This document shows positions 1-64,000 of a stretch of DNA of 64,000 bases, piece by piece. Within the stretch, counting starts at the first letter, position 1. Every line of letters starts with the position of its first letter. The stretch comes from Synergistetes bacterium ADurb.Bin155 (GTDB lineage Bacteria; Synergistota; Synergistia; Synergistales; Thermovirgaceae): assembly GCA_002070395.1 (NCBI GenBank), contig MWDE01000010.1, positions 1-64,000 of the forward strand, given 5' to 3'. The position numbers and the translations under genes are program-made. The notes below the pieces were generated by a model. The model was given only the letters and a program-made list of their open reading frames with translations. It did no database searches and was not told where the DNA came from.

Positions 1-1368
1 CGTCTGCAGCCCCGCCACCGGCGACCGTCTCACCACCGTCCCCGACGCCGGTCCCGACGACGTTGAACGCGCCGTCTCCGCCGCCCGCGACAAATCTGGC
101 GCGGCCTCCCTCCCTCCAGGCGAGAACAAATCCTCTGGGCCTTCGCCGAAGCCATCCACCGCCGCCGCGAAGAGTTCGCCATCGTCATCTCCCTCGAAAA
201 CGGCAAGACCCCGCGTGAAGCCGCCAGCGCCGATGTCGCTCCCGCCGTGGACGCCCTTCGCTACTACGCGGGCTGGGTGCGTAAGATTTGCGGCCAGACC
301 ATCCCCGTGGATGGCTCCTTCCTCAACTACACGCTCCGCGAGCCCGCCGGCGTTGTCGCCGCCATCGTCCCGTGGAACTATCCGCTCCAGATCGCTGTCT
401 GGAAAATCGCACCCGCGCTCGCCTGCGGCTGCTCCGTGGTGCTCAAGCCCTCCGAACTCACGCCCCTTAGCGCCCTCAAACTCGCCGAATGCGCCGCCGA
501 AGCCGGCGTTCCACCCGGCGCCCTCAACATCGTCACCGGCTACGGCGAAACCGCCGGCGAAACCCTCGCCCTCCACGCCGGCGTGGACAAGGTTGCGTTC
601 ACCGGCTCCACCGCCACCGCCCGCCGCCTCCTTGAAGCCTCCGGCGATTCCAACCTCAAGCGCCTGACCCTCGAACTCGTCGGCAAGTGCCCCAACATCG
701 TCTTCCCCGATTGCGATTGGGAGGCCGCCATCGACGGCGCCTTCTGGGGCGTTTTTTCCAATAAGGGCGAGATCTGCTGCGCCGGTTCGCGCCTCCTCCT
801 CCACGAAGACATCCACGACCGTTTCCTCGACGAACTCGTCTCCCGCGCCCGCCAACTGCGCCTCGGCGATCCCCTCGACCCGGCCACGCAGATGGGACCG
901 CAGATCTCCGCCAAGCAAATGGACTGCGTGCTGGACTACATTCACAGCGGCGTCGAAGAAGGCGCCCACCTGCTCTGCGGCGGCGAGCGCGACCGCCAGC
1001 CGGGCCGTCCCGGCTACTTTATCAAGCCCACCATTTTCGCCAACGTGCGCCCGCACATGCGCATCGCGCGCGAGGAGATTTTCGGTCCCGTGCTTTGCGC
1101 CATCCGGTTCAGCGATGCCGCCGAAGCCGTGCGCATCGCGAACGACTCGCCCTACGGCCTCGCGGCCGCCGTGTGGACCCGCGATATGCGTACCGCGCAC
1201 CGCATGGCGGCGGAGTTGAAGGCCGGCACCGTGTGGATCAACGCCTATAACGCCTTCGACAGCGCCTCGCCCTTCGGCGGTGTAGGCCAGAGCGGATTCG
1301 GCCGCGATCTCGGCGCCGCCGCCCTGGACTCCTACACCACACTCAAATCGGTCTGGGTTTCGCTTTAG
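1..1368 (+). CDS. NAD(P)-dependent aldehyde dehydrogenase, 5'-partial, with a frameshift near 90-128
   Basis: It would oxidise an aldehyde to the acid with NAD(P)+; the substrate is unknown. The start lies before the window. Positions 2 to about 121 read as an ALDH N-terminus in frame 2 (SPATGDRLTTVPDAGPDD). From about 118 the homologous reading continues in frame 1 (ILWAFAEAIH, then the rest), so one frameshift lies between about 90 and 128. The downstream part has VPWNYPLQ, FTGST, the LELVGK glutamate motif, the catalytic cysteine in GEICCAGSR, EEIFGPV and the C-terminal PFGGVGQSGFGRD. Arginine codons are nearly all CGC/CGT, whereas genes after 1.92 kb favour AGG, so this gene probably comes from another genome. 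An N-terminal ATG at 247 exists but would cut into the domain. Family assignment is sure; the frameshift may be a sequencing error. Confidence 0.85.
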
Positions 1369-1841
1369 CGCACCTCGCCGCTATACAACTCCCACTGGCT
1401 CAACCAGCCGTCACGATTCCGGTCCAACTGGTTGAACCGTTGCTCGGAGCCGTACCATTCCGTGCGCGAAACGAACCCGTCGCCGTTCTGGTCCAGGTCG
1501 TGGAAGCCCGCTTCGCGCTCGTCTCCCACGTACTCGTCCGCATCCAGCACGGAATCGCCGTTCCTGTCCAGTTGATGGAACAGCGCAACATCTCCGCGCC
1601 ATTCATTGCCTTCGATCACCCCGCTGTTGTTCGTGTCGATATCGGTGAAAGGCTGCTGCCTGGCCGCCGTGCTGCCGCTGCGCAGGAACTCCTCCGTCGT
1701 GAGCGTGCCGTCGCCGTCCATGTCCAGCGCGTCGAACCCCTCCGCGGTGCCGCGCCACTCGCCGCGGTCCACCATTCCGTCCCGGTTGCGGTCCAGGTCC
1801 GCCGCGAACTGCTCCGGCGCCCGTTGCGTGAACTCCTCCAC
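1365..1841 (-). CDS. EF-hand repeat protein, probably N-terminally truncated
   Basis: This is a calcium-binding protein with six EF-hand-type loops in about 155 residues, spaced about 23 residues apart (for example DLDRNRDGMVDRGEW, DMDGDGTLTTEEF, DIDTNNSGVIEGNEW, DLDQNGDGFVSRTEW). The listed start is a GTG with no convincing ribosome site. The same frame stays open and coding-like upstream (TPWAYCDFDARVSVEEF, itself resembling an EF loop) until a TAG at 1911-1913, where composition changes. I infer that the true N-terminus, likely with a signal peptide, is missing because the sequence is joined to other DNA there. It overlaps the aldehyde dehydrogenase stop by 4 nt on the opposite strand. Arginines are CGC/CGG, as in that gene. 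Confidence 0.7.
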   Translation of the reverse strand: MEEFTQRAPEQFAADLDRNRDGMVDRGEWRGTAEGFDALDMDGDGTLTTEEFLRSGSTAARQQPFTDIDTNNSGVIEGNEWRGDVALFHQLDRNGDSVLDADEYVGDEREAGFHDLDQNGDGFVSRTEWYGSEQRFNQLDRNRDGWLSQWELYSGEVR

Positions 1842-1889
1842 ACTAACGCGCGCGTCGAAGTCGCAGTAGGCCCAGGGCGTGACGGCCGT

Positions 1890-1925
1890 GGAAATGATCG
1901 CGGGAAACCGCTATCATTGTCGCTG
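1890..1925. other. Probable junction between two unrelated DNAs
   Basis: Left of about 1.9 kb both genes use CGC/CGT arginine and C-ending codons. Right of about 1.92 kb AGG arginine and AGGAGG ribosome sites dominate to the window end. The EF-hand reading frame stops at 1911-1913 without a plausible start. The exact break cannot be placed by eye. Confidence 0.5.
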
Positions 1926-1958
1926 TCGGTCTTTAAATTCAGAATAGGAGGTCACGCC

Positions 1959-2279
1959 ATGGAGTTCACCGATACGGGCAAGATGGAGTCCAGGGAGGTT
2001 GTGAAGGGGGTCCACGGCAAGTTCGTCCACTCTCCTCACATGACCATGGCGTGGTGGGTGATCGAGCAGGGTGCCGCTCTGCCGGAACACTCCCACGAGC
2101 ATGAGCAGGTGGTCAACGTCGTGGAGGGCACGCTGGAGTTGACCGCCGAGGGAAAGAAGTGGACCCTTGGGCCGGGGTCGGTGCTGGTGATTCCTTCGGG
2201 GGTGCCGCACCTGGCCAGGGGTCTGACCGAGTGCCGCGTGATCGACGCCTTCTGGCCCGCCCGGGATGATTATAAGTGA
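1959..2279 (+). CDS. Small single-domain cupin protein
   Basis: This 106-residue protein has one cupin beta-barrel. Motif 1 is visible as PEHSHEHEQVVNVVEGTLEL (two His, one Glu-His region) and motif 2 as GSVLVIPSGVPHLARGL, so it should bind one metal. Proteins of this size are often sugar- or small-molecule-binding cupins with no assigned reaction, and no substrate can be given. The ATG at 1959 follows AGGAGG at 1946-1951. It is followed by a terminator at 2309-2338 and is probably monocistronic. Its upstream region may be cut by the junction near 1.9 kb, so its native promoter may be absent. Confidence 0.85.
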   Translation: MEFTDTGKMESREVVKGVHGKFVHSPHMTMAWWVIEQGAALPEHSHEHEQVVNVVEGTLELTAEGKKWTLGPGSVLVIPSGVPHLARGLTECRVIDAFWPARDDYK

Positions 2280-2308
2280 GGCCTCAAGGGCACCGGGTGC
2301 CTAAGGGA

Positions 2309-2338
2309 AGAGCGCCGGCCAAGGGCTGGCGCTCTTTT
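2309..2338 (+). terminator. Rho-independent terminator after the cupin gene
   Basis: The arms AGAGCGCC and GGCGCTCT enclose GGCCAAGGGCT and are followed by TTTT. It sits 30 nt after the cupin stop and before the convergent lipoprotein gene. Confidence 0.75.
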
Positions 2339-2359
2339 CGCGTTCCACTCCACCCGTTG

Positions 2360-5300
2360 CTAGGGCCTGACCACATCCCCATAGACGCTTATGGTCTCGA
2401 CCCCCGGCCTCAGGCCGAGGCGCTGGACATTGATGCCGTTGGGAAGGATCTTGATGGCGTTCACCGGTTTCCCCTTGCCCCTGAGGTTTATCAGCAGGTT
2501 CTCCCCCAGACGGAAGGGTACCACAACGGAATTCTTCCCGAAGAAAACCCTCCTCGATCCTCCTCCGCCGCCGAAGACCTGGCCGTGGTACTCGGAAAGG
2601 ACTTCTCCCGATTCGTCGTAGATCGCCAGGAGCTGTATGTTCTCCCTGGCCAGGGCCAGGATCCCGTACTCGCCGTAACCGTCGAGGAAGCCCTTGATCA
2701 TCTCCAGGACCTCGAGCTCGGTGCCCTTGTGGTTGACCGAGGGGGAATCGGCCAGCTTCGAGAGGTCGTAGCCCTGGGAGAGGAATACCTCGGCGTACTC
2801 ACCGGCGGCGGCGCACAGGAAGTTGAGCTTAGCCTGGGACAGGGATTCCTCCAGGGTGGCGCTGGACAGTTCGGCCCCTGAGAGGCCGTGGGCCTTGTAA
2901 ACGAGGTACTCGAGCCTCTCCCTTTCCTGGGGGTCCACCTCCTCGCCGAGTGAGACCGATGACAGCCGTTTTGAAAAATACTCACCCACCATGGCCGAGG
3001 CGGACGCCAGGTCCCCCTTTTGCAGGAGGCTCCTGCCCCGGACGGAGAGTTGCCTCGCGTCTTCACCCGGGAACAGGGCCGAAAAGGTCAGTATCATCGG
3101 GAGGATGAGGTCGCCTCTGCGGTCGCCGGCGGCGAAGGGGCCGACATGAAGGTTCCTTGTCATGGCCCGTTCCAGGGGTTCCGCCGGGAGGCCCTGGAGG
3201 TCCAGGACCTTCATGACCATTTTCAGCGTGTAGTCGCCGTAGTCCCACAGGATGATCCCGGGGAAGGCGTTCGGGGGGATCGGTCCTCCATGAGCGGGCC
3301 CACCGACGAGGAACCACCGGGAACAGGCGTCCTTCGCCAGGGACCATGTCTCCGGCTCGATGGGGACTCCGCCGCGGGGGAGCGCGGCCCCCTTCACGTG
3401 GTCCAGCAGCGCCGTCAGGTTCAGCCTCGACGTCGAGGTTTCCGGGTCGATCGGTTTGAAATCCGCCTGGCTGATGTCCAGCACGGGTCGGAGGTGGAAG
3501 GACCGGAAAAACTCGGCCATGTCGAGATCGGGGTGGAACGCGTCCTTGACGTAGATCTTGAGGGGGACGAAGAGGCCGGGCTGTTCCAGCTCCAGTTGCT
3601 CCTGCTGGGCGGAATGGATCTCGAGGTCCACCCCCACGGAAAAGGTGACGGTCTCTTCCAGCTCCAGTTCAGGCACCTGGATCAGGATGGATTCCGTCGC
3701 CGGGCCGGCGAGGTCCCTAGGCCCAAACCATCGGTAATACAGGACATGGTCCTTGTCCGCTTCGACTTCCATGGCGAAGGCGCTCTTGCCCCCCGATCCG
3801 CTCCGGTCGGGTGAGAGGGAGCCGTTGCCGCTTCTGACGGTGATCTTGACCCTGTATTTTTCGCCCCTGCCATCCCCTGGTCCCCTCCCGTCAAAGCGGA
3901 AACGGAGGGTGTTCCGGAACCCGGCAAGGGTGGGAAAGACGGGGTGATCCACGGAAGCGTCCAGGCCCCTGGGCCGGGTCACCTTGAAAGAGATGGAATG
4001 TCCGGCCCCGCTCTCCCTGTCCTCGACGGCGATGCGCACCTCCCATTGACTGGGGCCCAGCATCCTGAGCTCCGCCAAGGGTGGCGGCGTGTAAGTGACC
4101 GTCACCTCTCCCAGGGGGTCAGTCCTGACGAGAAGCCACTTCTCGTCCCCCCCCTCGGCGTTCCTGGAAGAGACGGTCCCCACCTCGGGCTTCCTTATGG
4201 CTACTTCCGCCTGGGGGACCCGCCGGTCGCCCTCCCGCACAGACAACGTGAAGGATGCCCCTCCCGGCTGTTCCCCGTCCACGAACATATCCTCAATCTT
4301 GGCTGGTTCCAGTGTCACCGTCCTCGGGTGCTTGCCGTCCTCGCACCCCTCCTCGGGCCGGACTTGCGGTTCCTCCTGCGGGACCGGCTTAGGGGCCATC
4401 TCCTTCCCAGGGACACCGAAGCACTCCTCCGCGGCCTCGAGAAAAGCCCCGGTGACCGCCTCGATTATCTCTTCCTCGACCGCCTGGGGGAAGCGCGCAC
4501 CTCCCGCCGGCGTAAAGGACACTTCGTATCCGAAACCGGAGACACCGTCGAGGTACAAGGAGAGTATGAACTCCCTGGTCTCGCCGTATTGCTTCCTGGT
4601 CACCAGGTACTTCGGGGTGACCTTCTCCACCACGGCCCCCCGGTCGTACTCCTGCGAGTGGGTGGGGGATGTTCCCCACTGGAGCCTCAGGGCCGGTCCG
4701 GAGACCACCTTCTGCTCCGGGATGGTGACCTTCTCGCCGATGTAGGGATACTCGATCCGGGTGGCCGTACCGATGTGGTCGGTGTTCGGGCCTTCCTGGA
4801 CGGGGTTGCCGTTGAAAACGACGTGATCCTCCGACCAGGGTTCGGCGTTCCAGGAATAGGTGAACCTCGGGCAGGCCCTGTAGAAGGCGGCGCGGAACAA
4901 CCCGTCGATCCTGTCGAGCTCATCCCGGGCTTTTTGGGAGAGTTTCTTACCCTGTTTCACGAGGGAAGTCTCGAAGACCTTGTCGCCGGCCCAGTTGGTG
5001 TCGGTCCTTTCCGACATCAGGAGCAGCATGGGGATGTCGTTACCGGCGGCATAGCCCTCCGCGGCCTTCTCCACGAGGGAGTTGTACATCTGGACGTCAC
5101 GCTTCTTCTGCTGGAGTACCTTGCCTTCGTACTGGTTGTAGGGGACGAACCCCTTGTCGGGAAGGCCGAGCATGTACTCCTCGACCCGGATGATGCTCCT
5201 GATATCCTGCCACGCCAGGGGGAAGAACTCGGCCATGAATCGATCGAGCAAACCCCTGGGGACATCCTGCACCGTCAGGTGGTCGTTGTTGAACCACTCC

Positions 5301-5698
5301 TCGAAGCCCCAGCCGTCAAAGAGGCACCGCGCCCAGTACGAGGCGGGGTCCGTCTCTTGGGCCTTCATCTTTGCCAGGGCCTCCTTGTCGAACTGCCCTT
5401 TGAATTTCGGGTGGGCCATGGCCCTTCGGTTGAAGGCCACCTGGACCTCGTGGATATGGCGGAACTCCTCCGGCCACAGGGTCGGGTCGTCGCCGTAGGT
5501 TCTCAGGAACGCTTCCCGTACTTCTTCCAGGGAGGGCGGATCACCGCTGAAGGTGAACTGCTCCGGCACCGGGTCCCCCGTGCGGAGCAACGAAAGGTCT
5601 TCCTGCGAAATGGCGGGACAGCAGGACGCCATGAGCGAAGCCGCCAGGAGAGCGGAAAGGAAGAGCGAAAGGAACCCTCTCGCCGGGCGCAACAGCAT
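2360..5698 (-). CDS. Very large predicted lipoprotein of unknown function
   Basis: About 1112 residues. The N-terminus has a basic start, a hydrophobic run (FLSLFLSALLAASLM) and a lipobox (LMASC), so the mature protein should be lipid-anchored outside the inner membrane. I do not recognise the family. Residues from about 70 to 420 form a soluble region. About residues 480-600 read like an Ig-like/Big-type beta domain (EVTVTYTPPPLAEL). A further beta-rich segment and a C-terminal helical region follow, ending in a glycine-rich loop (FGGGGGSRRVFFG) and a beta tail. No HExxH, GDSL or other hydrolase motif was seen. The ATG at 5698 is close to GGGGAG; a TTG at 5692 has better spacing, so the start is uncertain by two codons. 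It appears monocistronic and convergent with the cupin gene. Confidence 0.7.
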   Translation of the reverse strand: MLLRPARGFLSLFLSALLAASLMASCCPAISQEDLSLLRTGDPVPEQFTFSGDPPSLEEVREAFLRTYGDDPTLWPEEFRHIHEVQVAFNRRAMAHPKFKGQFDKEALAKMKAQETDPASYWARCLFDGWGFEEWFNNDHLTVQDVPRGLLDRFMAEFFPLAWQDIRSIIRVEEYMLGLPDKGFVPYNQYEGKVLQQKKRDVQMYNSLVEKAAEGYAAGNDIPMLLLMSERTDTNWAGDKVFETSLVKQGKKLSQKARDELDRIDGLFRAAFYRACPRFTYSWNAEPWSEDHVVFNGNPVQEGPNTDHIGTATRIEYPYIGEKVTIPEQKVVSGPALRLQWGTSPTHSQEYDRGAVVEKVTPKYLVTRKQYGETREFILSLYLDGVSGFGYEVSFTPAGGARFPQAVEEEIIEAVTGAFLEAAEECFGVPGKEMAPKPVPQEEPQVRPEEGCEDGKHPRTVTLEPAKIEDMFVDGEQPGGASFTLSVREGDRRVPQAEVAIRKPEVGTVSSRNAEGGDEKWLLVRTDPLGEVTVTYTPPPLAELRMLGPSQWEVRIAVEDRESGAGHSISFKVTRPRGLDASVDHPVFPTLAGFRNTLRFRFDGRGPGDGRGEKYRVKITVRSGNGSLSPDRSGSGGKSAFAMEVEADKDHVLYYRWFGPRDLAGPATESILIQVPELELEETVTFSVGVDLEIHSAQQEQLELEQPGLFVPLKIYVKDAFHPDLDMAEFFRSFHLRPVLDISQADFKPIDPETSTSRLNLTALLDHVKGAALPRGGVPIEPETWSLAKDACSRWFLVGGPAHGGPIPPNAFPGIILWDYGDYTLKMVMKVLDLQGLPAEPLERAMTRNLHVGPFAAGDRRGDLILPMILTFSALFPGEDARQLSVRGRSLLQKGDLASASAMVGEYFSKRLSSVSLGEEVDPQERERLEYLVYKAHGLSGAELSSATLEESLSQAKLNFLCAAAGEYAEVFLSQGYDLSKLADSPSVNHKGTELEVLEMIKGFLDGYGEYGILALARENIQLLAIYDESGEVLSEYHGQVFGGGGGSRRVFFGKNSVVVPFRLGENLLINLRGKGKPVNAIKILPNGINVQRLGLRPGVETISVYGDVVRP

Positions 5699-5871
5699 CA
5701 ACTCCCCGTGGCCTGTTCGTCCGACGGTGGATAGGGGAACCTAAATAGAACCCCCCCGCTGGAAAACAGGCGAGTTATGTATAATGATATCAATAGCGAC
5801 GGACTGCGGGAATTCGTCTTGTGATCCAGCCCAACACGGATACAAATGACCTGGGAGGAGATGAAGAGAGT

Positions 5872-6273
5872 ATGCTTTATTTTAGGTTTCTTGCTCTCCT
5901 GTTCGGGACGACGATGGTTTTCCTGGCACCGGTGATCGCCTTGAGGGGCCAGCGATGGATCGACCTGTTCAGCGAGGCCCTCATCCCCGAAAAACAGCCC
6001 GTGTGGTTTTGGGCTGCCGGCGCCTTTGCCGCCTTCCTGACGCTTATAACCTGGTACGTGCAGATCACGTCACCGGTGACGCTCTCATGGGTCATGACCT
6101 TGTTCATTACCCTTTCGCTTGTGAAGGCCTACTGCTTCATCTTCAGGTACGAGCAGGCCCGAAAGGTGACCCTTTCGCTGATGGATAAGGGCCGCACCTT
6201 CACGGCAGGGCTGGCCGGCATCCTGTTCCTCGCGGGGTTCTGCATCCTCTGCCTGGGAATATTCGCCTTCTGA
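5872..6273 (+). CDS. Small integral membrane protein, four predicted helices
   Basis: 133 residues with four hydrophobic segments (about residues 2-25, 45-67, 70-94 and 107-133) and a short basic loop containing YEQARK. No family is recognised. The ATG at 5872 is preceded by GGGAGGAG at 5853-5860; an upstream in-frame GTG at 5821 would add 17 hydrophilic residues and lacks a ribosome site. A TATAAT at 5780-5785 could be its -10 element, but I see no good -35. It is followed by a strong hairpin terminator and appears to be a single-gene unit, divergent from the large lipoprotein. Confidence 0.7.
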   Translation: MLYFRFLALLFGTTMVFLAPVIALRGQRWIDLFSEALIPEKQPVWFWAAGAFAAFLTLITWYVQITSPVTLSWVMTLFITLSLVKAYCFIFRYEQARKVTLSLMDKGRTFTAGLAGILFLAGFCILCLGIFAF

Positions 6274-6293
6274 TGTCCCAAGGGGACAAGGCT

Positions 6294-6334
6294 GAAAAAA
6301 CCGGCCCCCCCTCGAGCGGGGAACCGGCTTTTAT
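6294..6334. terminator. Hairpin terminator, likely bidirectional
   Basis: An A-run and CCGG-CCCC arm pairs with GGGG-CCGG followed by a T-run, around a CTCGAG loop. It lies between the convergent membrane protein gene and the Cys-rich small protein gene and could serve both. Confidence 0.65.
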
Positions 6335-6367
6335 CTCACCCCTGTCGTAAGGGGCGGCCGGCTTACT

Positions 6368-6532
6368 TCAGCGGCAGTCCCGGCAGGATTTTGGATCCAT
6401 GGTCTGCGACTCGACCCATCCCACCTCCATGTTGTCGATGAGGTCCCTGAGCACCTGTATGTCGTACTCGACCAGGGAGCACAGGTCGGAAGTACAGGCC
6501 AAGTTTGTAATGATGACTCTCTTCTCTTCCAT
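6368..6532 (-). CDS. Cysteine-rich 54-residue protein, unknown function
   Basis: The ATG at 6532 follows GGGAGG with 6-7 nt spacing, which decides the start over longer upstream possibilities. The product is short and acidic and has Cys in CTSDLC and in a C-terminal CRDC, a pattern that could bind a metal or form disulfides. There is no signal peptide. I recognise no family. It is transcribed divergently from the HD-GYP gene and ends at the shared terminator. The strong ribosome site and cysteine pairs support a real gene, but it could be spurious. Confidence 0.5.
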   Translation of the reverse strand: MEEKRVIITNLACTSDLCSLVEYDIQVLRDLIDNMEVGWVESQTMDPKSCRDCR

Positions 6533-6726
6533 GGACGGCCTCCCGGCGGGAGGGATCGTCACTGGCATCCCCCGCCGGGTAAATGATATCACCCCGGGAG
6601 GGGGGGCATCAAGGCCCTGGGCCTCTCGGGGTGAGCGGAGTCCCCTTCAGGCGGTGTATAGAAAGTGTACATCATGTTATACTGACCTTTGTATAAAGGA
6701 TCCTCCTCTTCCAGGAGGCGAAGACG

Positions 6727-8106
6727 ATGCGGCTCGAGATGATCCCCGATTATGACGTACTTTTCGAAGGTCTTTTCGAGAACTCCCCGGAGGGGGTGGT
6801 CATCCAGGGGCTTGATGGAGTTGTGCACAAAGCCAACAGGGCCTTCTGCGAGATGTTCGGCTACGCCCTGGAGGAAGTGATCGGTCACGACCTCGACCGC
6901 CTGGTCGCCACCGACGAGAGTTTGAACCTCGAAGCCGCGGAGCGCACCCAAAGGGCCATCCTGGGCGAGGAGTTGGTGTTCGAGACGGTCAGACAGAGGA
7001 AGGACCGCAGCCGGTTCCACGTTATGGCTTTCGGGGTGCCCATCGTGGTGGAGGGCCGGCTGGTCGCCATCTACGCCATGTACAGGGATATCACCGACCG
7101 CAAGAAGGCCGAGGAAGCGCTCCAGAGGAGCGAGGAACAGTACCGGGCCATCGTCCAGCAGCAACAGGAGGTCATCGTGCGTTACGCCCCCGACTGGAAG
7201 GTGACCTTCGCCAACGAGGCCTACTGCAAGTACTACCAGACCACCCCCGATGAGATCATCGGCACTTCCATGACGCCCCACATGCCGGACGAAAGCCGCG
7301 AAGAGATCCTGGGGTCATTGAAAAAACTGGACCCGGGATCCCCCATCCAGGTCTCCGAGGAACTGACGATCCTCCCCTCGGGCGAGGCCCGCTGGCAACA
7401 GTGGATTGACACGGCCCTCTTCGACGGCGAGGGGAACCTTGTCGAGTACCAGTCCGTGGGGCGCGATATCTCCGACAGGAAGCGCATGGAGGAATCCCTC
7501 AGGGTGAGCAGCGAAAGGCTCGAAAGGGTGCTCGACGAGACGGTGAGGGTCCTCGCCGGGACCATGAGGATCCGGGACGTCTACACGGCGGACCATCAGG
7601 AGGGCGTCGCCCAGCTGGCCTACGCGATCGGCGAGGAGATGGGGCTTTCCGAGGATGTCCTGAAAGGCCTGTGGATGGCGGCCCTCATCCACGACATAGG
7701 CAAGCTCCATATCCCCGGGGAGATCCTAAATAAACCCACGACGCTGACGGCCCTGGAGTACGAGATAGTCAAACGCCACCCCGAGGTCGGGAGCGAGACG
7801 CTGAAGGGCATCTCCTTCCCCTGGCCCATCGCCCAGATCGTATCCCAGCACCATGAACGCCTCGACGGCTCCGGGTACCCGAGGGGCCTCAGGGGTGACC
7901 AGATACTCCCGGAGGTGCGGGTTCTCTCCGTCGCCGATGTGATGGAGGCCATGTGCTCCCACAGGCCCTTCCGCCCGGCCTACCCCGTCGAAACGGCCCT
8001 CGACACGATCCGTGCCGGTGCAGGGACCCTTTTCGACGAAAGAGTCGTCCAGGCCTGCCTCAAGGTCTTCGAAAGGGGCTTCAAATTCAAAAGGGCCCCA
8101 CGGTGA
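6727..8106 (+). CDS. PAS-PAS-HD-GYP cyclic-di-GMP phosphodiesterase
   Basis: 459 residues, no signal peptide or membrane helix. Two PAS sensor domains (about residues 8-128 and 135-255; each ends in a RDISDRK/RDITDRK-type linker) precede an HD-GYP domain (about 265-450). The metal-binding HD is in ALIHDIGK (about 322), the second His pair and GYP signature in HHERLDGSGYP (about 375-385), and VADVMEAM is also present. HD-GYP enzymes hydrolyse cyclic di-GMP to pGpG or GMP, and here activity should be gated by a cytoplasmic signal sensed by PAS. No GGDEF or response-regulator receiver domain is attached. The ATG follows AGGAGG by 8 nt. It is convergent with clpB, with only 4 nt between the stops. 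Confidence 0.9.
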   Translation: MRLEMIPDYDVLFEGLFENSPEGVVIQGLDGVVHKANRAFCEMFGYALEEVIGHDLDRLVATDESLNLEAAERTQRAILGEELVFETVRQRKDRSRFHVMAFGVPIVVEGRLVAIYAMYRDITDRKKAEEALQRSEEQYRAIVQQQQEVIVRYAPDWKVTFANEAYCKYYQTTPDEIIGTSMTPHMPDESREEILGSLKKLDPGSPIQVSEELTILPSGEARWQQWIDTALFDGEGNLVEYQSVGRDISDRKRMEESLRVSSERLERVLDETVRVLAGTMRIRDVYTADHQEGVAQLAYAIGEEMGLSEDVLKGLWMAALIHDIGKLHIPGEILNKPTTLTALEYEIVKRHPEVGSETLKGISFPWPIAQIVSQHHERLDGSGYPRGLRGDQILPEVRVLSVADVMEAMCSHRPFRPAYPVETALDTIRAGAGTLFDERVVQACLKVFERGFKFKRAPR

Positions 8107-8110
8107 CGGC

Positions 8111-10717
8111 TTACGAAGCCCGCACCGCCAGCTTCCCCTCCTGTTCGTCCACCACGATCCGTGACCCCTCACCCAGTGCCTGGGAGATCATCAGCCTGGC
8201 TACGGGGGTCTCGATCTCCCGGCTCATGTAACGTTTGAGCGGTCTGGCGCCATAGACCGGGTCGTAACCCTCGCGGGCAACGTGGTTCCTGGCGGCCGGC
8301 GTTATCTCGAGGGTCATCCCCAGGTCGCGCAGCCGCTTCTGGAGTCCCGCGGCCAGGAGGTCTACGATCTGCTCGATCTCCCCCACGGTGAGGGGTTTGA
8401 AGAGGACAATGTCGTCCACCCTGTTGAGGAATTCGGGCCTGAAGGAGGCTCTCACCTGCCGAAGGACGCTCTCCTGGACGACCTCGGGGATCTCGCCTGA
8501 AGGGGTTATGCCCTCCATGAGGTCCGCGGCGCCGATGTTGCTGGTCATGATGATTATCGTGTTCGTGAAGTTCACCGTGCGGCCCCGGTTGTCGGTGAGC
8601 CTGCCGTCATCAAGGATCTGCAGCAGGATGTTGAAGACATCGTGGTGGGCCTTCTCGATCTCGTCGAAGAGTATCACCGAGTAGGGTTTCCGCCTGACGG
8701 CCTCGGTGAGCTGCCCCCCCTCCTCGTACCCCACGTACCCCGGCGGCGCCCCGACGAGGCGCGAGACGGAGTGCTTCTCCATGTACTCCGACATGTCTAT
8801 CCTGATCATGTTCTCCTCGGAGTCGAAAAGGGCCTCCGCCAGGGTCCTGGCCAGCTCGGTCTTCCCCACGCCGGTGGGTCCCAGGAATATGAAGGAGCCC
8901 ACGGGTCTCTTCGGGTCCTTTATACCGGAACGGGCCCGCAGGACCGCGTCGGCCACCAGTTGGACGGCCTCGTCCTGCCCGATGACCCGCTGGTGGAGGA
9001 TGTCGTCGAGGCGCAGCAATTTTTCCCGCTCTCCCTCGAGGAGCCTCGACACGGGTATGCCTGTCCACCGCGACACTATCCGGGAGATCTCCTCGGCGGT
9101 GACCTCCTCCCGGAGCAGTTTTTCACCGCCCTGCCTGGAGACGAGCATCTCCTCCTCGGCGGCGAGCCTCCTCTCGAGGTCGGGCAGCTTGCCGTGCTTG
9201 AGCTCGGCTGCCCTGTTGAGGTCGTAGTCCCGCTCGGCCTTCTCGATATCCCTTTTGACGTTCTCGATCTGTTCCCTCAGCCCCTGGAGTTTGCCGATGG
9301 CCTGTTTCTCCGCCTCGTAACGGGCCCTCAGGGCGTCGGCGGCGGCCCGGGCGTCCTGGAGCTCCTTCCTCAGGGATCCCAGCCTCTGCCTGCCGGCCTT
9401 GTCGGTCTCCTTTGAGAGAGCCGCCTCCTCGATCTCCATCTGCATCACCTTCCGGGCGGCGGCGTCGAGGTCGGCCGGGAGGGAGTCTATCTCGGTGCGT
9501 ATCAGGGCCGAGGCCTCGTCGACGAGGTCGATGGCCTTGTCGGGGAGGAAGCGGTCGGAGATGTACCGGTTGGACAGGACCGCCGCCGCCACCAGGGCGT
9601 TGTCCTGGATCCTGACGCCGTGGTGGACCTCGAAACGCTCCTTGAGCCCCCGGAGGATGGAAATGGTGTCTTCCACGGTGGGCTCTTCCACCAGGACGGG
9701 CTGGAAGCGGCGCTCCAGGGCGGCGTCCTTCTCGATGTGCTTGCGGTACTCGTCGACGGTGGTGGCGCCGATGCAGTGCAGTTCGCCCCTGGCGAGCATG
9801 GGCTTGAGCATGTTGCCGGCGTCGATGGCCCCTTCGGCCTTGCCGGCGCCGACGATGGTGTGCAGCTCATCTATGAAGAGCAGGATGCGGCCGTCGCTCT
9901 CCTTGATCTCGTTCAGCACGGCCTTGAGGCGCTCCTCGAACTCGCCCCTGTACTTGGCCCCCGCCAGGAGGGCCCCCATATCGAGGGCGAAGACGGAACG
10001 GTCCTTGAGCCCCTCGGGGACGTCCCCCCGGACGATGCGCTGGGCGAGCCCCTCCACGATGGCCGTCTTGCCCACGCCCGGTTCGCCGATGAGGACGGGG
10101 TTGTTCTTCGTCTTGCGGCTCAGTATTCTGACCACCCTGCGGATCTCCTCGTCGCGGCCGATGACGGGGTCGAGTTTTCCCGACCTCGCCAGGGCCACCA
10201 GGTCGCTGCCGTACCTCTCCAGGGCCTCGTAGGTTCCCTCGGGGTCGGCGCTCTGGACCCTCTGGCTCCCCCTGACGTCCTGCAGGACGGCGAGGAAAGC
10301 CTGGGGCGTTATGCCGGCCCTGGCGAGGACCCTCCCCGCGGCGGAGGCGTCGTCCTCCTCGAGGAGCCTCATGAACAGGTGCTCCACCGAGACGTACTCG
10401 TCCTTCAGCCGGGAGGCGTCCTCCTGGGCGAAGACGAGAAGCTTCGAAAGCCGCTGGGAGAGGTGGATCTTCCCCGGCTCGACGCCGGGGCCGGAGACCC
10501 TGCTCCTTCGGGAGAGCTCCCGCTCCACTTCTTGAGCGATTTCCTCCGCGTGGGCGCCCATTCTGGTCAGCAGCCGGGGGATCAGCCCGCCCTCCTGGCG
10601 CAGGAGCGAAAGCAGCAGGTGTTCCCCGTCGACCTCGGTGTGCCCCATGGTCACGGCGATGTTCTGGGCGCTCGATAGCGCCTCCTGGGACTTGAGGGTC
10701 AGTTTGTTCAGATCCAT
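8111..10717 (-). CDS. clpB: ATP-dependent disaggregase ClpB
   Basis: 868 residues, the usual ClpB length. An N-terminal Clp_N repeat is followed by AAA+ module 1 (Walker A GEPGVGKT, Walker [11 protein letters not shown]), the long coiled-coil middle domain that distinguishes ClpB from ClpA/ClpC (about residues 400-525), and AAA+ module 2 (Walker A GPTGVGKT, Walker [11 protein letters not shown]). With the DnaK system it extracts polypeptides from aggregates. The ATG at 10717 has GGAGGAGG 6 nt upstream; an in-frame TTG two codons earlier is less likely. It is the last gene of dnaK-cbpA-clpB, 39 nt after the J-protein stop, so it is probably co-transcribed and shares the heat-shock promoter upstream of dnaK. 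Confidence 0.97.
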
Positions 10718-10756
10718 GGGCAACCTCCTCCAGCGGGGTCAGGTCTACACTTTTGA

Positions 10757-11707
10757 CTATTCACGGCGCTTCTTGTTCTCCGGCTTGAAATCCGACTCGC
10801 TCCTCAACGCCTCGAAGAGCTCCCGTTCCCTGTCGGTGAGCTTCCTGGGCACGGCGATCCTCACGGTGACCAGTATGTTCCCGGGGCAGTCCCTGCCGGG
10901 CAGGCCCTTGCCCCTGATCCTCAGCACCTGGCCGCTCTGGGTCCCCGCCGGGATCTTCATCGTCACCGAACCGCCCAGGACGGGGACCTGGACGCTCCCG
11001 CCGAGGGCCGCGTCCCAGGGGGCGATGTCCACGGTCGTGCGGAGGTCCTGCCCCTCGACCTCGAAGCAGGGGTCCTTCCGGATGTGGACCTCCAGGTAGA
11101 GGTCGCCGGCGGGGCCGCCACCGCTCCCGGCCTCACCCTGGCCGGCCAGGCGTATCCTCGAACCCTGGGTCACCCCCTTGGGGATGGTCACCTCGAGGGA
11201 CTTGCGGCTTCGTTGGGACCGCCCGTCGGCACCCCGACCGAGGACTTCGAACTCGACCCGTTTCTTCCCCCCGGCGGCCAGCTCATCGAGGGTCAGCTCG
11301 ATCTTCGACTCCAGGTCGCGCCCCCGTCGGCGGAGGGAACGGCCGCGGAAGGGCTGCCCCTCCATGGTCGTGAAACCCCCCAAGTTGCCGAAAAGGGCCT
11401 CGAAGAAGTCGCTGAAAGCCCCGCCGCCTCCGCCGCCGAACTGGAAGGACCCCTCCCAGCCCGGGGGAGGGGAGAAGTCCTGCCCGTTCTTCCAGTTGGC
11501 GCCGAGGGTGTCGTACTTTTTCCTCTTTTCGGCGTCGCGGAGCACCTCGTAGGCCTCGTTGATCTCCTTGAAGCGGTTCTCCGCGTCGGCGTCCTTGTTG
11601 ACGTCAGGGTGGTACTTCCTCGCCAGTTTCCTGTAGGCCTTCTGTATGTCCTTCTGCGACGCGTCCCTCGGCACCCCGAGGATCTCGTAGTAATCCCTGA
11701 ACTTCAT
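10757..11707 (-). CDS. cbpA: CbpA-type DnaJ co-chaperone without zinc fingers
   Basis: 316 residues. The J domain occupies residues about 4-70 with the HPD tripeptide that stimulates DnaK ATPase. A Gly/Phe region ([17 protein letters not shown]) follows, then two beta-type substrate-binding CTDs. The CxxCxGxG zinc-finger cluster of canonical DnaJ is absent, so this is a class II (CbpA/DnaJ2-like) J protein. It lies between dnaK (76 nt upstream) and clpB (39 nt downstream), and no grpE or hrcA is adjacent. It is therefore probably the principal DnaK partner expressed from this operon, though a canonical dnaJ may exist elsewhere. Confidence 0.92.
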
Positions 11708-11783
11708 CGAAACCCCTCCACCCTGACCGGGGCGCTTTTTACCTCGCGGTCATGCCTACGGCACGCCCCCTTTTTCAACGGCA

Positions 11784-13670
11784 TCAGCCTTCATTGAATT
11801 CGGCGTCTATTACATCCTCTTCCTTGCCGGGCCCGCCCTCGGGGGCCGGTCCCCCGGCCTCTTCGTGCGAAGAGGGACCTTCGTGCTGGGCCAGCGCCGC
11901 CGCCGCCTGCTTCAGGTCCTGCGTAAGCGACTGCAGCCTGGGGGTCTCCTCCTCCTTGGAGATGGCCTCCTTGGCCTCCCGGACGAGTTCCTCGCCCCGG
12001 GCCTTTTCGTGGGCCGGAGCCCGGTCGCCGAGTTCGCCTATCATCCTCTCCACCTGGTAGGAGGCGGCCTCGAGTTCATTCCTGGCGTCGACCCAGCCAC
12101 GCCTCTTCTTGTCCTCCTCGGCGTGGAGCCGGGCGTCGTCGACCATCCGGTTTATCTCGCTCTCGTCCAGGTTCGTCGAGTTGCTTATGGCGATCTTCTG
12201 CTCCTTGCCGGTCTCCTTATCCCGGGCAGACACGTTGAGGATGCCGTTGGCGTCTATGTCGAAGGTCACCTCGATCTGAGGTATCCCTCTGGGGGCCGGC
12301 CGGATCCCCTCCAGCTTGAAGTTCCCCAGTTTCCTGTTGTCCCTGGCCATCTCGCGCTCGCCCTGGAGCACGACCACGTCCACCGCCGGCTGGTTGTCCT
12401 CGGCCGTGGAGAACACCTCCGACCGGCGGGCCGGTATGGTGGTGTTCCTCTCGATGATCTTTGTCATGACGCCGCCGAGGGTCTCGATGCCGAGGGAGAG
12501 GGGCGTGACATCCAGCAGGAGCACGTCCTTGACCTCGCCCTTTATGATCCCGGCCTGGACGGCGGCCCCCACGGCCACCACCTCGTCGGGGTTGACGGTC
12601 ATGTTCAGGTTCTTGCCCCCGGTGAATCGCTTCACCAGTTCCTGCACGGCGGGGATCCTCGTGGAGCCGCCCACCATGATGACCTCGTCGATATCGCCCG
12701 CCTCGAGCTTGGCGTCCTTCAGGGCCTGCTTCATGGGTTCCAGGGTACGCTCGACGAGGTGCCTCGTGAGTTCGTCGAACTTGGCCCTGGTGAGGTTGGA
12801 CGACAGGTGCTTCGGACCGTTGGCGTCGGCGGTGATGAAGGGCAGGCTGATCTCGGTGCTCGTGCGGCTTGACAGTTCGCACTTGGCCTTTTCGGCCGCC
12901 TCGTAGAGCCTCTGCAGGGCCTGCCTGTCGTTCCTGAGGTCGATGCCCTCCTGGTTCTTGAACTCGTCGGCGAGCCAGTCGACGACGCGCTTGTCGAAAT
13001 CGTCCCCGCCGAGGTGGGTGTCGCCCGAGGTGGAGCGCACCTCGCAGAGGCCTTCGCCCACGTCGAGGATGGAGACGTCGAAGGTACCACCGCCCAGGTC
13101 GAAGACCATGACGGTCTCGTTGTTCTTCTTGTCCATGCCGTAGGCCAGGGCCGCCGCCGTCGGCTCGTTGACGACCCGCAGCACGTTAAGCCCCGCGATC
13201 TTGCCGGCGTTCTTGGTGGCCTGGCGCTGGGCGTCGTTGAAGTAGGCCGGTACGGTTATGACCGCGTCGGTGACCTTTTCGCCGAGCCAGGAAGAAGCGT
13301 CCTGGGCCAGCTTCCGGAGGACCTGGGCGCTGATCTCCTCCGGGGCGTACTGCTTGCCCTCCACCTCGACGCGGACCGAGTTGTTGTTCCCCTTTACGAC
13401 GCTGTAGGGGACGATCTTCATCTCCTCGCCGACCTCGTCGTAGTTCCTTCCTGTGAAACGCTTGATGGAGGAGACGGTCCCCTTGGGGTTGAGCACGGCC
13501 TGCCTGCGGGCGAGGATACCCACCAGGCGTTCCCCGTCCTTCGTGAAGCCCACCACTGAGGGCGTGGTCCTGCTCCCCTCCGCGTTGGGTATGACCGTGG
13601 GATGGCCCCCCTCGAGGACGGCCACCACCGAGTTTGTTGTGCCGAGATCTATCCCGACGGTACGAGACAT
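11784..13670 (-). CDS. dnaK: Hsp70 chaperone DnaK
   Basis: 628 residues. The N-terminal actin-like ATPase starts with [10 protein letters not shown] and contains the phosphate-binding and connect motifs ([22 protein letters not shown]). The substrate-binding domain contains [11 protein letters not shown] and an alpha-helical lid, and the tail ends in an acidic [12 protein letters not shown] typical of DnaK. It is the first gene of dnaK-cbpA-clpB. A sigma-70-type promoter and a long inverted repeat lie about 70-100 nt upstream; no CIRCE element is present, so HrcA control is unlikely at this site. Confidence 0.98.
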
Positions 13671-13715
13671 AAATATTCCCCCTTGAGGCTCTCCCGCGGG
13701 AGGACCCGCGAAAAG

Positions 13716-13769
13716 CCTGACTAATATTGACCTTTACCCTGACAATTATATAGGTCAATATTCATCAGG
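13716..13769. promoter_or_regulatory. Long inverted-repeat operator overlapping the dnaK promoter
   Basis: The left arm CCTGACTAATATTGACCT (13716-13733) and right arm AGGTCAATATTCATCAGG (13752-13769) are inverted copies matching at 16 of 18 positions, with an 18-nt spacer. The inner 11 bp (AATATTGACCT) match perfectly. One arm lies between -35 and -10, the other just past the expected start of transcription. A closely related half-site occurs upstream of hsp20 (21772-21797). It is not CIRCE (TTAGCACTC) and not the HspR HAIR sequence, and the regulator is unknown. Confidence 0.65.
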
Positions 13770-13772
13770 CAA
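13745..13772 (-). promoter_or_regulatory. dnaK operon promoter (TTGCCT-N16-TATAAT)
   Basis: On the minus strand TTGCCT (13772-13767) and TATAAT (13750-13745) are separated by 16 nt, about 75-100 nt before the dnaK start. The spacer contains one arm of the inverted repeat described at 13716-13769, so a bound repressor would block polymerase. Confidence 0.65.
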
Positions 13773-13866
13773 TATGAGAAAGGATAGTATATTCTGATTA
13801 AAGGCAAATATACCTTGTTTCTTTTGATTTGTCACGTTTTTCCCATTTTTTCAAGGGATATCTGGG

Positions 13867-13898
13867 AAAAAAAAAACGCGGGGCCCTGGGGCCCCGCG
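13867..13898 (-). terminator. Rho-independent terminator of the Spy-like gene
   Basis: A perfect 9-10 bp GC stem (CGCGGGGCCC / GGGCCCCGCG, sharing the centre) is followed on the minus strand by a run of ten T. It sits 20 nt after the stop at 13919. Confidence 0.85.
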
Positions 13899-13918
13899 GA
13901 AGGGAGGAGTTGGTACCG

Positions 13919-14320
13919 TTACTTCTTCAACGATTCGATGTAACTTTCAAAACGCCAAAGGGAGATCTCGTTCCTTATCTCCTGAGCCCTGGAGAAAAGG
14001 GACCTGGCCTTTTCCAGGTCCGGCTTCTCCTGGGAGAGGGCGAGCCTCATCTCGAGATGGGTCCGCTGGAGTTCGCCCATCTTGTCGAGGATCTCCTTGG
14101 GGTAGTCGACCCTGCGGGTGTCCCTGTCCCTGAAGTAGCCGCCTCTGTAGGACATCCGGGGGCCGCAGAAAGCGCCGCCGCTCATCCCAGCGCCGAACCG
14201 GCCGTAAGAAGCGCCATCCATTCCAGGTCCGAACCGGCCGTAGGGCCCGCCGTAGGCATAAGCCGCTGTGCCGATGGTCAACAGTGCCGCTAGGGCAAGG
14301 AGAACAGCTCTTTTTTTCAT
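13919..14320 (-). CDS. Spy/CpxP-like periplasmic protein (putative heavy-metal sensor or chaperone)
   Basis: 133 residues. A signal peptide (MKKRAVLLALAALLTIGTAAYA) is followed by a Gly/Tyr/Phe-rich segment (GGPYGRFGPGMDG, repeated as SYGRFGAGM) and an amphipathic helical C-terminus with a PDLEKARSLFSRAQEIRNE pattern like LTxxQ/Spy-type proteins. The start at 14320 is supported by GGAGG 8 nt upstream; longer starts would bury the signal peptide. Family members bind unfolded periplasmic proteins or sense metals, but this assignment rests on architecture only. It is a single-gene unit ending in a strong terminator, just upstream of dnaK on the same strand. Confidence 0.6.
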   Translation of the reverse strand: MKKRAVLLALAALLTIGTAAYAYGGPYGRFGPGMDGASYGRFGAGMSGGAFCGPRMSYRGGYFRDRDTRRVDYPKEILDKMGELQRTHLEMRLALSQEKPDLEKARSLFSRAQEIRNEISLWRFESYIESLKK

Positions 14321-14425
14321 CCCATCCACCTCCGGGTGTTTTTCTTTGAACCCTGTTGAGGCCATTATATTCAGCGCCCCCGGGGGCGGTGATGGGTAAA
14401 ATGGCCTATCCTCCCCTGGGTGGTT

Positions 14426-15934
14426 TTACCGGGACCAGTGCGAGACCAGTTCCACGACGGCGTCGGCGGGCAGTTCCTCCCTGTTCCCGTCGGGCTTCCA
14501 TGCCTCGACGACGCCCTCCGAGGCTTCCCTGCCGACGACGATGGTCACGGGGAGGCCTATCAGTTCGGCGTCGGAGAATTTAACGCCCGCCCTTTCGTCC
14601 CGGTCGTCCAGCAGGACCCTGAAGCCCTTCTCTTCGAGTCTTTCGGCCAGGATGTTGCCCAGGCCAACGGCGTCATCGTTCCTCATGGAGGTCACTAGGA
14701 CGTTCACGTCCAGGGGCGCGAACCGGGGCGGGATCCTTTCACCCCCCGCCAGGGTGAGCGCCAGGGGGGTGACGCAGAAGGTCCCCTCCCAGCGGTGGGC
14801 CTTAGACAGGGCGCCCCCTTCGTCCTGGAAGGTCAGCGGCGACGGCCCCGGGTCCGTCACGGCCACGGCGACGCTCCTCAGGTAGGATGCCGCTATGGGC
14901 GAACCGCAAAGGGGGCAGGGGAAGCCCTCCTGCAGGCTGACCAGGTCCGCCGTGTCGGAAGCTTTGTAATCCCTCCCCCAGCAGGCGTTGAGCAGGTGGA
15001 ACCCCGGCCTGTTGGCCCCAGCGACCAGGCGGGAGCTGCCCTCGATATGGCGGTCGGCGAGGATGCGGATGCCGGCGGGGAGGCCGACGGGTCCCAGGTA
15101 GCCGGCCAGGTCGCCCACGGCTTCCCTGATCTCCAGCGGGTCGGCGAAGCGGACCACGACGCCGCCGAGAGCGTGGGACAGCTTCCGGTCGTTTACCTGG
15201 TGATCGCCCCTGGTGAGGACGGCCAGGATCTCCTTGTCGGTGCCCTGTTCCGCCGCGTAGAATAGGGTCTTCAGGGTCCGATCGGGGGTTATGCCCAGTT
15301 GCCTGCACAGCTCGGCGATGGTGTCCGCTCCGGGGGTCTCGACCTCTTCCAGGTGCGCCTCCTCGCCAGAAGGCCGAACCGTGGGGTAAACCGGGGCGGC
15401 GTCGTCGCCGCACCAGTCACAGGAGCGGCAGACGAACCCCTCCTTGGAGTGCCATGACCCCTTGTCGACGGCCAGGGCGACGTAGCTCCTCTCCTCCTCG
15501 ATGGTACGCCCGTCGCGGGGGGAGAGGCCCGCCTCGCGGCAGATCTTCCGGACGGTGTCGAGGAACCCGTCGCGCTGGAGCGCCGCTTCCCCCGCACCGG
15601 CCGCGAAACCGCAGGCGTCGATCCTCCTGGGGTTTCCCGACGCGAAGGAGAGGGGGAGCTGCCGGTAGCTCTTGACGTACCTGGCGGCGACCGAAAGGGA
15701 GTCACTCGCTATTTCGTTGAAGTCGACCATCTGGATGCCGGCCTCCCGGGCGAGGTCGAAAAAGGTGCCGGCGATCCCTTCCCAGAGCATCGATCCCAGG
15801 GGGAGCAGGCTCAATTCTCCCGTCTCGACGTCGGCCGCCGCGTAGCCCGCTCTCGCCATGCGCGCCACCGCAGGGTCGGAGAGACCCTTCGGGGCTTCCC
15901 TGGCGGTCGGGATGAAAGTCCTGGAAAAAAGCAT
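14426..15934 (-). CDS. Prolyl-tRNA synthetase-like protein lacking catalytic motifs, with editing domain
   Basis: 502 residues with the domain order of bacterial ProRS. The N-terminal class II part begins like ProRS (SRTFIPTAREAP, LLPLG) but is shortened. The TxE proline-binding loop (GPTHEE) and motif 2 (normally TKFRDE) are absent, replaced by RQLPLSFASGNPRRIDACG, and motif 3 (GIGVSR) is also absent. The YbaK/INS editing domain (about residues 195-350) is well kept, including the lysine in TLKTLFY that matches the editing Lys of E. coli ProRS. A zinc-type CxxC (FPCPLCG) and the C-terminal anticodon-binding domain (DDRDERAGVKFSDAELIG) are intact. It should not aminoacylate; I infer a trans-editing or regulatory paralogue. 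The start at 15934 follows GAGGAGG by 8 nt. There are no internal stops, so it is not an obvious pseudogene. Confidence 0.75.
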   Translation of the reverse strand: MLFSRTFIPTAREAPKGLSDPAVARMARAGYAAADVETGELSLLPLGSMLWEGIAGTFFDLAREAGIQMVDFNEIASDSLSVAARYVKSYRQLPLSFASGNPRRIDACGFAAGAGEAALQRDGFLDTVRKICREAGLSPRDGRTIEEERSYVALAVDKGSWHSKEGFVCRSCDWCGDDAAPVYPTVRPSGEEAHLEEVETPGADTIAELCRQLGITPDRTLKTLFYAAEQGTDKEILAVLTRGDHQVNDRKLSHALGGVVVRFADPLEIREAVGDLAGYLGPVGLPAGIRILADRHIEGSSRLVAGANRPGFHLLNACWGRDYKASDTADLVSLQEGFPCPLCGSPIAASYLRSVAVAVTDPGPSPLTFQDEGGALSKAHRWEGTFCVTPLALTLAGGERIPPRFAPLDVNVLVTSMRNDDAVGLGNILAERLEEKGFRVLLDDRDERAGVKFSDAELIGLPVTIVVGREASEGVVEAWKPDGNREELPADAVVELVSHWSR

Positions 15935-16096
15935 GGGAAGTACCTCCTCGCTGGTCGGCATTTTGTCGTGTCCCCTTTGGCCTATAAGTATAGTCCATGC
16001 CGCGGGTGGTTTTTCATCATTTCCTCCCCTTGGGTTATAATCGGATTCACTTGGACTGGACAGGCTCCCGGAGAACGCCCCCCGGGAGTGGGGGGC

Positions 16097-16657
16097 ATGG
16101 TCCTAAACGAAAAGGGGATGATCGTCTTGGCGGCACACAGCCCTGAGCCCGAGATCCTGAAGGGAGCCCACCCGGAGGAGAGCTTCCGCACGGGCTTCCT
16201 GCACGAGGTCCTCGAGGTGCTCTCTGAACTGCAGCAGGGCGGCATGATCGACGAGTTCTTCCTGATGCCCGGCTTCGGCTTCGACCTGGGCGTTTTCATC
16301 GGACGGGAGGGGAAGACCCGGTCGGCCTTCTTCAACCTCAAGATGTACATGGGGGCGAAACCGAGGGTCGTCGAGATAGGCGACCAAAGCGGCTCGGGGT
16401 CGGAGGTGGAACTGCTGCAGCTCAACACCGCCAGGAGCTCCCTTGCAGCGGAGTCCTTCCGGTGGGTCCTGGTGGATATCACCAAGCCCAGGGGGAACCG
16501 CAGGTACAGCATCTTCACCACCGACCAGGCAAGGGAGGGCCTCATGGGGGGCCTGAACAAGAAAAAGCAGAACAGTATAAAGCTGGCTTCGGTGATGACC
16601 TTCCCGATGACCTGGGACGAGCTTTCAGGCAAGCTCGCCGACTTCCTGGCCCGTTGA
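16097..16657 (+). CDS. Hypothetical protein
   Basis: 186 residues, no signal peptide or membrane segment and no recognised family. The centre reads as alternating beta strands (DEFFLMPGFGFDLGVFIGRE, then FFNLKMYMGAK), and the C-terminus is a mixed region with a basic NKKKQN patch. The ATG at 16097 is preceded by a G-rich stretch; a second ATG at 16118 is possible. It is followed after 4 nt by another unknown gene on the same strand, so the two probably form an operon. It is divergent from the ProRS-like gene. Confidence 0.65.
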   Translation: MVLNEKGMIVLAAHSPEPEILKGAHPEESFRTGFLHEVLEVLSELQQGGMIDEFFLMPGFGFDLGVFIGREGKTRSAFFNLKMYMGAKPRVVEIGDQSGSGSEVELLQLNTARSSLAAESFRWVLVDITKPRGNRRYSIFTTDQAREGLMGGLNKKKQNSIKLASVMTFPMTWDELSGKLADFLAR

Positions 16658-16661
16658 TCCC

Positions 16662-17162
16662 ATGGACCCCCTGGCGCTGCTGGGGCGTCTCCTCGGGAGG
16701 AGGAGGCCGCCCCTCACCCTCAAGGACATGGCCGAGAGGGCTCCGCGCCTGGGGGAATATTTCGAAAGGCTTAAGGGAAAGAGGGTACTGGTCTTCAACC
16801 CCCCCTTCTGGGGCTTCCACGATATCTTCGTGGACCGGGAGGGGGGCGTTTTGTTGGTGGCCCTTAAAGCCGAGGGCGACTCCTTCGCCTTCATCGGTGA
16901 CGAGCGCGGGGCGTCGCTGATGCTGAAGTACGGACCCGGGCCGGTGCTTAACGCCGAGGAAGACCTCGCGCCGGGCCTCCTCGAATGGGTCCTTTACGAC
17001 GACTTCATCGTCTACCGTGGACCCTTCTTCCCCATGAGCCGCGACCCCTACCACCTGGGCAGGGTCGCGGCCCTGGCGGACTTCGATGGTGAGGCGGTGA
17101 GGGAGGCCGTCCCGGCGGAGATCACCCGTCTGAGGGAATGGTACAGGAAGCGGAAACAATGA
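16662..17162 (+). CDS. Hypothetical protein
   Basis: 166 residues, soluble, no recognised family. The N-terminus is basic (LLGRRRPP), followed by a helix (MAERAPRLGEYFERLKGKR) and beta-strand-like segments (VLVFNPPFWGFHDIFVD, WVLYDDFIVYRGPFFPMS). It ends in a basic tail (REWYRKRKQ). It starts 4 nt after the stop of the preceding unknown gene and is probably translationally coupled to it. Confidence 0.65.
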   Translation: MDPLALLGRLLGRRRPPLTLKDMAERAPRLGEYFERLKGKRVLVFNPPFWGFHDIFVDREGGVLLVALKAEGDSFAFIGDERGASLMLKYGPGPVLNAEEDLAPGLLEWVLYDDFIVYRGPFFPMSRDPYHLGRVAALADFDGEAVREAVPAEITRLREWYRKRKQ

Positions 17163-17221
17163 GGTTCGGCGATCCTGAAATGACCTGGGAGGTATGACCC
17201 TTGGGGGAAGGGGCGGAGTCG

Positions 17222-17743
17222 ATGGGCCGTTTCGGCATTCGGGAGGGGACGCCCGGCGATGTGCCGGTGATCCTGCGGTTCATCAGGGAACTGGCGGAAT
17301 ACGAGGGGATAGCTCACAGGGTGACCGCCACCGAGGAAGGGCTCCTGGAGACGCTCTTCGGCGACGCACCGGCGGCGGAGACCCTGCTGGCGTCGGTGGG
17401 AGGGGAGCCCGTGGGTTTCGCCGTCTTCTACCAGACCTTCTCCACGGTCCTGGGCAAGAGGGGGCTCCACCTGGACGACCTCTACATAAGCCCGAAGTGG
17501 CGCGGGAAGGGCCTGGGGACGGCGTTGCTCCGGCGCCTGGCGGCCATCGCCGTCCAGCGGGGGTGCGGGAGGTTCGAGTGGTGGTGCATGAAGGACAACG
17601 CCCCGGCCCTTGAATTCTACGACAGGATCGGGGCGCTGAGGCACGACGAGGTGTTCATTCTGAGGCTGCAGGGGGAGGCGATCGCGGCTTTCGCCGAAGG
17701 AGGGCCGACCCTGGGGTCTAACCCCAGGATCAGGAACCCCTGA
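17222..17743 (+). CDS. GNAT-family N-acetyltransferase
   Basis: 173 residues, one GNAT domain. It contains the acetyl-CoA pyrophosphate loop RGKGLGTALL (RxxGxG/A), the preceding strand LHLDDLYISPKWRG, and the late motif NAPALEFYDRIGA. It resembles diamine/amino-group acetyltransferases (FAVFYQTFSTVLGKRG), but the substrate cannot be named. The ATG at 17222 is used here. An in-frame TTG at 17201 has a better GGGAGG ribosome site and would add seven residues. Its 3' end overlaps the convergent SUI1 gene by 14 nt. Confidence 0.85.
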   Translation: MGRFGIREGTPGDVPVILRFIRELAEYEGIAHRVTATEEGLLETLFGDAPAAETLLASVGGEPVGFAVFYQTFSTVLGKRGLHLDDLYISPKWRGKGLGTALLRRLAAIAVQRGCGRFEWWCMKDNAPALEFYDRIGALRHDEVFILRLQGEAIAAFAEGGPTLGSNPRIRNP

Positions 17744-18161
17744 CGACCCTACCGGCACCTCTCTGGAGGAGCCACTTCTCGGCCCGCTCGGCGTTGTCCC
17801 CCTGGATGACCACCGACCCGTCCTCGACCCTGGCCCCGCAGCCCAGGGCCCTGCGGATCTCCCGGGCGAGGGGCTCCAGCGCCCCCGGCGAAAAACCGCC
17901 TCCAGGGGTGGAGAGGGTCGTCACGGTCTTACCGCCCCTCCCCTTTCTCTGAACCCTGAGGACGATCTTGCCCACACCGGCCAGGTCCGGGACCCCGCCT
18001 TCCGGGGCTGGGGCCGCCCCCGGCTTGGGCGGCGTGGCCTTCCGCGGGCCCTCGTCGGGGCCGGGAAACCCCAGCTCCCGCAGGAGGCCGCCCAGGACGC
18101 TCTCAGGGACCTCCTCGCTTGAGCCGTCGACGGGGACCCTCCTGGTTTTTTTGCCGGCCAT
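17730..18161 (-). CDS. yciH: SUI1/YciH-family translation factor homologue
   Basis: 143 residues. The N-terminal half is a low-complexity Pro/Gly/Glu-rich arm, longer than in E. coli YciH. The C-terminal half is a SUI1 (eIF1-like) domain with KIVLRVQRKGRGGKTVTTL, an LGCGARVEDGSVVIQGD segment and the final strand. Bacterial homologues bind the 30S subunit and influence start selection under stress. The ATG at 18161 is decided by GGGAGGGG 6 nt upstream. It is 29 nt after the candidate selenoprotein gene and appears to be the last gene of the htpG run. Confidence 0.85.
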   Translation of the reverse strand: MAGKKTRRVPVDGSSEEVPESVLGGLLRELGFPGPDEGPRKATPPKPGAAPAPEGGVPDLAGVGKIVLRVQRKGRGGKTVTTLSTPGGGFSPGALEPLAREIRRALGCGARVEDGSVVIQGDNAERAEKWLLQRGAGRVVRGS

Positions 18162-18190
18162 GGGTGACCCCTCCCGTCCCGGGCTACCGC

Positions 18191-18553
18191 TCATCGGGAA
18201 ATATAGTTCGTGGCGTAGACGACCTTCCTGTTGCCGGCGAAGCCCACGTCGAGGTCGATGCCCTCACCCCGAAATTGAAGGGAACGGTCCACCCATAGCA
18301 GGAACCCCTCGCCCTCGACGGCATCAAAGCCCGCCGTGTCCCCCGGGGCGCCGCCACGGACCGTGGCGGCAACCACCCTGGCTCAGCCGCTGGAAAGGGT
18401 CTCCGGTGCCAGGGTCAGTACGCTCCCCAGGTTGGCCATCTCGGCCTGGGCTTCCGGTGTGACCCTCAGTTCAACCTCGGCGGCCGCGGCATGACCGGCC
18501 GCGAAGGCCGCCACCGCCAGGAACGCCGCCATGACCAGGTATCCTTTCTTCAT
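18191..18553 (-). CDS. Candidate selenoprotein: secreted 120-residue protein with in-frame TGA at codon 57
   Basis: From ATG 18553 (GAGGAG ribosome site, about 10 nt) the frame encodes a signal peptide (MKKGYLVMAAFLAVAAFAAG) and mature sequence to LTLAPETLSSG. It meets TGA (18385-18383) and continues in the same frame with coding-like sequence (ARVVAATVRGG ... VVYATNYISR) to a second TGA at 18191. Twelve nt after the first TGA is a perfect 8-bp hairpin with loop GGTCC, as expected for a bacterial SECIS. The part after codon 57 has a spacing and strand pattern vaguely like HesB/IscA-like selenoproteins (weak, inferred). Alternatives are a nonsense mutation or a sequencing error. It lies between a J-protein gene (34 nt) and yciH (29 nt). 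Confidence 0.5.
18350..18370 (-). promoter_or_regulatory. SECIS-like hairpin after in-frame TGA
   Basis: On the minus strand GCCGCCAC-GGTCC-GTGGCGGC forms a perfect 8-bp stem with a 5-nt loop beginning GG. The loop starts 20 nt after the TGA, inside the range known for bacterial SECIS elements. The E. coli fdhF element has the loop GGUCU at a similar distance. The stem lacks the bulged U of fdhF. Confidence 0.5.
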
Positions 18554-18587
18554 CCCATCGACACTCCTCTCTCCAGGGAAAGCGCCC

Positions 18588-18962
18588 TCAAAGGGATCCC
18601 CTGTACCGCCTGATATGCTCGTAGGCCTCCTGGACCTCCTGGAACCTCTTGGCGGCGAGGTCCACGAACTCCTTGTCCAGGTCGAGGCCGATGAACTTGT
18701 CGGGGTGGTACTTGGCTACCAGCCTCCGGTAGGCTTTCCTGATCTTCTCGTCGCTGTCGCCCGGCGAGCAGCCCAGGACCTCGTAGGGGTCCCGGGCGGG
18801 CCTCCCCCCGCCCGGAGGGGGCGGGTAGGATCGGTACCCCCCGGCGGCGCGGCGCCCCTCCTGGGCCGCCCATCGCCGGTACAGGTCCGTGAAGGCCCGA
18901 AAGGCCACCAGGACAAAGACGAGGGGAAGTACCAGCCTGACGAGACGGACGATGATGAGCAT
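18588..18962 (-). CDS. Membrane-anchored J-domain protein
   Basis: 124 residues. An N-terminal transmembrane helix ([17 protein letters not shown]) and a Pro/Gly linker lead to a C-terminal J domain ([18 protein letters not shown] in KYHPDKFIG, ending [11 protein letters not shown]). It resembles the DjlA/terminal-J-domain type that recruits Hsp70 to the membrane. The start ATG overlaps the stop of the preceding coiled-coil gene (TGATG), so the two are translationally coupled. The position downstream of htpG supports a role in the same chaperone network. A longer upstream start would run antiparallel to no known domain and is not used. Confidence 0.8.
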
Positions 18963-19228
18963 CAGACGCCCCCCCGGGCGACGGAAGGCTCCCCGTCGTC
19001 CAGGGTGAACTCCTCCAGCAGTTTGCGGGTCCGCTCGATATCTTCCCGCGTCTCGCGCAGCCACCGTTCCCGCAGGTCCTGGTCCATGTCCTCGGCCTTT
19101 GGGTCGGATTCCAGGAAGACCTGTTTTTTCTCCTGGATGGCCAGCCAGTCGCGGAGTTTTCTCTCCCGCTCGAGCCTCTCGCGGTTGAGACGAACCTCGC
19201 TGTCCTCATCGACGAACGCCCTGGACAC
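18962..19228 (-). CDS. Small charged coiled-coil protein
   Basis: 88 residues, highly charged ([39 protein letters not shown]), predicted as a helical coiled coil with no signal peptide. I recognise no family. GTG 19228 is chosen because GGGGGAGG lies 8 nt upstream; an ATG 15 codons earlier lacks a ribosome site. It is 55 nt after htpG and overlaps the J-protein start by 1 nt. It could be an adaptor in the HtpG/J-protein unit, but that is inferred from position only. Confidence 0.65.
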
Positions 19229-19283
19229 GGAGTCCACCTCCCCCGGGGATGTTGATGACCATGCCGGCGGCACGGCCAGTTAA

Positions 19284-21155
19284 TTATACCGGCTCCGACA
19301 GCAGTTCGGCGACCTCTCGGCTGAAGGCCGCGGGGTCGTCGAGCCCTCCCCCCTCGGAGAGGGTCGCGAGGCCGAAGAGGACCCTGGCGAACCTGGAGAC
19401 CCTTGGGTCGGAGGGGTCGGAATCATGGATGCCCTTCAGTTTCGTCACCAGGGGGTGGGAGGGGTTTATCTCCAGGTTCCTCTTCACCCTGGGGACCTCC
19501 TGCCCCGCCGCCCTGAGGAAGGCTTCCATCTGGGGCGTGAGGTCGAAAGCCTCACCCACGAGGCACGACGGCGAAGCCTTCAGGCGTTCGGAGAGTCTCA
19601 CTTCCTTCACTTCCCCCGAGAGGGCCTTGCCCAGGTCCTCAAGGAGAGCCTCCAAGCCTTCACCGGTGGCGCCGGCCTCACCCGCCCCCGCCGACGAGGG
19701 GACTTCGACGGCCCCCCTCGAGAGGGAGGTGAACTTCTTGCCCTTGTAGTCCTCCACCGCCGGGGACCATATTTCGTCCACGGGGTCGCTGAGTACGATA
19801 ACTTCGTATCCCTTTTCGGTGAAGACTTCCAGGTGCGGGGCGTTTTTGCCCACCGTCAGGCTCGGCGCCGTGATGTAGTAGATCTCTTCCTGGCCTTCGG
19901 GCATCCTAGCCAGGTACTCGTCGAGGGTCACAGGGCCGTCGGGCCCGGTCGTGTCGAAAAGGGAGACCTCGAGGATCCTGGCGCGGTTCTTCCCGTCGGA
20001 GAAGATCCCCTCCTTGAGGACCTTCCCGAAGTTCGCCCAGAAGGCGAGGTAGGCAGCCCTGTCCTCCTTCAGCATCGCCGAGAGGGAGTCGAGGACCTTC
20101 CTGGCGATGCTCCTCTTCATGGTCTCCACCTGCCGGTTCTGCTGGAGCATCTCCCTGGAGATGTTGAGGGGCAGGTCCTCGGAGTCTACGAGACCCCGGA
20201 GGAACCGGAGGTACTCGGGCACGAGTTCGCGGCAGTCGTCCATGATGAAGACCCGGCGGATGTAGAGCTGGACGCCCTTGAAGAGGTCCCTCGTGAAGAG
20301 TTCCAGCGGGGCCTTGGGCGGGATGTACAGCAGCGCCCTGAACTCCATCCCCCCTTCGGCCTTGAAAAGGACCCTCCTGAGCGGTTTGTTCCAGTCGTGG
20401 GTGATGTGCCTGTAGAACTCGTCGTACTCCTCCGCGGTGACCTCCTCTTCGGGCCTCGTCCAGAGGGCCTTCATGGAGTTGAGGGTCTCGAGGGAACCGT
20501 CGGCGGACTTCATCCGGATCGGCCAGGCCACGAAGTCACTGTAACGGCGGATTATCTCGCCGATCACCGGGGGGTCGGAGTAGTCCCTGGCGGTCTCGTC
20601 CTCCTCGTCCTTTTTCAGGTGAAGCGTCACCGAAGTCCCCTGGGCGTCGCGGGTGGTCTCCTCGAGGGTGTAGTTCCCGTCGCCAGCGGACTCCCATTTC
20701 CAGGCCGCGGCCTCGCCGGCCCGCCGCGTCACCAGGGAGACCCTGTCGGCCACCATGAAGGAGGAGTAGAAGCCGATGCCGAACTGGCCGATCAGCTCCT
20801 CCGGGAATGAGCCCGCGCTCTTACCCCGCAGCAGTTCCAGGTATTCCCTCGTGCCCGACCGGGCGATGGTCCCGATGAAGTCCACCAGTTCCGCCTTGGT
20901 CATGCCGATGCCGTTGTCGGAGACGGTCAGCGTCCGGGCCCCGGGGTCGACCTCGATGTGGATGTGGAGGTCCTCCGCGAGGGGGGCGAGGTTTTCATCG
21001 GTCAGGGCCTCGAAGCGCAGTTTGTCCAGCGCGTCCGAGGCGTTGGACACAAGTTCCCTGAGGAAGATATCGCGGTTGGAGTAGACGGAGTGGATCATCA
21101 GGTCCAGGAGTTGCCTGGCCTCCGCCTGGAACTGGAAGGTCTCTTTCTCTGGCAT
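19284..21155 (-). CDS. htpG: Hsp90 chaperone HtpG
   Basis: 623 residues, normal HtpG length. The N-terminal GHKL ATPase has [20 protein letters not shown] and [15 protein letters not shown]. The middle domain and the C-terminal dimerisation domain (through [10 protein letters not shown] and the final 60 residues) are present. The ATG at 21155 is preceded by AGGAGG. It starts 52 nt after the hsp20 terminator. It is followed on the same strand by a coiled-coil gene, a J protein, the candidate selenoprotein and yciH, all with gaps of 55 nt or less, which suggests one stress operon. Confidence 0.97.
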
Positions 21156-21217
21156 TAAGGGATCCCTCCTGGGGTTCGCCCGGCTCTATGGCCGGTGCCT
21201 TTTCTTTGGGTTCATCG

Positions 21218-21246
21218 AAAAAAGGGCGGCGGGTCCGCCGCCGCCC
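21218..21246 (-). terminator. Rho-independent terminator after hsp20
   Basis: On the minus strand GGGCGGCGG pairs with CCGCCGCCC and is followed by TTTTTT. It lies between the hsp20 stop and htpG, so htpG most likely has its own promoter or depends on read-through. Confidence 0.8.
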
Positions 21247-21298
21247 CAATACACTTATCCTTCAAAAAAGGAGCACTCGACCCGTGATAGGGCGGGCC

Positions 21299-21724
21299 TT
21301 ATTCCTGCTTCAGTTCCAGGACGCGGCCCTGTACGGCTTTGCTCTTGGGGAGCCTCAGTGATATGACCCCGTTTTTGAAACTGGCCTGGGACCTCTCGGG
21401 GTCCACCTCGGTGGGAAGGGTCACGCAGAGGTTCATGGTCCTCTCGCCCCTCCTCATGTACCAGGTCTTGCCGCTCTCTTCCTCGGCCTTCTCCTCGACC
21501 TTGGAACTCACGTTCACCCTGTCGGAGTACGTCTTGATCTCTATCTGGGACGGGTCGAAACCGGGCGCGTCGATATTGACGACCACCTCGTCATTCTCTT
21601 CATAAAGATCGACGGGAACGTACCTTCGCGTCATGGGCCTGATGGCGTCGGAGAAACCCCTGAAGAGATCGTCCATTTCGTCGAATATGCCCATACCCCT
21701 GCCGAACGGAACCAGTTGTCTCAT
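21299..21724 (-). CDS. hsp20: Small heat-shock protein (Hsp20/alpha-crystallin)
   Basis: 141 residues. The N-terminal arm (MRQLVPFGRGMGIFDEMDDLF) is followed by an alpha-crystallin domain (VPVDLYEENDEVVVNIDAPGF) with the typical late FKNGVISLRLPK and a short C-terminal tail. It is an ATP-independent holdase. The ATG at 21724 follows AAGGAGGGGG; upstream in-frame starts are not supported. About 50-75 nt before the start is a motif shared with the dnaK operator, so the two units are probably co-regulated. It ends in a strong terminator before htpG. Confidence 0.95.
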   Translation of the reverse strand: MRQLVPFGRGMGIFDEMDDLFRGFSDAIRPMTRRYVPVDLYEENDEVVVNIDAPGFDPSQIEIKTYSDRVNVSSKVEEKAEEESGKTWYMRRGERTMNLCVTLPTEVDPERSQASFKNGVISLRLPKSKAVQGRVLELKQE

Positions 21725-21771
21725 CAAAAACCCCCTCCTTTTGCTTACCTGGGGAGAGGATACCAAAATTC

Positions 21772-21797
21772 GTCAGTAAAGGTCAAATATATTAGTC
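21772..21797 (-). promoter_or_regulatory. Putative heat-shock operator/promoter upstream of hsp20
   Basis: The minus strand reads GACTAATATATTTGACC followed by TTTACTGAC. The dnaK region reads GACTAATATTGACC then TTTACCCTGAC, differing only by two small indels. The TTGACC inside it could also be a -35, with TATCCT 18 nt further as -10. Confidence 0.55.
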
Positions 21798-21904
21798 AGT
21801 ATAGGTTAGTAATTTTCCCGCTTGAAGGAAAATATCCCTTTTTTTTGACCGATTCCGTCCGATCCCGCTGTTTTCCAAGGATTTTCCTCAGGGTCCTTTG
21901 ACGC

Positions 21905-22606
21905 TCAGGAGTCCCCCTTGAGGGCCTCCTCGACGGCCGCCAGGGAGTGCAGTCGCGTCGTGTCGAAGAGGGTGACGGCCGTGTCGGGTTGCTTTATCAG
22001 CAGGGGGATCTCGGTGCAGCCCAGGATGACCCCGCCGACGCCCCGGCGAGCCAGGTCATCGATGATCCCCAGGAAGCGTGCCCTCGAAGCCTCCTTCAGT
22101 TCACCCAGGGCCAGCTCCTCGTCGATGACCCTGTTCACGAAGGCCCTGTCCTCCTTTTCCGGGATCAGGACCTCCAGGCCGTGCTTTTGGGCCAACCGTC
22201 CCTTGTAGAAGTCGTGTTCCATCGTGAAGATCGTCCCCAAGAGACCCACCTTGCCTATGCCCTTTTTCTTGACGGCCTCGGCCGTCACGTCGGCCAGGTG
22301 GATCAGGGGGACCGATACCGTCGCTGAAACGGCCTCGGCCACCTTGTGGATGGTGTTGGAGCAGATCAGGAGGAAGTCGGCGCCGAGACTCTCCAGCCCG
22401 AGGCCCGCCTCCGCCGCCTTGGCCCCAACCTCCTCCCAACGCCCGGCCAGCATGAGGGTGTCAATATCCTGGAAGTCGAAGCTGTGCATCAGGATCCTGG
22501 CGGAGTGTACCCCGCCGAGCCTCCGGGCGACCTCCTCGTTGATGATGCGGTAGTACTCGATGGTGGATTCCCAGGTAAGCCCGCCTATCAGTCCAATGGT
22601 TTTCAT
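21905..22606 (-). CDS. Aspartate/glutamate racemase family protein
   Basis: 233 residues, cofactor-independent two-cysteine racemase. The N-terminus MKTIGLIGGLTWEST is the family signature. The two catalytic cysteines are in LICSNTIHK (about residue 84) and LGCTEIPLL (about residue 196). Enzymes of this group interconvert D- and L-aspartate or glutamate for peptidoglycan or D-amino-acid use; the substrate here is undecided. The ATG at 22606 has GGGAGG upstream; the frame continues further up but only through the CGTRAAY repeat. It is probably monocistronic. Confidence 0.9.
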   Translation of the reverse strand: MKTIGLIGGLTWESTIEYYRIINEEVARRLGGVHSARILMHSFDFQDIDTLMLAGRWEEVGAKAAEAGLGLESLGADFLLICSNTIHKVAEAVSATVSVPLIHLADVTAEAVKKKGIGKVGLLGTIFTMEHDFYKGRLAQKHGLEVLIPEKEDRAFVNRVIDEELALGELKEASRARFLGIIDDLARRGVGGVILGCTEIPLLIKQPDTAVTLFDTTRLHSLAAVEEALKGDS

Positions 22607-22623
22607 GATCTGACCTCCCTGTG

Positions 22624-22658
22624 CGTAAATCGTGAATCGTAAGTCGTGAATCGTGGTT
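22624..22658. repeat. Heptamer tandem repeat CGTRAAY, about 5 units
   Basis: The units CGTAAAT, CGTGAAT, CGTAAGT, CGTGAAT and CGTGGTT follow each other directly upstream of the racemase gene. The family recurs at 52808, 53020, 58345 and 59962. Confidence 0.75.
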
Positions 22659-22802
22659 CCCAAAACATCAGGCCTGAAACAAGAAATTAAGGATTGTTTC
22701 CAAGACGATCTGAAGAACTTCATCTTCGATGCATGCTTTGGGTTTAGGTTCCATCCATTGCCGTGTTCTATAGTTCACCCCGCGATGAACTCACGGGAGG
22801 TT

Positions 22803-22842
22803 TTCCGATTTGCGATTCCCGATTCATGTTCCACGGTTCTTT
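22803..22842. repeat. Inverted counterpart of the heptamer repeat
   Basis: Degenerate ATTYRCG-type units (CGATTTG, CGATTCC, CGATTCA) run in the opposite sense to 22624-22658. About 145 bp of AT-richer unique sequence lies between them. The repeat overlaps the last codons and stop of the FAD dehydrogenase gene. Confidence 0.45.
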
Positions 22843-24215
22843 AATATTCCTCTCGCGGCCACGATGCCGCTGGCCGAGGCCTGGATGACCCCCCTGGTCA
22901 CGCCGGCGCCGTCGCCGGAGGCGAAGAGCCCCGGCACGCTGGTCATCAGGTCGCGGTCCAGGGAGAGCTTCAGGCTGTAGAATTTCACCTCCACGCCGTA
23001 GAGCAGGGTGTGCTTGCCGTTGATCCCCGGCATGATCACGTCCAGGGCCTGGATCATCTCCAGTATTCCCTTCAGGTGCCTGTAGGGCAGGACGAAGGAC
23101 AGGTCACCGGGTTCGGCGGTCTTAAGGGTTGGTTCCACCAGGCCCCTGGCGATCCGGCCGGGCGTGGACCGTCTCCCCTGCTTGAGGTCGCCCAGGCGCT
23201 GGACCAGGACGCCGCCACCCAGCATGTTGGCCAGCCTGGCTATATGGCTGCCGTAACCGTTGGGGTCCTTGAAGGGTTCGGTGAAGTCGGTGCTCACCAG
23301 GATGGCGAAGTTGGTGTTGCCCGTGCGCCCGTCGCCGCCGCGGTTGCTGTGGCCGTTCACGGTCAGGATATCGTGCTGTTCCATGTACTCCGTGGTGACC
23401 TCGCCGTAGGGGCACATGCAGAAGGTCCTGACCTGGTCGTCGAAGGTGGGGGTGTCCAGGATCGCCTTGACCTCGTAGAACTGGTCCGTGACGGCCTCGG
23501 CTATCCCCGCGGGGATCTCGACCCTGACCCCGATATCCACCGGCAGGGACTTGATCCCCAGCCCGAGGGAGGCGACGGTCCTTTCCATCCAGGGCGAGCC
23601 CTCGCGGCCCGGTGCGAGGAGCACCGCCTCCGCCTCCAGGACGCTCCCGTCGGCGAGTTTCACCCCCGCGGCCCTGCCGTCCCTTAACACGACTGAATCG
23701 ACCGGGGTCCCCATCATGACATCGCAGATGGGCGATATCTCCAGGTACATGCGTTGGAGGATCTCCCTGGACCGGTCCGTCCCCATGTGCCTTATTCGGG
23801 CGGGGATGATCCTGAGGCCTACGGTGTTGGCCCTCGTGGTCAGGTCCCTCGCGAAGGCCGGGTCGGGGGAGAAAACCTTCCGGCTGGCACCGTTCTTTAC
23901 GAAGATGCCGTCCACGACGTTTATGAGTTCCACCAGCTCCCCCCGGCCGATGTACTGTTCCAGGTTGCCGCCGAACTCGGGGGTGAGGGTCAGCTTCCCA
24001 TCGCTGAAGGAACCGGCCCCGCCCCAGCCGGAGGTGACGTTGCAGGGTTTGCAGTGGAGGCAGGTGTCACTTTTGCCCTCCTTCAGGGGGCAATGCCTGT
24101 CCTCGATCCTTTTCCCCTTGTCCAGGATCGCCACCCTTTTGCCCGCCGCCGCCAGTTCCCGGGCGGCGAAGAGCCCTGAAGGCCCGGCCCCCACGATGAT
24201 CACGTCGTACTTCAT
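22824..24215 (-). CDS. Uncharacterised FAD-dependent dehydrogenase
   Basis: 463 residues. An N-terminal Rossmann FAD-binding motif (VIIVGAGPSGLFAARELAAAGK) is followed by a cysteine cluster (CPLKEGKSDTCLHCKPC) and GWGGAGSFSDGKL, typical of the COG2509-type NAD/FAD-dependent dehydrogenases. The C-terminus has the second FAD motif (GLFASGDGAGVTRGVIQASASG). The reaction is unknown for the family; the cysteines might bind an Fe-S cluster. The start is ATG 24215, with GTGAGG just upstream. Its 3' end runs into a heptamer repeat. It is divergent from the nitroreductase gene. Confidence 0.85.
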   Translation of the reverse strand: MKYDVIIVGAGPSGLFAARELAAAGKRVAILDKGKRIEDRHCPLKEGKSDTCLHCKPCNVTSGWGGAGSFSDGKLTLTPEFGGNLEQYIGRGELVELINVVDGIFVKNGASRKVFSPDPAFARDLTTRANTVGLRIIPARIRHMGTDRSREILQRMYLEISPICDVMMGTPVDSVVLRDGRAAGVKLADGSVLEAEAVLLAPGREGSPWMERTVASLGLGIKSLPVDIGVRVEIPAGIAEAVTDQFYEVKAILDTPTFDDQVRTFCMCPYGEVTTEYMEQHDILTVNGHSNRGGDGRTGNTNFAILVSTDFTEPFKDPNGYGSHIARLANMLGGGVLVQRLGDLKQGRRSTPGRIARGLVEPTLKTAEPGDLSFVLPYRHLKGILEMIQALDVIMPGINGKHTLLYGVEVKFYSLKLSLDRDLMTSVPGLFASGDGAGVTRGVIQASASGIVAARGILKNRGT

Positions 24216-24380
24216 GACCTCACTCCCGCTTTTGGAGGTACCCTCCCTTACCAGGGTCATTATAACCCAGGGGATGGGGAGCTCCCGGGTCCCCCCCTTT
24301 TGCTAAAATGGGCAGGTATCATCCCGGTCGCCCTGCGCGGAACTCCCTTCGCCGGGTACCTAGAGAGGAGGACAAGAGCG

Positions 24381-24989
24381 ATGACCTTGCACACGTCCAG
24401 AGAGCCCGCCAAGACGCGTCGACCCATAATGGAACTCCTGGCCAAGCGATGGAGCCCCAAGGCCTTCAAACTGGAGATCCCCACCGAGGACGAACTGATA
24501 TCGATGTTCGAGGCCGCCCGGTGGGCGCCCTCGTGCTTCAACAACCAGCCCTGGAGGTACCTGGTGACCACCAGGGACGACCCCGAGGTCTTTTCCAGGG
24601 CGCTGGGGTGCCTGACGCAGGCGAACGCGGCCTGGGTCCGCAACACACCGCTACTGGCCTTCCAGGTCATGAGGGAGGCCTTCGAGTACAACGAGAAACC
24701 CAACCCCTGGTCCGGCCTCGATTGCGGCCTCGCCATGGCCCAGTTGATAATACAGGCCGAGTCCATGGGCTGGTCGGTCCATGTCATGGCGGGGTTCAGC
24801 CGCGACAGGGTCCGGGCGGCCTTCGGGGTGCCCGAGGGCTTCAGGCCCATGGTGGCCTTCGTGATAGGCAAGGAGGGGGACCCCGATACGCTCCCTCCCG
24901 ATGACAGGGAAGAGGAGAGGGCTCCCAGGGTGAGAAAGGAACTGGAGGAGACGGTCTTCTCCGACCAGTGGGGAAAGAGCCTCTTCTAG
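24381..24989 (+). CDS. Nitroreductase-family flavoprotein
   Basis: 202 residues, one FMN-binding nitroreductase domain. Evidence is the N-terminal KRWSPKAFK (RxSxR-like FMN phosphate site), FEAARWAPSCFNNQPWRYLV, and the C-terminal glycine-containing MVAFVIGKEGD. Members reduce nitroaromatics, quinones or flavin with NAD(P)H; the physiological substrate is unknown. The ATG at 24381 follows GAGAGGAGG by 9 nt, which decides it over an upstream in-frame start. It lies 93 nt before the ThDP enzyme gene on the same strand and may or may not share its transcript. Confidence 0.9.
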   Translation: MTLHTSREPAKTRRPIMELLAKRWSPKAFKLEIPTEDELISMFEAARWAPSCFNNQPWRYLVTTRDDPEVFSRALGCLTQANAAWVRNTPLLAFQVMREAFEYNEKPNPWSGLDCGLAMAQLIIQAESMGWSVHVMAGFSRDRVRAAFGVPEGFRPMVAFVIGKEGDPDTLPPDDREEERAPRVRKELEETVFSDQWGKSLF

Positions 24990-25082
24990 AAGCGCCGGTA
25001 TCGGCTTTTTTCGCACCCCCCTCCCCGCGGGAACCCGCCGGGGGAGGGGGAGGGCATGAAACCAAGGAGAGGGTGTATTTCG

Positions 25083-26783
25083 ATGAACGTTGCCCGCGCA
25101 CTTCTGGAGATGCTCCACCGCTACGGGGTGGAGTACGTCTTCGGCCTCCCCGGCGAGACGACCCTGGGCCTTTACGACGAGTGGAAGAGGTTTGAAAAGG
25201 TCACCCACGTCATGGCCCGCGACGAGCGCCACGCGGTATACATGGCCGACGGGTATGCCCGCGTCAGCGGCCGCCCCGGCGTCTGCGAGGGGCCGAGCGT
25301 CGGGGCCGCCCACATGGTCCCCGGCGTCGTCGAGGCCCGGCGGTCCTCCATACCCATGGTGGTCCTGACGACGGATATCCCCCTGGGGGTGGAGAAGCGC
25401 AACGCCCTCACCGGCTTCGACCAGGGATCCCTCTTCGCACCCTTCGCGAAGGAGAGCCTCACGGCCCACCGCGGCGGCGACGTGCCCTTCCTGGTCCGTA
25501 GGGCTTTCCGCGTGGCCGTCTCGGGATGCCCCGGCCCGGTGCACCTGAGGCTCCCCCAGGACGTGCTGGCCCAGGAGGTCGGCCAGCCGCTGCCGCCCGC
25601 CCAGGAGCGCTTCGGGCTCTGCCCGGGGACGCGGCCCCTGCCGGGCCGGGAGGAAGCCGCCGAGGCCGCCCGCCGGCTCGCGGCCTGCGAGAGGGGGGTC
25701 ATGGTCTGCGGCCAGGGCGTCCTCACATCGAGGGCCTGGGAAGAGGTTGAGCGCGTTGCCGAGAGGTTCGGCCTCGCCACGGCCACGACGATCAACGGGA
25801 AGGGGAGCATCGGCGAACTCCACCCCCTTTCGGTGGGCGTGATCGGTTCCAGGGGGAGCACGGACTTCTCTAACTCCTTCCTCGATGGGGCTGAGCTGGT
25901 CTTCTACGTGGGCTGCAGCACCGACTCGGTGGCTACCGACGGGTGGAAACTCCCCAAGGACACCGGTCGGGACCGCTTCATCCACCTGAACATATCCGAG
26001 GGCGACCTGGGCAACTCCTTCGGCGACGGCCTCCTGCTTCACGGGGATGTGAAGGCCACCCTGGGGGCCATTCTCGAGGCCGCCGATGACCTGGCCCTGC
26101 CGGTGAAGGGGAGCGGGGTCCCGCTCCGGGGCCGCCCCGCCGAGGGGGAGCCCATGGCCGAGGGGGGTTGCCTCGACCCTCGATCGGCCACCATGATGGT
26201 GACCGAAGCCATGCCTGAAGGTTCCGTGGTGGTCGCTGACCCCGGGATGAGCGCCGTCTACCCCGCCGCCTTTTGGAGGGTCCCCAAGGCCGGGCGCTAC
26301 TTCGCCACCAACTACGCCATGGGAGCGCTGGGGTGGGGCCTCGGCGCCGCCATTGGGGCCACCTACGCCGTGAGCCCCGGCACGACGGTCCTGAACTTCA
26401 TAGGTGACGGCAGCTTCGGCTTCACCTCGGGGGAACTGGAGACCGCCGCCAGGCTCGGGAGGAACCTCAAGATAATCCTCTTCAACAACGGCAGTTTCGG
26501 CTGGATAAGGGCGACGAACTACTTCAGTTTCGGCAAGCCCCACTTCGCCACCGACCTGGGGGCGGTCGACTACGGGGCCCTCGCCGGGAGTTACGGGCTC
26601 AAATCTTTCCGGGCCTCGACGGGGGAGGAGCTGGCCTCGGCCCTCGCCGGGTTCTTCGAAGGTGAGGGGCCGGCCCTGCTGGAACTTGTGGTTCCCCCCG
26701 AGGACGAGTGCGTCCCCCCTGTGCCGGAATGGGGGGCCCGTTCCAGGGAAGAAGGCCTGGGCTGCCATTACTGGGAGCGCTAG
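25083..26783 (+). CDS. Thiamine-diphosphate-dependent decarboxylase/acetolactate-synthase-like enzyme
   Basis: 566 residues with the three-domain ThDP fold. The N-terminal PYR domain has the proton-relay Glu in FGLPGETTLG. A central TPP_enzyme_M domain follows, and the C-terminal PP domain has GDGSFGFTSGELETAARLG with the Mg-ThDP-binding GDG...N (NNGSFGWI). It resembles acetolactate synthase and 2-oxoacid decarboxylases, but the substrate cannot be assigned. ATG 25083 is preceded by AAGGAGAGGG. It ends in a terminator and is followed on the same strand by an FCD regulator and a Liv-type ABC transporter, which suggests that the transporter brings in its substrate or precursor. Confidence 0.88.
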   Translation: MNVARALLEMLHRYGVEYVFGLPGETTLGLYDEWKRFEKVTHVMARDERHAVYMADGYARVSGRPGVCEGPSVGAAHMVPGVVEARRSSIPMVVLTTDIPLGVEKRNALTGFDQGSLFAPFAKESLTAHRGGDVPFLVRRAFRVAVSGCPGPVHLRLPQDVLAQEVGQPLPPAQERFGLCPGTRPLPGREEAAEAARRLAACERGVMVCGQGVLTSRAWEEVERVAERFGLATATTINGKGSIGELHPLSVGVIGSRGSTDFSNSFLDGAELVFYVGCSTDSVATDGWKLPKDTGRDRFIHLNISEGDLGNSFGDGLLLHGDVKATLGAILEAADDLALPVKGSGVPLRGRPAEGEPMAEGGCLDPRSATMMVTEAMPEGSVVVADPGMSAVYPAAFWRVPKAGRYFATNYAMGALGWGLGAAIGATYAVSPGTTVLNFIGDGSFGFTSGELETAARLGRNLKIILFNNGSFGWIRATNYFSFGKPHFATDLGAVDYGALAGSYGLKSFRASTGEELASALAGFFEGEGPALLELVVPPEDECVPPVPEWGARSREEGLGCHYWER

Positions 26784-26803
26784 GGCGTAGATCCCCTGTT
26801 CGT

Positions 26804-26857
26804 GGGCCTTTGGACCCCTGGTCGCGACGAAGGGGGTTCCGAAGGCCCTTTTTCTTT
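26804..26857 (+). terminator. Rho-independent terminator after the ThDP enzyme gene
   Basis: A long imperfect stem (GGGCCTTTGGACCCCT pairing with AGGGGGTTCCGAAGGCCC) is followed by TTTTTCTTT. It separates the ThDP gene from the regulator-transporter genes. Confidence 0.8.
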
Positions 26858-26980
26858 CCGGCCTTGACCTCCTCACCGGGGCGGCTTTCGCGAGGTCCGT
26901 CCCGGCATCGGGCGCAACTGACCCCTTTTTTCTCTCCTCCGAAGAAAAGGAATGAACCCAGGAACCGAATAAGAAAGCCT

Positions 26981-27008
26981 TTGACAAAACGGGAACTGGC
27001 GATAAACT
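26981..27008 (+). promoter_or_regulatory. Promoter of the regulator gene (TTGACA-N16-TAAACT)
   Basis: A consensus -35 TTGACA and a fair -10 TAAACT with 16-nt spacing lie about 45 nt before the regulator start. The gap 26858-27060 otherwise shows nothing recognised. Confidence 0.6.
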
Positions 27009-27060
27009 GGTGTGAGCATCGCCGGTCATCAATGATGAGCGGTACATTCCGGGAGGGTCC

Positions 27061-27843
27061 ATGGCGCAGGAATTCGAAGAACAGGAATACTTCGTCCTTC
27101 ATCTCCTGTCGGTCTCGGCGGAGCCCCTCGGGGCGGGCTCGATCCGGGAGGAACTCGCGAAGAACGGTATGGACCTGAGCGAGGCCTCCGTGGGGCGCCT
27201 GCTCCGCGGCCTTGACGGCAGGGGCTTCACCACCAGGGTCGGTTTCCAGGGCCGTCTCCTCACCGCCGCCGGGGAGGAACGGCTCTCGCTGCTCCAGTCC
27301 GAGAGGGAAAAGATCGTCTCCACCGGGGCCTTCCTCGAGGCCGTGAAGTCCCGCGAGAGGGAGATGCTCCTGGAGATACTAGTAGCCAGGAGGGCCATCG
27401 AGCGGGAGATGGCGGCCCTGGCGGCGAGGCTTCGGACCGCTGGTGACGTGGCGGCCCTCAGGGACATCCTGGACAGGCAGAACGCCCTCCTGGCCAGGGG
27501 GGAGCCCATGGCCTCCGCCGACGGCGAGTTCCACGAGGAGGTGGCCCGGATCTCGGGCAACAAGGTCCTCCAGTCGGCCATAGGGATAATCCGCAAGAGC
27601 GGCGAGGGGGCCTCCTTCTTCGAGTACATCAGGACAAAGGTGGGAAGCAGGGTAGGGGCGGACCACGAGGCGGTCTACGAGGCGATCGCCGCCGGCGACC
27701 CCGAGGCCGCCGAGGTCGCCATGACGAGGCACATCGACAACGTCATCAGGGACGTGAGCACCTACTGGAAGGACCACGTAAGGGACCTTCCCGCGGGCCT
27801 GGGGGGCCGAAAGTCGCGAACCGTCCGAAATGACCCCCGGTAA
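27061..27843 (+). CDS. FCD-domain transcriptional regulator with RNase-R-type winged helix
   Basis: 260 residues. The N-terminal 80 residues form a winged helix of the HTH_12 (RNase R/NrpR) kind (LGAGSIREELAKNGMDLSEA, then GRLLRGLDGRGFT) rather than a standard GntR helix-turn-helix. The C-terminal 150 residues form an all-helical FCD ligand-binding domain (FHEEVARISGN, DHEAVYEAIAAGDPEAAE, MTRHI). Such proteins usually repress transport or catabolic genes until an organic acid binds; the histidines are the usual metal/ligand site. It starts at ATG 27061 with GGGAGG upstream and lies 47 nt before the ABC transporter genes, which it probably controls. Confidence 0.8.
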   Translation: MAQEFEEQEYFVLHLLSVSAEPLGAGSIREELAKNGMDLSEASVGRLLRGLDGRGFTTRVGFQGRLLTAAGEERLSLLQSEREKIVSTGAFLEAVKSREREMLLEILVARRAIEREMAALAARLRTAGDVAALRDILDRQNALLARGEPMASADGEFHEEVARISGNKVLQSAIGIIRKSGEGASFFEYIRTKVGSRVGADHEAVYEAIAAGDPEAAEVAMTRHIDNVIRDVSTYWKDHVRDLPAGLGGRKSRTVRNDPR

Positions 27844-27890
27844 GACCTTCGCCGGGGGATGCCGGGTCAAAACCCAAGGAGGGGTAAGAG

Positions 27891-29045
27891 ATGAGAAGGA
27901 CCGCAGCACTGTTGGCAGCGCTAATCCTGGTCGCTTTCGCCGGAACAGCCCCGGCGGCCGAGGTCATCAGGATAGGGCACACCGTCTCCCTGACGGGGGG
28001 CGCCTCCATGTGGGGGCAGTCCGAGGCCAGGGCCCTCGATATGCTGGCCGGGAAGATCAACGAGGCCGGCGGGGTCCTCGGGAAGAGGATCGAGTTCGTC
28101 CGCTACGATAACCGCAACGACGCCGTGGAGTCGGTCAACGTCGCCAGGAGGCTCGTCACCGACGGCGTCGTGGCCGTCATCGGCCCCGCCCAGAGCGGAA
28201 ACTCCATCGCCACCGCCCCGGTGCTCGAGAAGGCCGGCATCCCCATGGTGGTCACCACGGCCACCAATCCCTACGTGACGATCGACCAGAAGACCGGCAA
28301 GGTCAGGCCCTTCGCCTTCCGCCCCTGCTTCATCGACCCCTTCCAGGGCACCGTGGCGGCGCGGTTCGCCATCACCGACCTGGGGGCCGGGAAGGGGGCC
28401 ATCCTCTACGATGTGGGCTCCGACTACGGCCAGTGGCTCGCGAAATACTTCGAGGAGGCCTTCACCGCTAAGGGCGGCACCATTGTGGCCAAGGAGGCCT
28501 TCCGCACGGAAGAGCTCGACTACCGGGCCCAGCTCGGGAAGATCAAGGAGCTGGCCCCCGACGTCATCTTCATCCCCACGAGCCAGAAGGAGGCCGCCAT
28601 GGCCGCCAAGCAGGCCAGGGACATAGGCATAAAGGCCACGCTCCTCGGCACCGACAACTGGGGCAGCCCCGACCTCATCGACCTCGGCGGCAGCGCCATC
28701 GACGGCGGCTACTTCGTCAACCTGACGGACCTCGCCGACCCCGACATCCAGGACTTCGTCGCCGAGTACCGGGCTGCCTTCGGTGAAGACCCCGTCCTCC
28801 CCAACCCTGTCATGGCCCAGGACGCCCTGATCATGATCGTCGAGGCCATGAAGGCGGCGGGGAGCACCGAAGGCGCGAAGGTCGCCGAGGCCATGGCGAA
28901 CCTCAAGGATATAAAGGTGACCAGCGGGGTCCTGACGATCAACCCCGAGGACCACGACCCGCTGGACAAGCCCGCCGTGATCCAGCAGGTGGACGTGGCC
29001 GGCAGAACCTTCAAGTTCGTCAAGAAGTACGTCTCCGTGGACTAG
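27891..29045 (+). CDS. Branched-chain-type ABC transporter substrate-binding protein
   Basis: 384 residues. The signal peptide (MRRTAALLAALILVAFAGTAPAAEV) precedes a type I periplasmic binding fold (IGHTVSLTGGASMWGQSEARA, VIGPAQSGNSIA, LGTDNWGSPDLIDLGG) of the LivJ/LivK group. It captures an amino acid, amide or aromatic acid for the permease encoded next. The start follows AAGGAGGGG. It is 27 nt before livH, so the binding protein leads the transporter operon. The real ligand is not predictable from sequence. Confidence 0.93.
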   Translation: MRRTAALLAALILVAFAGTAPAAEVIRIGHTVSLTGGASMWGQSEARALDMLAGKINEAGGVLGKRIEFVRYDNRNDAVESVNVARRLVTDGVVAVIGPAQSGNSIATAPVLEKAGIPMVVTTATNPYVTIDQKTGKVRPFAFRPCFIDPFQGTVAARFAITDLGAGKGAILYDVGSDYGQWLAKYFEEAFTAKGGTIVAKEAFRTEELDYRAQLGKIKELAPDVIFIPTSQKEAAMAAKQARDIGIKATLLGTDNWGSPDLIDLGGSAIDGGYFVNLTDLADPDIQDFVAEYRAAFGEDPVLPNPVMAQDALIMIVEAMKAAGSTEGAKVAEAMANLKDIKVTSGVLTINPEDHDPLDKPAVIQQVDVAGRTFKFVKKYVSVD

Positions 29046-29072
29046 CCGGGAAAAGGACGGCGTGAAGAGCGA

Positions 29073-29945
29073 GTGTTCCTCCAGACGGTCATAACGGGTC
29101 TTTCCATCGGCGGCATCTACGCCCTGATGGCCGTGGGCTATTCGCTGGTCTTCAGCGTGCTGAACTTCAGCAACTTCGCCCACGGCGCGGTCATCATGCT
29201 CGGCGCCTACGTGGGGCTGGCCCTGGCCACGAAGCTCAACCTGGGCTTCGGCCTCGTCCTGGCCGGCAGCGTGGCCGGGGCCGGCATTATTGCCGTCCTG
29301 AACGAAAAGCTGGCCTACTCGAGCCTGAGGGGACGCAAGGCCCCCTCGCTCTACCTGATGATCAGCGCCATGGGGTGCGCCGTCTTCCTGGAGAACCTGG
29401 TTTACGCCACCATAGGTTCCCGCTTTTACGCCTTCCCGGAGTTCTTCGGGAGGCAGGTGGTGACCCTCTGGGGGAGCAGCGTCAGCCTCCTCGACGGCGG
29501 CGCCTTCCTCTTCGCGCTGCTGGCCATATTCGGGCTGCACCTCTTCATCAGGCGGACCCGGACGGGCATTGCCATTCGCGCCGGCGTCTGCGACATGACA
29601 ATGTGCTCCCTCATGGGGGTGGACCTCAACAGGCTCATCGCGGTCGTCTTCCTCCTCGCGGGGGGCTTCGCCGGGGTGGCGGGCGTCTTCCTGGGGGTGA
29701 AGTACCTGGTCTACCCCACCATGGGCTGGGTGACCAACAAGGCCTACATAGCCGCCGTCATCGGTGGGCTGGGGAGCCTCCCGGGAGCGCTGGCCGGCGG
29801 GCTCATCCTGGGGATGGTGGAGACCTTCGTCTCCACCTACGTGTCGAGCGTCCTCAGGGATGTCTTCAGCTTCACCCTGCTCATCGCCTTCCTGGTCTGG
29901 AGGCCCAACGGCCTCATGGGGATCGACAGCGAGGACAAGGTCTAG
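29073..29945 (+). CDS. livH: Branched-chain-type ABC transporter permease LivH-like
   Basis: 290 residues with about eight hydrophobic segments. The N-terminus GLSIGGIYALMAVGYSLVF is the family hallmark, as are FSNFAHGAVIMLGAY and the late GGLGSLPGALAGGLILG. It forms a heterodimeric membrane channel with LivM. The start is GTG 29073; the ribosome site is weak, so it is perhaps coupled to the upstream gene. The LivM GTG starts 3 nt after its stop. Confidence 0.93.
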   Translation: MFLQTVITGLSIGGIYALMAVGYSLVFSVLNFSNFAHGAVIMLGAYVGLALATKLNLGFGLVLAGSVAGAGIIAVLNEKLAYSSLRGRKAPSLYLMISAMGCAVFLENLVYATIGSRFYAFPEFFGRQVVTLWGSSVSLLDGGAFLFALLAIFGLHLFIRRTRTGIAIRAGVCDMTMCSLMGVDLNRLIAVVFLLAGGFAGVAGVFLGVKYLVYPTMGWVTNKAYIAAVIGGLGSLPGALAGGLILGMVETFVSTYVSSVLRDVFSFTLLIAFLVWRPNGLMGIDSEDKV

Positions 29946-29947
29946 CC

Positions 29948-30811
29948 GTGGACTATATCCTTTCCATCGTGACGCTGGCCTGCATAAACATGATAGCCGT
30001 GCTGGGCCTCTCCATATTCACGGGCTTCACGGGGCTGTTCTCCTTCGGCCACGCCGCCTTCGTCGGCGTCGGCGCCTACACCTCGGCCGTCCTGACCTAC
30101 TACTACCCCGTGCCCTTTCCTTTGGCCCTGGCGGCGGGCGCGGCGGCGGCGGGAGCGGTGAGCCTCGTCATCGGGGTGCCCACCCTGCGGGCGAAGCTGA
30201 GGAGCGACTACTTCGCCATAGCCATACTCGGCTTCGGCGAGGCCCTGCGGGTCATCCTGGAGAACCTGGGCATTACCAATGGCGCCCGGGGGCTCCCGGG
30301 TATCGATGATCACACCACCCTCCCGGTGGTGCTCCTCTGCCTGGCCGGCGGCGTGGTCGTCGCGCGGAACTTCCTGCGCTCCCGGTGGGGCGTGGCCTGC
30401 GTGGCGGTCCGGGAGGATCCCGTGGCGGCCGAGTTGTCCGGCGTGCGGATCTTCCGGACCCGCCTCCTCTCCCTGGTGGTCAGCGCCGTCTTTTGCGGTC
30501 TCTCCGGCGGGCTCCTGGCCCACTTCCTCTCCTTCATCCAGCCGGTGATGTTCACCCTCACCCAGTCCACCCAGCTGCTGGCGGCGGTGATCGCCGGCGG
30601 GATGGGGAGTATCACCGGCCCGTTGATAGCCTCCTTCGTCTTCATAGCCCTCCCCGAGGCCCTCAGGGTGGCCCAGATGTGGCGCCTCGTGGCCTACGGG
30701 CTGCTCCTGGTGCTGATCATGGTCTACCGTCCCCAGGGGCTCATGGGCTACCGGGAATTATCGTCGCTCTGGGGCAAGAGGGCGGGCCCGTCTGCTGGGA
30801 GGCGGCCGTGA
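29948..30811 (+). CDS. livM: Branched-chain-type ABC transporter permease LivM-like
   Basis: 287 residues, about eight membrane helices, second permease of the pair. Hallmarks are GFTGLFSFGHAAFVGVGAYT, the REDPVAAELSGV cytoplasmic loop and AGGMGSITGPLIASF near the end. The frame is open far upstream, but GTG 29948, just after the LivH stop, is the only start consistent with the family N-terminus. Its TGA overlaps the GTG of the next gene by 4 nt. Confidence 0.92.
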   Translation: MDYILSIVTLACINMIAVLGLSIFTGFTGLFSFGHAAFVGVGAYTSAVLTYYYPVPFPLALAAGAAAAGAVSLVIGVPTLRAKLRSDYFAIAILGFGEALRVILENLGITNGARGLPGIDDHTTLPVVLLCLAGGVVVARNFLRSRWGVACVAVREDPVAAELSGVRIFRTRLLSLVVSAVFCGLSGGLLAHFLSFIQPVMFTLTQSTQLLAAVIAGGMGSITGPLIASFVFIALPEALRVAQMWRLVAYGLLLVLIMVYRPQGLMGYRELSSLWGKRAGPSAGRRP

Positions 30812-31596
30812 ACTCCCCCGCGGCGCCCCTCTTCTCGGTCCGGGGCCTCACGAAGCACTTCGACGGGATAAAGGCCGTGGATTCCCTCTCCTTCGACGTC
30901 GCCGAAGGGAGCATCACCGGCATCATCGGGCCCAACGGGGCGGGCAAGACCACGGTCTTCAACATCGTCACCGGCCTCTACCGGCCCACGGCGGGCTCGG
31001 TGCTCTTCAGGGGCGAGAGCATCACAGGGCTCAGGCCCGACAGGGTGGTCCGAAGGGGGATAGCTCGAACCTTCCAGAATATCCGCCTCTTCAACAGGAG
31101 GAGCTGCCTGGACAACGTCATGACGCCCCTCTTCCAGAGGGAGCGGTGCAGCTTCCTGGGCTCCCTCCTGGGGACGCCGTCGACGCGCCGGATGGAGAGG
31201 GAACTCCGCGAAAGGGCCGTGGGGCTCCTCCAGGTGCTGGGGCTGGAGAGGTTCGCCTCGACCCAGGCCGACAACCTCCCCTACGGGTTCCAGAGGAAGC
31301 TGGAGATCGCCAGGGCCCTGGCGACGGAGCCATCCCTCCTCCTCTTGGACGAACCCGCGGCGGGGATGAACCCCGAGGAGACCCGGAGCCTGGCCGACCT
31401 CATCGCCGAGGTCCGGGAGCGGTTCCAGGTGACGATCCTCCTCATAGAGCACCACATGGACCTGGTGATGAACATCTGCTCACCCATCGTGGTCATGAAC
31501 TTCGGCGCCCTTCTCGCCAGGGGGACGCCCGACGAGGTGAGGGCTGATCCCGCCGTGGTGGCGGCCTACCTCGGGAAGGGGAGGGGCCGGCGATGA
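30808..31596 (+). CDS. livG: Branched-chain-type ABC transporter ATPase LivG-like
   Basis: 262 residues. It has Walker A GPNGAGKTT, a Q-loop in ARTFQNIRLF, a divergent signature LPYGFQRKLEIARAL (the family form of LSGGQ), Walker B LLLLDEPAAGMNP and the His switch in LLIEHHMDLV. It starts at GTG 30808, overlapping the LivM stop (GTGA), with GGGAGG 5 nt upstream. It overlaps livF by 4 nt. Confidence 0.94.
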   Translation: MNSPAAPLFSVRGLTKHFDGIKAVDSLSFDVAEGSITGIIGPNGAGKTTVFNIVTGLYRPTAGSVLFRGESITGLRPDRVVRRGIARTFQNIRLFNRRSCLDNVMTPLFQRERCSFLGSLLGTPSTRRMERELRERAVGLLQVLGLERFASTQADNLPYGFQRKLEIARALATEPSLLLLDEPAAGMNPEETRSLADLIAEVRERFQVTILLIEHHMDLVMNICSPIVVMNFGALLARGTPDEVRADPAVVAAYLGKGRGRR

Positions 31597-32300
31597 AGGC
31601 GTTGCTCGTCGAGGACCTCCACGTCCACTACGGCACGATCCACGCCGTCCAGGGGGTCTCCTTCCCGGTGGAGGAGGGGGAGATAGTGTCCATCGTGGGC
31701 TCCAACGGGGCCGGCAAATCCACGATCATGTGGACCCTGGCGGGGGTCGTCCCACCCTCCGGCGGCAGGGTCGCCATCAAGGGGAGCCCCATGCCGAGGA
31801 AGCCCCACGAGGTGGTGGCCCTGGGCCTCGCGCTGGTCCCGGAGAGGAGGCGGCTCTTCTCGGCCCTCACCGTCCGGGAGAACCTCCTCATGGGCGCTTA
31901 CCGGAGGGCCGGCGGCGACGAGATCGAGGCGGCGATGGAAAGGTGCTTCGAACTCTTCCCCATCCTGCGGGAGAGGCTCTCCCAGCGATCGGGCACCCTC
32001 TCCGGGGGCGAGCAGCAGATGCTGGCCATCTCCCGCGCCCTCATGAGCGGGCCCGAGATTCTGTTGCTGGACGAGCCCACCCTGGGTCTGGCGCCGATCC
32101 TGGTGGAGGCCGTCATGGAGACCGTCGCTCGCATAAGGGACGAAGGGGTGACGGTGCTGATGGTGGAACAGAACGCGACCCAGGCTCTCGAGATAAGCGA
32201 CAGGGGGTACATCCTGGAGGCGGGGGTTTTCGTCAAGAGCGGGCCCGGCCCGGACCTTGCCCGGGACCCGGAGATCCGGAGGGCCTACCTCGGGGGCTAG
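31593..32300 (+). CDS. livF: Branched-chain-type ABC transporter ATPase LivF-like
   Basis: 235 residues. It has Walker A GSNGAGKST, signature TLSGGEQQMLAISRAL, Walker B ILLLDEPTLGLAP and the His switch replaced by MLMVEQNA, as usual in LivF. It completes a five-component ABC uptake system with the genes from 27891. ATG overlaps the LivG TGA (ATGA). No terminator is obvious in the 242-nt gap after it, which holds only low-scoring hairpins. Confidence 0.94.
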   Translation: MKALLVEDLHVHYGTIHAVQGVSFPVEEGEIVSIVGSNGAGKSTIMWTLAGVVPPSGGRVAIKGSPMPRKPHEVVALGLALVPERRRLFSALTVRENLLMGAYRRAGGDEIEAAMERCFELFPILRERLSQRSGTLSGGEQQMLAISRALMSGPEILLLDEPTLGLAPILVEAVMETVARIRDEGVTVLMVEQNATQALEISDRGYILEAGVFVKSGPGPDLARDPEIRRAYLGG

Positions 32301-32542
32301 GACCGCTTCTCCGGGGACCGCACCCGGCCATAGACGCGGATCCCGGCCCCGGCGGCGGCTCTGACGTTACCCGTGGTCGGCTTTGTAATTCTTTCCCCTC
32401 GAAGGGCACGCTCCGCTTAAACAACCGCTCCGCGGCGCCGGACCTTTTCATTGCCCCCGCACCCCACCAGGATGATAATGATAGAGCACCAGTTGACGGG
32501 GCGCGCGGCACCTCCGGCGGCCCCTCAAGGGAGGATCCGGCC

Positions 32543-33757
32543 ATGATAAAACCCGCCGTGGTGGAGACCCTTTTTTCGGCGGCCTCGATGACCAGGTGGA
32601 ATGACCACGCCAGGCCCGGGCAGTTCACCGAGTTGGCCAAGCAGGCCCACAAGATGATCATCGCCTGGGTCATCGCCCAAAGTGAGGAGGACCGGGGCGA
32701 CGGGCCCGACTGGCTACGCCTCATCGAGGGCGGGCTCTTCGAGTTCCTCCAGCGGGTTGTGCTGACCGACATAAAACCCCCCGTCTTCCACAAGATGATG
32801 GAAAGACACGGGCCGAGGCTCAACAGGTTCGTCCTTGAAAAACTGGCCGGTTCCTTCGAGCCCCTGGCGGGCGGCTTCTGGGGACGCTTCAGGGAGTACC
32901 TCGAGGACCCGCTCTACTCGGTGAGGGAGAAGGTCATCCTCCGGGCCGCCCATTTCTTGGCCACGGACTGGGAGTTCCGGATGATCTACCGCTTCAACCG
33001 CGACCTCTGGGGGATCGAGGAGACCCGGAGGGAGATCGAGAGCCGGGTGGGGGAGCATATCGACCTGGCGGGGGTCAGGGAGATCCTGGCGCGGCGGGGG
33101 ATGGCGGAAAAAGGGCTTTTCGCCTTCATCGACCTCTGCGGGCAGCTCCGGTTCCAGGTCCGTTGGGCGCAGCTCCCCAGGGTGCCCGCCACGACGGTGC
33201 TGGAACACCTTTTCGTAGTGGCCTCTCTCTCCTACTTCGCCGCCCTGGAGAGGGGATCATCGCCCAGGAGGCTCCGCAACGCCTTCTACGGCGGGCTTTT
33301 CCATGACCTGCCCGAGGTACTCACCCGGGACATCGTCTCCCCGGTCAAGCGCTCCGTCGAGGGGATCGAGGAACTGGTGAAGGAGTACGAGAAGGAGTCC
33401 ATGGAGACCAGGCTCCTCCCCCTTCTGCCGGAGGGCTGGAGGCGACAGGTGCGCTACCTGACGGAGGACGAGTTCTCCAACAAGGTCAGGGACCCTTCCG
33501 GCGGCGAGGTTTTTACCGGCCTGGGGCCGTCGGAGATGGATGCCCTCAACGACGCCGACGAGTGGGATCCCTTCGACGGCTCCCTCATAGAGGCCTGCGA
33601 CAAGCTGGCCGCCATGGTCGAGGCGGCCCTTTCGATCCGCAACGGCGTCCGCCCGCCCGCCCTTGAGAAGGCTCGAAGGGAGATATACGAGGTCTACAAG
33701 GATACCGTCATCGGGGGCGTCGACCTGGGGTCCCTCTTCAGGGCCTTCCTGGATTGA
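32543..33757 (+). CDS. HD-domain phosphohydrolase
   Basis: 404 residues, soluble. The HD metal site appears in the C-terminal half: His in TTVLEHLFVVASLSYFAA, HD in YGGLFHDLPEVLTRDIVSPVK and a final Asp in EACDKLAAMVEAAL. This YfbR/HD_3-like pattern is typical of nucleotide phosphohydrolases. The N-terminal 180 residues are helical and have an internal repeat-like character, without a recognised family. The start ATG 32543 follows GGGAGG by 8 nt. Its last 20 nt overlap the convergent LpxH-like gene. Confidence 0.8.
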   Translation: MIKPAVVETLFSAASMTRWNDHARPGQFTELAKQAHKMIIAWVIAQSEEDRGDGPDWLRLIEGGLFEFLQRVVLTDIKPPVFHKMMERHGPRLNRFVLEKLAGSFEPLAGGFWGRFREYLEDPLYSVREKVILRAAHFLATDWEFRMIYRFNRDLWGIEETRREIESRVGEHIDLAGVREILARRGMAEKGLFAFIDLCGQLRFQVRWAQLPRVPATTVLEHLFVVASLSYFAALERGSSPRRLRNAFYGGLFHDLPEVLTRDIVSPVKRSVEGIEELVKEYEKESMETRLLPLLPEGWRRQVRYLTEDEFSNKVRDPSGGEVFTGLGPSEMDALNDADEWDPFDGSLIEACDKLAAMVEAALSIRNGVRPPALEKARREIYEVYKDTVIGGVDLGSLFRAFLD

Positions 33758-34481
33758 GGCCGCCCGTGTCGTCGAGGCTCAGCACCTCGAGGCGGCCGTC
33801 GGGGTGTTCCACCAGGGCGGAACAGTGCTCGACCCAGTCGCCGCAGTTGCAGAGGAGCACGTCCCTCACCTTCCTGATGGAGGGGTTGTGGAGGTGGCCG
33901 CAGATGACGCCGTCGAGCCCGGCCCCCTTCGCCTCGGCCACGACCCTCCCCTCGAAGCCGCTGAGGGCGCAGGCGAGATTTTTGAACTTCCTCTTGAGCA
34001 GCCCCGCGATGGAGCGCCGGTGCCTGCCGGCCAGGGGCAGCACCGCGTTCAGCTGGAGTGTCAATTCGTAGGCCCTTCCCGCCAGGGTGTTCAGGAACCT
34101 GAAGCCGCGGATCACCCGGTCGAACTCGTCGCCGTGGGAGACCAGGAAGCACCTCCCGTCGGCGGTCCTGTGAAAGGCCCTGTCGCGGAAGAGCATCCTG
34201 GCCTTCCTCAAGCCCAGGAAGCGGTCCAGGAACTCGTCGTGGTTCCCGGTGATGAAGGTCACCTCGGACTCTCGTGCCAGGGCGCCGAGCCTTCTCAGGA
34301 TATCCCTGTGGGGGTCGCTCAGGTGGCGTAGGCGCGATACCTTCCACCCGTCGATGATGTCCCCCACCAGGTAGAGGAAATCACACCGCACCCTGCCGAG
34401 GAACCGCCCGAGCGGTTCGGGGCGGCTCCACTTCGTCCCCAGGTGCAGGTCAGAAAGGAACACCGATCGGTATCTGTTCAA
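33738..34481 (-). CDS. LpxH-like metallophosphoesterase (UDP-2,3-diacylglucosamine hydrolase family)
   Basis: 247 residues with all calcineurin-like metal motifs: FLSDLHLG, VGDIIDGW, TGNHDEF, SHGDEFD and GHLHNPSIR. The arrangement matches the UDP-2,3-diacylglucosamine diphosphatase family, which makes lipid X in lipid A synthesis; this fits a diderm that also carries arn genes. Most homologues start just before the SDLHLG strand, so TTG 34481 with GGGAGAAGG upstream is chosen. The longer frame to 34952 is not supported. It overlaps the HD gene at its 3' end. Confidence 0.82.
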   Translation of the reverse strand: MNRYRSVFLSDLHLGTKWSRPEPLGRFLGRVRCDFLYLVGDIIDGWKVSRLRHLSDPHRDILRRLGALARESEVTFITGNHDEFLDRFLGLRKARMLFRDRAFHRTADGRCFLVSHGDEFDRVIRGFRFLNTLAGRAYELTLQLNAVLPLAGRHRRSIAGLLKRKFKNLACALSGFEGRVVAEAKGAGLDGVICGHLHNPSIRKVRDVLLCNCGDWVEHCSALVEHPDGRLEVLSLDDTGGLNPGRP

Positions 34482-34637
34482 GATCCTTCTCCCTGGTCGC
34501 CAGCATGGTCCCCCGCCGGGGTCGGGTCTCCCCGGTTCATTTTCGCCGAAGGGGGTTTCGAAAGGGCGATCACCCTTATAATAACAGTTGGGAATGTCTT
34601 TAATGTCCCTGAAGGAAGGGCGAAAGGAGGGAAAAGA

Positions 34638-35555
34638 ATGGAGATCGTCCTGGGCGAGGCTGTCAGCATCGGCAGGGGTGTCCTGGAACAGGGGGCGGTG
34701 GCGACCTACATACCCGAACTGGCCAAGTCGGACCCCATGGCCCTGGCGGCGGCCTATTGCGGGCTGGACGGCCGGGTCTGTTCGGCCGGGGATACCGGCA
34801 CGATGATCACCATGCAATCCATCTCCAAGGTGGCATCCCTGGGTCTGGCCCTTGAACTCTGCGGCGAGGAGGTCGTCTTCACCCGGGTCGGGGTGGAACC
34901 CAGCGCCGACCCCTTCAATTCCATCATGAGGCTCGAGATGAGGGCTCCCCACCGGCCCCAGAACCCACTGATAAACTCGGGGGCCATCCTCGTCCTCTCG
35001 CTGCTTCCCTTCAGTGGTAGTTCCGAGCGCGTGGCGGCGGTGCTGGAGACGACGCGCCGGATGTCGGGCAACGAACGGCTCGGGGTGAACCAGGCGGTGG
35101 CCGCCTCGGAGAAGGAGACCAGCGACCGGAACCGGTCCCTGGGGTACTTCCTGCGGAGCGTGGAGGCCATGGAGGGGAATGTGGATGACATACTCGACTC
35201 CTACTTCAGGCAGTGCGCCATCGAATGCTCCGTCGAGGACTTGGCCGTCATGGGCGCCACCCTGGCCGGCGGCGGGGTGAACCCCATGACCAGGGAGCGG
35301 GTCTTCTCCAGGAGGACCGCCCTGGTCCTGAGGGCCCTCATGATGACCTGCGGCCTCTACGACGGGTCCGGCGACTTCGCCGTAAGGGTGGGATTCCCCG
35401 CCAAGAGCGGCGTTGGCGGCGGGATCATGGGTTCCGTGGCCGGGAGGGCCGGTGTCGCCGTAGCGGGCCCGGCCCTCGACGAAAGGGGCAACTCCATAGG
35501 GGGGATCAGGACCCTCGAGGAGCTATCAAAGTCCCTTTCCCTGAGAGTTCTATGA
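34638..35555 (+). CDS. glsA: Glutaminase
   Basis: 305 residues, serine-type glutaminase related to beta-lactamases. It has ATYIPELAK near the N-terminus, the catalytic Ser-x-x-Lys in MQSISKVASL, NPLINSGAI, and the late GVGGGIMGSVAGRAGVAV. It hydrolyses glutamine to glutamate and ammonia in the cytoplasm. The start has an excellent site (GAAAGGAGG, 7 nt). A TATAAT at 34577-34582 may be the -10. No neighbour is obviously linked; nrdJ follows after 136 nt. Confidence 0.95.
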   Translation: MEIVLGEAVSIGRGVLEQGAVATYIPELAKSDPMALAAAYCGLDGRVCSAGDTGTMITMQSISKVASLGLALELCGEEVVFTRVGVEPSADPFNSIMRLEMRAPHRPQNPLINSGAILVLSLLPFSGSSERVAAVLETTRRMSGNERLGVNQAVAASEKETSDRNRSLGYFLRSVEAMEGNVDDILDSYFRQCAIECSVEDLAVMGATLAGGGVNPMTRERVFSRRTALVLRALMMTCGLYDGSGDFAVRVGFPAKSGVGGGIMGSVAGRAGVAVAGPALDERGNSIGGIRTLEELSKSLSLRVL

Positions 35556-35691
35556 GACGAAAGGCCTGTACCCAATCCCGACCCGGGGGGTTATTATAGG
35601 GTCCCTATGTTCGTGATACGCTAGATGTTGAGGGTGTCGCTGGTACTAACCACACATTAAGTGCCCCTGCGGGCGAATAGAAAGGGAGATC

Positions 35692-38600
35692 ATGGCCATG
35701 GACGGATCCGGAAGCCCAGTGAACAGGGACCAGTCCTTGTCGGACAACGCCTTGAGAGTTCTCGAGGAGAGGTACCTGCTCAAGGACGAGGACGGCAAGG
35801 TCATCGAGACGCCCGACGAACTTTTCTGGAGGGTGGCCCGCTCCGTCGCCGCCTCCGAGGAGGACCCCTCCGACGAGACCATCGTCAAGATGTTCCACGA
35901 CATCATGGCCCGCCTGGACTTTCTGCCCAACAGCCCCACGCTCATGAACGCCGGGCGCCAGGGAGGACAGCTGGCGGCCTGCTTCGTGCTCCCCGTCGAG
36001 GACAGCATGGAGGGCATCTTCGATTCCTTGAAGCACATGGCCCTGATCCACAAGTCGGGCGGCGGCACGGGGTATAACTTCAGCGAACTTAGGCCCAAGG
36101 GGGACAAGGTCTCCAGCACGAACGGGGTGGCGTCGGGCCCCGTCTCCTTCATGGGGATGTTCGATCACGCCACGGAGGTGGTCATGCAGGGCGGGATGAG
36201 GAGGGGCGCCAACATGGGCATCCTGAACGCCGACCACCCCGACGTCTTCGATTTCATCCGGGCCAAGACCGAGGAGGGCAAGCTCACCAACTTCAACATA
36301 TCCGTGGGCGCCACCGACGACTTCATGAGGGCCGTCGAGAACGACGGCTACTGGGACCTCAAGAACCCCAGGACCCGGGAGGTCGTCCGGACTGTCAAGG
36401 CCAGGGAACTGATGGCGCTGATATGCGAGATGGCCTGGAAAACCGGCGACCCCGGCATGGTCTTCCTGGACAAGTTGAACAAGGACAACCCCCTGTCCCA
36501 CCTGGGCCCCATCACGTCGACCAACCCCTGCGTCACGGGAGACACCCTGGTTCATACCGCAGAGGGGCCCAAACTTGCCAGGGACCTTTGCGGCAGGAAG
36601 GTCACCCTTTTGCTTAACGGAAAGAGAGTTTCTTCTACCGAAGAGGGATTTTTCAAAACCGGGGAAAAACCGGTCTTCCGCCTCGAGACCAGGGAGGGCT
36701 TCAGCCTGAGGCTCACCGGGGACCACCCGGTACTGAGGGTGCAAGGAAAAATCCCCGGTGGGGAAGACACCGAATGGGTCGTCGCCGGGAAACTCAGATC
36801 CGGCGACAGGATAAAGCTGAACGACCACCGGTCGTGGACGGATTGGGAAGGCCTTGGGACCCTTGAACAGGGCTATGCCGTCGGGCTCCTGGCCGGCGAG
36901 GGAACAGCCGGGGAGGACGAGGCGGTCCTTTCACTTTGGGCTCCCTATGCGAAGGCCGCCGGAGAAGAGAATATGGGGCAAGGTCCCATGGCCGTTCATG
37001 CATACGGGCCCCTGGCCTCGTCCCTTGGGATGTTGTCCGGTAACAAGGGCCTTACGCGAGTAATGGAGACCCACACCTCTTCCGATTTCGTAAGAGGTTT
37101 CCTCCGTGGGTTCTTTGATGCCGACGGTTCGATCAGGGTCGAACAGGAAAAGGGCGTAAGCGTCCGGCTGAGCCAAAGTTCATTGCCGACCCTCCAGGCT
37201 GTCCAGAGGATGCTCTTGAGGCTGGGGATCATCGGCAGGATCCATGAAAACCAGGAACGGGCCGGCCAGGGGGGTATGAAAGCCCACCGGGCGCCCGCGC
37301 GGCAAGAACTGGTGATCTCCGGGGAAAACGCCGGGCTTTTTTCTGAAAGGGTGGGTTTCAAGGACTCCGTCAAACAGGGGAAACTCACCTACGGCCTCGG
37401 CAGTTACGGGCGAAGGATGGAGGAGGAACCTTTCACCGCGACCGTCGACAGGCTGGTCCCCGACGGCATTGATGAAGTGTTCGACGTCACGGTCCCGGGC
37501 GAAAACTCCTTTGATGCCAACGGGCTGGTGGTTCACAACTGCGGCGAGCAGCCCCTCCTCCCCTACGAGGCGTGCAACCTGGGGAGCATTAACCTGGGCC
37601 ACATGGTGGAAGACGGCAAGGTGGACTGGGAGAAGATAAGGCTGACCACCAGGCTGGCCGTGCGCTTCCTCGACGACGTGATCGATGTGAACCGCTACCC
37701 ACTCCCGCGGATCGAGGAGATGGTCAAGTTGACCCGCAAGATAGGCCTCGGGGTGATGGGCTGGGCGGACATGCTCTTCCAGTTGAGGATACCCTATGAC
37801 TCGGAGGAGGCCCTGGACCTGGGCAGGAGCATCATGGGGGCCATAAACGCCGCCGGCCGGCAGGAGAGCGCCGCCCTGGCCCTGTCCAGGGGGGCGTGCC
37901 CCGCCCTGCCCGATTCGGGTTTGCGGAACTCTACCATCACCACCATTGCACCCACGGGATCCCTCTCCATGATCGCCGACTGTTCCTCGGGGATAGAGCC
38001 CGTCTTCGCCCTGGAGTTCACCAAGGAGGTCCTGGATGGCAAGCAGTTCTCCTATCGCAACCGTTACTACGTGGAGGCCCTGGAGGGGGGCGGATCGCCT
38101 GTGACGGTCGCCAGGGTTTTCAAGACGTCCCACCAGATAGCCCCCGAGTGGCACGTCAGGATGCAGTCGGCCTTCCAGGAGAATGTGGACAACGCCGTGA
38201 GCAAGACCATAAACATGCCCAACAGCGCCACCATCGAGGACGTGGAGAAGGCCTACGTCCTGGCGTGGAAGACCCACTGCAAGGGCATCACCGTCTTCCG
38301 CGACGGGTGCCGTTCGGGCCAGGTCCTCTACGTGGACAAGCCCGCCGTCCAGCAGGCTCTGCCGATACCGCAGGTGTCGGAGGTGGAGAGCCCCATGGAG
38401 CGCCCCTTCATCCTTGGGGGGAAGACCGCCAAGATACCCACCAGTTATGGCAACCTTTACCTGACGGTCAACGAGGTGAACGGACGGCCCGTGGAGGTCT
38501 TCACCACCATGGGCAAATCGGGGCATGAGACGATGGCCTTCACTGAGGCCATGGGCAGACTGATCTCCCTTTCGCTGAGGAGCGGCGTGAGGCTCCACTC

Positions 38601-38841
38601 CATAATCAAGCAGATGAAGGGCATCGGCGGCTCCCAGCCGGTATGGCATGGCGACGGCGTCATCATGTCCGTGCCCGACGCGATAGCCTACGGGCTGCTT
38701 AGCATGGGTTACCTGGACATGGAGGAGAAGGGTATGATGGAGTCCCTCTCCGATACGGACATGTGCCCCGTCTGCGGTGCCTCCATGACCAGGCAGGAGG
38801 GGTGCATCAAGTGCCCCGCCTGCGGTTTTTCAAGGTGTTGA
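35692..38841 (+). CDS. nrdJ: Adenosylcobalamin-dependent (class II) ribonucleotide reductase with intein
   Basis: 1049 residues as encoded; about 712 after removal of the 337-residue intein. It reduces ribonucleotides using a coenzyme B12 radical and needs no oxygen. Extein motifs are FLPNSPTLMNAG, AACFVLPVEDSM, GGGTGYNF, the split NP-CGEQPLLPYEACNLGS (radical cysteine in CGEQ), APTGSLSMIA and a C-terminal zinc-ribbon (CPVCG ... CPACG). The intein interrupts exactly between NP and CGEQ, the active-site loop. ATG 35692 has GGGAG only 3 nt away; ATG 35698 is better spaced. I saw no cobalamin riboswitch or NrdR box upstream. Its last 35 nt overlap the convergent HpcH gene. Confidence 0.95.
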   Translation: MAMDGSGSPVNRDQSLSDNALRVLEERYLLKDEDGKVIETPDELFWRVARSVAASEEDPSDETIVKMFHDIMARLDFLPNSPTLMNAGRQGGQLAACFVLPVEDSMEGIFDSLKHMALIHKSGGGTGYNFSELRPKGDKVSSTNGVASGPVSFMGMFDHATEVVMQGGMRRGANMGILNADHPDVFDFIRAKTEEGKLTNFNISVGATDDFMRAVENDGYWDLKNPRTREVVRTVKARELMALICEMAWKTGDPGMVFLDKLNKDNPLSHLGPITSTNPCVTGDTLVHTAEGPKLARDLCGRKVTLLLNGKRVSSTEEGFFKTGEKPVFRLETREGFSLRLTGDHPVLRVQGKIPGGEDTEWVVAGKLRSGDRIKLNDHRSWTDWEGLGTLEQGYAVGLLAGEGTAGEDEAVLSLWAPYAKAAGEENMGQGPMAVHAYGPLASSLGMLSGNKGLTRVMETHTSSDFVRGFLRGFFDADGSIRVEQEKGVSVRLSQSSLPTLQAVQRMLLRLGIIGRIHENQERAGQGGMKAHRAPARQELVISGENAGLFSERVGFKDSVKQGKLTYGLGSYGRRMEEEPFTATVDRLVPDGIDEVFDVTVPGENSFDANGLVVHNCGEQPLLPYEACNLGSINLGHMVEDGKVDWEKIRLTTRLAVRFLDDVIDVNRYPLPRIEEMVKLTRKIGLGVMGWADMLFQLRIPYDSEEALDLGRSIMGAINAAGRQESAALALSRGACPALPDSGLRNSTITTIAPTGSLSMIADCSSGIEPVFALEFTKEVLDGKQFSYRNRYYVEALEGGGSPVTVARVFKTSHQIAPEWHVRMQSAFQENVDNAVSKTINMPNSATIEDVEKAYVLAWKTHCKGITVFRDGCRSGQVLYVDKPAVQQALPIPQVSEVESPMERPFILGGKTAKIPTSYGNLYLTVNEVNGRPVEVFTTMGKSGHETMAFTEAMGRLISLSLRSGVRLHSIIKQMKGIGGSQPVWHGDGVIMSVPDAIAYGLLSMGYLDMEEKGMMESLSDTDMCPVCGASMTRQEGCIKCPACGFSRC
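36529..37539 (+). mobile_element. Intein with LAGLIDADG homing endonuclease inside NrdJ
   Basis: 337 residues (280-616 of the precursor). It begins with the nucleophile Cys in CVTGDTLVHTAEG and has a block B LTGDHPVLRV. The LAGLIDADG-type endonuclease helices are GYAVGLLAGEGTAG and RGFLRGFFDADGSIR. Block F is IDEVFDVTVPGENSFDANG, and the end is VVHN followed by Cys. All four splicing residues (Cys1, block B His, His-Asn, +1 Cys) are present, so splicing should work. Its codons include more AGA and CGA and fewer GC-ending choices than the extein, a mild sign of independent ancestry. Confidence 0.95.
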
Positions 38842-39580
38842 CGACCTCGGAGCAGGCCTTGCCGAAGATGAGGCCGTCCACGCTGTAGCCGATGTAGCGG
38901 AAGCCCTCGTCGATGCGGCGCGCCGCCTCCTCGGGGGTCGTGACGAAGATCCCCGCGGGTTTCCCGGCGCGGTTTATCACGTCGAGGGCCCGCGCGACGG
39001 CCTTCACCATGGAGGGGTGGAATATCTCGCCCGGCACCCCCAGGGACTGGGAGAGGTCGTAGGGCCCCACGAAGATCATGTCTATCCCCTCCACGGCGGC
39101 GATCCCGTCCAGCCTCTCCAGGCCGGCGGCGCTCTCGCAGTGGGCTATCACCATGACCTCGCGGTTGGCCTCCTCCAGCGACGCCCCCAGCGGCTTCAGC
39201 CCGTAGGAGAGGGCCCTCGGCACGGCCACGCCCCGCATGCCCTCGGGGTGGTAGCGGGCGGCCCGCGCCACGGCCTCGGCCGCCTCGACGGTGTTCACCT
39301 GGGGTACGTGGATGCAGTGGGCGCCCACGTCGAGGACCTTAAGGATGTCCACGGGCTCGGCCCGGGGGACGCGGACGACGGGGGTCATCCCCGAGAGCTC
39401 CGCCGCCCTTACCAGTCCCTGGATGGACCCCGGGTCCATGGGGCCGTGCTCTGTGTCGATGACGCAGAAGTCAAAGCCCGCCAGGCCCATGATCTCCACC
39501 AGGTCGGGGCTGTCTATCCCCACGAAGGGCCCTATCACCGTCCCCTTCGCTTCGAGCTTCATCCTGACGAGGTTTTTCAT
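38807..39580 (-). CDS. HpcH/HpaI-family aldolase
   Basis: 257 residues, TIM-barrel class II (metal-dependent) aldolase/citrate-lyase-like fold. It has FDFCVIDTEHGPMD, GAHCIHVPQVNT, a metal-binding Glu/Asp pair (CESAAGLERLDGIAAVEGIDMIFVGPYD) and GPYDLSQSLGVPG. Members cleave 4-hydroxy-2-oxo acids to pyruvate and an aldehyde; the substrate is undecided. ATG 39580 follows GAGAGG. It is convergent with nrdJ and overlaps its last 35 nt. Confidence 0.9.
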   Translation of the reverse strand: MKNLVRMKLEAKGTVIGPFVGIDSPDLVEIMGLAGFDFCVIDTEHGPMDPGSIQGLVRAAELSGMTPVVRVPRAEPVDILKVLDVGAHCIHVPQVNTVEAAEAVARAARYHPEGMRGVAVPRALSYGLKPLGASLEEANREVMVIAHCESAAGLERLDGIAAVEGIDMIFVGPYDLSQSLGVPGEIFHPSMVKAVARALDVINRAGKPAGIFVTTPEEAARRIDEGFRYIGYSVDGLIFGKACSEVVNTLKNRRRGT

Positions 39581-39692
39581 ATCCCATGGCCTCTCTTTCT
39601 TTTTTAAAAAGTTCCGGTGCCCCGCGGCGGCCCTCTTCAGCGGCATGGGGGTTGGCTCCGAAGGCCGACAGGTCCGGACGGTCCCGGGGCAA

Positions 39693-39719
39693 TAAAAAAT
39701 CCGCCCCGTCGAGGGGCGG
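39693..39719 (-). terminator. Rho-independent terminator after the HU gene
   Basis: On the minus strand CCGCCCC-TCGA-GGGGCGG is followed by a TTTTTT run. It starts 20 nt after the HU stop. Confidence 0.85.
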
Positions 39720-39739
39720 AAGGGGAATAAGACGAAAAC

Positions 39740-40015
39740 CTAGCGGACCTTGTCCTTGAGAGCCTTCCCGGCGCGGAAGGCGGGAACCTTTCTCGCTGGG
39801 ACCTTGACCTTTTTCGTGGGGTCCTGGGGGTTGCGCGCCTCTCTCGCCGCTCTCTGCCTGACCTCAAAAGTGCCAAAACCCGCGATCTGGACCTTGTCGC
39901 CCTTGGCCAGGGTCCCGGCTATCTCGCCGATCACTGTCGATACCACCTGGGCCGCCTTGGTGTTGGTGAGGCCCACCGATTTAGCCACGGCCTGGACCAG
40001 TTCCGATTTGTTCAC
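39740..40015 (-). CDS. hup: HU-type nucleoid DNA-binding protein
   Basis: 91 residues, the standard HU size (MNKSELVQAVAKSVGLTNTK, GFGTFEVRQRAAREARNPQD). It bends and compacts DNA as a dimer. The start is decided by the ribosome site. An ATG at 40024 touches GAGGAGG with no spacing, whereas GTG 40015 has 9 nt spacing and gives the family N-terminus. It is a single-gene unit with its own promoter (40055-40083) and terminator. Confidence 0.95.
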   Translation of the reverse strand: MNKSELVQAVAKSVGLTNTKAAQVVSTVIGEIAGTLAKGDKVQIAGFGTFEVRQRAAREARNPQDPTKKVKVPARKVPAFRAGKALKDKVR

Positions 40016-40054
40016 TGCTGTCATCCTCCTCTCGAAAAGGCTTTGTTCAAGGGG

Positions 40055-40083
40055 ATTATCCCATCCCTTGCGCCGCAGGGCAA
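40055..40083 (-). promoter_or_regulatory. HU gene promoter (TTGCCC-N17-GATAAT)
   Basis: Minus-strand -35 TTGCCC (40083-40078) and -10 GATAAT (40060-40055) are separated by 17 nt, about 40 nt before the HU start. Confidence 0.6.
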
Positions 40084-40119
40084 GCCCTGTGAGGGTTTTT
40101 CCCCATCCTCCCCGCCCTT

Positions 40120-40150
40120 AAAAAAGCGGCATCCCCTTGGGGATGCCGCC
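40120..40150 (-). terminator. Rho-independent terminator after the cold-shock gene
   Basis: GGCGGCATCCCC pairs with GGGGATGCCGC across an AA loop and is followed on the minus strand by TTTTTT. Confidence 0.85.
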
Positions 40151-40189
40151 GCTCGCCATGGTTCGCCCGCTATGTCTTGAGGAATGAGG

Positions 40190-40390
40190 TCAGGAGATCT
40201 TCTCCACGTTTGCGGCCTGGGGGCCCTTTTCTCCCTGCACCACCTCGAACTCGACACGCTGTCCTTCCGCCAGTGTCTTGAAGCCCTCACCCTGGATCGC
40301 GCTGAAGTGGACGAAGACATCGTTGCCTTCGTCGGGGGTGATGAAACCGTACCCCTTGGCTTCGTTGAACCATTTGACCGTACCCTGCAT
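40190..40390 (-). CDS. csp: Cold-shock protein (CspA family)
   Basis: 66 residues, one cold-shock OB fold. RNP1 is KGYGFIT and RNP2 is VFVHFSAI. It binds single-stranded RNA/DNA and melts mRNA structure. The start ATG 40390 has GGGAGG 10 nt upstream; an ATG six codons earlier is inside the ribosome site. A promoter lies at 40446-40474, giving a roughly 50-nt leader. It ends in a strong terminator. Confidence 0.95.
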
Positions 40391-40445
40391 TTGGATAATG
40401 CCTCCCATACAAAAGGATCTGCCGGCCTTTTAACCGGTTGATAAA

Positions 40446-40474
40446 ACAGTACGTATTATCTGCCCCTTTGTCAA
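40446..40474 (-). promoter_or_regulatory. Cold-shock gene promoter (TTGACA-N17-TACTGT)
   Basis: A minus-strand consensus -35 TTGACA (40474-40469) is followed after 17 nt by TACTGT (40451-40446). It sits in the gap between ridA and the cold-shock gene. Confidence 0.6.
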
Positions 40475-40478
40475 TGCT

Positions 40479-40859
40479 TTAGCCCTTAACGGCGATGGCG
40501 TCCACCTCGACCAGGACGTCCTTCGGCAGCCGAGCCACCTCGATGAAGACCCTGGCGGGGGGGTCGGCATCGAAAAACCTGGCGTAGACCTCGTTGACAG
40601 CCTGGAAATCGTTCATGTCCTTGGCGTAAACCGTGGCTTTCACCACGTTAGCAAAGGAGAGCCCCTGGGACTCGAGAATGGCGCCCAGGTTCCTGAGGAC
40701 CTGATCAGCCTGCTCAGCGGCGGTCTTCCCCACCAGGGCGCCCGTCTTCGGGTCCATGCAGATCTGGCCCGAAACGAAAAGCAGGTCACCCGCCCAAACG
40801 GCCTGGCTGTAAGGGCCTATCGCGGCCGGCGCTCCCGGTGTCGCAACGGTCTTCCTCAT
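40479..40859 (-). CDS. ridA: RidA-family enamine/imine deaminase
   Basis: 126 residues, trimeric Rid fold. It has PAAIGPYSQAVWAGDLLFVS, GQICMDPKTG, the catalytic Arg in PPARVFIEVARLPKD and VEVDAIAV. It hydrolyses reactive 2-aminoacrylate formed by PLP enzymes, protecting PLP enzymes. The ATG has GGAGG 10 nt upstream. It may be transcribed with the lipoprotein gene 63 nt upstream on the same strand. Confidence 0.93.
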   Translation of the reverse strand: MRKTVATPGAPAAIGPYSQAVWAGDLLFVSGQICMDPKTGALVGKTAAEQADQVLRNLGAILESQGLSFANVVKATVYAKDMNDFQAVNEVYARFFDADPPARVFIEVARLPKDVLVEVDAIAVKG

Positions 40860-40922
40860 CGATCCAACACCTCCATCGTCTCCTCCCGGGTGAGTTCTCC
40901 CCGGGTGTGGGGCAATTGTATA

Positions 40923-41531
40923 TCATCGCCCCTGCTTTTGCCCTTCCTCTTCATCCTCCGACGAGGCCTCCGCCGCCGGGGCCGCCCCGTCCCGGCGCTT
41001 GGCCCCGAAGGAGATGTCCTCCGGGTCCACGGTGATCGTCAGCTTCACGCCGTCGCCGGAGGGGCGCAACTCCGCCTTTTCCGGCCGTATATACACGAAG
41101 GGCAGCGCCTCGAGGACCTTCTCCGTCGTTTCGAGGGTCCTTTTGTCCAGTTCCTCGACGATCTCCTTGGCCTGTCTCGCCATGTCCCCTACGGCGGGAT
41201 GGATGCTCGCGGGGTCGAAGACGGTCTCACCCTGCTTCCCGGTGATGACATCGCCCCTGGAGGCCCGGGCGGCCTCCAGGTCTTCCCGGCTGAAGGGCTC
41301 CCCCTGGGCGGGACGGAAACCCGAACTGGGGGCGGCCCCGCCGCTCCGGCCGGGAGAGGCGGGGCTTCCCGGCGACGGCACGGCCGTCACCTCGACCTCC
41401 GGTGTTTTCACCCCGGGGTCCTCGGGAACACCCACCCGTCCGTGGGGAGCGGGTCCGAACCTCCCGCAGGCCAGCAGCACCCCCGCCAGGAGGATGGTCA
41501 GGACAAGGAAAAGGATGTTCCTTCTTTTCAT
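40923..41531 (-). CDS. Predicted lipoprotein, unknown function
   Basis: 202 residues. The signal is MKRRNILFLVLTILLAG with lipobox LLAC, then a Pro/Gly/Ser-rich linker (TAVPSPGSPASPGRSGGAAP), a compact folded region (about residues 75-175) and a charged low-complexity tail (EASSEDEEEGQKQGR). No family is recognised. The ATG follows GGAGG by 4 nt. It is 22 nt after the HerA-like ATPase gene on the same strand, so the two are probably co-transcribed. Confidence 0.7.
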   Translation of the reverse strand: MKRRNILFLVLTILLAGVLLACGRFGPAPHGRVGVPEDPGVKTPEVEVTAVPSPGSPASPGRSGGAAPSSGFRPAQGEPFSREDLEAARASRGDVITGKQGETVFDPASIHPAVGDMARQAKEIVEELDKRTLETTEKVLEALPFVYIRPEKAELRPSGDGVKLTITVDPEDISFGAKRRDGAAPAAEASSEDEEEGQKQGR

Positions 41532-41553
41532 CGCACCTCCTTGGGTCGTGCTA

Positions 41554-43965
41554 TCACCGCTTTCCCCAAAGGGGGGTGAGCCCTCCCTGGGAGTTCCGTG
41601 AGTAGGGGAGCCACAAAAGACCCAGGAGGGTGAGGTTCATTCCCGAGGCCTTGGGGGTTATGAACTCCTCCTGGATCGCCATCTCGGGCGAATCCACGGG
41701 AATGAGGGCGTTGATCTCCCCCTCCATTGCGACCTCCAGTTCGGCCATTTCCTGTTTGACGGCCTCGGCGGTCTCCCTGGCCCGGGCTACGTCGCCACTC
41801 TCCTTCTGGAGCCGCGCCGCCTTGGAGATGGCGGTCCCCATCCTCGAAGCCGAATAGGTGTTGACCTTCCTGCCGAAGAAGGCACCCGCCAGGGCTGTTC
41901 CGAAGGAAACGGCCGTATCCAGTTTCTTATGCCTGGCCTGCTCGGTCTCCCTCTCGATGGCCTGCTCGGCCCTCATGAGCCGGTTCTGGAGCGTGGTCAG
42001 CCTGGAAGCGTACTTCCGGCGGATCTTCTCGACCTCGGCGTCGCGCATCTCCCGCCTGGCCAGGGCCACCCGGGCCGCGAAGTCGGCCCTCGATTCATCG
42101 GACCTAGCGGTCTCCTTCAGCGAGGGGCAGGTCATGACGGCCAGCCGGGCCTCCTGGGGCAGCCACTTCAGGAACTCCCGCCCCCAACGGGTGTAGGCCT
42201 TCGGATCCAGGGCCGCCGGTGGGGCCTCGGCCATGACCGGCGTAGGGACCCCTTGGGCCAGCCGGGAGGGGTCCTCCTCCAGTTCGAAGGCGTTCCGCCA
42301 GTCCACCGTCACGGGGCCGGCGTCGAACTCCACGGCGAAGGCGTAGTCCCTCGTCTCAGAGATGGATCGCTTCCTGTCGTCAAAATGGACGCTGGCGAAG
42401 GCGCCCAGGAAGGGGGCGTACTCCGCCTCGACCCCCGCCGGAGCGGGCAGGTAGACGGAGTTGACCCCCGAGACCATCACCCTCGACTCGATCGAAGCCT
42501 GGGGCATGGTACCGGCGGCGGGCGCCGTCACCGGCCGGGCCGTCGCAGGAGCCGCCGGGGAGGCTTCATCACCTGCGAGGGTCTTTATCTGCTCCCTCGT
42601 CACGGGCCCCGCCAGGTAGGACATGGCCCACCGGGTCTGAAAGAGGACGGGCCTGTCCTCGTGGACGTTATGCAGAAGGAAGACCCGCTTGCCGAGCCCC
42701 GATATCATCCTGTCGATCTCCTGGAGGGGGAAGCCCTTTTCGGACGCCCCCTTGAGACCCTCGAGGATCCTCGCCTTGTCGCGCTCCGTCTGGAGCCTCC
42801 CGATAAACCAGGTCCCCGTGTTGGCTATGCCCTTGTAGTCGAGGTCCACGGGGTTCTGGGTCGCCAGGAGGATGCCCAGCCCGTAGGCCCTGGCCTGCTT
42901 GAGCAGGGAGAGGAGGACCGTCTTGGAGGGCGGGTTCTTCACCGGCGGGAAAAAGCCGAAGATCTCGTCCATGTAGAGGATGGCCCTCAGGCTCGACGTG
43001 CCGGGCTGGGTCCTGACCCAGCCGAGCACTTCATTCAGAAGCATGGAGACGAAGAACATCCTCTCCCGCTCGGAAAGATGGCTGATGGTGAATATCGATG
43101 CCCTGGGCCTGCCGTCGGGGGCGTAGAGGAACCGTCCCGCATCGAGGGGCTCCCCCTCCATCCAGGGGGCGAAGGAAGGTGCGGCGGCCAGGTGGTTCAG
43201 CTTCAGGGCCAGCTCCATCCTCGCGCCGGTGGGGTAGAAGGTCTCCAGGTCCAGTACGCCGAGGGAACTGAAGGGCGGCAGCTGGATCATCCCGATTAGG
43301 GAGGGTACGTCCAGGGACTCCCCCCGGGACCACTTTTCCTCCAGCACCCTGGAGATGAGGATATGCTCCCGGCTCGTCAGCGGGTCGGCCTCGATCCCGA
43401 TCAGCGCCAGGAGGCTCGAGGCGGTGGTCTGCACTCTCTCCCGGAAGAGGTCCCCGTCGGCCCTGACGGCCTCCGGCGGGGCGTCGAAGGAGCGGAGGAC
43501 GCTGACCATCCTCCCGGCGGTACTCCCCGGGGTGTAGACGGCCAGGTCGACGGACTCCCTCATCTTGTGGATCCTGGCGCCGTCGATGCCCCAATCCCCG
43601 AGGCCCTTCTTCCAGGTCTCGGCGGTCTTCCGGGCGAACTCTTCCGGCGTGAGCCCCTCCCTGGAAGCCTCCTGGGGGCTCACCCAGGGGAGGAAATCCC
43701 CCGGCGCCAGCTCGGGGAAGGTCAAAAGCAAGTTGGGCAGGTCGCCCTTGGGGTCGATGGCTATGACCGGTATCTCGTCGATCAGGGCCTCCTCGATGAG
43801 CGAAATGGCGAGTCCCGTCTTGCCGCTGCCGGTCATCCCGATGATCATGCCGTGGGTGGTGAGGTCCTTGGCATCGTAAAGGAGCAGTTCACCCGTCGCC
43901 GAACCGGTGGTGTCGTCCACCTGTCTACCCAGGTAAAAAGAGCCCATCTTTTCAAAATCCTTCAT
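41554..43965 (-). CDS. HerA-like P-loop ATPase (DUF87/TrwB-related)
   Basis: 803 residues. An N-terminal Walker A (GMTGSGKTGLAISL), Walker B-like (IPVIAIDPKGDL) and a later conserved block (ILYMDEIFGFFPP, LATQNPVDLDYKG, NTGTWFIGRL) mark a HerA/FtsK-type ATPase. The middle contains a Pro/Ala-rich linker (PATARPVTAPAAGTMPQ). The C-terminal third has a coiled coil (RMRAEQAIERETEQARHK-like) and no nuclease motif. HerA relatives translocate DNA, but no NurA partner is adjacent, so the role is unclear. The start ATG follows GGAGG by 9 nt. It is followed by a lipoprotein gene. Confidence 0.82.
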   Translation of the reverse strand: MKDFEKMGSFYLGRQVDDTTGSATGELLLYDAKDLTTHGMIIGMTGSGKTGLAISLIEEALIDEIPVIAIDPKGDLPNLLLTFPELAPGDFLPWVSPQEASREGLTPEEFARKTAETWKKGLGDWGIDGARIHKMRESVDLAVYTPGSTAGRMVSVLRSFDAPPEAVRADGDLFRERVQTTASSLLALIGIEADPLTSREHILISRVLEEKWSRGESLDVPSLIGMIQLPPFSSLGVLDLETFYPTGARMELALKLNHLAAAPSFAPWMEGEPLDAGRFLYAPDGRPRASIFTISHLSERERMFFVSMLLNEVLGWVRTQPGTSSLRAILYMDEIFGFFPPVKNPPSKTVLLSLLKQARAYGLGILLATQNPVDLDYKGIANTGTWFIGRLQTERDKARILEGLKGASEKGFPLQEIDRMISGLGKRVFLLHNVHEDRPVLFQTRWAMSYLAGPVTREQIKTLAGDEASPAAPATARPVTAPAAGTMPQASIESRVMVSGVNSVYLPAPAGVEAEYAPFLGAFASVHFDDRKRSISETRDYAFAVEFDAGPVTVDWRNAFELEEDPSRLAQGVPTPVMAEAPPAALDPKAYTRWGREFLKWLPQEARLAVMTCPSLKETARSDESRADFAARVALARREMRDAEVEKIRRKYASRLTTLQNRLMRAEQAIERETEQARHKKLDTAVSFGTALAGAFFGRKVNTYSASRMGTAISKAARLQKESGDVARARETAEAVKQEMAELEVAMEGEINALIPVDSPEMAIQEEFITPKASGMNLTLLGLLWLPYSRNSQGGLTPLWGKR

Positions 43966-43999
43966 TGGCTCCCACCTCCTCTGGTAGAAGTATAAACGG

Positions 44000-44605
44000 T
44001 TACAGTATTCCGGCCACCCCCGCGGCGGTCCACACCAGCAAGAGGGAAAAGCCCAGGTTGATGATCCTGTGATGGAGGGGGTTCTGCAGGAAACGATGGA
44101 TGCCGAGACCGAAGAAGGCCCAGGCCATGATCGAGGTGAACCCTATAGCGGCGACCAGGGCGGCCGACAGTAAAACCGGGGTCGGCCGGGCGAGGATGGG
44201 TCCCAGGAAGGCGGTATAGAGGGTGATCGAGAAGAGGATGGACTTAGGGTTAGCGAACTGGAGCACGAACCCCTTGGCGAAGCCCCTCATGGGCTCCCCG
44301 CCCCCCATGCCCCCCTGGCCCTCGCTCCGGGCGATGCCGTAGGCCAGCCAGAGGATGTAGGCGGCACCTACCCACCTAAGGTACCCCTCGAGCGCGGGGA
44401 GGGCGCTTATGAGCGCCCCCGAGAAAGCCCCCGCGAGCAGGAGGACGACGAAAAAACCCATGCCTATGCCCAGGAGGTAACCCCAGGTCCGCCTCATACC
44501 CCACCGGGCCGCGGCGGCGGCGCAGCTGATGTTGTTCGGCCCCGGCGTGAAGGTGGTGACGAACACGTAGGGGATCAGGGCGACGAAGTTTATCTCTTCC
44601 AGCAT
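44000..44605 (-). CDS. LysE/RhtB-family amino-acid exporter
   Basis: 201 residues, about six membrane helices. The family N-terminus FTPGPNNISCAAAAARWGMR is present, with FAKGFVLQFANPKSILF in the middle. It exports amino acids such as lysine, threonine or homoserine; the substrate here is unknown. The ATG follows GGGAGAGGAA. It is 34 nt upstream of the HerA-like gene and about 60 nt downstream of the racemase-family gene on the same strand, so a shared transcript is possible. Confidence 0.9.
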   Translation of the reverse strand: MLEEINFVALIPYVFVTTFTPGPNNISCAAAAARWGMRRTWGYLLGIGMGFFVVLLLAGAFSGALISALPALEGYLRWVGAAYILWLAYGIARSEGQGGMGGGEPMRGFAKGFVLQFANPKSILFSITLYTAFLGPILARPTPVLLSAALVAAIGFTSIMAWAFFGLGIHRFLQNPLHHRIINLGFSLLLVWTAAGVAGIL

Positions 44606-44664
44606 TTCCTCTCCCGGCCTTTCCCTAATCTATTACCCCCGGGCTTGCCCGCCCGGTGCGTTCC

Positions 44665-45669
44665 TTACAGCAGGAAACCCGAGCCCATCTCGTCGTTCTT
44701 CTGCTGCAGCAGGAAGTTGAAACCGGTGATACTCGCCCGTCCCCTGATGAAGGGGAGGATCGTTTCAAAACCGCCGATCTTGGGGCCCGGCTCGTAATGG
44801 CCGTGGAAGACGCTCCCGGCGACGCTCTCGTGATCGAAGACCTCCCCCGGTTTCAGAAGGCCCTTCGCGGCCAGCAGCGCCATCTTGGCGCAGGTCCCAG
44901 TCCCGCAGGGCGACCGGTCTACATTGCTCTCCCCGAAGACGACGCAGTTCTTCGTGGGTTTGCCTGGCCGTTCCAGGGCGAACTCGGTCAGGCCGATGAA
45001 GTCTAGGTGCCTCTCGGTGGGGTGCTGCACCTTCACGACGCGGTTGGCCTCGCGGAGTATCTCGAGCCCCAGTGAGAGCAGCCGGGGCACCTCGTTCCTC
45101 TCCAGGGTGAGGCCCATCTCCTCGGCGTGGACGATGGCGAAGAAGTTGCCGCCGAAGGAGACGTCCATGTGGATCTTCTTCCCGCCCAGGGAGGGGATGG
45201 CCAGTTCCACGTCCCGCTTGAAGACGAAGGCCGGGACGTTGGCCAGGGTTATATCGCCCACTCTCCCGTCATTGACTTCCACCTTGAGTCGGATCTGCCC
45301 AGCCGGGGAGTCGAGGACCACCTCGGTGTAGGGTTCCGTCCTGGGCACCATGCCCAGTTCGACCAGGGCGTGGGCCGTGCCTATGGAGCCGTGCCCGCAC
45401 ATGGTGACCCCGTCGCCGGAATCCATGAATATAACGCCGTAGTGAGAGTCCTCCCTCTCGGGGGAGGTCAGGAAGGCACCGAACATGTCGCTGTGACCCC
45501 GGGGCTCGTGCATGACGAAGTCGCGGAAATCTCCCATCTCATTCTTCATGTAGGCCCATCTCTCGCTCATGGTCTTGCCGGGGATGTAGGGTCCTCCGCC
45601 GATGATTATCCTCGTGGGTTCGCCCCCGGTATGGGTGTCTACTACTGCTGTGGCACGGGTCAGTTCCAT
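44665..45669 (-). CDS. Proline racemase / 4-hydroxyproline 2-epimerase family
   Basis: 334 residues, PLP-independent. The two catalytic Cys are visible: VTMCGHGSIGTA (about residue 90) and RSPCGTGTCAKMALLA (about residue 255). The extra Cys in GTGTCAK and VDTHTGGEPTRI are family signatures. It interconverts L- and D-proline or trans-4-hydroxy-L-proline and cis-4-hydroxy-D-proline; both catalytic residues being Cys does not decide between them. The start is ATG 45669, because AAGGAG is 9 nt away and an earlier ATG touches it. It is divergent from a DAO-family oxidoreductase, which suggests a joint pathway. Confidence 0.9.
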   Translation of the reverse strand: MELTRATAVVDTHTGGEPTRIIIGGGPYIPGKTMSERWAYMKNEMGDFRDFVMHEPRGHSDMFGAFLTSPEREDSHYGVIFMDSGDGVTMCGHGSIGTAHALVELGMVPRTEPYTEVVLDSPAGQIRLKVEVNDGRVGDITLANVPAFVFKRDVELAIPSLGGKKIHMDVSFGGNFFAIVHAEEMGLTLERNEVPRLLSLGLEILREANRVVKVQHPTERHLDFIGLTEFALERPGKPTKNCVVFGESNVDRSPCGTGTCAKMALLAAKGLLKPGEVFDHESVAGSVFHGHYEPGPKIGGFETILPFIRGRASITGFNFLLQQKNDEMGSGFLL

Positions 45670-45753
45670 GTGATCCATCTCCTTTCAGTCGTCCTGGGGA
45701 ATGCAGATCCCGATTATAGGCGGTATTGTACCAGCAACGGCGAGGGGCGGCAT

Positions 45754-45782
45754 TTGACTGGAGGACGGGTAGAAAATAGAAT
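45754..45782 (+). promoter_or_regulatory. Promoter of the DAO-family gene (TTGACT-N17-TAGAAT)
   Basis: -35 TTGACT and -10 TAGAAT with 17-nt spacing lie about 90 nt before the GTG start, in the 200-nt divergent region. Confidence 0.6.
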
Positions 45783-45869
45783 CTGTTCAAAGGTCCAGAG
45801 CATTATATCCGGGGACCGGCGGCGGGGCAACGGCCGGTCTTCACTCTCTCGCGAAAGGGGTCGGGCGGG

Positions 45870-47015
45870 GTGGGTCGTTCAACAGCGGACGTGGCGATAA
45901 TCGGTGGCGGGGTACACGGCTGTTCCATTGCCTGGCACCTGGGGAAAAGAGGGGTGAAGGCGGTTCTCTTCGAGAGGGATTATATATCCTCCGGATCGAG
46001 CGGCCGCAGCGCGGCGGGCCTCAGGTACCAGTTCGGCACCGAGGTCAATTGCAGGCTGGCCCGGTACAACATGGAGAAGATCCCCCAACTCCAGGAGGAA
46101 CTGGGCTTCAAGGCCGACCTGGAATACGACCCCGCCGGCTACCTTTGGATAGCCTACAGCGAGACCCAGCTGGAACAGCTGAAAAAGAACGTGGCACTCC
46201 AGAACTCCCTGGGCGTCGGTTCCGTCATCCTCGACCCCGACGGAATAAAGGAGGTGGCCCCGGGGCTGGACGTGAGGGGCATGCTCGGCGCCAGTTTCAA
46301 CGAGAAGGACGGCCACGTTAACCCCCACGCCATGAACTACGCCTACGCCGACGCCGCCAGGGGCCTCGGGGTGGACATCAGGACCGGGACGTCCGTCACG
46401 GGCCTTCTCGTCGACGGCCATAGGGTCCGGGGCGTCAGGACCGAGAGGGGGGACTGGGAGACGGGGGCCGTCATCTGCGCCGTCAACGCCTGGTCCAGGG
46501 AGGTCTGCGGGTGGTGCGGCCTGGACGTGCCCGTGACGCCGGAGCGCCACCAGATCCTCGTCACCGAGCCGGTGGAGAGGATGAAGCACCCCATGACCCT
46601 CTGCCTCGACGACGGGTGCTACTGGAAGCAGTGCCCCAACGGCACCTTCATGTTCGGCTGGGATAACCCCGAGGAGAAAAAGGACACCAGTTTCGAGTCA
46701 TCCTGGCAGTTCCCCGAGGAAGTCTCGAAAAGGGTGCTCGCCAAGATGCCCTGTCTGGCCGGCGTCCGCGTCGTCCGCCAGTGGACGGGCCCTTACGCCG
46801 TGACCCCCGACGAGCAGGCCATCATGGGCAGGACACCGGTGGAGAACTTCTTCTTCGTCGGCGGGTGGAGCGGCCACGGCCTGCAGTTCGCGCCCTCCTC
46901 GGGGAGGATCATGTCCGAGATAGTCCTGGGCGAGGAACCCTTCCTTGACGTCAGCTGCTTCCGCTTCAGTCGGTTCGAGGAGGGCTGCCTCTACCCGGAA
47001 CCGGCCTGTATCTGA
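45870..47015 (+). CDS. FAD-dependent oxidoreductase, DAO family (D-imino-acid dehydrogenase-like)
   Basis: 381 residues. The FAD Rossmann motif is VAIIGGGVHGCSIAWHLGKRG, with ERDYISSGSSGRSAAGLR and the C-terminal FFVGGWSGHGLQFAPSSGRI of the glycine oxidase/sarcosine oxidase beta group. Such proteins oxidise secondary amines or D-amino acids and hand electrons to a partner or quinone. The divergent neighbour, a proline racemase/hydroxyproline epimerase, suggests D-proline or cis-4-hydroxy-D-proline as substrate (inference). No alpha or gamma subunit is beside it. The start GTG 45870 is weakly supported. Confidence 0.85.
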   Translation: MGRSTADVAIIGGGVHGCSIAWHLGKRGVKAVLFERDYISSGSSGRSAAGLRYQFGTEVNCRLARYNMEKIPQLQEELGFKADLEYDPAGYLWIAYSETQLEQLKKNVALQNSLGVGSVILDPDGIKEVAPGLDVRGMLGASFNEKDGHVNPHAMNYAYADAARGLGVDIRTGTSVTGLLVDGHRVRGVRTERGDWETGAVICAVNAWSREVCGWCGLDVPVTPERHQILVTEPVERMKHPMTLCLDDGCYWKQCPNGTFMFGWDNPEEKKDTSFESSWQFPEEVSKRVLAKMPCLAGVRVVRQWTGPYAVTPDEQAIMGRTPVENFFFVGGWSGHGLQFAPSSGRIMSEIVLGEEPFLDVSCFRFSRFEEGCLYPEPACI

Positions 47016-47058
47016 ACGGCATCGGGGCCGAGAGGGGCTGTCCCCGCCCTCGGCACGG

Positions 47059-47952
47059 TCATGCCTGGACGGACACCTTGCCAGCCCTTCCCGGTATGGC
47101 CCTCTGGACCACATCCATCACCGGGAGAGATCCCTTTTCGAGGCGCCTTAACGCCTCCCCTGTGCTGGTGATACCGACCCCGAGTTCGAGGCACCGGTCG
47201 AGCAGCTCCTCGAACAGGCCGGACCTGGAGCCCCCTTCCATCTCGGCGTGGACCGTGTGGACATTCAGCCCCGTCCCCATGAGGCCGAGCAGGTGGGAGT
47301 TCAGGTTGCTACCGTCGATTCCGGACCTACCCAGGAGTTCGTCCATAGTGGGCAGTGTCGTGGGGACCTGGGGGGTAATAAAGACCCTTCCCTCCATCCT
47401 GGGGATGAAGGGGGAAACGCCCCGGGTGTCGCTGCAGTAGTCGAAGCCGTACCGGTCCTGCATTGCCAGGCTTGAGGCCGTCGCCTTCCAGGCCGGGGCG
47501 GCGCAGCAGCGGGGCTCCCTGCCGGAAAGATCCCGGAACATCTCGAAGGCCCTGTCGAAGTGTTCCCTGATCATGGCCTTGGGCATACGGTCGAGCTTAT
47601 CCTGCCACGTCACGTGGTCCCAGGCGTGAATACCACCCTCGTGCCCCTCCGACAGGACGCGGCGGAAGATCCCGGGGTCCCGCGGCACGATCAGCGGCGC
47701 CGGAAGCAGCGTGCCGTAGAGCATGGTCTTCAGGCCGTAGGTGCCGGGCGCGTCGGTGCGGAGCATCTTGCCGATGAAACCCTTGCGGAAAACGCGCCTG
47801 AGGGCCCTGCCCGAATTATCGGGCCCGAAGGAGAAAAAGAAGGAAGCCCGGAGGTCCCGCCTCCCGAGGATGTCAAGGAGCCTGGGGACGCCCTCCAGGT
47901 AGCCCTTGAGGGTATCGACGTCGACCTTTATCGCGAGGGTCTTTCTCTCCAC
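47059..47952 (-). CDS. arnD: ArnD-like 4-deoxy-4-formamido-L-arabinose-phosphoundecaprenol deformylase
   Basis: 297 residues, polysaccharide-deacetylase (NodB) fold. Family hallmarks of ArnD are KVDVDTLKGYLEGVPRLLDI, ASFFFSFGPDNSGRAL, HAWDHVTWQ (metal His), CCAAPAWKATASSL and SDTRGVSPFIP. It removes the formyl group from undecaprenyl-phosphate-L-Ara4FN so that ArnT can transfer the sugar. GTG 47952 is chosen, with GGGGGAG 5 nt upstream and matching the family N-terminus; the frame extends further up. It is about 4 kb away from the other arn genes, near the cluster but not in it. Confidence 0.85.
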   Translation of the reverse strand: MERKTLAIKVDVDTLKGYLEGVPRLLDILGRRDLRASFFFSFGPDNSGRALRRVFRKGFIGKMLRTDAPGTYGLKTMLYGTLLPAPLIVPRDPGIFRRVLSEGHEGGIHAWDHVTWQDKLDRMPKAMIREHFDRAFEMFRDLSGREPRCCAAPAWKATASSLAMQDRYGFDYCSDTRGVSPFIPRMEGRVFITPQVPTTLPTMDELLGRSGIDGSNLNSHLLGLMGTGLNVHTVHAEMEGGSRSGLFEELLDRCLELGVGITSTGEALRRLEKGSLPVMDVVQRAIPGRAGKVSVQA

Positions 47953-48090
47953 CGTCACTCCCCCTTTAACAAGCCGGGTCCGACCCCGGGTGTTCCCCGC
48001 TTCCATGATGACTCGGCCGGACCCCGGAGCCGCTCCCTCCCTTGAATCCTAGATGGTAATCCCCTTGCCGTAAACCTCAAAGGCCCCCAC

Positions 48091-48112
48091 GGGGCGGTTT
48101 ACGAACCGCCCC
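48091..48112. other. GC-rich hairpin in the arnD/phosphoesterase gap
   Basis: A perfect 9-bp stem GGGGCGGTT / AACCGCCCC with a TACG loop, without a T-run. It lies in the 206-nt divergent gap between arnD and the metallophosphoesterase gene. The role is unknown. Confidence 0.4.
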
Positions 48113-48158
48113 CTACGGCTTATGATCGGTAACTGAAGGTCCATCTACAGGAGGTTCT

Positions 48159-49301
48159 ATGAGGCTTTCCCCGTTCCTTTCCTTTTTCGGCGTCGCCCTC
48201 GGTGTCTACGGGGCGGCAAACCTCTTCATATGGTTTCACCTCGCCAGGGTCGTCCCCTACCTCGGGGCCTTCAAGGCGCCCGTCGTCATCGCTTTCTGGG
48301 CCCTCGCGGCGGCCTTCCCTGCGGGGAGGGTCGGCGGCGCCTTTTGCCGCTGCGCCCTGACGGACCAGCTCACCATCCTGGGGTCGTGGTACCTGGGTTT
48401 CATGGTCTACGTCCTTCTCCTCCTGGTCCTTGTCGATGCCCTCCGGCTGGCCGACCACTGGGTCAGGGTCGTTCCGCGCTCCCTCGCCGGGGGCCGGGGG
48501 GCCCTGGCCGCCTTCTGGGCGGTCCTCCTCCTGTCGGCGGCCGTCGTCGCGGCGGGGCGGTGGAACGCCCGGAACCCCGTGGTGAGGGAGTATGACCTGG
48601 CCCTTAAAGGGATGCCCAGGGAGGCCCCTCTGAGGGTGGCCGTGGCCTCGGACCTCCACGTGGGTCTCCTGGTGAGGAACCACTGGCTGGCCGACATTAT
48701 CGATACAGTCAACTCGACCGGCCCCGACGTGGTGCTCCTCGTGGGGGACATCGTCGACTCCGATGTAACCCGTGCCCAGGAGGAGGACCTTCCGGGGCAA
48801 CTGGAAAAACTGTCGGCGCCCCTGGGTGTTTTCGCCGTCCTCGGCAACCACGAATTTTACTCCGGGGCCGAAGAGGCGGCCCGATCCTTCGCCGAGGGAG
48901 GCGTGACCGTCCTGAGGGACCGGTCGGTGGTGATCGATGGGGCCTTTACCCTGGCGGGCCGCGACGACCGCACAGCTTCCCTGCTTGGGTCGACCCGTAA
49001 ATCCCTAAAAACCATTGAGGGGGTCGGCGGGGAGCTCCCGGTGATCGTGATGGACCACACCCCCAACGACCTCGGCGAGGCGGAGGAAGCCGGCGTGGCC
49101 CTCCAGGTCTCCGGCCATACCCACCGGGGGCAGCTCTGGCCCTTTAACTTCATCACCTCGAGGTTGTTCGAGCAGGACTGGGGTTTCCTGGAAAAGGGCG
49201 GCACCCTCTTTTACGTCTCCTGCGGCGTCGGCGCCTGGGGGCCGCCCATAAGGACCTCGAGCCGCCCCGAGGTGGTTGTGTTAAATATCAGTTTCGAATA
49301 G
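48159..49301 (+). CDS. Membrane-anchored metallophosphoesterase (YkuE-like)
   Basis: 380 residues. The N-terminal third has four to five hydrophobic helices; the C-terminal domain is a calcineurin-like phosphoesterase. Metal motifs are VASDLHVGL, LVGDIVDSD, VLGNHEFYSG, VMDHTPND and SGHTHRGQLWP. Homologues are outward-facing and act on lipid or cell-envelope phosphates; a lipid A/undecaprenyl role would fit the neighbours but is inferred. The ATG follows AGGAGG by 4 nt. It is 37 nt upstream of the epimerase gene on the same strand. Confidence 0.85.
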   Translation: MRLSPFLSFFGVALGVYGAANLFIWFHLARVVPYLGAFKAPVVIAFWALAAAFPAGRVGGAFCRCALTDQLTILGSWYLGFMVYVLLLLVLVDALRLADHWVRVVPRSLAGGRGALAAFWAVLLLSAAVVAAGRWNARNPVVREYDLALKGMPREAPLRVAVASDLHVGLLVRNHWLADIIDTVNSTGPDVVLLVGDIVDSDVTRAQEEDLPGQLEKLSAPLGVFAVLGNHEFYSGAEEAARSFAEGGVTVLRDRSVVIDGAFTLAGRDDRTASLLGSTRKSLKTIEGVGGELPVIVMDHTPNDLGEAEEAGVALQVSGHTHRGQLWPFNFITSRLFEQDWGFLEKGGTLFYVSCGVGAWGPPIRTSSRPEVVVLNISFE

Positions 49302-49338
49302 AATTCCACCAGGCAGCGACTATCGGTGGAGGTGAACC

Positions 49339-50340
49339 ATGTCCAGGTACGAAGAGCTTCGCGGGAGTCTTCCCTCTACGCCGTTGAGGTGGGTCGTGAC
49401 CGGCGGCGCAGGTTTCATCGGCTCCCACCTCGCCGACGCCCTCCTGGCCCTGGGGCAGAGCGTCGTCGTCCTTGACAACTTCCTCACCGGGAGGGAGTCG
49501 AACCTCGAGGCGGCCTGCCGGCATTCTTTCGGTCAAGATCCTTCCTTCCGCCTCCTTAAGGGCGACATAAGGGACATGGAGCAGTGCCGGGAGGCCTGCC
49601 GTGGCGCCGACGTCGTCCTCCACCACGCCGCCCTAGTATCGGTGCCACGGTCCTTCCAGGAACCCCACATGAACAACTCCTGCAACATCACGGGCTTCCT
49701 CAACATGCTGACGGCGGCCCAGGACGCGGGGGTGCGATCCTTCGTCTTCGCCTCCTCCGCCGCGGTCTACGGGCGCCAGCCCGAGGGGCCCATTGGGGAG
49801 GACGCCCCTCTCGGCCCCCTCTCACCCTACGCCGTCGCCAAGCAGGCGAACGAACTCTACGCCTCGGTGCTTTCCGGCGGCATGAGGGCCACCGGCCTCC
49901 GGTACATGAACGTCTTCGGGCCGAGGCAGGATCCGGGGAGCCCCTACTCGGGAGTCATATCAATTTGGTCCCGGTGCCTGCTGGAGGGAAAAACGCCGGT
50001 GGTCAACGGCGACGGTAAGACCACGAGGGATTTCATCTATGTCGATGACGTGGTGCAGGCCAACATCCTCGCCGCGCTGCGGGAGGATCCCAAGGGCGGA
50101 GCCTCCCTCTTCAACATAGGGACGGGGCGGGCCGTGTCGCTGATCGAACTCCTCTCGGCGCTCCTCGCGGCGTCGGGGAAGGCGGGCGAGGGCGTCGAGC
50201 CCCGTTATGAACCGGAGAGGGAGGGGGACATAAGGCACTCCCAGGCCGACATCACCCTGGCCAAGTCCCTCCTGGGTTTCGAACCCCGATACACCCTCGA
50301 GGAGGGCCTTGCCCGGACAGTAGGGTCCATGAGGCCCTGA
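49339..50340 (+). CDS. NAD-dependent sugar-nucleotide epimerase (WbpP/GalE-like)
   Basis: 333 residues, SDR extended type. The NAD-binding motif is VTGGAGFIGSHLADALLALG, with ILDNFLTG-like LDNFLTGRESN, the catalytic Ser in FASSAAVYG, and Tyr-Lys in SPYAVAKQANE. It resembles UDP-GlcNAc 4-epimerase WbpP rather than plain GalE (RSFQEPHMNN, then NGDGKTTRDFIYVDD). It would supply a hexose nucleotide for envelope polysaccharide. It is convergent with the phosphomannomutase-like gene, with 8 nt between stops. Confidence 0.85.
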   Translation: MSRYEELRGSLPSTPLRWVVTGGAGFIGSHLADALLALGQSVVVLDNFLTGRESNLEAACRHSFGQDPSFRLLKGDIRDMEQCREACRGADVVLHHAALVSVPRSFQEPHMNNSCNITGFLNMLTAAQDAGVRSFVFASSAAVYGRQPEGPIGEDAPLGPLSPYAVAKQANELYASVLSGGMRATGLRYMNVFGPRQDPGSPYSGVISIWSRCLLEGKTPVVNGDGKTTRDFIYVDDVVQANILAALREDPKGGASLFNIGTGRAVSLIELLSALLAASGKAGEGVEPRYEPEREGDIRHSQADITLAKSLLGFEPRYTLEEGLARTVGSMRP

Positions 50341-50348
50341 CCTCCCGG

Positions 50349-51731
50349 TCAGTATTCCCAGTCGAAGTCCTCCACGCCGGCCTCCAGGATCCTTCTCTTC
50401 AGGTCTGCCGAGTACTCCGCCAGGTCCCCTTCCGTTTTGCCCTCCGCCCGGGCGACGATGACGGGCTGGGTGTTCGACGCCCGGACGAGCCCCCAACCCC
50501 TGGGGTAGAGGATCCTCACGCCGTCGACGGTGATGGCCTCGTGGTCCTTGAGGGCGTTGTCCCGGATATGGTCGATCACGTCGAACTTCCGCTCGTCGGG
50601 GCAGGCCACGCGGGTCTCCGCCGTGCTGTAGTAGACCGGCACGTCCTCGAGCAGTTCCGACAGCTTCCTGCCCGTGCCGGACAGTATCCTCAATAGCCTT
50701 CCCGCGGCGTAGAAGGCGTCGTCAAACCCCCAGAACTCGTCGGCGAAGAACATGTGCCCCGACACCTCGCCGGAGAAGAGGGCGTCGATCTCCTTCATCT
50801 TGGCCTTGATCAGGGAGTGCCCCGACTTCCACCAGACCACCTTCCCCCCTAGGCGCTTTATCTCGTCCACCAGCGCCTGGGAGCTCTTGACCTCGACGAT
50901 GGCCTCCGCCCCCGGGTGGCGGGGCAGGATCTCCCGCCAGAAGAGGATCATCAGGATGTCGCCCCAGACGATCTCTCCCCGGTCGTCGATGACGCCTATC
51001 CTGTCGGCGTCGCCGTCGAAACCCAGGCCCACGTCGGCCTTCTCCCTCCGGACGGTCTCGATTAGGTCCTGCACGTACTCCCGCTTCGTAGGGTCGGGGT
51101 GGTGGTTTGGGAAGGTCCCGTCGGGTTCCTCGAAGAGGGGGGTCACCTCGCACCCGATCCCCCTGAGGAAGCGGTTGACCAGGGGGCCCGCCGTGGCGTT
51201 CCCCGAATCGGTGACGACCTTGAGCTTCCTTCCCCCGAGGCTGATCTTGGACTCCAGCATCGCCAGGTATTCCCCGGAAAGGTCCATCTTCGTCGCAAAG
51301 CCCCTTTGCGCCGCCGTCACCAGGTCGTCGGCGGCGATCATCCTCCGGATCTCCTGGATCTGGTCGCCGTAGAGGGTGGTCTTGCCGAAGGCCAGCTTGA
51401 GCCCGTTGAACTCCTTCGGGTTATGGCTCCCGGTGATCATGACGGCCCCGTCCAGGTCGAGGTGGAAGAGGCTCCAGTAGAGCAGCGGGGATGTGACCAT
51501 GCCTATGTCGATCACGTCGACACCGGCGGAGGTCACCCCCTGGATGACGTCATCCCTGATCCTCTCCGTCGAGAGGCGCACGTCGCCGCCCACGGTGATC
51601 TTCCTCACCCCCTCCCGGTTGAGGAAGGTTCCGTAGGCTAGGCCGATAGCCCTGACGGTCTCGCTGGTCAGTTCCTCGTCGGCGTTGCCTCTTATGTCGT
51701 ACTCCCTGAAGATATGAGACGGCACATTCAT
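50349..51731 (-). CDS. manB: Phosphomannomutase/phosphoglucomutase
   Basis: 460 residues. The active-site Ser is in MITGSHNPKEFNG and the metal loop is GFDGDADRIGVID. FAVTVSGH-type VSGHMFFADEF (sugar-binding) and the C-terminal RASNTQPVIVARAEG phosphate-binding loop are also present. It interconverts hexose-1-P and hexose-6-P for nucleotide sugars (AlgC/ManB group). The start is ATG 51731 with GGGAGG 7 nt upstream. It lies just after the ArnA decarboxylase gene on the same strand, which suggests joint use for envelope sugar supply. The symbol is tentative. Confidence 0.9.
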   Translation of the reverse strand: MNVPSHIFREYDIRGNADEELTSETVRAIGLAYGTFLNREGVRKITVGGDVRLSTERIRDDVIQGVTSAGVDVIDIGMVTSPLLYWSLFHLDLDGAVMITGSHNPKEFNGLKLAFGKTTLYGDQIQEIRRMIAADDLVTAAQRGFATKMDLSGEYLAMLESKISLGGRKLKVVTDSGNATAGPLVNRFLRGIGCEVTPLFEEPDGTFPNHHPDPTKREYVQDLIETVRREKADVGLGFDGDADRIGVIDDRGEIVWGDILMILFWREILPRHPGAEAIVEVKSSQALVDEIKRLGGKVVWWKSGHSLIKAKMKEIDALFSGEVSGHMFFADEFWGFDDAFYAAGRLLRILSGTGRKLSELLEDVPVYYSTAETRVACPDERKFDVIDHIRDNALKDHEAITVDGVRILYPRGWGLVRASNTQPVIVARAEGKTEGDLAEYSADLKRRILEAGVEDFDWEY

Positions 51732-51765
51732 GGCCACACCTCCCGGTTAAAAGAAAAACATCCTT

Positions 51766-52788
51766 TTAAACTCCCTGCTCGGCGAGGGTCTCCTCGACGG
51801 TCATCCTCACGGCTTCCTCGAGGGTGGTCCGGGGCTTCCAGCCCAGGAGCAGGTTGGCCTTTTCCACCGAAGGCACCCGGTTGAGCACGTCCTCGTAGCC
51901 CTTGCCGTAGTAGTCCCTGGAGTCTATCTCGACGAGCCTCGCTCTTTCCGCCAGCGGCCCGTACTTCGGGTGGGGTTTCAGCGCCTCGATGACGAGGAGG
52001 GCCAGTTCCCTGATGGAGGCGTTATTCCTGGGGTTGCCGATGTTGAAGATCTCGCCGTCGGCGCGGCCCCCTTCGTTCCTGATGACGGCCTCGAGGGCTT
52101 CGACGCCGTCGCCCACCCAGGTGAAACTCCTCCTCTGGCGCCCGCTGCCCACGAGGGAGACGTCCCTCCCGTGGGTCACGTCGTAAAGGATCTGGGTTAT
52201 CGACCGGGCCTTCCTCCCCTCGGCGTCCCTGAAGGTATCCAGCCGGGGCCCTATCCAGTTGAAGGGCCTGAAGAGGGTATAGCGCAGGCCCTCCTCCTGG
52301 CCGTAGGCGGCGATCACCCTGTCCATCATCTGCTTGCTGCAGCTGTAGATCCACCGCGACTTGCTCACCGGCCCCAGGATGATGGGGCTCTCGTCCTCTT
52401 TCAGTTCCGTGTCGGTGCTCATACCGTAGACCTCGGAGGTCGAGGGGAAGATCACCCGCTTATCGCGCCTCACGCACATCCGGACGATCTTCAGGTTCGC
52501 CTCGAAGTCGAGGTGGAAGGTCATCACCGGGTTTGTGATGTAGAAGGCGGGCTTGGCCACCCCCACCAGGGGAAGCACGGCGTCGCTCTCCCCGAGGGCC
52601 CCCTCGATCCACTCGTCGTCGGTGTAGAAGTCGCCCTTTCGGAAGGAGAAGCGGTCCTTCCCCAGGCACTTGCCGAGGTTGAAATCGTTGATGTCGAAGG
52701 CGGTGATCTCCCAGCCCGTGTGGTCCAGCAGCCGCTCACAGAGGTGGGAACCGATAAAGCCGTTGGCGCCTAGGATGAGTATCTTCAC
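51766..52788 (-). CDS. UDP-glucuronate decarboxylase (C-terminal half of ArnA as a separate gene)
   Basis: 340 residues. It aligns with the C-terminal domain of ArnA along its length: LILGANGFIGSHLCERLL, VLPLVGVAKPAFYITNP, RVIFPSTSEVYGM, GPVSKSRWIYSCSKQMMDRV (Tyr-Lys), LFRPFNWIGPRLD and DYYGKGYEDV. It oxidises and decarboxylates UDP-glucuronate to UDP-4-keto-pentose with NAD+. In E. coli the formyltransferase is fused to it; here that function is a separate gene upstream (53208-54068), separated by about 420 bp of repeats. GTG start with GGGAGG 7 nt upstream. Confidence 0.93.
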   Translation of the reverse strand: MKILILGANGFIGSHLCERLLDHTGWEITAFDINDFNLGKCLGKDRFSFRKGDFYTDDEWIEGALGESDAVLPLVGVAKPAFYITNPVMTFHLDFEANLKIVRMCVRRDKRVIFPSTSEVYGMSTDTELKEDESPIILGPVSKSRWIYSCSKQMMDRVIAAYGQEEGLRYTLFRPFNWIGPRLDTFRDAEGRKARSITQILYDVTHGRDVSLVGSGRQRRSFTWVGDGVEALEAVIRNEGGRADGEIFNIGNPRNNASIRELALLVIEALKPHPKYGPLAERARLVEIDSRDYYGKGYEDVLNRVPSVEKANLLLGWKPRTTLEEAVRMTVEETLAEQGV

Positions 52789-52807
52789 AAAAAAACCTCC
52801 CTGTTCT

Positions 52808-52905
52808 CGTGAATCGTGAATCGTAAACCGTAAATCGTAAATCGTGAACCGTGAGTCGTAAATCGTAAGTCGTGAATCGTGAACCGTGAACCGTGAATCG
52901 TAAGG
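52808..52905. repeat. Heptamer tandem array CGTRAAY, 14 units
   Basis: Fourteen direct 7-bp units fit a CGT-R-A-R-Y pattern (CGTGAAT, CGTAAAC, CGTAAAT, CGTGAGT and others) without interruption. They lie upstream of the ArnA-decarboxylase gene, in the opposite sense to the array at 53020-53206. Confidence 0.85.
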
Positions 52906-53206
52906 TCAAGAGCGTAAACGGCAATAGCAAACTTCAAAACCAGGGCAAAGGTGAAAGGTATGGGTTCTGCTTTTTCGTCTCGTCTAACGCCTCACGCTCT
53001 TAAGGTCTTGCCTTGGCCTTTCGATTCCCGATTCACGATTAACGATTGACGTGTTTTGCCCCTTCGATTCACGATTTACGATTTACGGTCTTTCCGCCTT
53101 TGAACTTACGATTCACGATTTACGATTTACGATTCACGGCCCCTTACGCCTTATGGTTTTGCCTTGGCTCTTACGATTCACGATTTACGATTTACGATTC
53201 ACGGGT
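52906..53206. repeat. Inverted heptamer arrays with a linker repeat
   Basis: This fills the rest of the 420-bp gap between the two ArnA halves. Positions 52906-53019 hold AT-richer DNA, including AAGAGCGT near 52910 and its inverse ACGCTCTT near 53000. From 53020 come ATTYACG heptads, in three blocks (about 53023-53050, 53064-53087 and 53107-53138), then a linker (CCCTTACGCCTTATGG, GGTTTTGCCTTGG) and another heptad block (about 53172-53203). No gene was seen. Confidence 0.75.
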
Positions 53207-53207
53207 T

Positions 53208-54068
53208 TTATTCCCATTCCTCCACCCTTACGGCGCCCTTTCCGGCGGCGATGACCAGCGGGTTCCGCTCCACCACCGTGCCGGGGGCGGCCCCGGTATC
53301 TTCGTCAAGGGGGGTCGCCTTCCAGACGAAGACCTTTTCCCCGTCCAGGAAGGTGAAGGCGCCTGGGTAGGGGCGGGTGACGGCCCTCACCAGGTTGCAG
53401 ATGTCCCTCGCCGGCGCGCCCCAGTCGATGAGCCCGTCCTCGGGCCTCCTCCCGCCGAAGTAGGTGGCCTTCGACTCGTCCTGGGGTATCCTGGGGGCCT
53501 TACCGGCCTCGATGAGGGGGAGGCTTCGGGTGAGCACCCTTTCGGCGGCATCGGCCACCTTGAGCATCACCTCCAGGGCGGTGTCCCTCTCACCGATGGG
53601 CACCCTCTCCTGGTCGACGATATCACCCTCGTCGGGGCGGGGCGTCATCCAGTGAAGGGTGGCCCCTGTCTCGGTCTCCCCGTGGATTATGGCCCAGTTC
53701 ACGCAGGCCCTCCCCCGGTACCTGGGCAGCAGGGAACCGTGCATGTTGAAGGCCCCCAGGCGGGGCATGGCGAGGATGGCCGCCGGGATGAGGTCGCGGT
53801 AGTAGAAGGAGAAAAGCACCTCCGGCTCCAGGCTCTCCACGAGGGCCGCCGCGCCAGCGTCGCCGAAACCGCGGGGGGTGAAGACGGGTATGCCTCCCGC
53901 CACGGCCAGGTCCTTCACGGAGCTGAACCAGGTGTTCTCGTTCCTGTCGTCCTCGTAGGTGAAGACGCCCCTAATATCGGCCCCCAGGCCCATCAGCACC
54001 CTGAGGCACCGGTGCCCCACCTCGCTGTAAGCGAAGACGACGGTCCTCGGCCTTTCACTCTTCCTCAT
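53208..54068 (-). CDS. UDP-L-Ara4N formyltransferase (N-terminal half of ArnA as a separate gene)
   Basis: 286 residues, 10-formyl-THF-dependent formyltransferase fold. Catalytic Asn-His are in FNMHGSLLPRYRGRACVNW and the Asp in DEGDIVDQ. It formylates UDP-L-Ara4N made by ArnB; ArnD later removes the formyl group. ATG 54068 lies inside the end of arnC (14 nt overlap) and has no separate ribosome site, so it is likely coupled. The C-terminal half expected in a fused ArnA is absent here and is encoded downstream. Confidence 0.92.
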   Translation of the reverse strand: MRKSERPRTVVFAYSEVGHRCLRVLMGLGADIRGVFTYEDDRNENTWFSSVKDLAVAGGIPVFTPRGFGDAGAAALVESLEPEVLFSFYYRDLIPAAILAMPRLGAFNMHGSLLPRYRGRACVNWAIIHGETETGATLHWMTPRPDEGDIVDQERVPIGERDTALEVMLKVADAAERVLTRSLPLIEAGKAPRIPQDESKATYFGGRRPEDGLIDWGAPARDICNLVRAVTRPYPGAFTFLDGEKVFVWKATPLDEDTGAAPGTVVERNPLVIAAGKGAVRVEEWE

Positions 54069-55008
54069 CACCGTAGATCCTGTTCACCAGGAACCGGGGC
54101 CGTTTGCGTATCTCCTGGAAGATCCGGCCGATGTACTCCCCGGCGATGCCGACGCAGAACATGGTGACCCCCATCAGGAAGAAGTTTATCGTCATCAGGG
54201 TGAAAAGGCCTTCCGCCTCGGGCCCCACGAAGAGCCTCCTCAGGACCATGTAGATGGAGAAGACGAAGCTCAGCCCCGCGATCAGGAGCCCCAGCATCGT
54301 GACGGCCTGGAGCGGCACCAGGGAGAAACCCGTCATAAGGTCGAAGTTGAGCCTGATGAGCCTGAAGAGGCTGTACTTCGAGGTCCCCAGCTCCCTCTCG
54401 GAGTGTCCCACCTCTATCTCCGTCGGGTTGAGGGCGAACTTCTGGGCCAGGGCCGGTATGAAGGTGGTCGACTCGGGGCAGCTGTTGATGAGGTCCACCA
54501 CCCGCCGGCTGTAGGCCCGCAGCATGCAGCCGTAGTCGTGGAGGTTCAGCCCCGTTATCCTGTTGGTGATCCTGTTGACGACCTTCGAGGCGAACTTCCT
54601 GAAGAGGGGGTCCTTCCTGGTGGACCGGATGGTCCCCACCACGTCGTAGCCGGCGTCCATCCTCTCCAGCAGCCGGGGTATCTCCTCGGGTGGGTTCTGC
54701 AGGTCGGCGTCCATGGTCACCACGGCGCCGCCCCTCGATACGGAAAACCCCGCCATGATAGCCATGTGCTGGCCGAAGTTGCCGTTGAAGTCCACCACCC
54801 TGACGGAGCCGGGGTGCCGGTCGACCTCGCCTAGCAGCAGGGCCAGGGAGCGGTCCCTGCTCCCGTCGTTGACGAAGACCACCTCCCAGCTCTTGCCCAG
54901 CCCCTCCATGACGGGGAAAAGCCTTTCGAAAAGGCCGGGGAGGGACTCCTCCTCGTTGAAGACGGGTATCACCACCGAAACGTCCAGGGATGCCTTCTCC
55001 AAGGACAC
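54055..55008 (-). CDS. arnC: Undecaprenyl-phosphate L-Ara4FN transferase
   Basis: 317 residues, GT2 glycosyltransferase with two C-terminal membrane helices (about residues 230-305). The nucleotide-binding core is SVVIPVFNEEESLPGL, FVNDGSRDRS and MDADLQNPPEE, with QHMAIMAG in between; TSKYSLFRLIRLNFDL is typical of ArnC/DPM-like enzymes. It moves L-Ara4FN from UDP to undecaprenyl phosphate on the inner membrane. GTG 55008 has GGGAGG 5 nt upstream; another GTG at 55014 overlaps the arnB stop. Confidence 0.93.
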   Translation of the reverse strand: MSLEKASLDVSVVIPVFNEEESLPGLFERLFPVMEGLGKSWEVVFVNDGSRDRSLALLLGEVDRHPGSVRVVDFNGNFGQHMAIMAGFSVSRGGAVVTMDADLQNPPEEIPRLLERMDAGYDVVGTIRSTRKDPLFRKFASKVVNRITNRITGLNLHDYGCMLRAYSRRVVDLINSCPESTTFIPALAQKFALNPTEIEVGHSERELGTSKYSLFRLIRLNFDLMTGFSLVPLQAVTMLGLLIAGLSFVFSIYMVLRRLFVGPEAEGLFTLMTINFFLMGVTMFCVGIAGEYIGRIFQEIRKRPRFLVNRIYGDEEE

Positions 55009-55010
55009 TC

Positions 55011-56180
55011 TCACCTCCCGCAGACCCGCCGGATCGCCTCGATCACGTCGGCCACGTCGCCGTTGGTCATGGCCGGGAAGAGCGGTATCGACACTATCCT
55101 GTCGCTGACGAACTCCGCGCCGGGGAAGTCGCCCCTCTTCCAGCCGTACTCCCTCCCGTAGTAGGAGAAGAGGTGCAGCGCCTGGTAGTGAAGGGCCGTT
55201 CCGATGTTCAACTCCCTCATTCTGGCCATGAACTCGTCCCGGGAGAAGCCCAGGTAGTCGATATCGATGAGGGGGGTGAGGATGTGCCAGGAGTGGACGT
55301 CCCCCTGGGCGGGTTCGGGGGGCAGGGCGAGGCCCGGCAGCCCCTCCAGCCCCTTCCTGTACATATTTACTATCTCCCGCCTCCGGGCGTTGAAGGAAGC
55401 CAGCCGGGTCAGCTGGTCGTTCCCGATGGCGGCCTGGATGTCGAGCATGTTGTACTTCAGGCCCGGGAAGAGCAGGTCGTAATGGGGGGTCCCCGTGGCG
55501 GCGTAACGGTTCCAGGCACCCTTGCTCATCCCGTGCTGCCTGAGGACGGAGACCCTCTCGGCGGCATCCTCGCAGGCGGTGCAGACCATGCCCCCCTCCC
55601 CGGTGGTTATGTTCTTCGTGGGGTGGAAGCTGAAGACGGCGGCCTGCCTCTGCCGCGCCGGGGAGCCGATGGGTCTCCCCCGTCGGGACGCCCCCAGGGC
55701 GTGGGCGGCGTCCTCGATGATGACGAGGCCGTTCTTTTCGGCGATCTCCTCAAGGGCCTCCATCTCGCAGGGGCGCCCCGCGAAGTGCACCGGGATGAGG
55801 GCCTTCGTCCTCGGGGTGAGGGCCTTCTTCACCAGTTCTGGCCTGATGTTGAACGTCACGGGGTCGATATCGGCCAGCACGGGCCTGGCGCCGGTCAGGA
55901 TCACCGTGTTGGCCGTCGCGGCGAAGGTCATGGGCGTCGTTATGACCTCGTCGCCGGGCCCGATGCCGAAGGCGAGCAGCGACAGGTGAAGCCCCGCCGT
56001 GGCCGAGTTCACCGCCAGCGCGTAGGGCACGCCGAGGTACTCCCCGAAGGACTTCTCGAACTTCAGCGCCTTGGGTCCGGTGGTTATCCACCCCGACCTC
56101 AACGAATCCGCCACGTCGGCTATGGCTTCCTCGCTGATATCAGGTTTCGCGAAGGGAAGGAAGGTCTCTCTCATCGTCAC
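55011..56180 (-). CDS. arnB: UDP-L-Ara4O C-4 aminotransferase
   Basis: 389 residues, PLP-dependent DegT/DnrJ/EryC1 family. It has PFAKPDISEEAI, GWITTGP, VNSATAGLHLSL, IIEDAAHALGA and the PLP lysine in FHPTKNITTGEGG, and is close to ArnB along its length. It aminates the UDP-4-keto-pentose made by the ArnA decarboxylase, with glutamate as donor. GTG 56180 overlaps the ArnT stop (GTGA) with GGGAG 7 nt upstream; ATG 56174 is an alternative. Confidence 0.94.
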   Translation of the reverse strand: MTMRETFLPFAKPDISEEAIADVADSLRSGWITTGPKALKFEKSFGEYLGVPYALAVNSATAGLHLSLLAFGIGPGDEVITTPMTFAATANTVILTGARPVLADIDPVTFNIRPELVKKALTPRTKALIPVHFAGRPCEMEALEEIAEKNGLVIIEDAAHALGASRRGRPIGSPARQRQAAVFSFHPTKNITTGEGGMVCTACEDAAERVSVLRQHGMSKGAWNRYAATGTPHYDLLFPGLKYNMLDIQAAIGNDQLTRLASFNARRREIVNMYRKGLEGLPGLALPPEPAQGDVHSWHILTPLIDIDYLGFSRDEFMARMRELNIGTALHYQALHLFSYYGREYGWKRGDFPGAEFVSDRIVSIPLFPAMTNGDVADVIEAIRRVCGR

Positions 56181-57826
56181 GGTTCATCTCCCTTGTTTGT
56201 GACCAGCATTTTATCCCCGACCCGCCCCAGGACCATCGGTATGGTCCCGGTCTCCTCTAGAAAGGCGGTGTCCTGTTCGTCCCTCATCACCAGCAGGACC
56301 CTCTGGCCCGAGGTCCAGTATCGCCGGAGGAACCCTTCCTGGTCGAGGAACCAGTCGGACTGGTCGCCCCGCTCGGAGCCGAACTCCAGTTCGCCCCGCC
56401 AGTCCACCAGGACGATCCTTCTCTTCAGGTAGAAGGGGAGCCCCTGGTCGTAATCCCGGTACTGGACGACCACGTCCTCCGGGCGGGCGTGGCTTTTTAT
56501 GGCCGATGCCAGGTCCCTGGCGCTCATGATCCTGTCGTAGAAGCCGAAGACATTCTTGAAGGTCGCTATATTCAAAAAGGCGAAGACGCAGAGGGCCAGC
56601 ACCACCTTCCTGGACTCCCCCTTCAGGTAATAGGCCCAGGAGAGGATCACCAGCAGTATCAGCACCGCCGCCACGGGGGCCACGAAGGGCAGCAGCTCCT
56701 TGCCGTACCGCTGGTCGAGAAAAGGGTAGGCGGCGGCCGCCACCCCGAAGGTCGCCAGCACCAGGCTGTTCAGGAGCAGCCCCAACCCCAGGGGCCTGCT
56801 CTTGCCCCTGTCCATGTGGAGGTCGAGGAAGGTGCCCATCATGATGGCCAGGGGGGGCATCACCGGCACGATATAGGGTACAAGCTTGGAACTGGAGAGG
56901 GAGAAGAAAAGGAAAATGACGCCGAACCAGAGCAGGAGGAAGATCCTCCCCCGGTCCTGGCGGGTCGGGCTGGAGGCCGACGAGGGCAGCGAAGCGCTTA
57001 TCGCGCCGGGGAGGAAACCGGCCCAGGGGATGGAGCCCACTATGATTATCGGGATGAACCACCACCAGGGCTCGAAGCGGCCGTGCATCCTGGTCGTGTA
57101 ACGGAGGAAATGCTCCTGGATGAAGAAGAAGTGGAAAAAGTCCGGGTTCTTCAGGCAGACGAGGACGTACCACGGCGCCGCCACCAGGAAAAAGAGCGCC
57201 AGGCCCGGCAGGTAGAGCGCCTCCCTGATGACCTCCCATTTGCGGGTCAGCACGATCCACCAGAAAGCGACCCCCGCGGGCAGCACCACGCCCACCAGGC
57301 CCTTGGTCAACAGGGCCAGGGCCATGCCCAGGTAGAACAGGGTGAAGTACCTCCTGTCCCGCCTGTAGCCCATCCAGAAACCGGCCATCGACAGGGTCAT
57401 GAAGAAGGAAAGGGGCATATCGGTGATGTTGATCTGCCCCACGGCGAAGTACACCAGCGAGGTGGCCAGGACCCAGGCCGACAGGAAGGCCGCCCTGGGG
57501 CCGTTCATCCTGTCCGCCAGCCAGTAGGTGATCATCACCCCTGCCATGGCCAGGAAGGCCGGGAAGAACCGGGCGGCGAACTCGTTCTGACCCAGCACCT
57601 TGAAGGAGAGGGCCGTGAGCCAGTAGTGGAGGACCGGCTTCTCGAAGTAGGCCACGTAGTTCAGGCGGGGGGTGATGAAGTCCCCGCTCTCGAGCATCTC
57701 CCTGGGGATCTCCGAGTACCGCCCCTCGTCGGGGTCGAGCAGACCGTGACTCCCGAGGGCTACGAGGTACAGTATTGATATGAGGGCCAGGAGGAACAGC
57801 AGGTTCTTTCTATGAGAAGAGAACAA
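56177..57826 (-). CDS. arnT: Lipid A L-Ara4N transferase ArnT (GT83)
   Basis: 549 residues. About 12 membrane helices occupy the first 440 residues, and a soluble periplasmic domain makes up the last 110. GT-C features are DPDEGRYSEIPREMLESGDF (catalytic Asp/Glu loop), FEKPVLHYW and GRFEPWWWF, which match ArnT. It attaches L-Ara4N from undecaprenyl phosphate to lipid A phosphates, lowering negative charge and polymyxin binding. It is the first gene of the arnT-arnB-arnC-formyltransferase transcript, divergent from the arnE-like gene across 112 bp. Confidence 0.94.
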   Translation of the reverse strand: MFSSHRKNLLFLLALISILYLVALGSHGLLDPDEGRYSEIPREMLESGDFITPRLNYVAYFEKPVLHYWLTALSFKVLGQNEFAARFFPAFLAMAGVMITYWLADRMNGPRAAFLSAWVLATSLVYFAVGQINITDMPLSFFMTLSMAGFWMGYRRDRRYFTLFYLGMALALLTKGLVGVVLPAGVAFWWIVLTRKWEVIREALYLPGLALFFLVAAPWYVLVCLKNPDFFHFFFIQEHFLRYTTRMHGRFEPWWWFIPIIIVGSIPWAGFLPGAISASLPSSASSPTRQDRGRIFLLLWFGVIFLFFSLSSSKLVPYIVPVMPPLAIMMGTFLDLHMDRGKSRPLGLGLLLNSLVLATFGVAAAAYPFLDQRYGKELLPFVAPVAAVLILLVILSWAYYLKGESRKVVLALCVFAFLNIATFKNVFGFYDRIMSARDLASAIKSHARPEDVVVQYRDYDQGLPFYLKRRIVLVDWRGELEFGSERGDQSDWFLDQEGFLRRYWTSGQRVLLVMRDEQDTAFLEETGTIPMVLGRVGDKMLVTNKGDEP

Positions 57827-57938
57827 GGGACACGGCCTCCCAGGCGGGGTTCTTCAGACCAGGGGCGCTAAGAGCGCGAACATGGATTATTATAACGGTA
57901 TAGACCGATGAATTACCAACCGCGGGAGGTGCTCCGCC

Positions 57939-58304
57939 ATGGACCGGCTCGGCATGCTCATGATCCTGGGCTCCGCCCTTTTCAACGCCACGGCCAGCAG
58001 CATGATGAAGATCGGCTTCGGCCACCAGCAGGACCTGCTGGAAAGAGGCTTCGCCGCGGCCGTGTTCCGCATAGCCGGCAACCCCTGGGCCGTGACGGGA
58101 GTGGTCTGCTTCGGCGTCTCCTTCATGTTCATGAGCGCGGCCCTGACGAGGGTGGACCTGTCGGTCGCCTACCCGGTCATGTCGGGGCTGGTCTTCATAC
58201 TCGTCCTGGGGGTGTCGTCCATCTTCTTCGCAGAGCAGGTCACCCTCGTGAGGTTGATCGGGGTTTTCCTGATCCTGTCGGGCGTGCTTGTCATAAGCAG
58301 GTAG
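57939..58304 (+). CDS. SMR-family transporter, ArnE/ArnF-like flippase subunit candidate
   Basis: 121 residues, four membrane helices, EmrE/DMT-type small protein. It has GSALFNATASSMMKIG, LSVAYPVMSGLVFILVLG and FFAEQVTLVRLIGVFLILSG. ArnE and ArnF are the usual two-subunit flippase for undecaprenyl-P-L-Ara4N; here only one such gene is seen, so it could act as a homodimer (inference). Its place between arnT and ugd supports the role. The ATG follows GGGAGG by 9 nt. Confidence 0.75.
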   Translation: MDRLGMLMILGSALFNATASSMMKIGFGHQQDLLERGFAAAVFRIAGNPWAVTGVVCFGVSFMFMSAALTRVDLSVAYPVMSGLVFILVLGVSSIFFAEQVTLVRLIGVFLILSGVLVISR

Positions 58305-58344
58305 GGAACGGACCGGAGAGGGCCGCCTTTGACCTGCCGCCTTG

Positions 58345-58600
58345 CTTTTGGTCTTCCGTCTCCCGCTCTTAAGGTTTGGCCTTGCCCCTTCGATTCACGG
58401 TTCACGATTTACGGTCTCTTACGCCTTTTCTTTTACGATTCCCGATTTACGATTCACGGTCCCTTACGCCTTATGGTTTTGCCTTGGTTCTTGCGATTCC
58501 CGATTCCCGATTCACGGCCCCTTACGCCTTTTGGTTTTGCCTTGGTTCTTGCGATTCACGATTAACGATTTACGATTCACGGTCCCTTACGCCTTGTTTT
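58345..58600. repeat. Heptamer arrays with three copies of a 60-bp linker repeat
   Basis: This holds most of the 327-bp gap between the SMR gene and ugd; no gene was seen. It begins like the 53000 copy (CGCTCTTAAGG, then GCCTTG and CTTCGATTC). It then has three repeats, about 58431-58491, 58492-58549 and 58550-58597. Each has two to four ATTYACG heptads, then CCCTTACGCCTTWTGG and GGTTTTGCCTTGGTTCTT; the third lacks the end. Confidence 0.8.
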
Positions 58601-58631
58601 CAAATCCATTCCCGCCCCTGGAGGTATATCC

Positions 58632-59960
58632 ATGAAAGTCTGCATCATCGGAACCGGGTACGTCGGCCTCGTCACCGGGGCCTGCCTCGCCGAGAACGGC
58701 AACGACGTCTGGTGCGTCGACGTCGACCATTCCAAGATCGAGGGCCTGATGGAGGGTAAGGTCTCCATCTACGAGCCCGGTCTCGAGGACATGGTCAAAA
58801 GGAACCTCTCCGAAGGCCGTCTCCGTTTCACGACGGACCTGGAGGAGGCCCTCCGCCCCAGCCTCTTCGTCTTCATCGCCGTGGGTACGCCCCCAAGAGA
58901 GGACGGCTGCGCCGACCTGACCCACGTCTACGAGGTCGCTTCCCGCGTCGGCGGGCTCATGGAGACCGCCAAGATCATCGTCGCCAAGTCGACCATACCC
59001 GTGGGGACCACCGCCGAGATCAGGAGGATCATCGGGGAAAAACTGGCCGAGCGGGGGCTGCGGGACCTCGACTTCGACGTGGCCTTCTGCCCCGAGTTTC
59101 TCAAGGAGGGCGCTGCCGTGGAGGACTGCCTCCGCCCCGACAGGATCATAATAGGGACCGAACGGGAGGATACCGACAAGCTGCTCAGGGAGCTCTTCGC
59201 CCCCTTCGTCATGAGGGAGGACCGTTTCTACACCATGTCCATACCCTCGGCGGAGATGACCAAGTACGCCTCCAACGCGATGCTCGCCACGAGGATCAGC
59301 TTCATGAACGAGCTCTCCCGCCTCTGCGAAAAGGTCGGCGCCGACGTGGGAGAGGTCCGCATCGGCATGGGCACCGACAGCAGGATCGGCTCCTCCTTCC
59401 TCTACGCCGGCCTTGGCTACGGGGGCTCCTGTTTCCCCAAGGACGTCCGGGCCCTCATCCGGAGCGCCTCGGCCAGGGGGGTCGACCTGGCCATCCTCAG
59501 GGCCGTCGAGGAGGCCAACAGGGCCCAGGGGCGGTTCTTCCTGGAAAAAATTACGGGCCACTTCGGTGAGGACCTGGGCGGGAGAACCTTCGCCATCTGG
59601 GGGCTCAGTTTCAAGCCCCACACCGACGATATGAGGGAGGCGCCCTCCCTCGCCCTGGCCGAGGCCCTCTTGTCACGGGGCGCCCTCTTGAGGGCCTACG
59701 ACCCGGTGGCCATGGAAAAGGCCAGGGCCCTGCTCCCCGACGACGGCTCGGTGACCTTCTGTGCCGACTTCTACGAGGCCCTCGAGGGGGCCGACGCCCT
59801 CGTCCTGGTCACGGAGTGGCCCCAGTTCCGGAGGCCCGACTGGGACAGGGTCAAGAGCGCCATGAAGCCCGCCCCGGCGGTCTTCGACGGCCGCAACCAG
59901 CTCTCGCCGGAGCGCGTGAGAGCCCTGGGGTTCTCCTACTACGGGGTAGGGAGAAGATGA
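58632..59960 (+). CDS. ugd: UDP-glucose 6-dehydrogenase
   Basis: 442 residues. The NAD-binding N-terminus is VCIIGTGYVGLVTGACLAENG, with TPPREDGCADLTHV, KSTIPVGTT and FCPEFLKEGAA. The catalytic Cys is in GYGGSCFPKDV, and the C-terminal NAD-domain contains LSFKPHTDDMREAPSL. It oxidises UDP-glucose to UDP-glucuronate, the substrate of the ArnA decarboxylase. ATG follows GGAGG by 7 nt. Heptamer repeats flank it on both sides. Confidence 0.96.
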   Translation: MKVCIIGTGYVGLVTGACLAENGNDVWCVDVDHSKIEGLMEGKVSIYEPGLEDMVKRNLSEGRLRFTTDLEEALRPSLFVFIAVGTPPREDGCADLTHVYEVASRVGGLMETAKIIVAKSTIPVGTTAEIRRIIGEKLAERGLRDLDFDVAFCPEFLKEGAAVEDCLRPDRIIIGTEREDTDKLLRELFAPFVMREDRFYTMSIPSAEMTKYASNAMLATRISFMNELSRLCEKVGADVGEVRIGMGTDSRIGSSFLYAGLGYGGSCFPKDVRALIRSASARGVDLAILRAVEEANRAQGRFFLEKITGHFGEDLGGRTFAIWGLSFKPHTDDMREAPSLALAEALLSRGALLRAYDPVAMEKARALLPDDGSVTFCADFYEALEGADALVLVTEWPQFRRPDWDRVKSAMKPAPAVFDGRNQLSPERVRALGFSYYGVGRR

Positions 59961-59961
59961 A

Positions 59962-60037
59962 CGTGAATCGTGAACCGTAATTTCGATTCACGATTCACGA
60001 ATTACGATTCACGATTCACGATCCACGATCCCCGATG
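59962..60037. repeat. Inverted heptamer repeat between ugd and citF
   Basis: Two or three CGTGAAT/CGTGAAC units are followed, after TAATTT, by at least six ATTCACG-type units. The near-perfect inverted copy (CGTGAATCGTGAA / TTCACGATTCACG) can form a hairpin and may work as a bidirectional terminator between these convergent genes, but the T-run is short. Confidence 0.7.
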
Positions 60038-61588
60038 CTACTTTTTCTTCAGCTGCTTCACCACGTCGATGACGGTGCCATCGCGGTATTCTACGACGCC
60101 GATGATCCGGTCCTCCGTCTCGACGGGGGTCATCGGCCCTGTCAATTCCTGGGCCTTTTCCACCAGTTCGTCCATGGTGACCAGCGGGACGTCGCCGGCT
60201 TCCCTGGCGGCGTCGATGAGGTCCTGCCTCCTGGGGTTGACGGCCACGCCGAACTCCGTGACCACGGCGTCCACCACCTCGCCCGGCGTGCTGACGGTGT
60301 AGACCGAGTCGACGGCGCAGGGTATCCGCCCGCGGAGCAGCGGGGTGGTGATGATGGTCAGCTGCGCCCCGGCGGCGGTGTCCTGGTGCCCCCCGATACC
60401 GTGGAGCATCGCCCCGTCGGCCTCGGTGTTGACGTTCACGTTGAAATCCCTGTCCACCTCGGTAGCGCCGAGGACCACCGTGTCGAGCATGTTGACGGCG
60501 CACCCCGCGTTCCAGGGGTTGGCGTACCAGTCGGCCGAGATCTCCACGTGGTTGGGGTTCTCGGCGATGGACTTCACCGCTGCGAGGTCGAAGGACTGGA
60601 CGTCCAGCAGCCTCTCGAAGAGCCCCTCCTTCATCATGTCTACGAAGAACTCGGTGATGCCCCCGAGCCCGAAACTGCCCTTAATCCCCCGCTCCCGCAT
60701 GGCTTCCCTGACGTAGGCTGCCACGGCGAGGGAGATGCCCCCCGCCCCGGTCTGGAAGGAAATGCCGTCCTTGAAATAGGGGGTCGCCTCGATCAGTTTC
60801 GCGGCGTTACGGGCTATCAGCAGCCTCATGGGGTCCCTGGTCACCCTGGTGGTACCGCTGACGATGCCGGCGGGGTCCCCGATCTTGTCCACGGGGACCA
60901 CGAAGTCGACGAAGAACTGGGGGATCTGGATGCAGGGCGCCGGGTAGTTGACCAGGTTGTCCGTGACGGCCACCACGCACTGGGCGTAGTGGGCGTCGCT
61001 GTGGGCGTACCCCAGGGACCCGCAGGCCGACCTGCCGACGGCTCCCGTCAGGTTGCCGTAATTGTCCGCCGTGGGGGCGGCGATGAAGGCCACGTCGATG
61101 ACCACGTCGCCGCTGGTCACGGCCCTGGGGCGTCCGCCGTGGCTCCTCAGGACGACGGGGACGCTGAACCCCCCCTCCGAGGCGAGCTGCCCGATGGGTC
61201 CGTTGACGGAGCCCATGATCTGGCGGATGACCCCGTTCTGGATATGTTTCGTCAGGTGCTTGTGGACCTTGAAGAGGGCCGTGGGGAAGATCACCAGGTC
61301 ACGGATGCCCATCTCGGCGCAGGCGTCGATGACGGCGTTGACCACGTAGTCTCCGTCGCGGAGGTGGTGGTGGAAGGATACGGTCATCCCGCTCTTGAGC
61401 CCCGAGGCGCTGATGGCCGCCTTGAGGTCGGGCAGGGTCTTGTCCCTCCTGGTGTTGAAGGCGGCCCTGTTCCTCTTGCCGAACCGGCAACCCTCGGGGG
61501 GTCTCCTGTCGTGGCCCTTGAAGTGACGGACCTCCCCGTAACCGGGGATCGTATCGGGAATATTGCGTCCCGCGGCGTTTATTGTCAT
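60038..61588 (-). CDS. citF: Citrate lyase alpha subunit (citrate:acetyl-ACP transferase)
   Basis: 516 residues, CoA-transferase fold. It has SGMTVSFHHHLRDGDYVVN near the N-terminus, QTGAGGISLAVAAYV, FGLGGITEFFV and a glycine-rich late GAMLHGIGGHQDTAAGAQL. It exchanges acetyl on the CitD carrier for citrate. ATG overlaps the citE stop (4 nt) with GGAGG upstream. It is the last gene of citD-citE-citF, and its 3' end meets a repeat/hairpin. Confidence 0.96.
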   Translation of the reverse strand: MTINAAGRNIPDTIPGYGEVRHFKGHDRRPPEGCRFGKRNRAAFNTRRDKTLPDLKAAISASGLKSGMTVSFHHHLRDGDYVVNAVIDACAEMGIRDLVIFPTALFKVHKHLTKHIQNGVIRQIMGSVNGPIGQLASEGGFSVPVVLRSHGGRPRAVTSGDVVIDVAFIAAPTADNYGNLTGAVGRSACGSLGYAHSDAHYAQCVVAVTDNLVNYPAPCIQIPQFFVDFVVPVDKIGDPAGIVSGTTRVTRDPMRLLIARNAAKLIEATPYFKDGISFQTGAGGISLAVAAYVREAMRERGIKGSFGLGGITEFFVDMMKEGLFERLLDVQSFDLAAVKSIAENPNHVEISADWYANPWNAGCAVNMLDTVVLGATEVDRDFNVNVNTEADGAMLHGIGGHQDTAAGAQLTIITTPLLRGRIPCAVDSVYTVSTPGEVVDAVVTEFGVAVNPRRQDLIDAAREAGDVPLVTMDELVEKAQELTGPMTPVETEDRIIGVVEYRDGTVIDVVKQLKKK

Positions 61589-62466
61589 GCTTTCTCACCT
61601 CCGGCTTTCAGACCAGCCCGCTGGAGGGTGTACTCCGCCCTCTTGACCACGGGCTTGTCGACCATTCTTCCGTCGACCTGGACCGCCCCAAGCCCCCTGG
61701 CGGCGGCTTCAGCGGCGGCCTCGACGATCTTTTTGGCCTGTTCGATCTCCTTGGCCGTCGGCGTGAAGACATCGTGGACCACCGGTATCTGGTTCGGGTG
61801 TATGACGCTCTTGCCCTGGAAGCCCAGCTGCTTGACCCACTCCGTTTCCCGCCTCAGCCCCGCGTCGTCGGTTATGTCGGCGTAGACCGTGTCCAGGGCG
61901 TCGACGCCGGCGGCGTGGGCGGCCAAGGCTATCATCCTCCTGGGGCCGATGAGCTCCTCGCTGTTCTCGGAACGGGTCGTCTTCAGGTCCGCCCGGAGGT
62001 CCTCCCCACCGGGGCAGATGGCGGCCACCCTTTTCGAGGCCCTGGCTATGTCGAAGGCCCTCCAGACGCCCAGGGCCGTCTCGAGCAGGCAGAAGATCAA
62101 GGTCCTGCCCACCGGTATCCTGGCCTTGCTCTCGATCTGGGATAGGGCCTCGTCCATGAGGGCGATGTCCTTGGGGTCCTCCACCTTGGGTATGCGGATG
62201 CCGTCGATACCGCAGGGCACGACGGTCTCGATGTCGGTCTTCCAGTACTCCGTGTCCATGCCGTTGATCCTCACGGTGACCTCGCAATCGCCGAAGTCGC
62301 CCCTTTTCAGGACATCCCTGACGAGGATCCTGGCCGCGTCCTTTTCGCTCATCGCCACGGCGTCCTCCAGGTCCAGGATGACGCCGTCGGGGCCGAAGAG
62401 GTGCCCCCGGAGGAGCATGTTCGGGTTGTTCCCGGGCAGATACAGCTTGGTCCTTCTCAGCCTCAT
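61585..62466 (-). CDS. citE: Citrate lyase beta subunit (citryl-ACP lyase)
   Basis: 293 residues, HpcH/HpaI-type TIM barrel. It has LRRTKLYLPGNNPNMLLRG, LDLEDAVAMSEKDAAR (metal Asp/Glu), CLLETALGVWRAFDIAR, KSVIHPNQIPVVHDVFTP and a C-terminal helical region. It cleaves citryl-ACP to oxaloacetate and acetyl-ACP. It overlaps citD by 4 nt and citF by 4 nt. Confidence 0.96.
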   Translation of the reverse strand: MRLRRTKLYLPGNNPNMLLRGHLFGPDGVILDLEDAVAMSEKDAARILVRDVLKRGDFGDCEVTVRINGMDTEYWKTDIETVVPCGIDGIRIPKVEDPKDIALMDEALSQIESKARIPVGRTLIFCLLETALGVWRAFDIARASKRVAAICPGGEDLRADLKTTRSENSEELIGPRRMIALAAHAAGVDALDTVYADITDDAGLRRETEWVKQLGFQGKSVIHPNQIPVVHDVFTPTAKEIEQAKKIVEAAAEAAARGLGAVQVDGRMVDKPVVKRAEYTLQRAGLKAGGEKA

Positions 62467-62735
62467 GGGGTCCTCACCCCCGCAAACCGCCTCACGGCCG
62501 CCTCGACCCTGGCCTTCAGTACCAGGTCGCCGGCCCCGTTGTCCTGGATGGAGACGGAAATATCGCGGACACCCAGGTCCTTCAGGGTGTCCTTTGTCGC
62601 CTTCAACATCGCCTCGCCGAAGCGGACGATGCTCGCTCCCTCCATGGCGATGGATATGCCCCGCCCCTTTTCCGTCTCGGTAACGGTGACGATGCAGTCC
62701 ATCGACTCGAGGGTCCCTGCCTGGGCAGTTTTCAT
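62463..62735 (-). CDS. citD: Citrate lyase acyl carrier protein (gamma subunit)
   Basis: 90 residues. AGTLESMDCIV carries the conserved Ser that receives the phosphoribosyl-dephospho-CoA arm (GTLES, matching Ser14 of Klebsiella CitD). It is the normal length. ATG 62735 follows GGAGG. The citC ligase and the citX/citG arm-synthesis genes are not in this window. Confidence 0.93.
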   Translation of the reverse strand: MKTAQAGTLESMDCIVTVTETEKGRGISIAMEGASIVRFGEAMLKATKDTLKDLGVRDISVSIQDNGAGDLVLKARVEAAVRRFAGVRTP

Positions 62736-62823
62736 ATTCTTACCTCCAGGGACCGGGATGGGGGAGGGAGCCCTCACCCGGTCGGTATCATTTGGGACAA
62801 TATCTTTTGGCCGCCCCGAAGCG

Positions 62824-62851
62824 CCGGGGCCCACCCGAAGGTGAGCCCCGG
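62824..62851 (-). other. Stable UUCG-capped hairpin between idh and citD
   Basis: The minus strand forms CCGGGGCUCACC-UUCG-GGUGGGCCCCGG, 12 bp with one G-U pair and a UUCG loop. No T-run follows, so it may be a processing or stabilising element rather than a terminator. It lies in the 163-nt gap between the dehydrogenase and citD. Confidence 0.5.
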
Positions 62852-62898
62852 GCTCAAGGTCTTTCTTTTGAGGCACTGCTTTTCCCGGTATGTCGCTC

Positions 62899-64000
62899 CT
62901 ACTTCTGGACCAGGTGCTCCCAGGCGCACATTTCGCGGGCCTTGGCGCAGATCGCGTCGGCCTTCTTGTCGAAGTCGGGGTCGATCTTCGAGGCGATGGC
63001 CTTGGCCATGTCGAGGGTCGAGACGGCCTTCTTCTCCCAGTCCTTGTCGGCCTTGTCGTCGCGCCAGATGTCGTAGGTGAGGTACTTGCTCTCAACGAGC
63101 ACGTCGCCGATGGCCTTCTCGAGCCTGGCCGCGTGGTCCTTGAGGCCGAGGTACTCGAGCATCATGACCCCGGTGATCAGGAGGCCGCAGGGGTTGATCT
63201 TGTACTGGTGGGCGTACTTCGGCACCGAACCGTGGCTGGGCTCGAAGAGGGCGGCCTTCTCGCCGATGTTGCCGCTGGGCGCGAAGCCCATGCCGCCGAC
63301 CAGCTGGGAGGCCTCGTCGGAGAGGATATCGCCGAAGACGTTGGAGGTGACGATGACCTGGTAGTCCTGGGGGTTCTTGATGAGCCACATCGCCGTGGCA
63401 TCGGCGTTCTCCTCGCGGGCGACGATGTCGGGGTACTCCTTGGCTATCTCGAGGAAGCGCTCCTTCATCAGCCCGTCGGTGGCCCTGATGACGTTGGCCT
63501 TGTTGCAGTTGACCACGCTCTTCAGGCCGTTGGCCTTGGCGTACTCGAAGGCGGCCCTGATGATCCTGTCGCAGCCCTCCTTGGAGTAGACCCGCCAGGA
63601 GACGGCCACCTCCTCCTTGTCCTTGAAGCGCTCCATCCCCGGGTGAAGGTCGAACATCTCGCGGGGGAGGGGACGCCACTCCACGGCCGAGTAGAGGTCC
63701 TCGGTGTTCTCCCGGAAGAGCTTGATGTCGATCTTCGGGTCGCCCTTCAGGGGGCACTCGAGCCCCGGCATCAGTTTCGCCGGCCTGAAGTTGATGTAGA
63801 GGTCGAAGATCTGCCTCATCTGGAGGATGGCCGACTTGAAGCCCTTCACGCCCGCCTTGGAGGTGATGGCGGCCATGAAGGTGGCGTCGGTGTCCCTGAC
63901 CTTGTCGATGGTCTCCTGGGGTACGGTGTTTCTTCTCTTGTCCCCCTCGGGGAATTCCTTGCAGGACTTCTCCCACATGCTCCATCCCATGTCGGCCCTA
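62899..64000 (-). CDS. Isocitrate/isopropylmalate dehydrogenase family protein, 5'-partial
   Basis: At least 367 residues; the N-terminus lies beyond the window end (the frame is open to 64000). It has FRENTEDLYSAVEW, CNKANVIRATDGLMKERF, VIVTSNVFGDILSDEASQLV and GFAPSGNIG with EPSHGSVPKYA. The order matches NAD(P)-isocitrate dehydrogenase of the isopropylmalate-dehydrogenase fold (IDH versus IPMDH is not certain). It is upstream of the citrate lyase genes on the same strand. Together they suggest a citrate/isocitrate metabolic unit, though the 163-nt gap with a hairpin allows separate expression. Confidence 0.85.
   Translation of the reverse strand, partial: RADMGWSMWEKSCKEFPEGDKRRNTVPQETIDKVRDTDATFMAAITSKAGVKGFKSAILQMRQIFDLYINFRPAKLMPGLECPLKGDPKIDIKLFRENTEDLYSAVEWRPLPREMFDLHPGMERFKDKEEVAVSWRVYSKEGCDRIIRAAFEYAKANGLKSVVNCNKANVIRATDGLMKERFLEIAKEYPDIVAREENADATAMWLIKNPQDYQVIVTSNVFGDILSDEASQLVGGMGFAPSGNIGEKAALFEPSHGSVPKYAHQYKINPCGLLITGVMMLEYLGLKDHAARLEKAIGDVLVESKYLTYDIWRDDKADKDWEKKAVSTLDMAKAIASKIDPDFDKKADAICAKAREMCAWEHLVQK

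Follow-up and report, generated by a model that had tools for sequence, protein, structure and literature searches.

A predicted exported selenoprotein of the CC/Se motif family encoded beside htpG in a Synergistales genome

Selenoproteins, the SECIS-directed recoding of UGA and the CC/Se motif family of (seleno)proteins (NF041239) are already known. In the SECIS element of Escherichia coli fdhF the hairpin lies close behind the UGA and carries G-U in its apical loop. The HesB-like selenoproteins (TIGR01911) have a Sec residue which we take to occupy the GGGC position of HesB/IscA. Placement of the fdhF type behind the UGA has been described (PMC1794560), and the motif of the HesB-like selenoproteins is UxGP (PMC13188914). 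The NF041239 family is already listed as a predicted selenoprotein (‘Moor_selen_rel’, from Moorella thermoacetica) in the same 2026 review, in which proteins of differing Sec motif are split into separate subfamilies (PMC13188914). The Synergistetes are a known phylum rich in selenoproteins (PMC5029168). The locus described here adds, as far as the literature shows and with earlier notice possible, an exported branch of the NF041239 family, a chaperone-gene neighbourhood that is kept with it, and the assignment of the family to the IscA fold.

The window, i.e. the whole 64,000-nucleotide stretch of DNA that was analysed, lies on contig 10 of a 1.9-Mb Synergistales MAG (80 contigs, 88% complete). 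The features discussed below are the following, all on the reverse strand (genomes are given as G numbers, G000 being the window's own).

18191..18553 (-), predicted selenoprotein gene: ATG at 18553, Sec-UGA at codon 57, stop TGA at 18193-18191
18479..18553 (-), N-terminal signal peptide or anchor, MKKGYLVMAAFLAVAAFAAGHAAAA, assigned by inspection; the hydrophobic N-terminus is kept in orthologues
18383..18385 (-), in-frame TGA, codon 57, in the column common to the TGA of 44 homologous sequences and IscA Cys35
18350..18370 (-), predicted bacterial SECIS hairpin: stem 18370-18362/18358-18350, conserved G-U (18361-18360) in the apical loop
18588..19064 (-), J-domain protein with a hydrophobic N-terminal segment, DjlA-like, directly upstream of the selenoprotein gene
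18962..19273 (-), orf103, a small conserved protein, in every case immediately before the J-protein gene
19284..21155 (-), htpG (Hsp90)
17730..18194 (-), YciH/SUI1-domain gene; one possible start, ATG 18194, shares bases with the selenoprotein stop (ATGA)

The product would be a 120-residue protein that contains no Cys and consists of a predicted exported, IscA-fold domain behind an N-terminus, MKKGYLVMAAFLAVAAFAAGHAAAA, which by eye is a typical signal peptide. A sequence-only reading of this DNA had proposed the start at 18553, the signal peptide, the TGA at codon 57 and the terminal TGA, all of which are borne out by the reading frame. It had also counted 64 coding-like codons behind the internal TGA; the number is 63 (codons 58-120). 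The dN/dS ratio behind the TGA is ~0.16-0.28 and lies below that of the upstream half in every computable comparison (~0.18 versus 0.21 against G002, 0.17 versus 0.24 against G001), which indicates that purifying selection acts on the codons behind the TGA as it does on those before it, unlike in a dead tail.

The hairpin, also present as the sequence-only reading had claimed, begins 12 nt 3' of the codon-57 TGA and has a perfect stem of 8 bp (18370-18363 with 18357-18350) with the loop GGTCC, or alternatively 9 bp with the loop GTC. Like the fdhF element it is close behind the UGA and has G-U in the apical loop, whereas its sequence is unrelated and its loop is of three (GTC) or five (GGTCC) bases. 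The Rfam model SECIS_1 (RF00031) matched nothing in the window's own genome and nothing in any control either. Among the 1,726 TGAs on both strands of the window, nine are followed at SECIS distance by a perfect stem of 8 bp or longer and 33 have a comparable reading-frame context (≥40 codons from an ATG up to the TGA and ≥50 codons behind it); only the codon-57 TGA combines the two, and the coincidence of hairpin and frame at this codon is not chance.

The position of the stem is identical in all homologues, at the same distance from the TGA. Across 38 distinct sequences 86% of stem cells are paired, as against 36-52% when the stem is slid. The mean number of pairs is 7.73 of 9, compared with 3.3-4.75 for slid stems and 6.06 ± 0.17 in synonymous-codon shuffles (maximum 6.52, n = 500), a control chosen because the stem is itself coding. 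The covariation score of 0.344 (shuffles, 0.207 ± 0.014) was reached by none of the 500 shuffles. Double changes occur in five of the nine stem pairs, and within the window's clade the adjacent pairs 22-30, 23-29 and 24-28 go from C-G, U-A and C-G to A-U, C-G and G-C. The loop dinucleotide G25-U26 (18361-18360) is invariant in the 38 sequences.

Searches of 151 related genomes gave matches in 34 with the window protein as the query and in 47 with NF041239, while a phylum-wide search matched 64 of 188 genomes, with one TGA in most of the matches. A single-protein scan of genome contigs returned nothing, and an alignment-based rescan of genome contigs revealed an orthologue in four named Synergistaceae/Thermovirgaceae MAGs. 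The TGA falls in one shared column in 44 homologous sequences, a figure that includes the window gene and a second copy in the same genome, and many of these sequences are only 20-30% identical. Orthologues linked to the J-protein gene carry the TGA in G002 (76% identity), G001 (64%), G004 (63%), G006, G007 and G009; with the window this makes seven in which the codon is kept at a synonymous change of ~0.6-1.8 per site. A common origin of all J-linked secreted forms was recovered in 28% of bootstrap trees. A read-level or single-nucleotide assembly error at 18383-18385, which the sequence-only reading had named as a threat, is rejected, as the TGA is present in the J-linked orthologue of six other genomes.

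Cys occupies the UGA column exactly in one homologue from G064 (G064b); counting residues from the site places a Cys exactly there in a second, from G012, and a Cys lies within one residue of the site in five further homologues whose N-terminus is hydrophobic. G005 and G008, which belong to a different genus of the family, have TGG (Trp) and TCC (Ser), respectively, so Sec is dispensable in some relatives. A Trp codon with no hairpin had been named beforehand as evidence against recoding; Trp is found, but the hairpin is kept with it and TGA is the codon in the family's remaining orthologues. In the Trp and Ser orthologues 8-9 of the 9 stem positions remain paired, from which it follows that part of the stem may reflect conserved residues; the stem in these two may be a remnant or a by-product of such residues. 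Hairpin remnants have been reported for Cys forms (PMC1794560).

Components for Sec insertion are all encoded in the window's own genome. The selA gene (564 bits) directly precedes selB (337 bits), selD (345 bits) is present and itself contains an internal TGA, and the tRNA-Sec gene (selC, 77.5 bits) has the anticodon TCA according to ARAGORN. The sequence-only reading had looked to exactly these four genes, to Cys at the TGA position and to TGA with a conserved hairpin in related genomes for support, and each was found; its proposal of a selenoprotein is thus strongly supported. The codon-57 UGA is almost certainly read as selenocysteine, judging from the homologues, the covarying hairpin and the gene content. 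The in-frame TGA of selD (G000 contig 7:63140-64069) suggests that SelD is itself probably a selenoprotein. On contig 21, a TGA-containing stretch that resembles SelB proved to be the C-terminal portion of EF-Tu read beyond its stop codon, and was discarded.

The sole family model matching the window protein is NF041239 (24.1 bits, E 2.8e-5). The homology spans 75 residues, NF041239 recognises all 20 of the aligned members, and the Sec and Cys residues of the domain share a column; the 40-bit cut-off is exceeded in seven relatives and is not reached by the window protein. With Cys at codon 57 the score is 24.1 bits, and with Ala, Ser and Trp 19.6, 19.2 and 18.5 bits, so that Cys is favoured by 4.5-5.6 bits and the Sec column agrees with the family motif. 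The CC/CU pair is absent, the window protein having GU, and changing Gly56 to Cys raises the score to 28.5 bits (+4.4). Besides its lower score and the Gly in place of the first Cys of the pair, the protein differs from the family in its predicted signal peptide and in lacking both a CxxU motif and a C-terminal Cys. TIGR01911 gave no match to the window protein, which has UARV in place of UxGP; it shares with the HesB-like selenoproteins a related fold and, presumably, the Sec at the GGGC position of HesB/IscA, and differs from them also in its predicted export. Under the subfamily rule of the review (PMC13188914) the group of the window protein would form a subfamily of its own. We therefore regard the protein as a divergent, exported branch of the CC/Se motif selenoprotein family, with a probability of about 0.94 for the selenoprotein and family statements taken jointly; its export is predicted from the N-terminus and its biochemical role lies outside this figure. 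The sequence-only reading had known of no described selenoprotein in such an htpG operon. The wider family turns out to be listed already, and the novelty lies in the exported form beside htpG.

Three approaches relate the family to the HesB/IscA fold. PF01521 matches six of 20 family members, mostly weakly (best E 2.3e-5), and does not match the window protein, the best relative reaching 25.0 bits against a cut-off of 26.3. In hhalign comparisons with E. coli IscA, SufA and ErpA (reference sequences from NC_000913), Sec57 falls on IscA Cys35 at 90.9% probability, and a second alignment gave 90.0%. The AlphaFold2 model has a mean pLDDT of 86, and >90 over most of the domain; its top Foldseek matches are SufA and IscA (probability 0.99-1.00, E 4.5e-3 to 1.9e-2, TM 0.40-0.46), and with the lower-ranked DsrR included the ranges are 0.75-1.00 for probability and ~0.34-0.46 for TM. 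The E-values and TM-scores for IscA are modest. A profile search of solved-structure sequences gave chance matches only. The weak HesB/IscA-like pattern suspected from the sequence therefore holds at the level of the family, but not as a PF01521 match of the protein itself. Compared with the A-type carriers IscA, SufA and ErpA, the protein appears to share the fold and the position of Cys35, and differs in lacking the CxC tail and in its predicted export; of the IscA Cys set (35, 99, 101) it has only Sec57, at position 35. In 61 related genomes no standard HesB/IscA protein was found with PF01521 at E <= 0.001, and such proteins were found in nine control genomes.

The order htpG, orf103, J-protein gene, selenoprotein gene, yciH is shared by six genomes, G000, G001, G002, G004, G005 and G008. 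In G006, G007 and G009, at a protein identity of 28-31%, orf103, the J-protein gene and the family member are again together, and no yciH was found beside the family member. The J-protein is closest to J-domains of the DjlA type, and orf103 has neither a Pfam nor an NCBIfam match. A second possible yciH start at ~18162 has a ribosome-binding-like site of its own.

Were the gene an interrupted pseudogene, translation would truly end at the TGA and the codons that follow it would be a relic. That G005 and G008 have lost this Sec shows that function tolerates change and is what such a view would draw on, yet the low dN/dS behind the TGA, its retention in seven J-linked orthologues despite the synonymous divergence given above, and a hairpin with compensated pairs make it very improbable. 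No more credible is suppression or reassignment of UGA to Trp, Gly or Arg, with no Sec involved: the Trp codon of G005 would fit, but TGA is also the normal stop of the same gene, the genome has the complete Sec machinery, and distant homologues have TGA with the hairpin throughout, with Cys as the substitute elsewhere. It is also improbable, if less so, that recoding serves mainly to couple translation to the yciH start, such that selenium would tune YciH and the full-length product would be minor. The ATGA overlap at 18194-18191 and the adjoining yciH in six genomes are in its favour; against it, the protein sequence itself is conserved, no adjoining yciH was found in G006, G007 and G009, and the alternative start at ~18162 is available to yciH.

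If UGA is read as Sec, as we propose, SelB with Sec-tRNA(UCA) would bind the hairpin behind codon 57 and insert Sec, and without insertion the product would end at 56 residues. After export, the IscA/HesB-fold domain would present Sec57 where IscA has Cys35. As the mature protein has no Cys, and hence not the C-terminal Cys pair of IscA, Sec would be its only such reactive residue. We tentatively suggest that Sec57 serves in the cell envelope, either as a redox nucleophile or as a soft-metal ligand, and is reset by an outside thiol. The same selenoprotein might instead be an exported A-type Fe-S carrier with Sec57 as a cluster ligand, for which the IscA fold, the Cys35 position and the C-terminal Cys cluster kept by many relatives without a signal peptide would speak; we consider this unlikely for the window protein, as it has no Cys and export would separate it from cytoplasmic cluster assembly, and we rank the redox or soft-metal role above it. 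The J-protein, HtpG and YciH neighbours, the latter two in the nearer genomes, suggest a role in the stress response, and gene order suggests a link between the selenoprotein and the J-protein. That the exported single-Sec protein and the membrane J-protein would relay redox or metal stress from outside to DnaK/HtpG inside is a speculative and rather doubtful extension of this.

A predicted selenoprotein family without known function thus gains a branch that is exported and keeps a constant neighbourhood of chaperone genes, and a Sec at the Cys35 position of the HesB/IscA fold would give the family a structural frame and testable chemistry. Among relatives a single column holds Sec, Cys, Trp or Ser, which makes a natural series on the retention and loss of selenium. 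The family is probably under-annotated, since standard gene callers would cut its genes at codon 57.

Several further family members were observed. The window's own genome has a second CC/Se-like selenoprotein gene (contig 19:19935-20195) without a signal peptide; its TGA and hairpin are positioned as in the gene described here, and its product has a C-terminal Cys. The G005 and G008 genomes retain TGA in their other family member, and tandem members on G064 contig 1:2136737-2137451 have TGA (Sec) beside TGT (Cys) at the same site. More Sec relatives with signal-like N-termini (loci L106-L112, three of them in G017) occur in other Synergistales families, with motifs such as GFUCE and GFUGE. 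Elsewhere in the window, at 14426-15961 (-), a ProRS-like protein with editing and anticodon-binding domains, for which Pfam gave no match to a synthetase core, keeps its place in relatives (60-77% identity).
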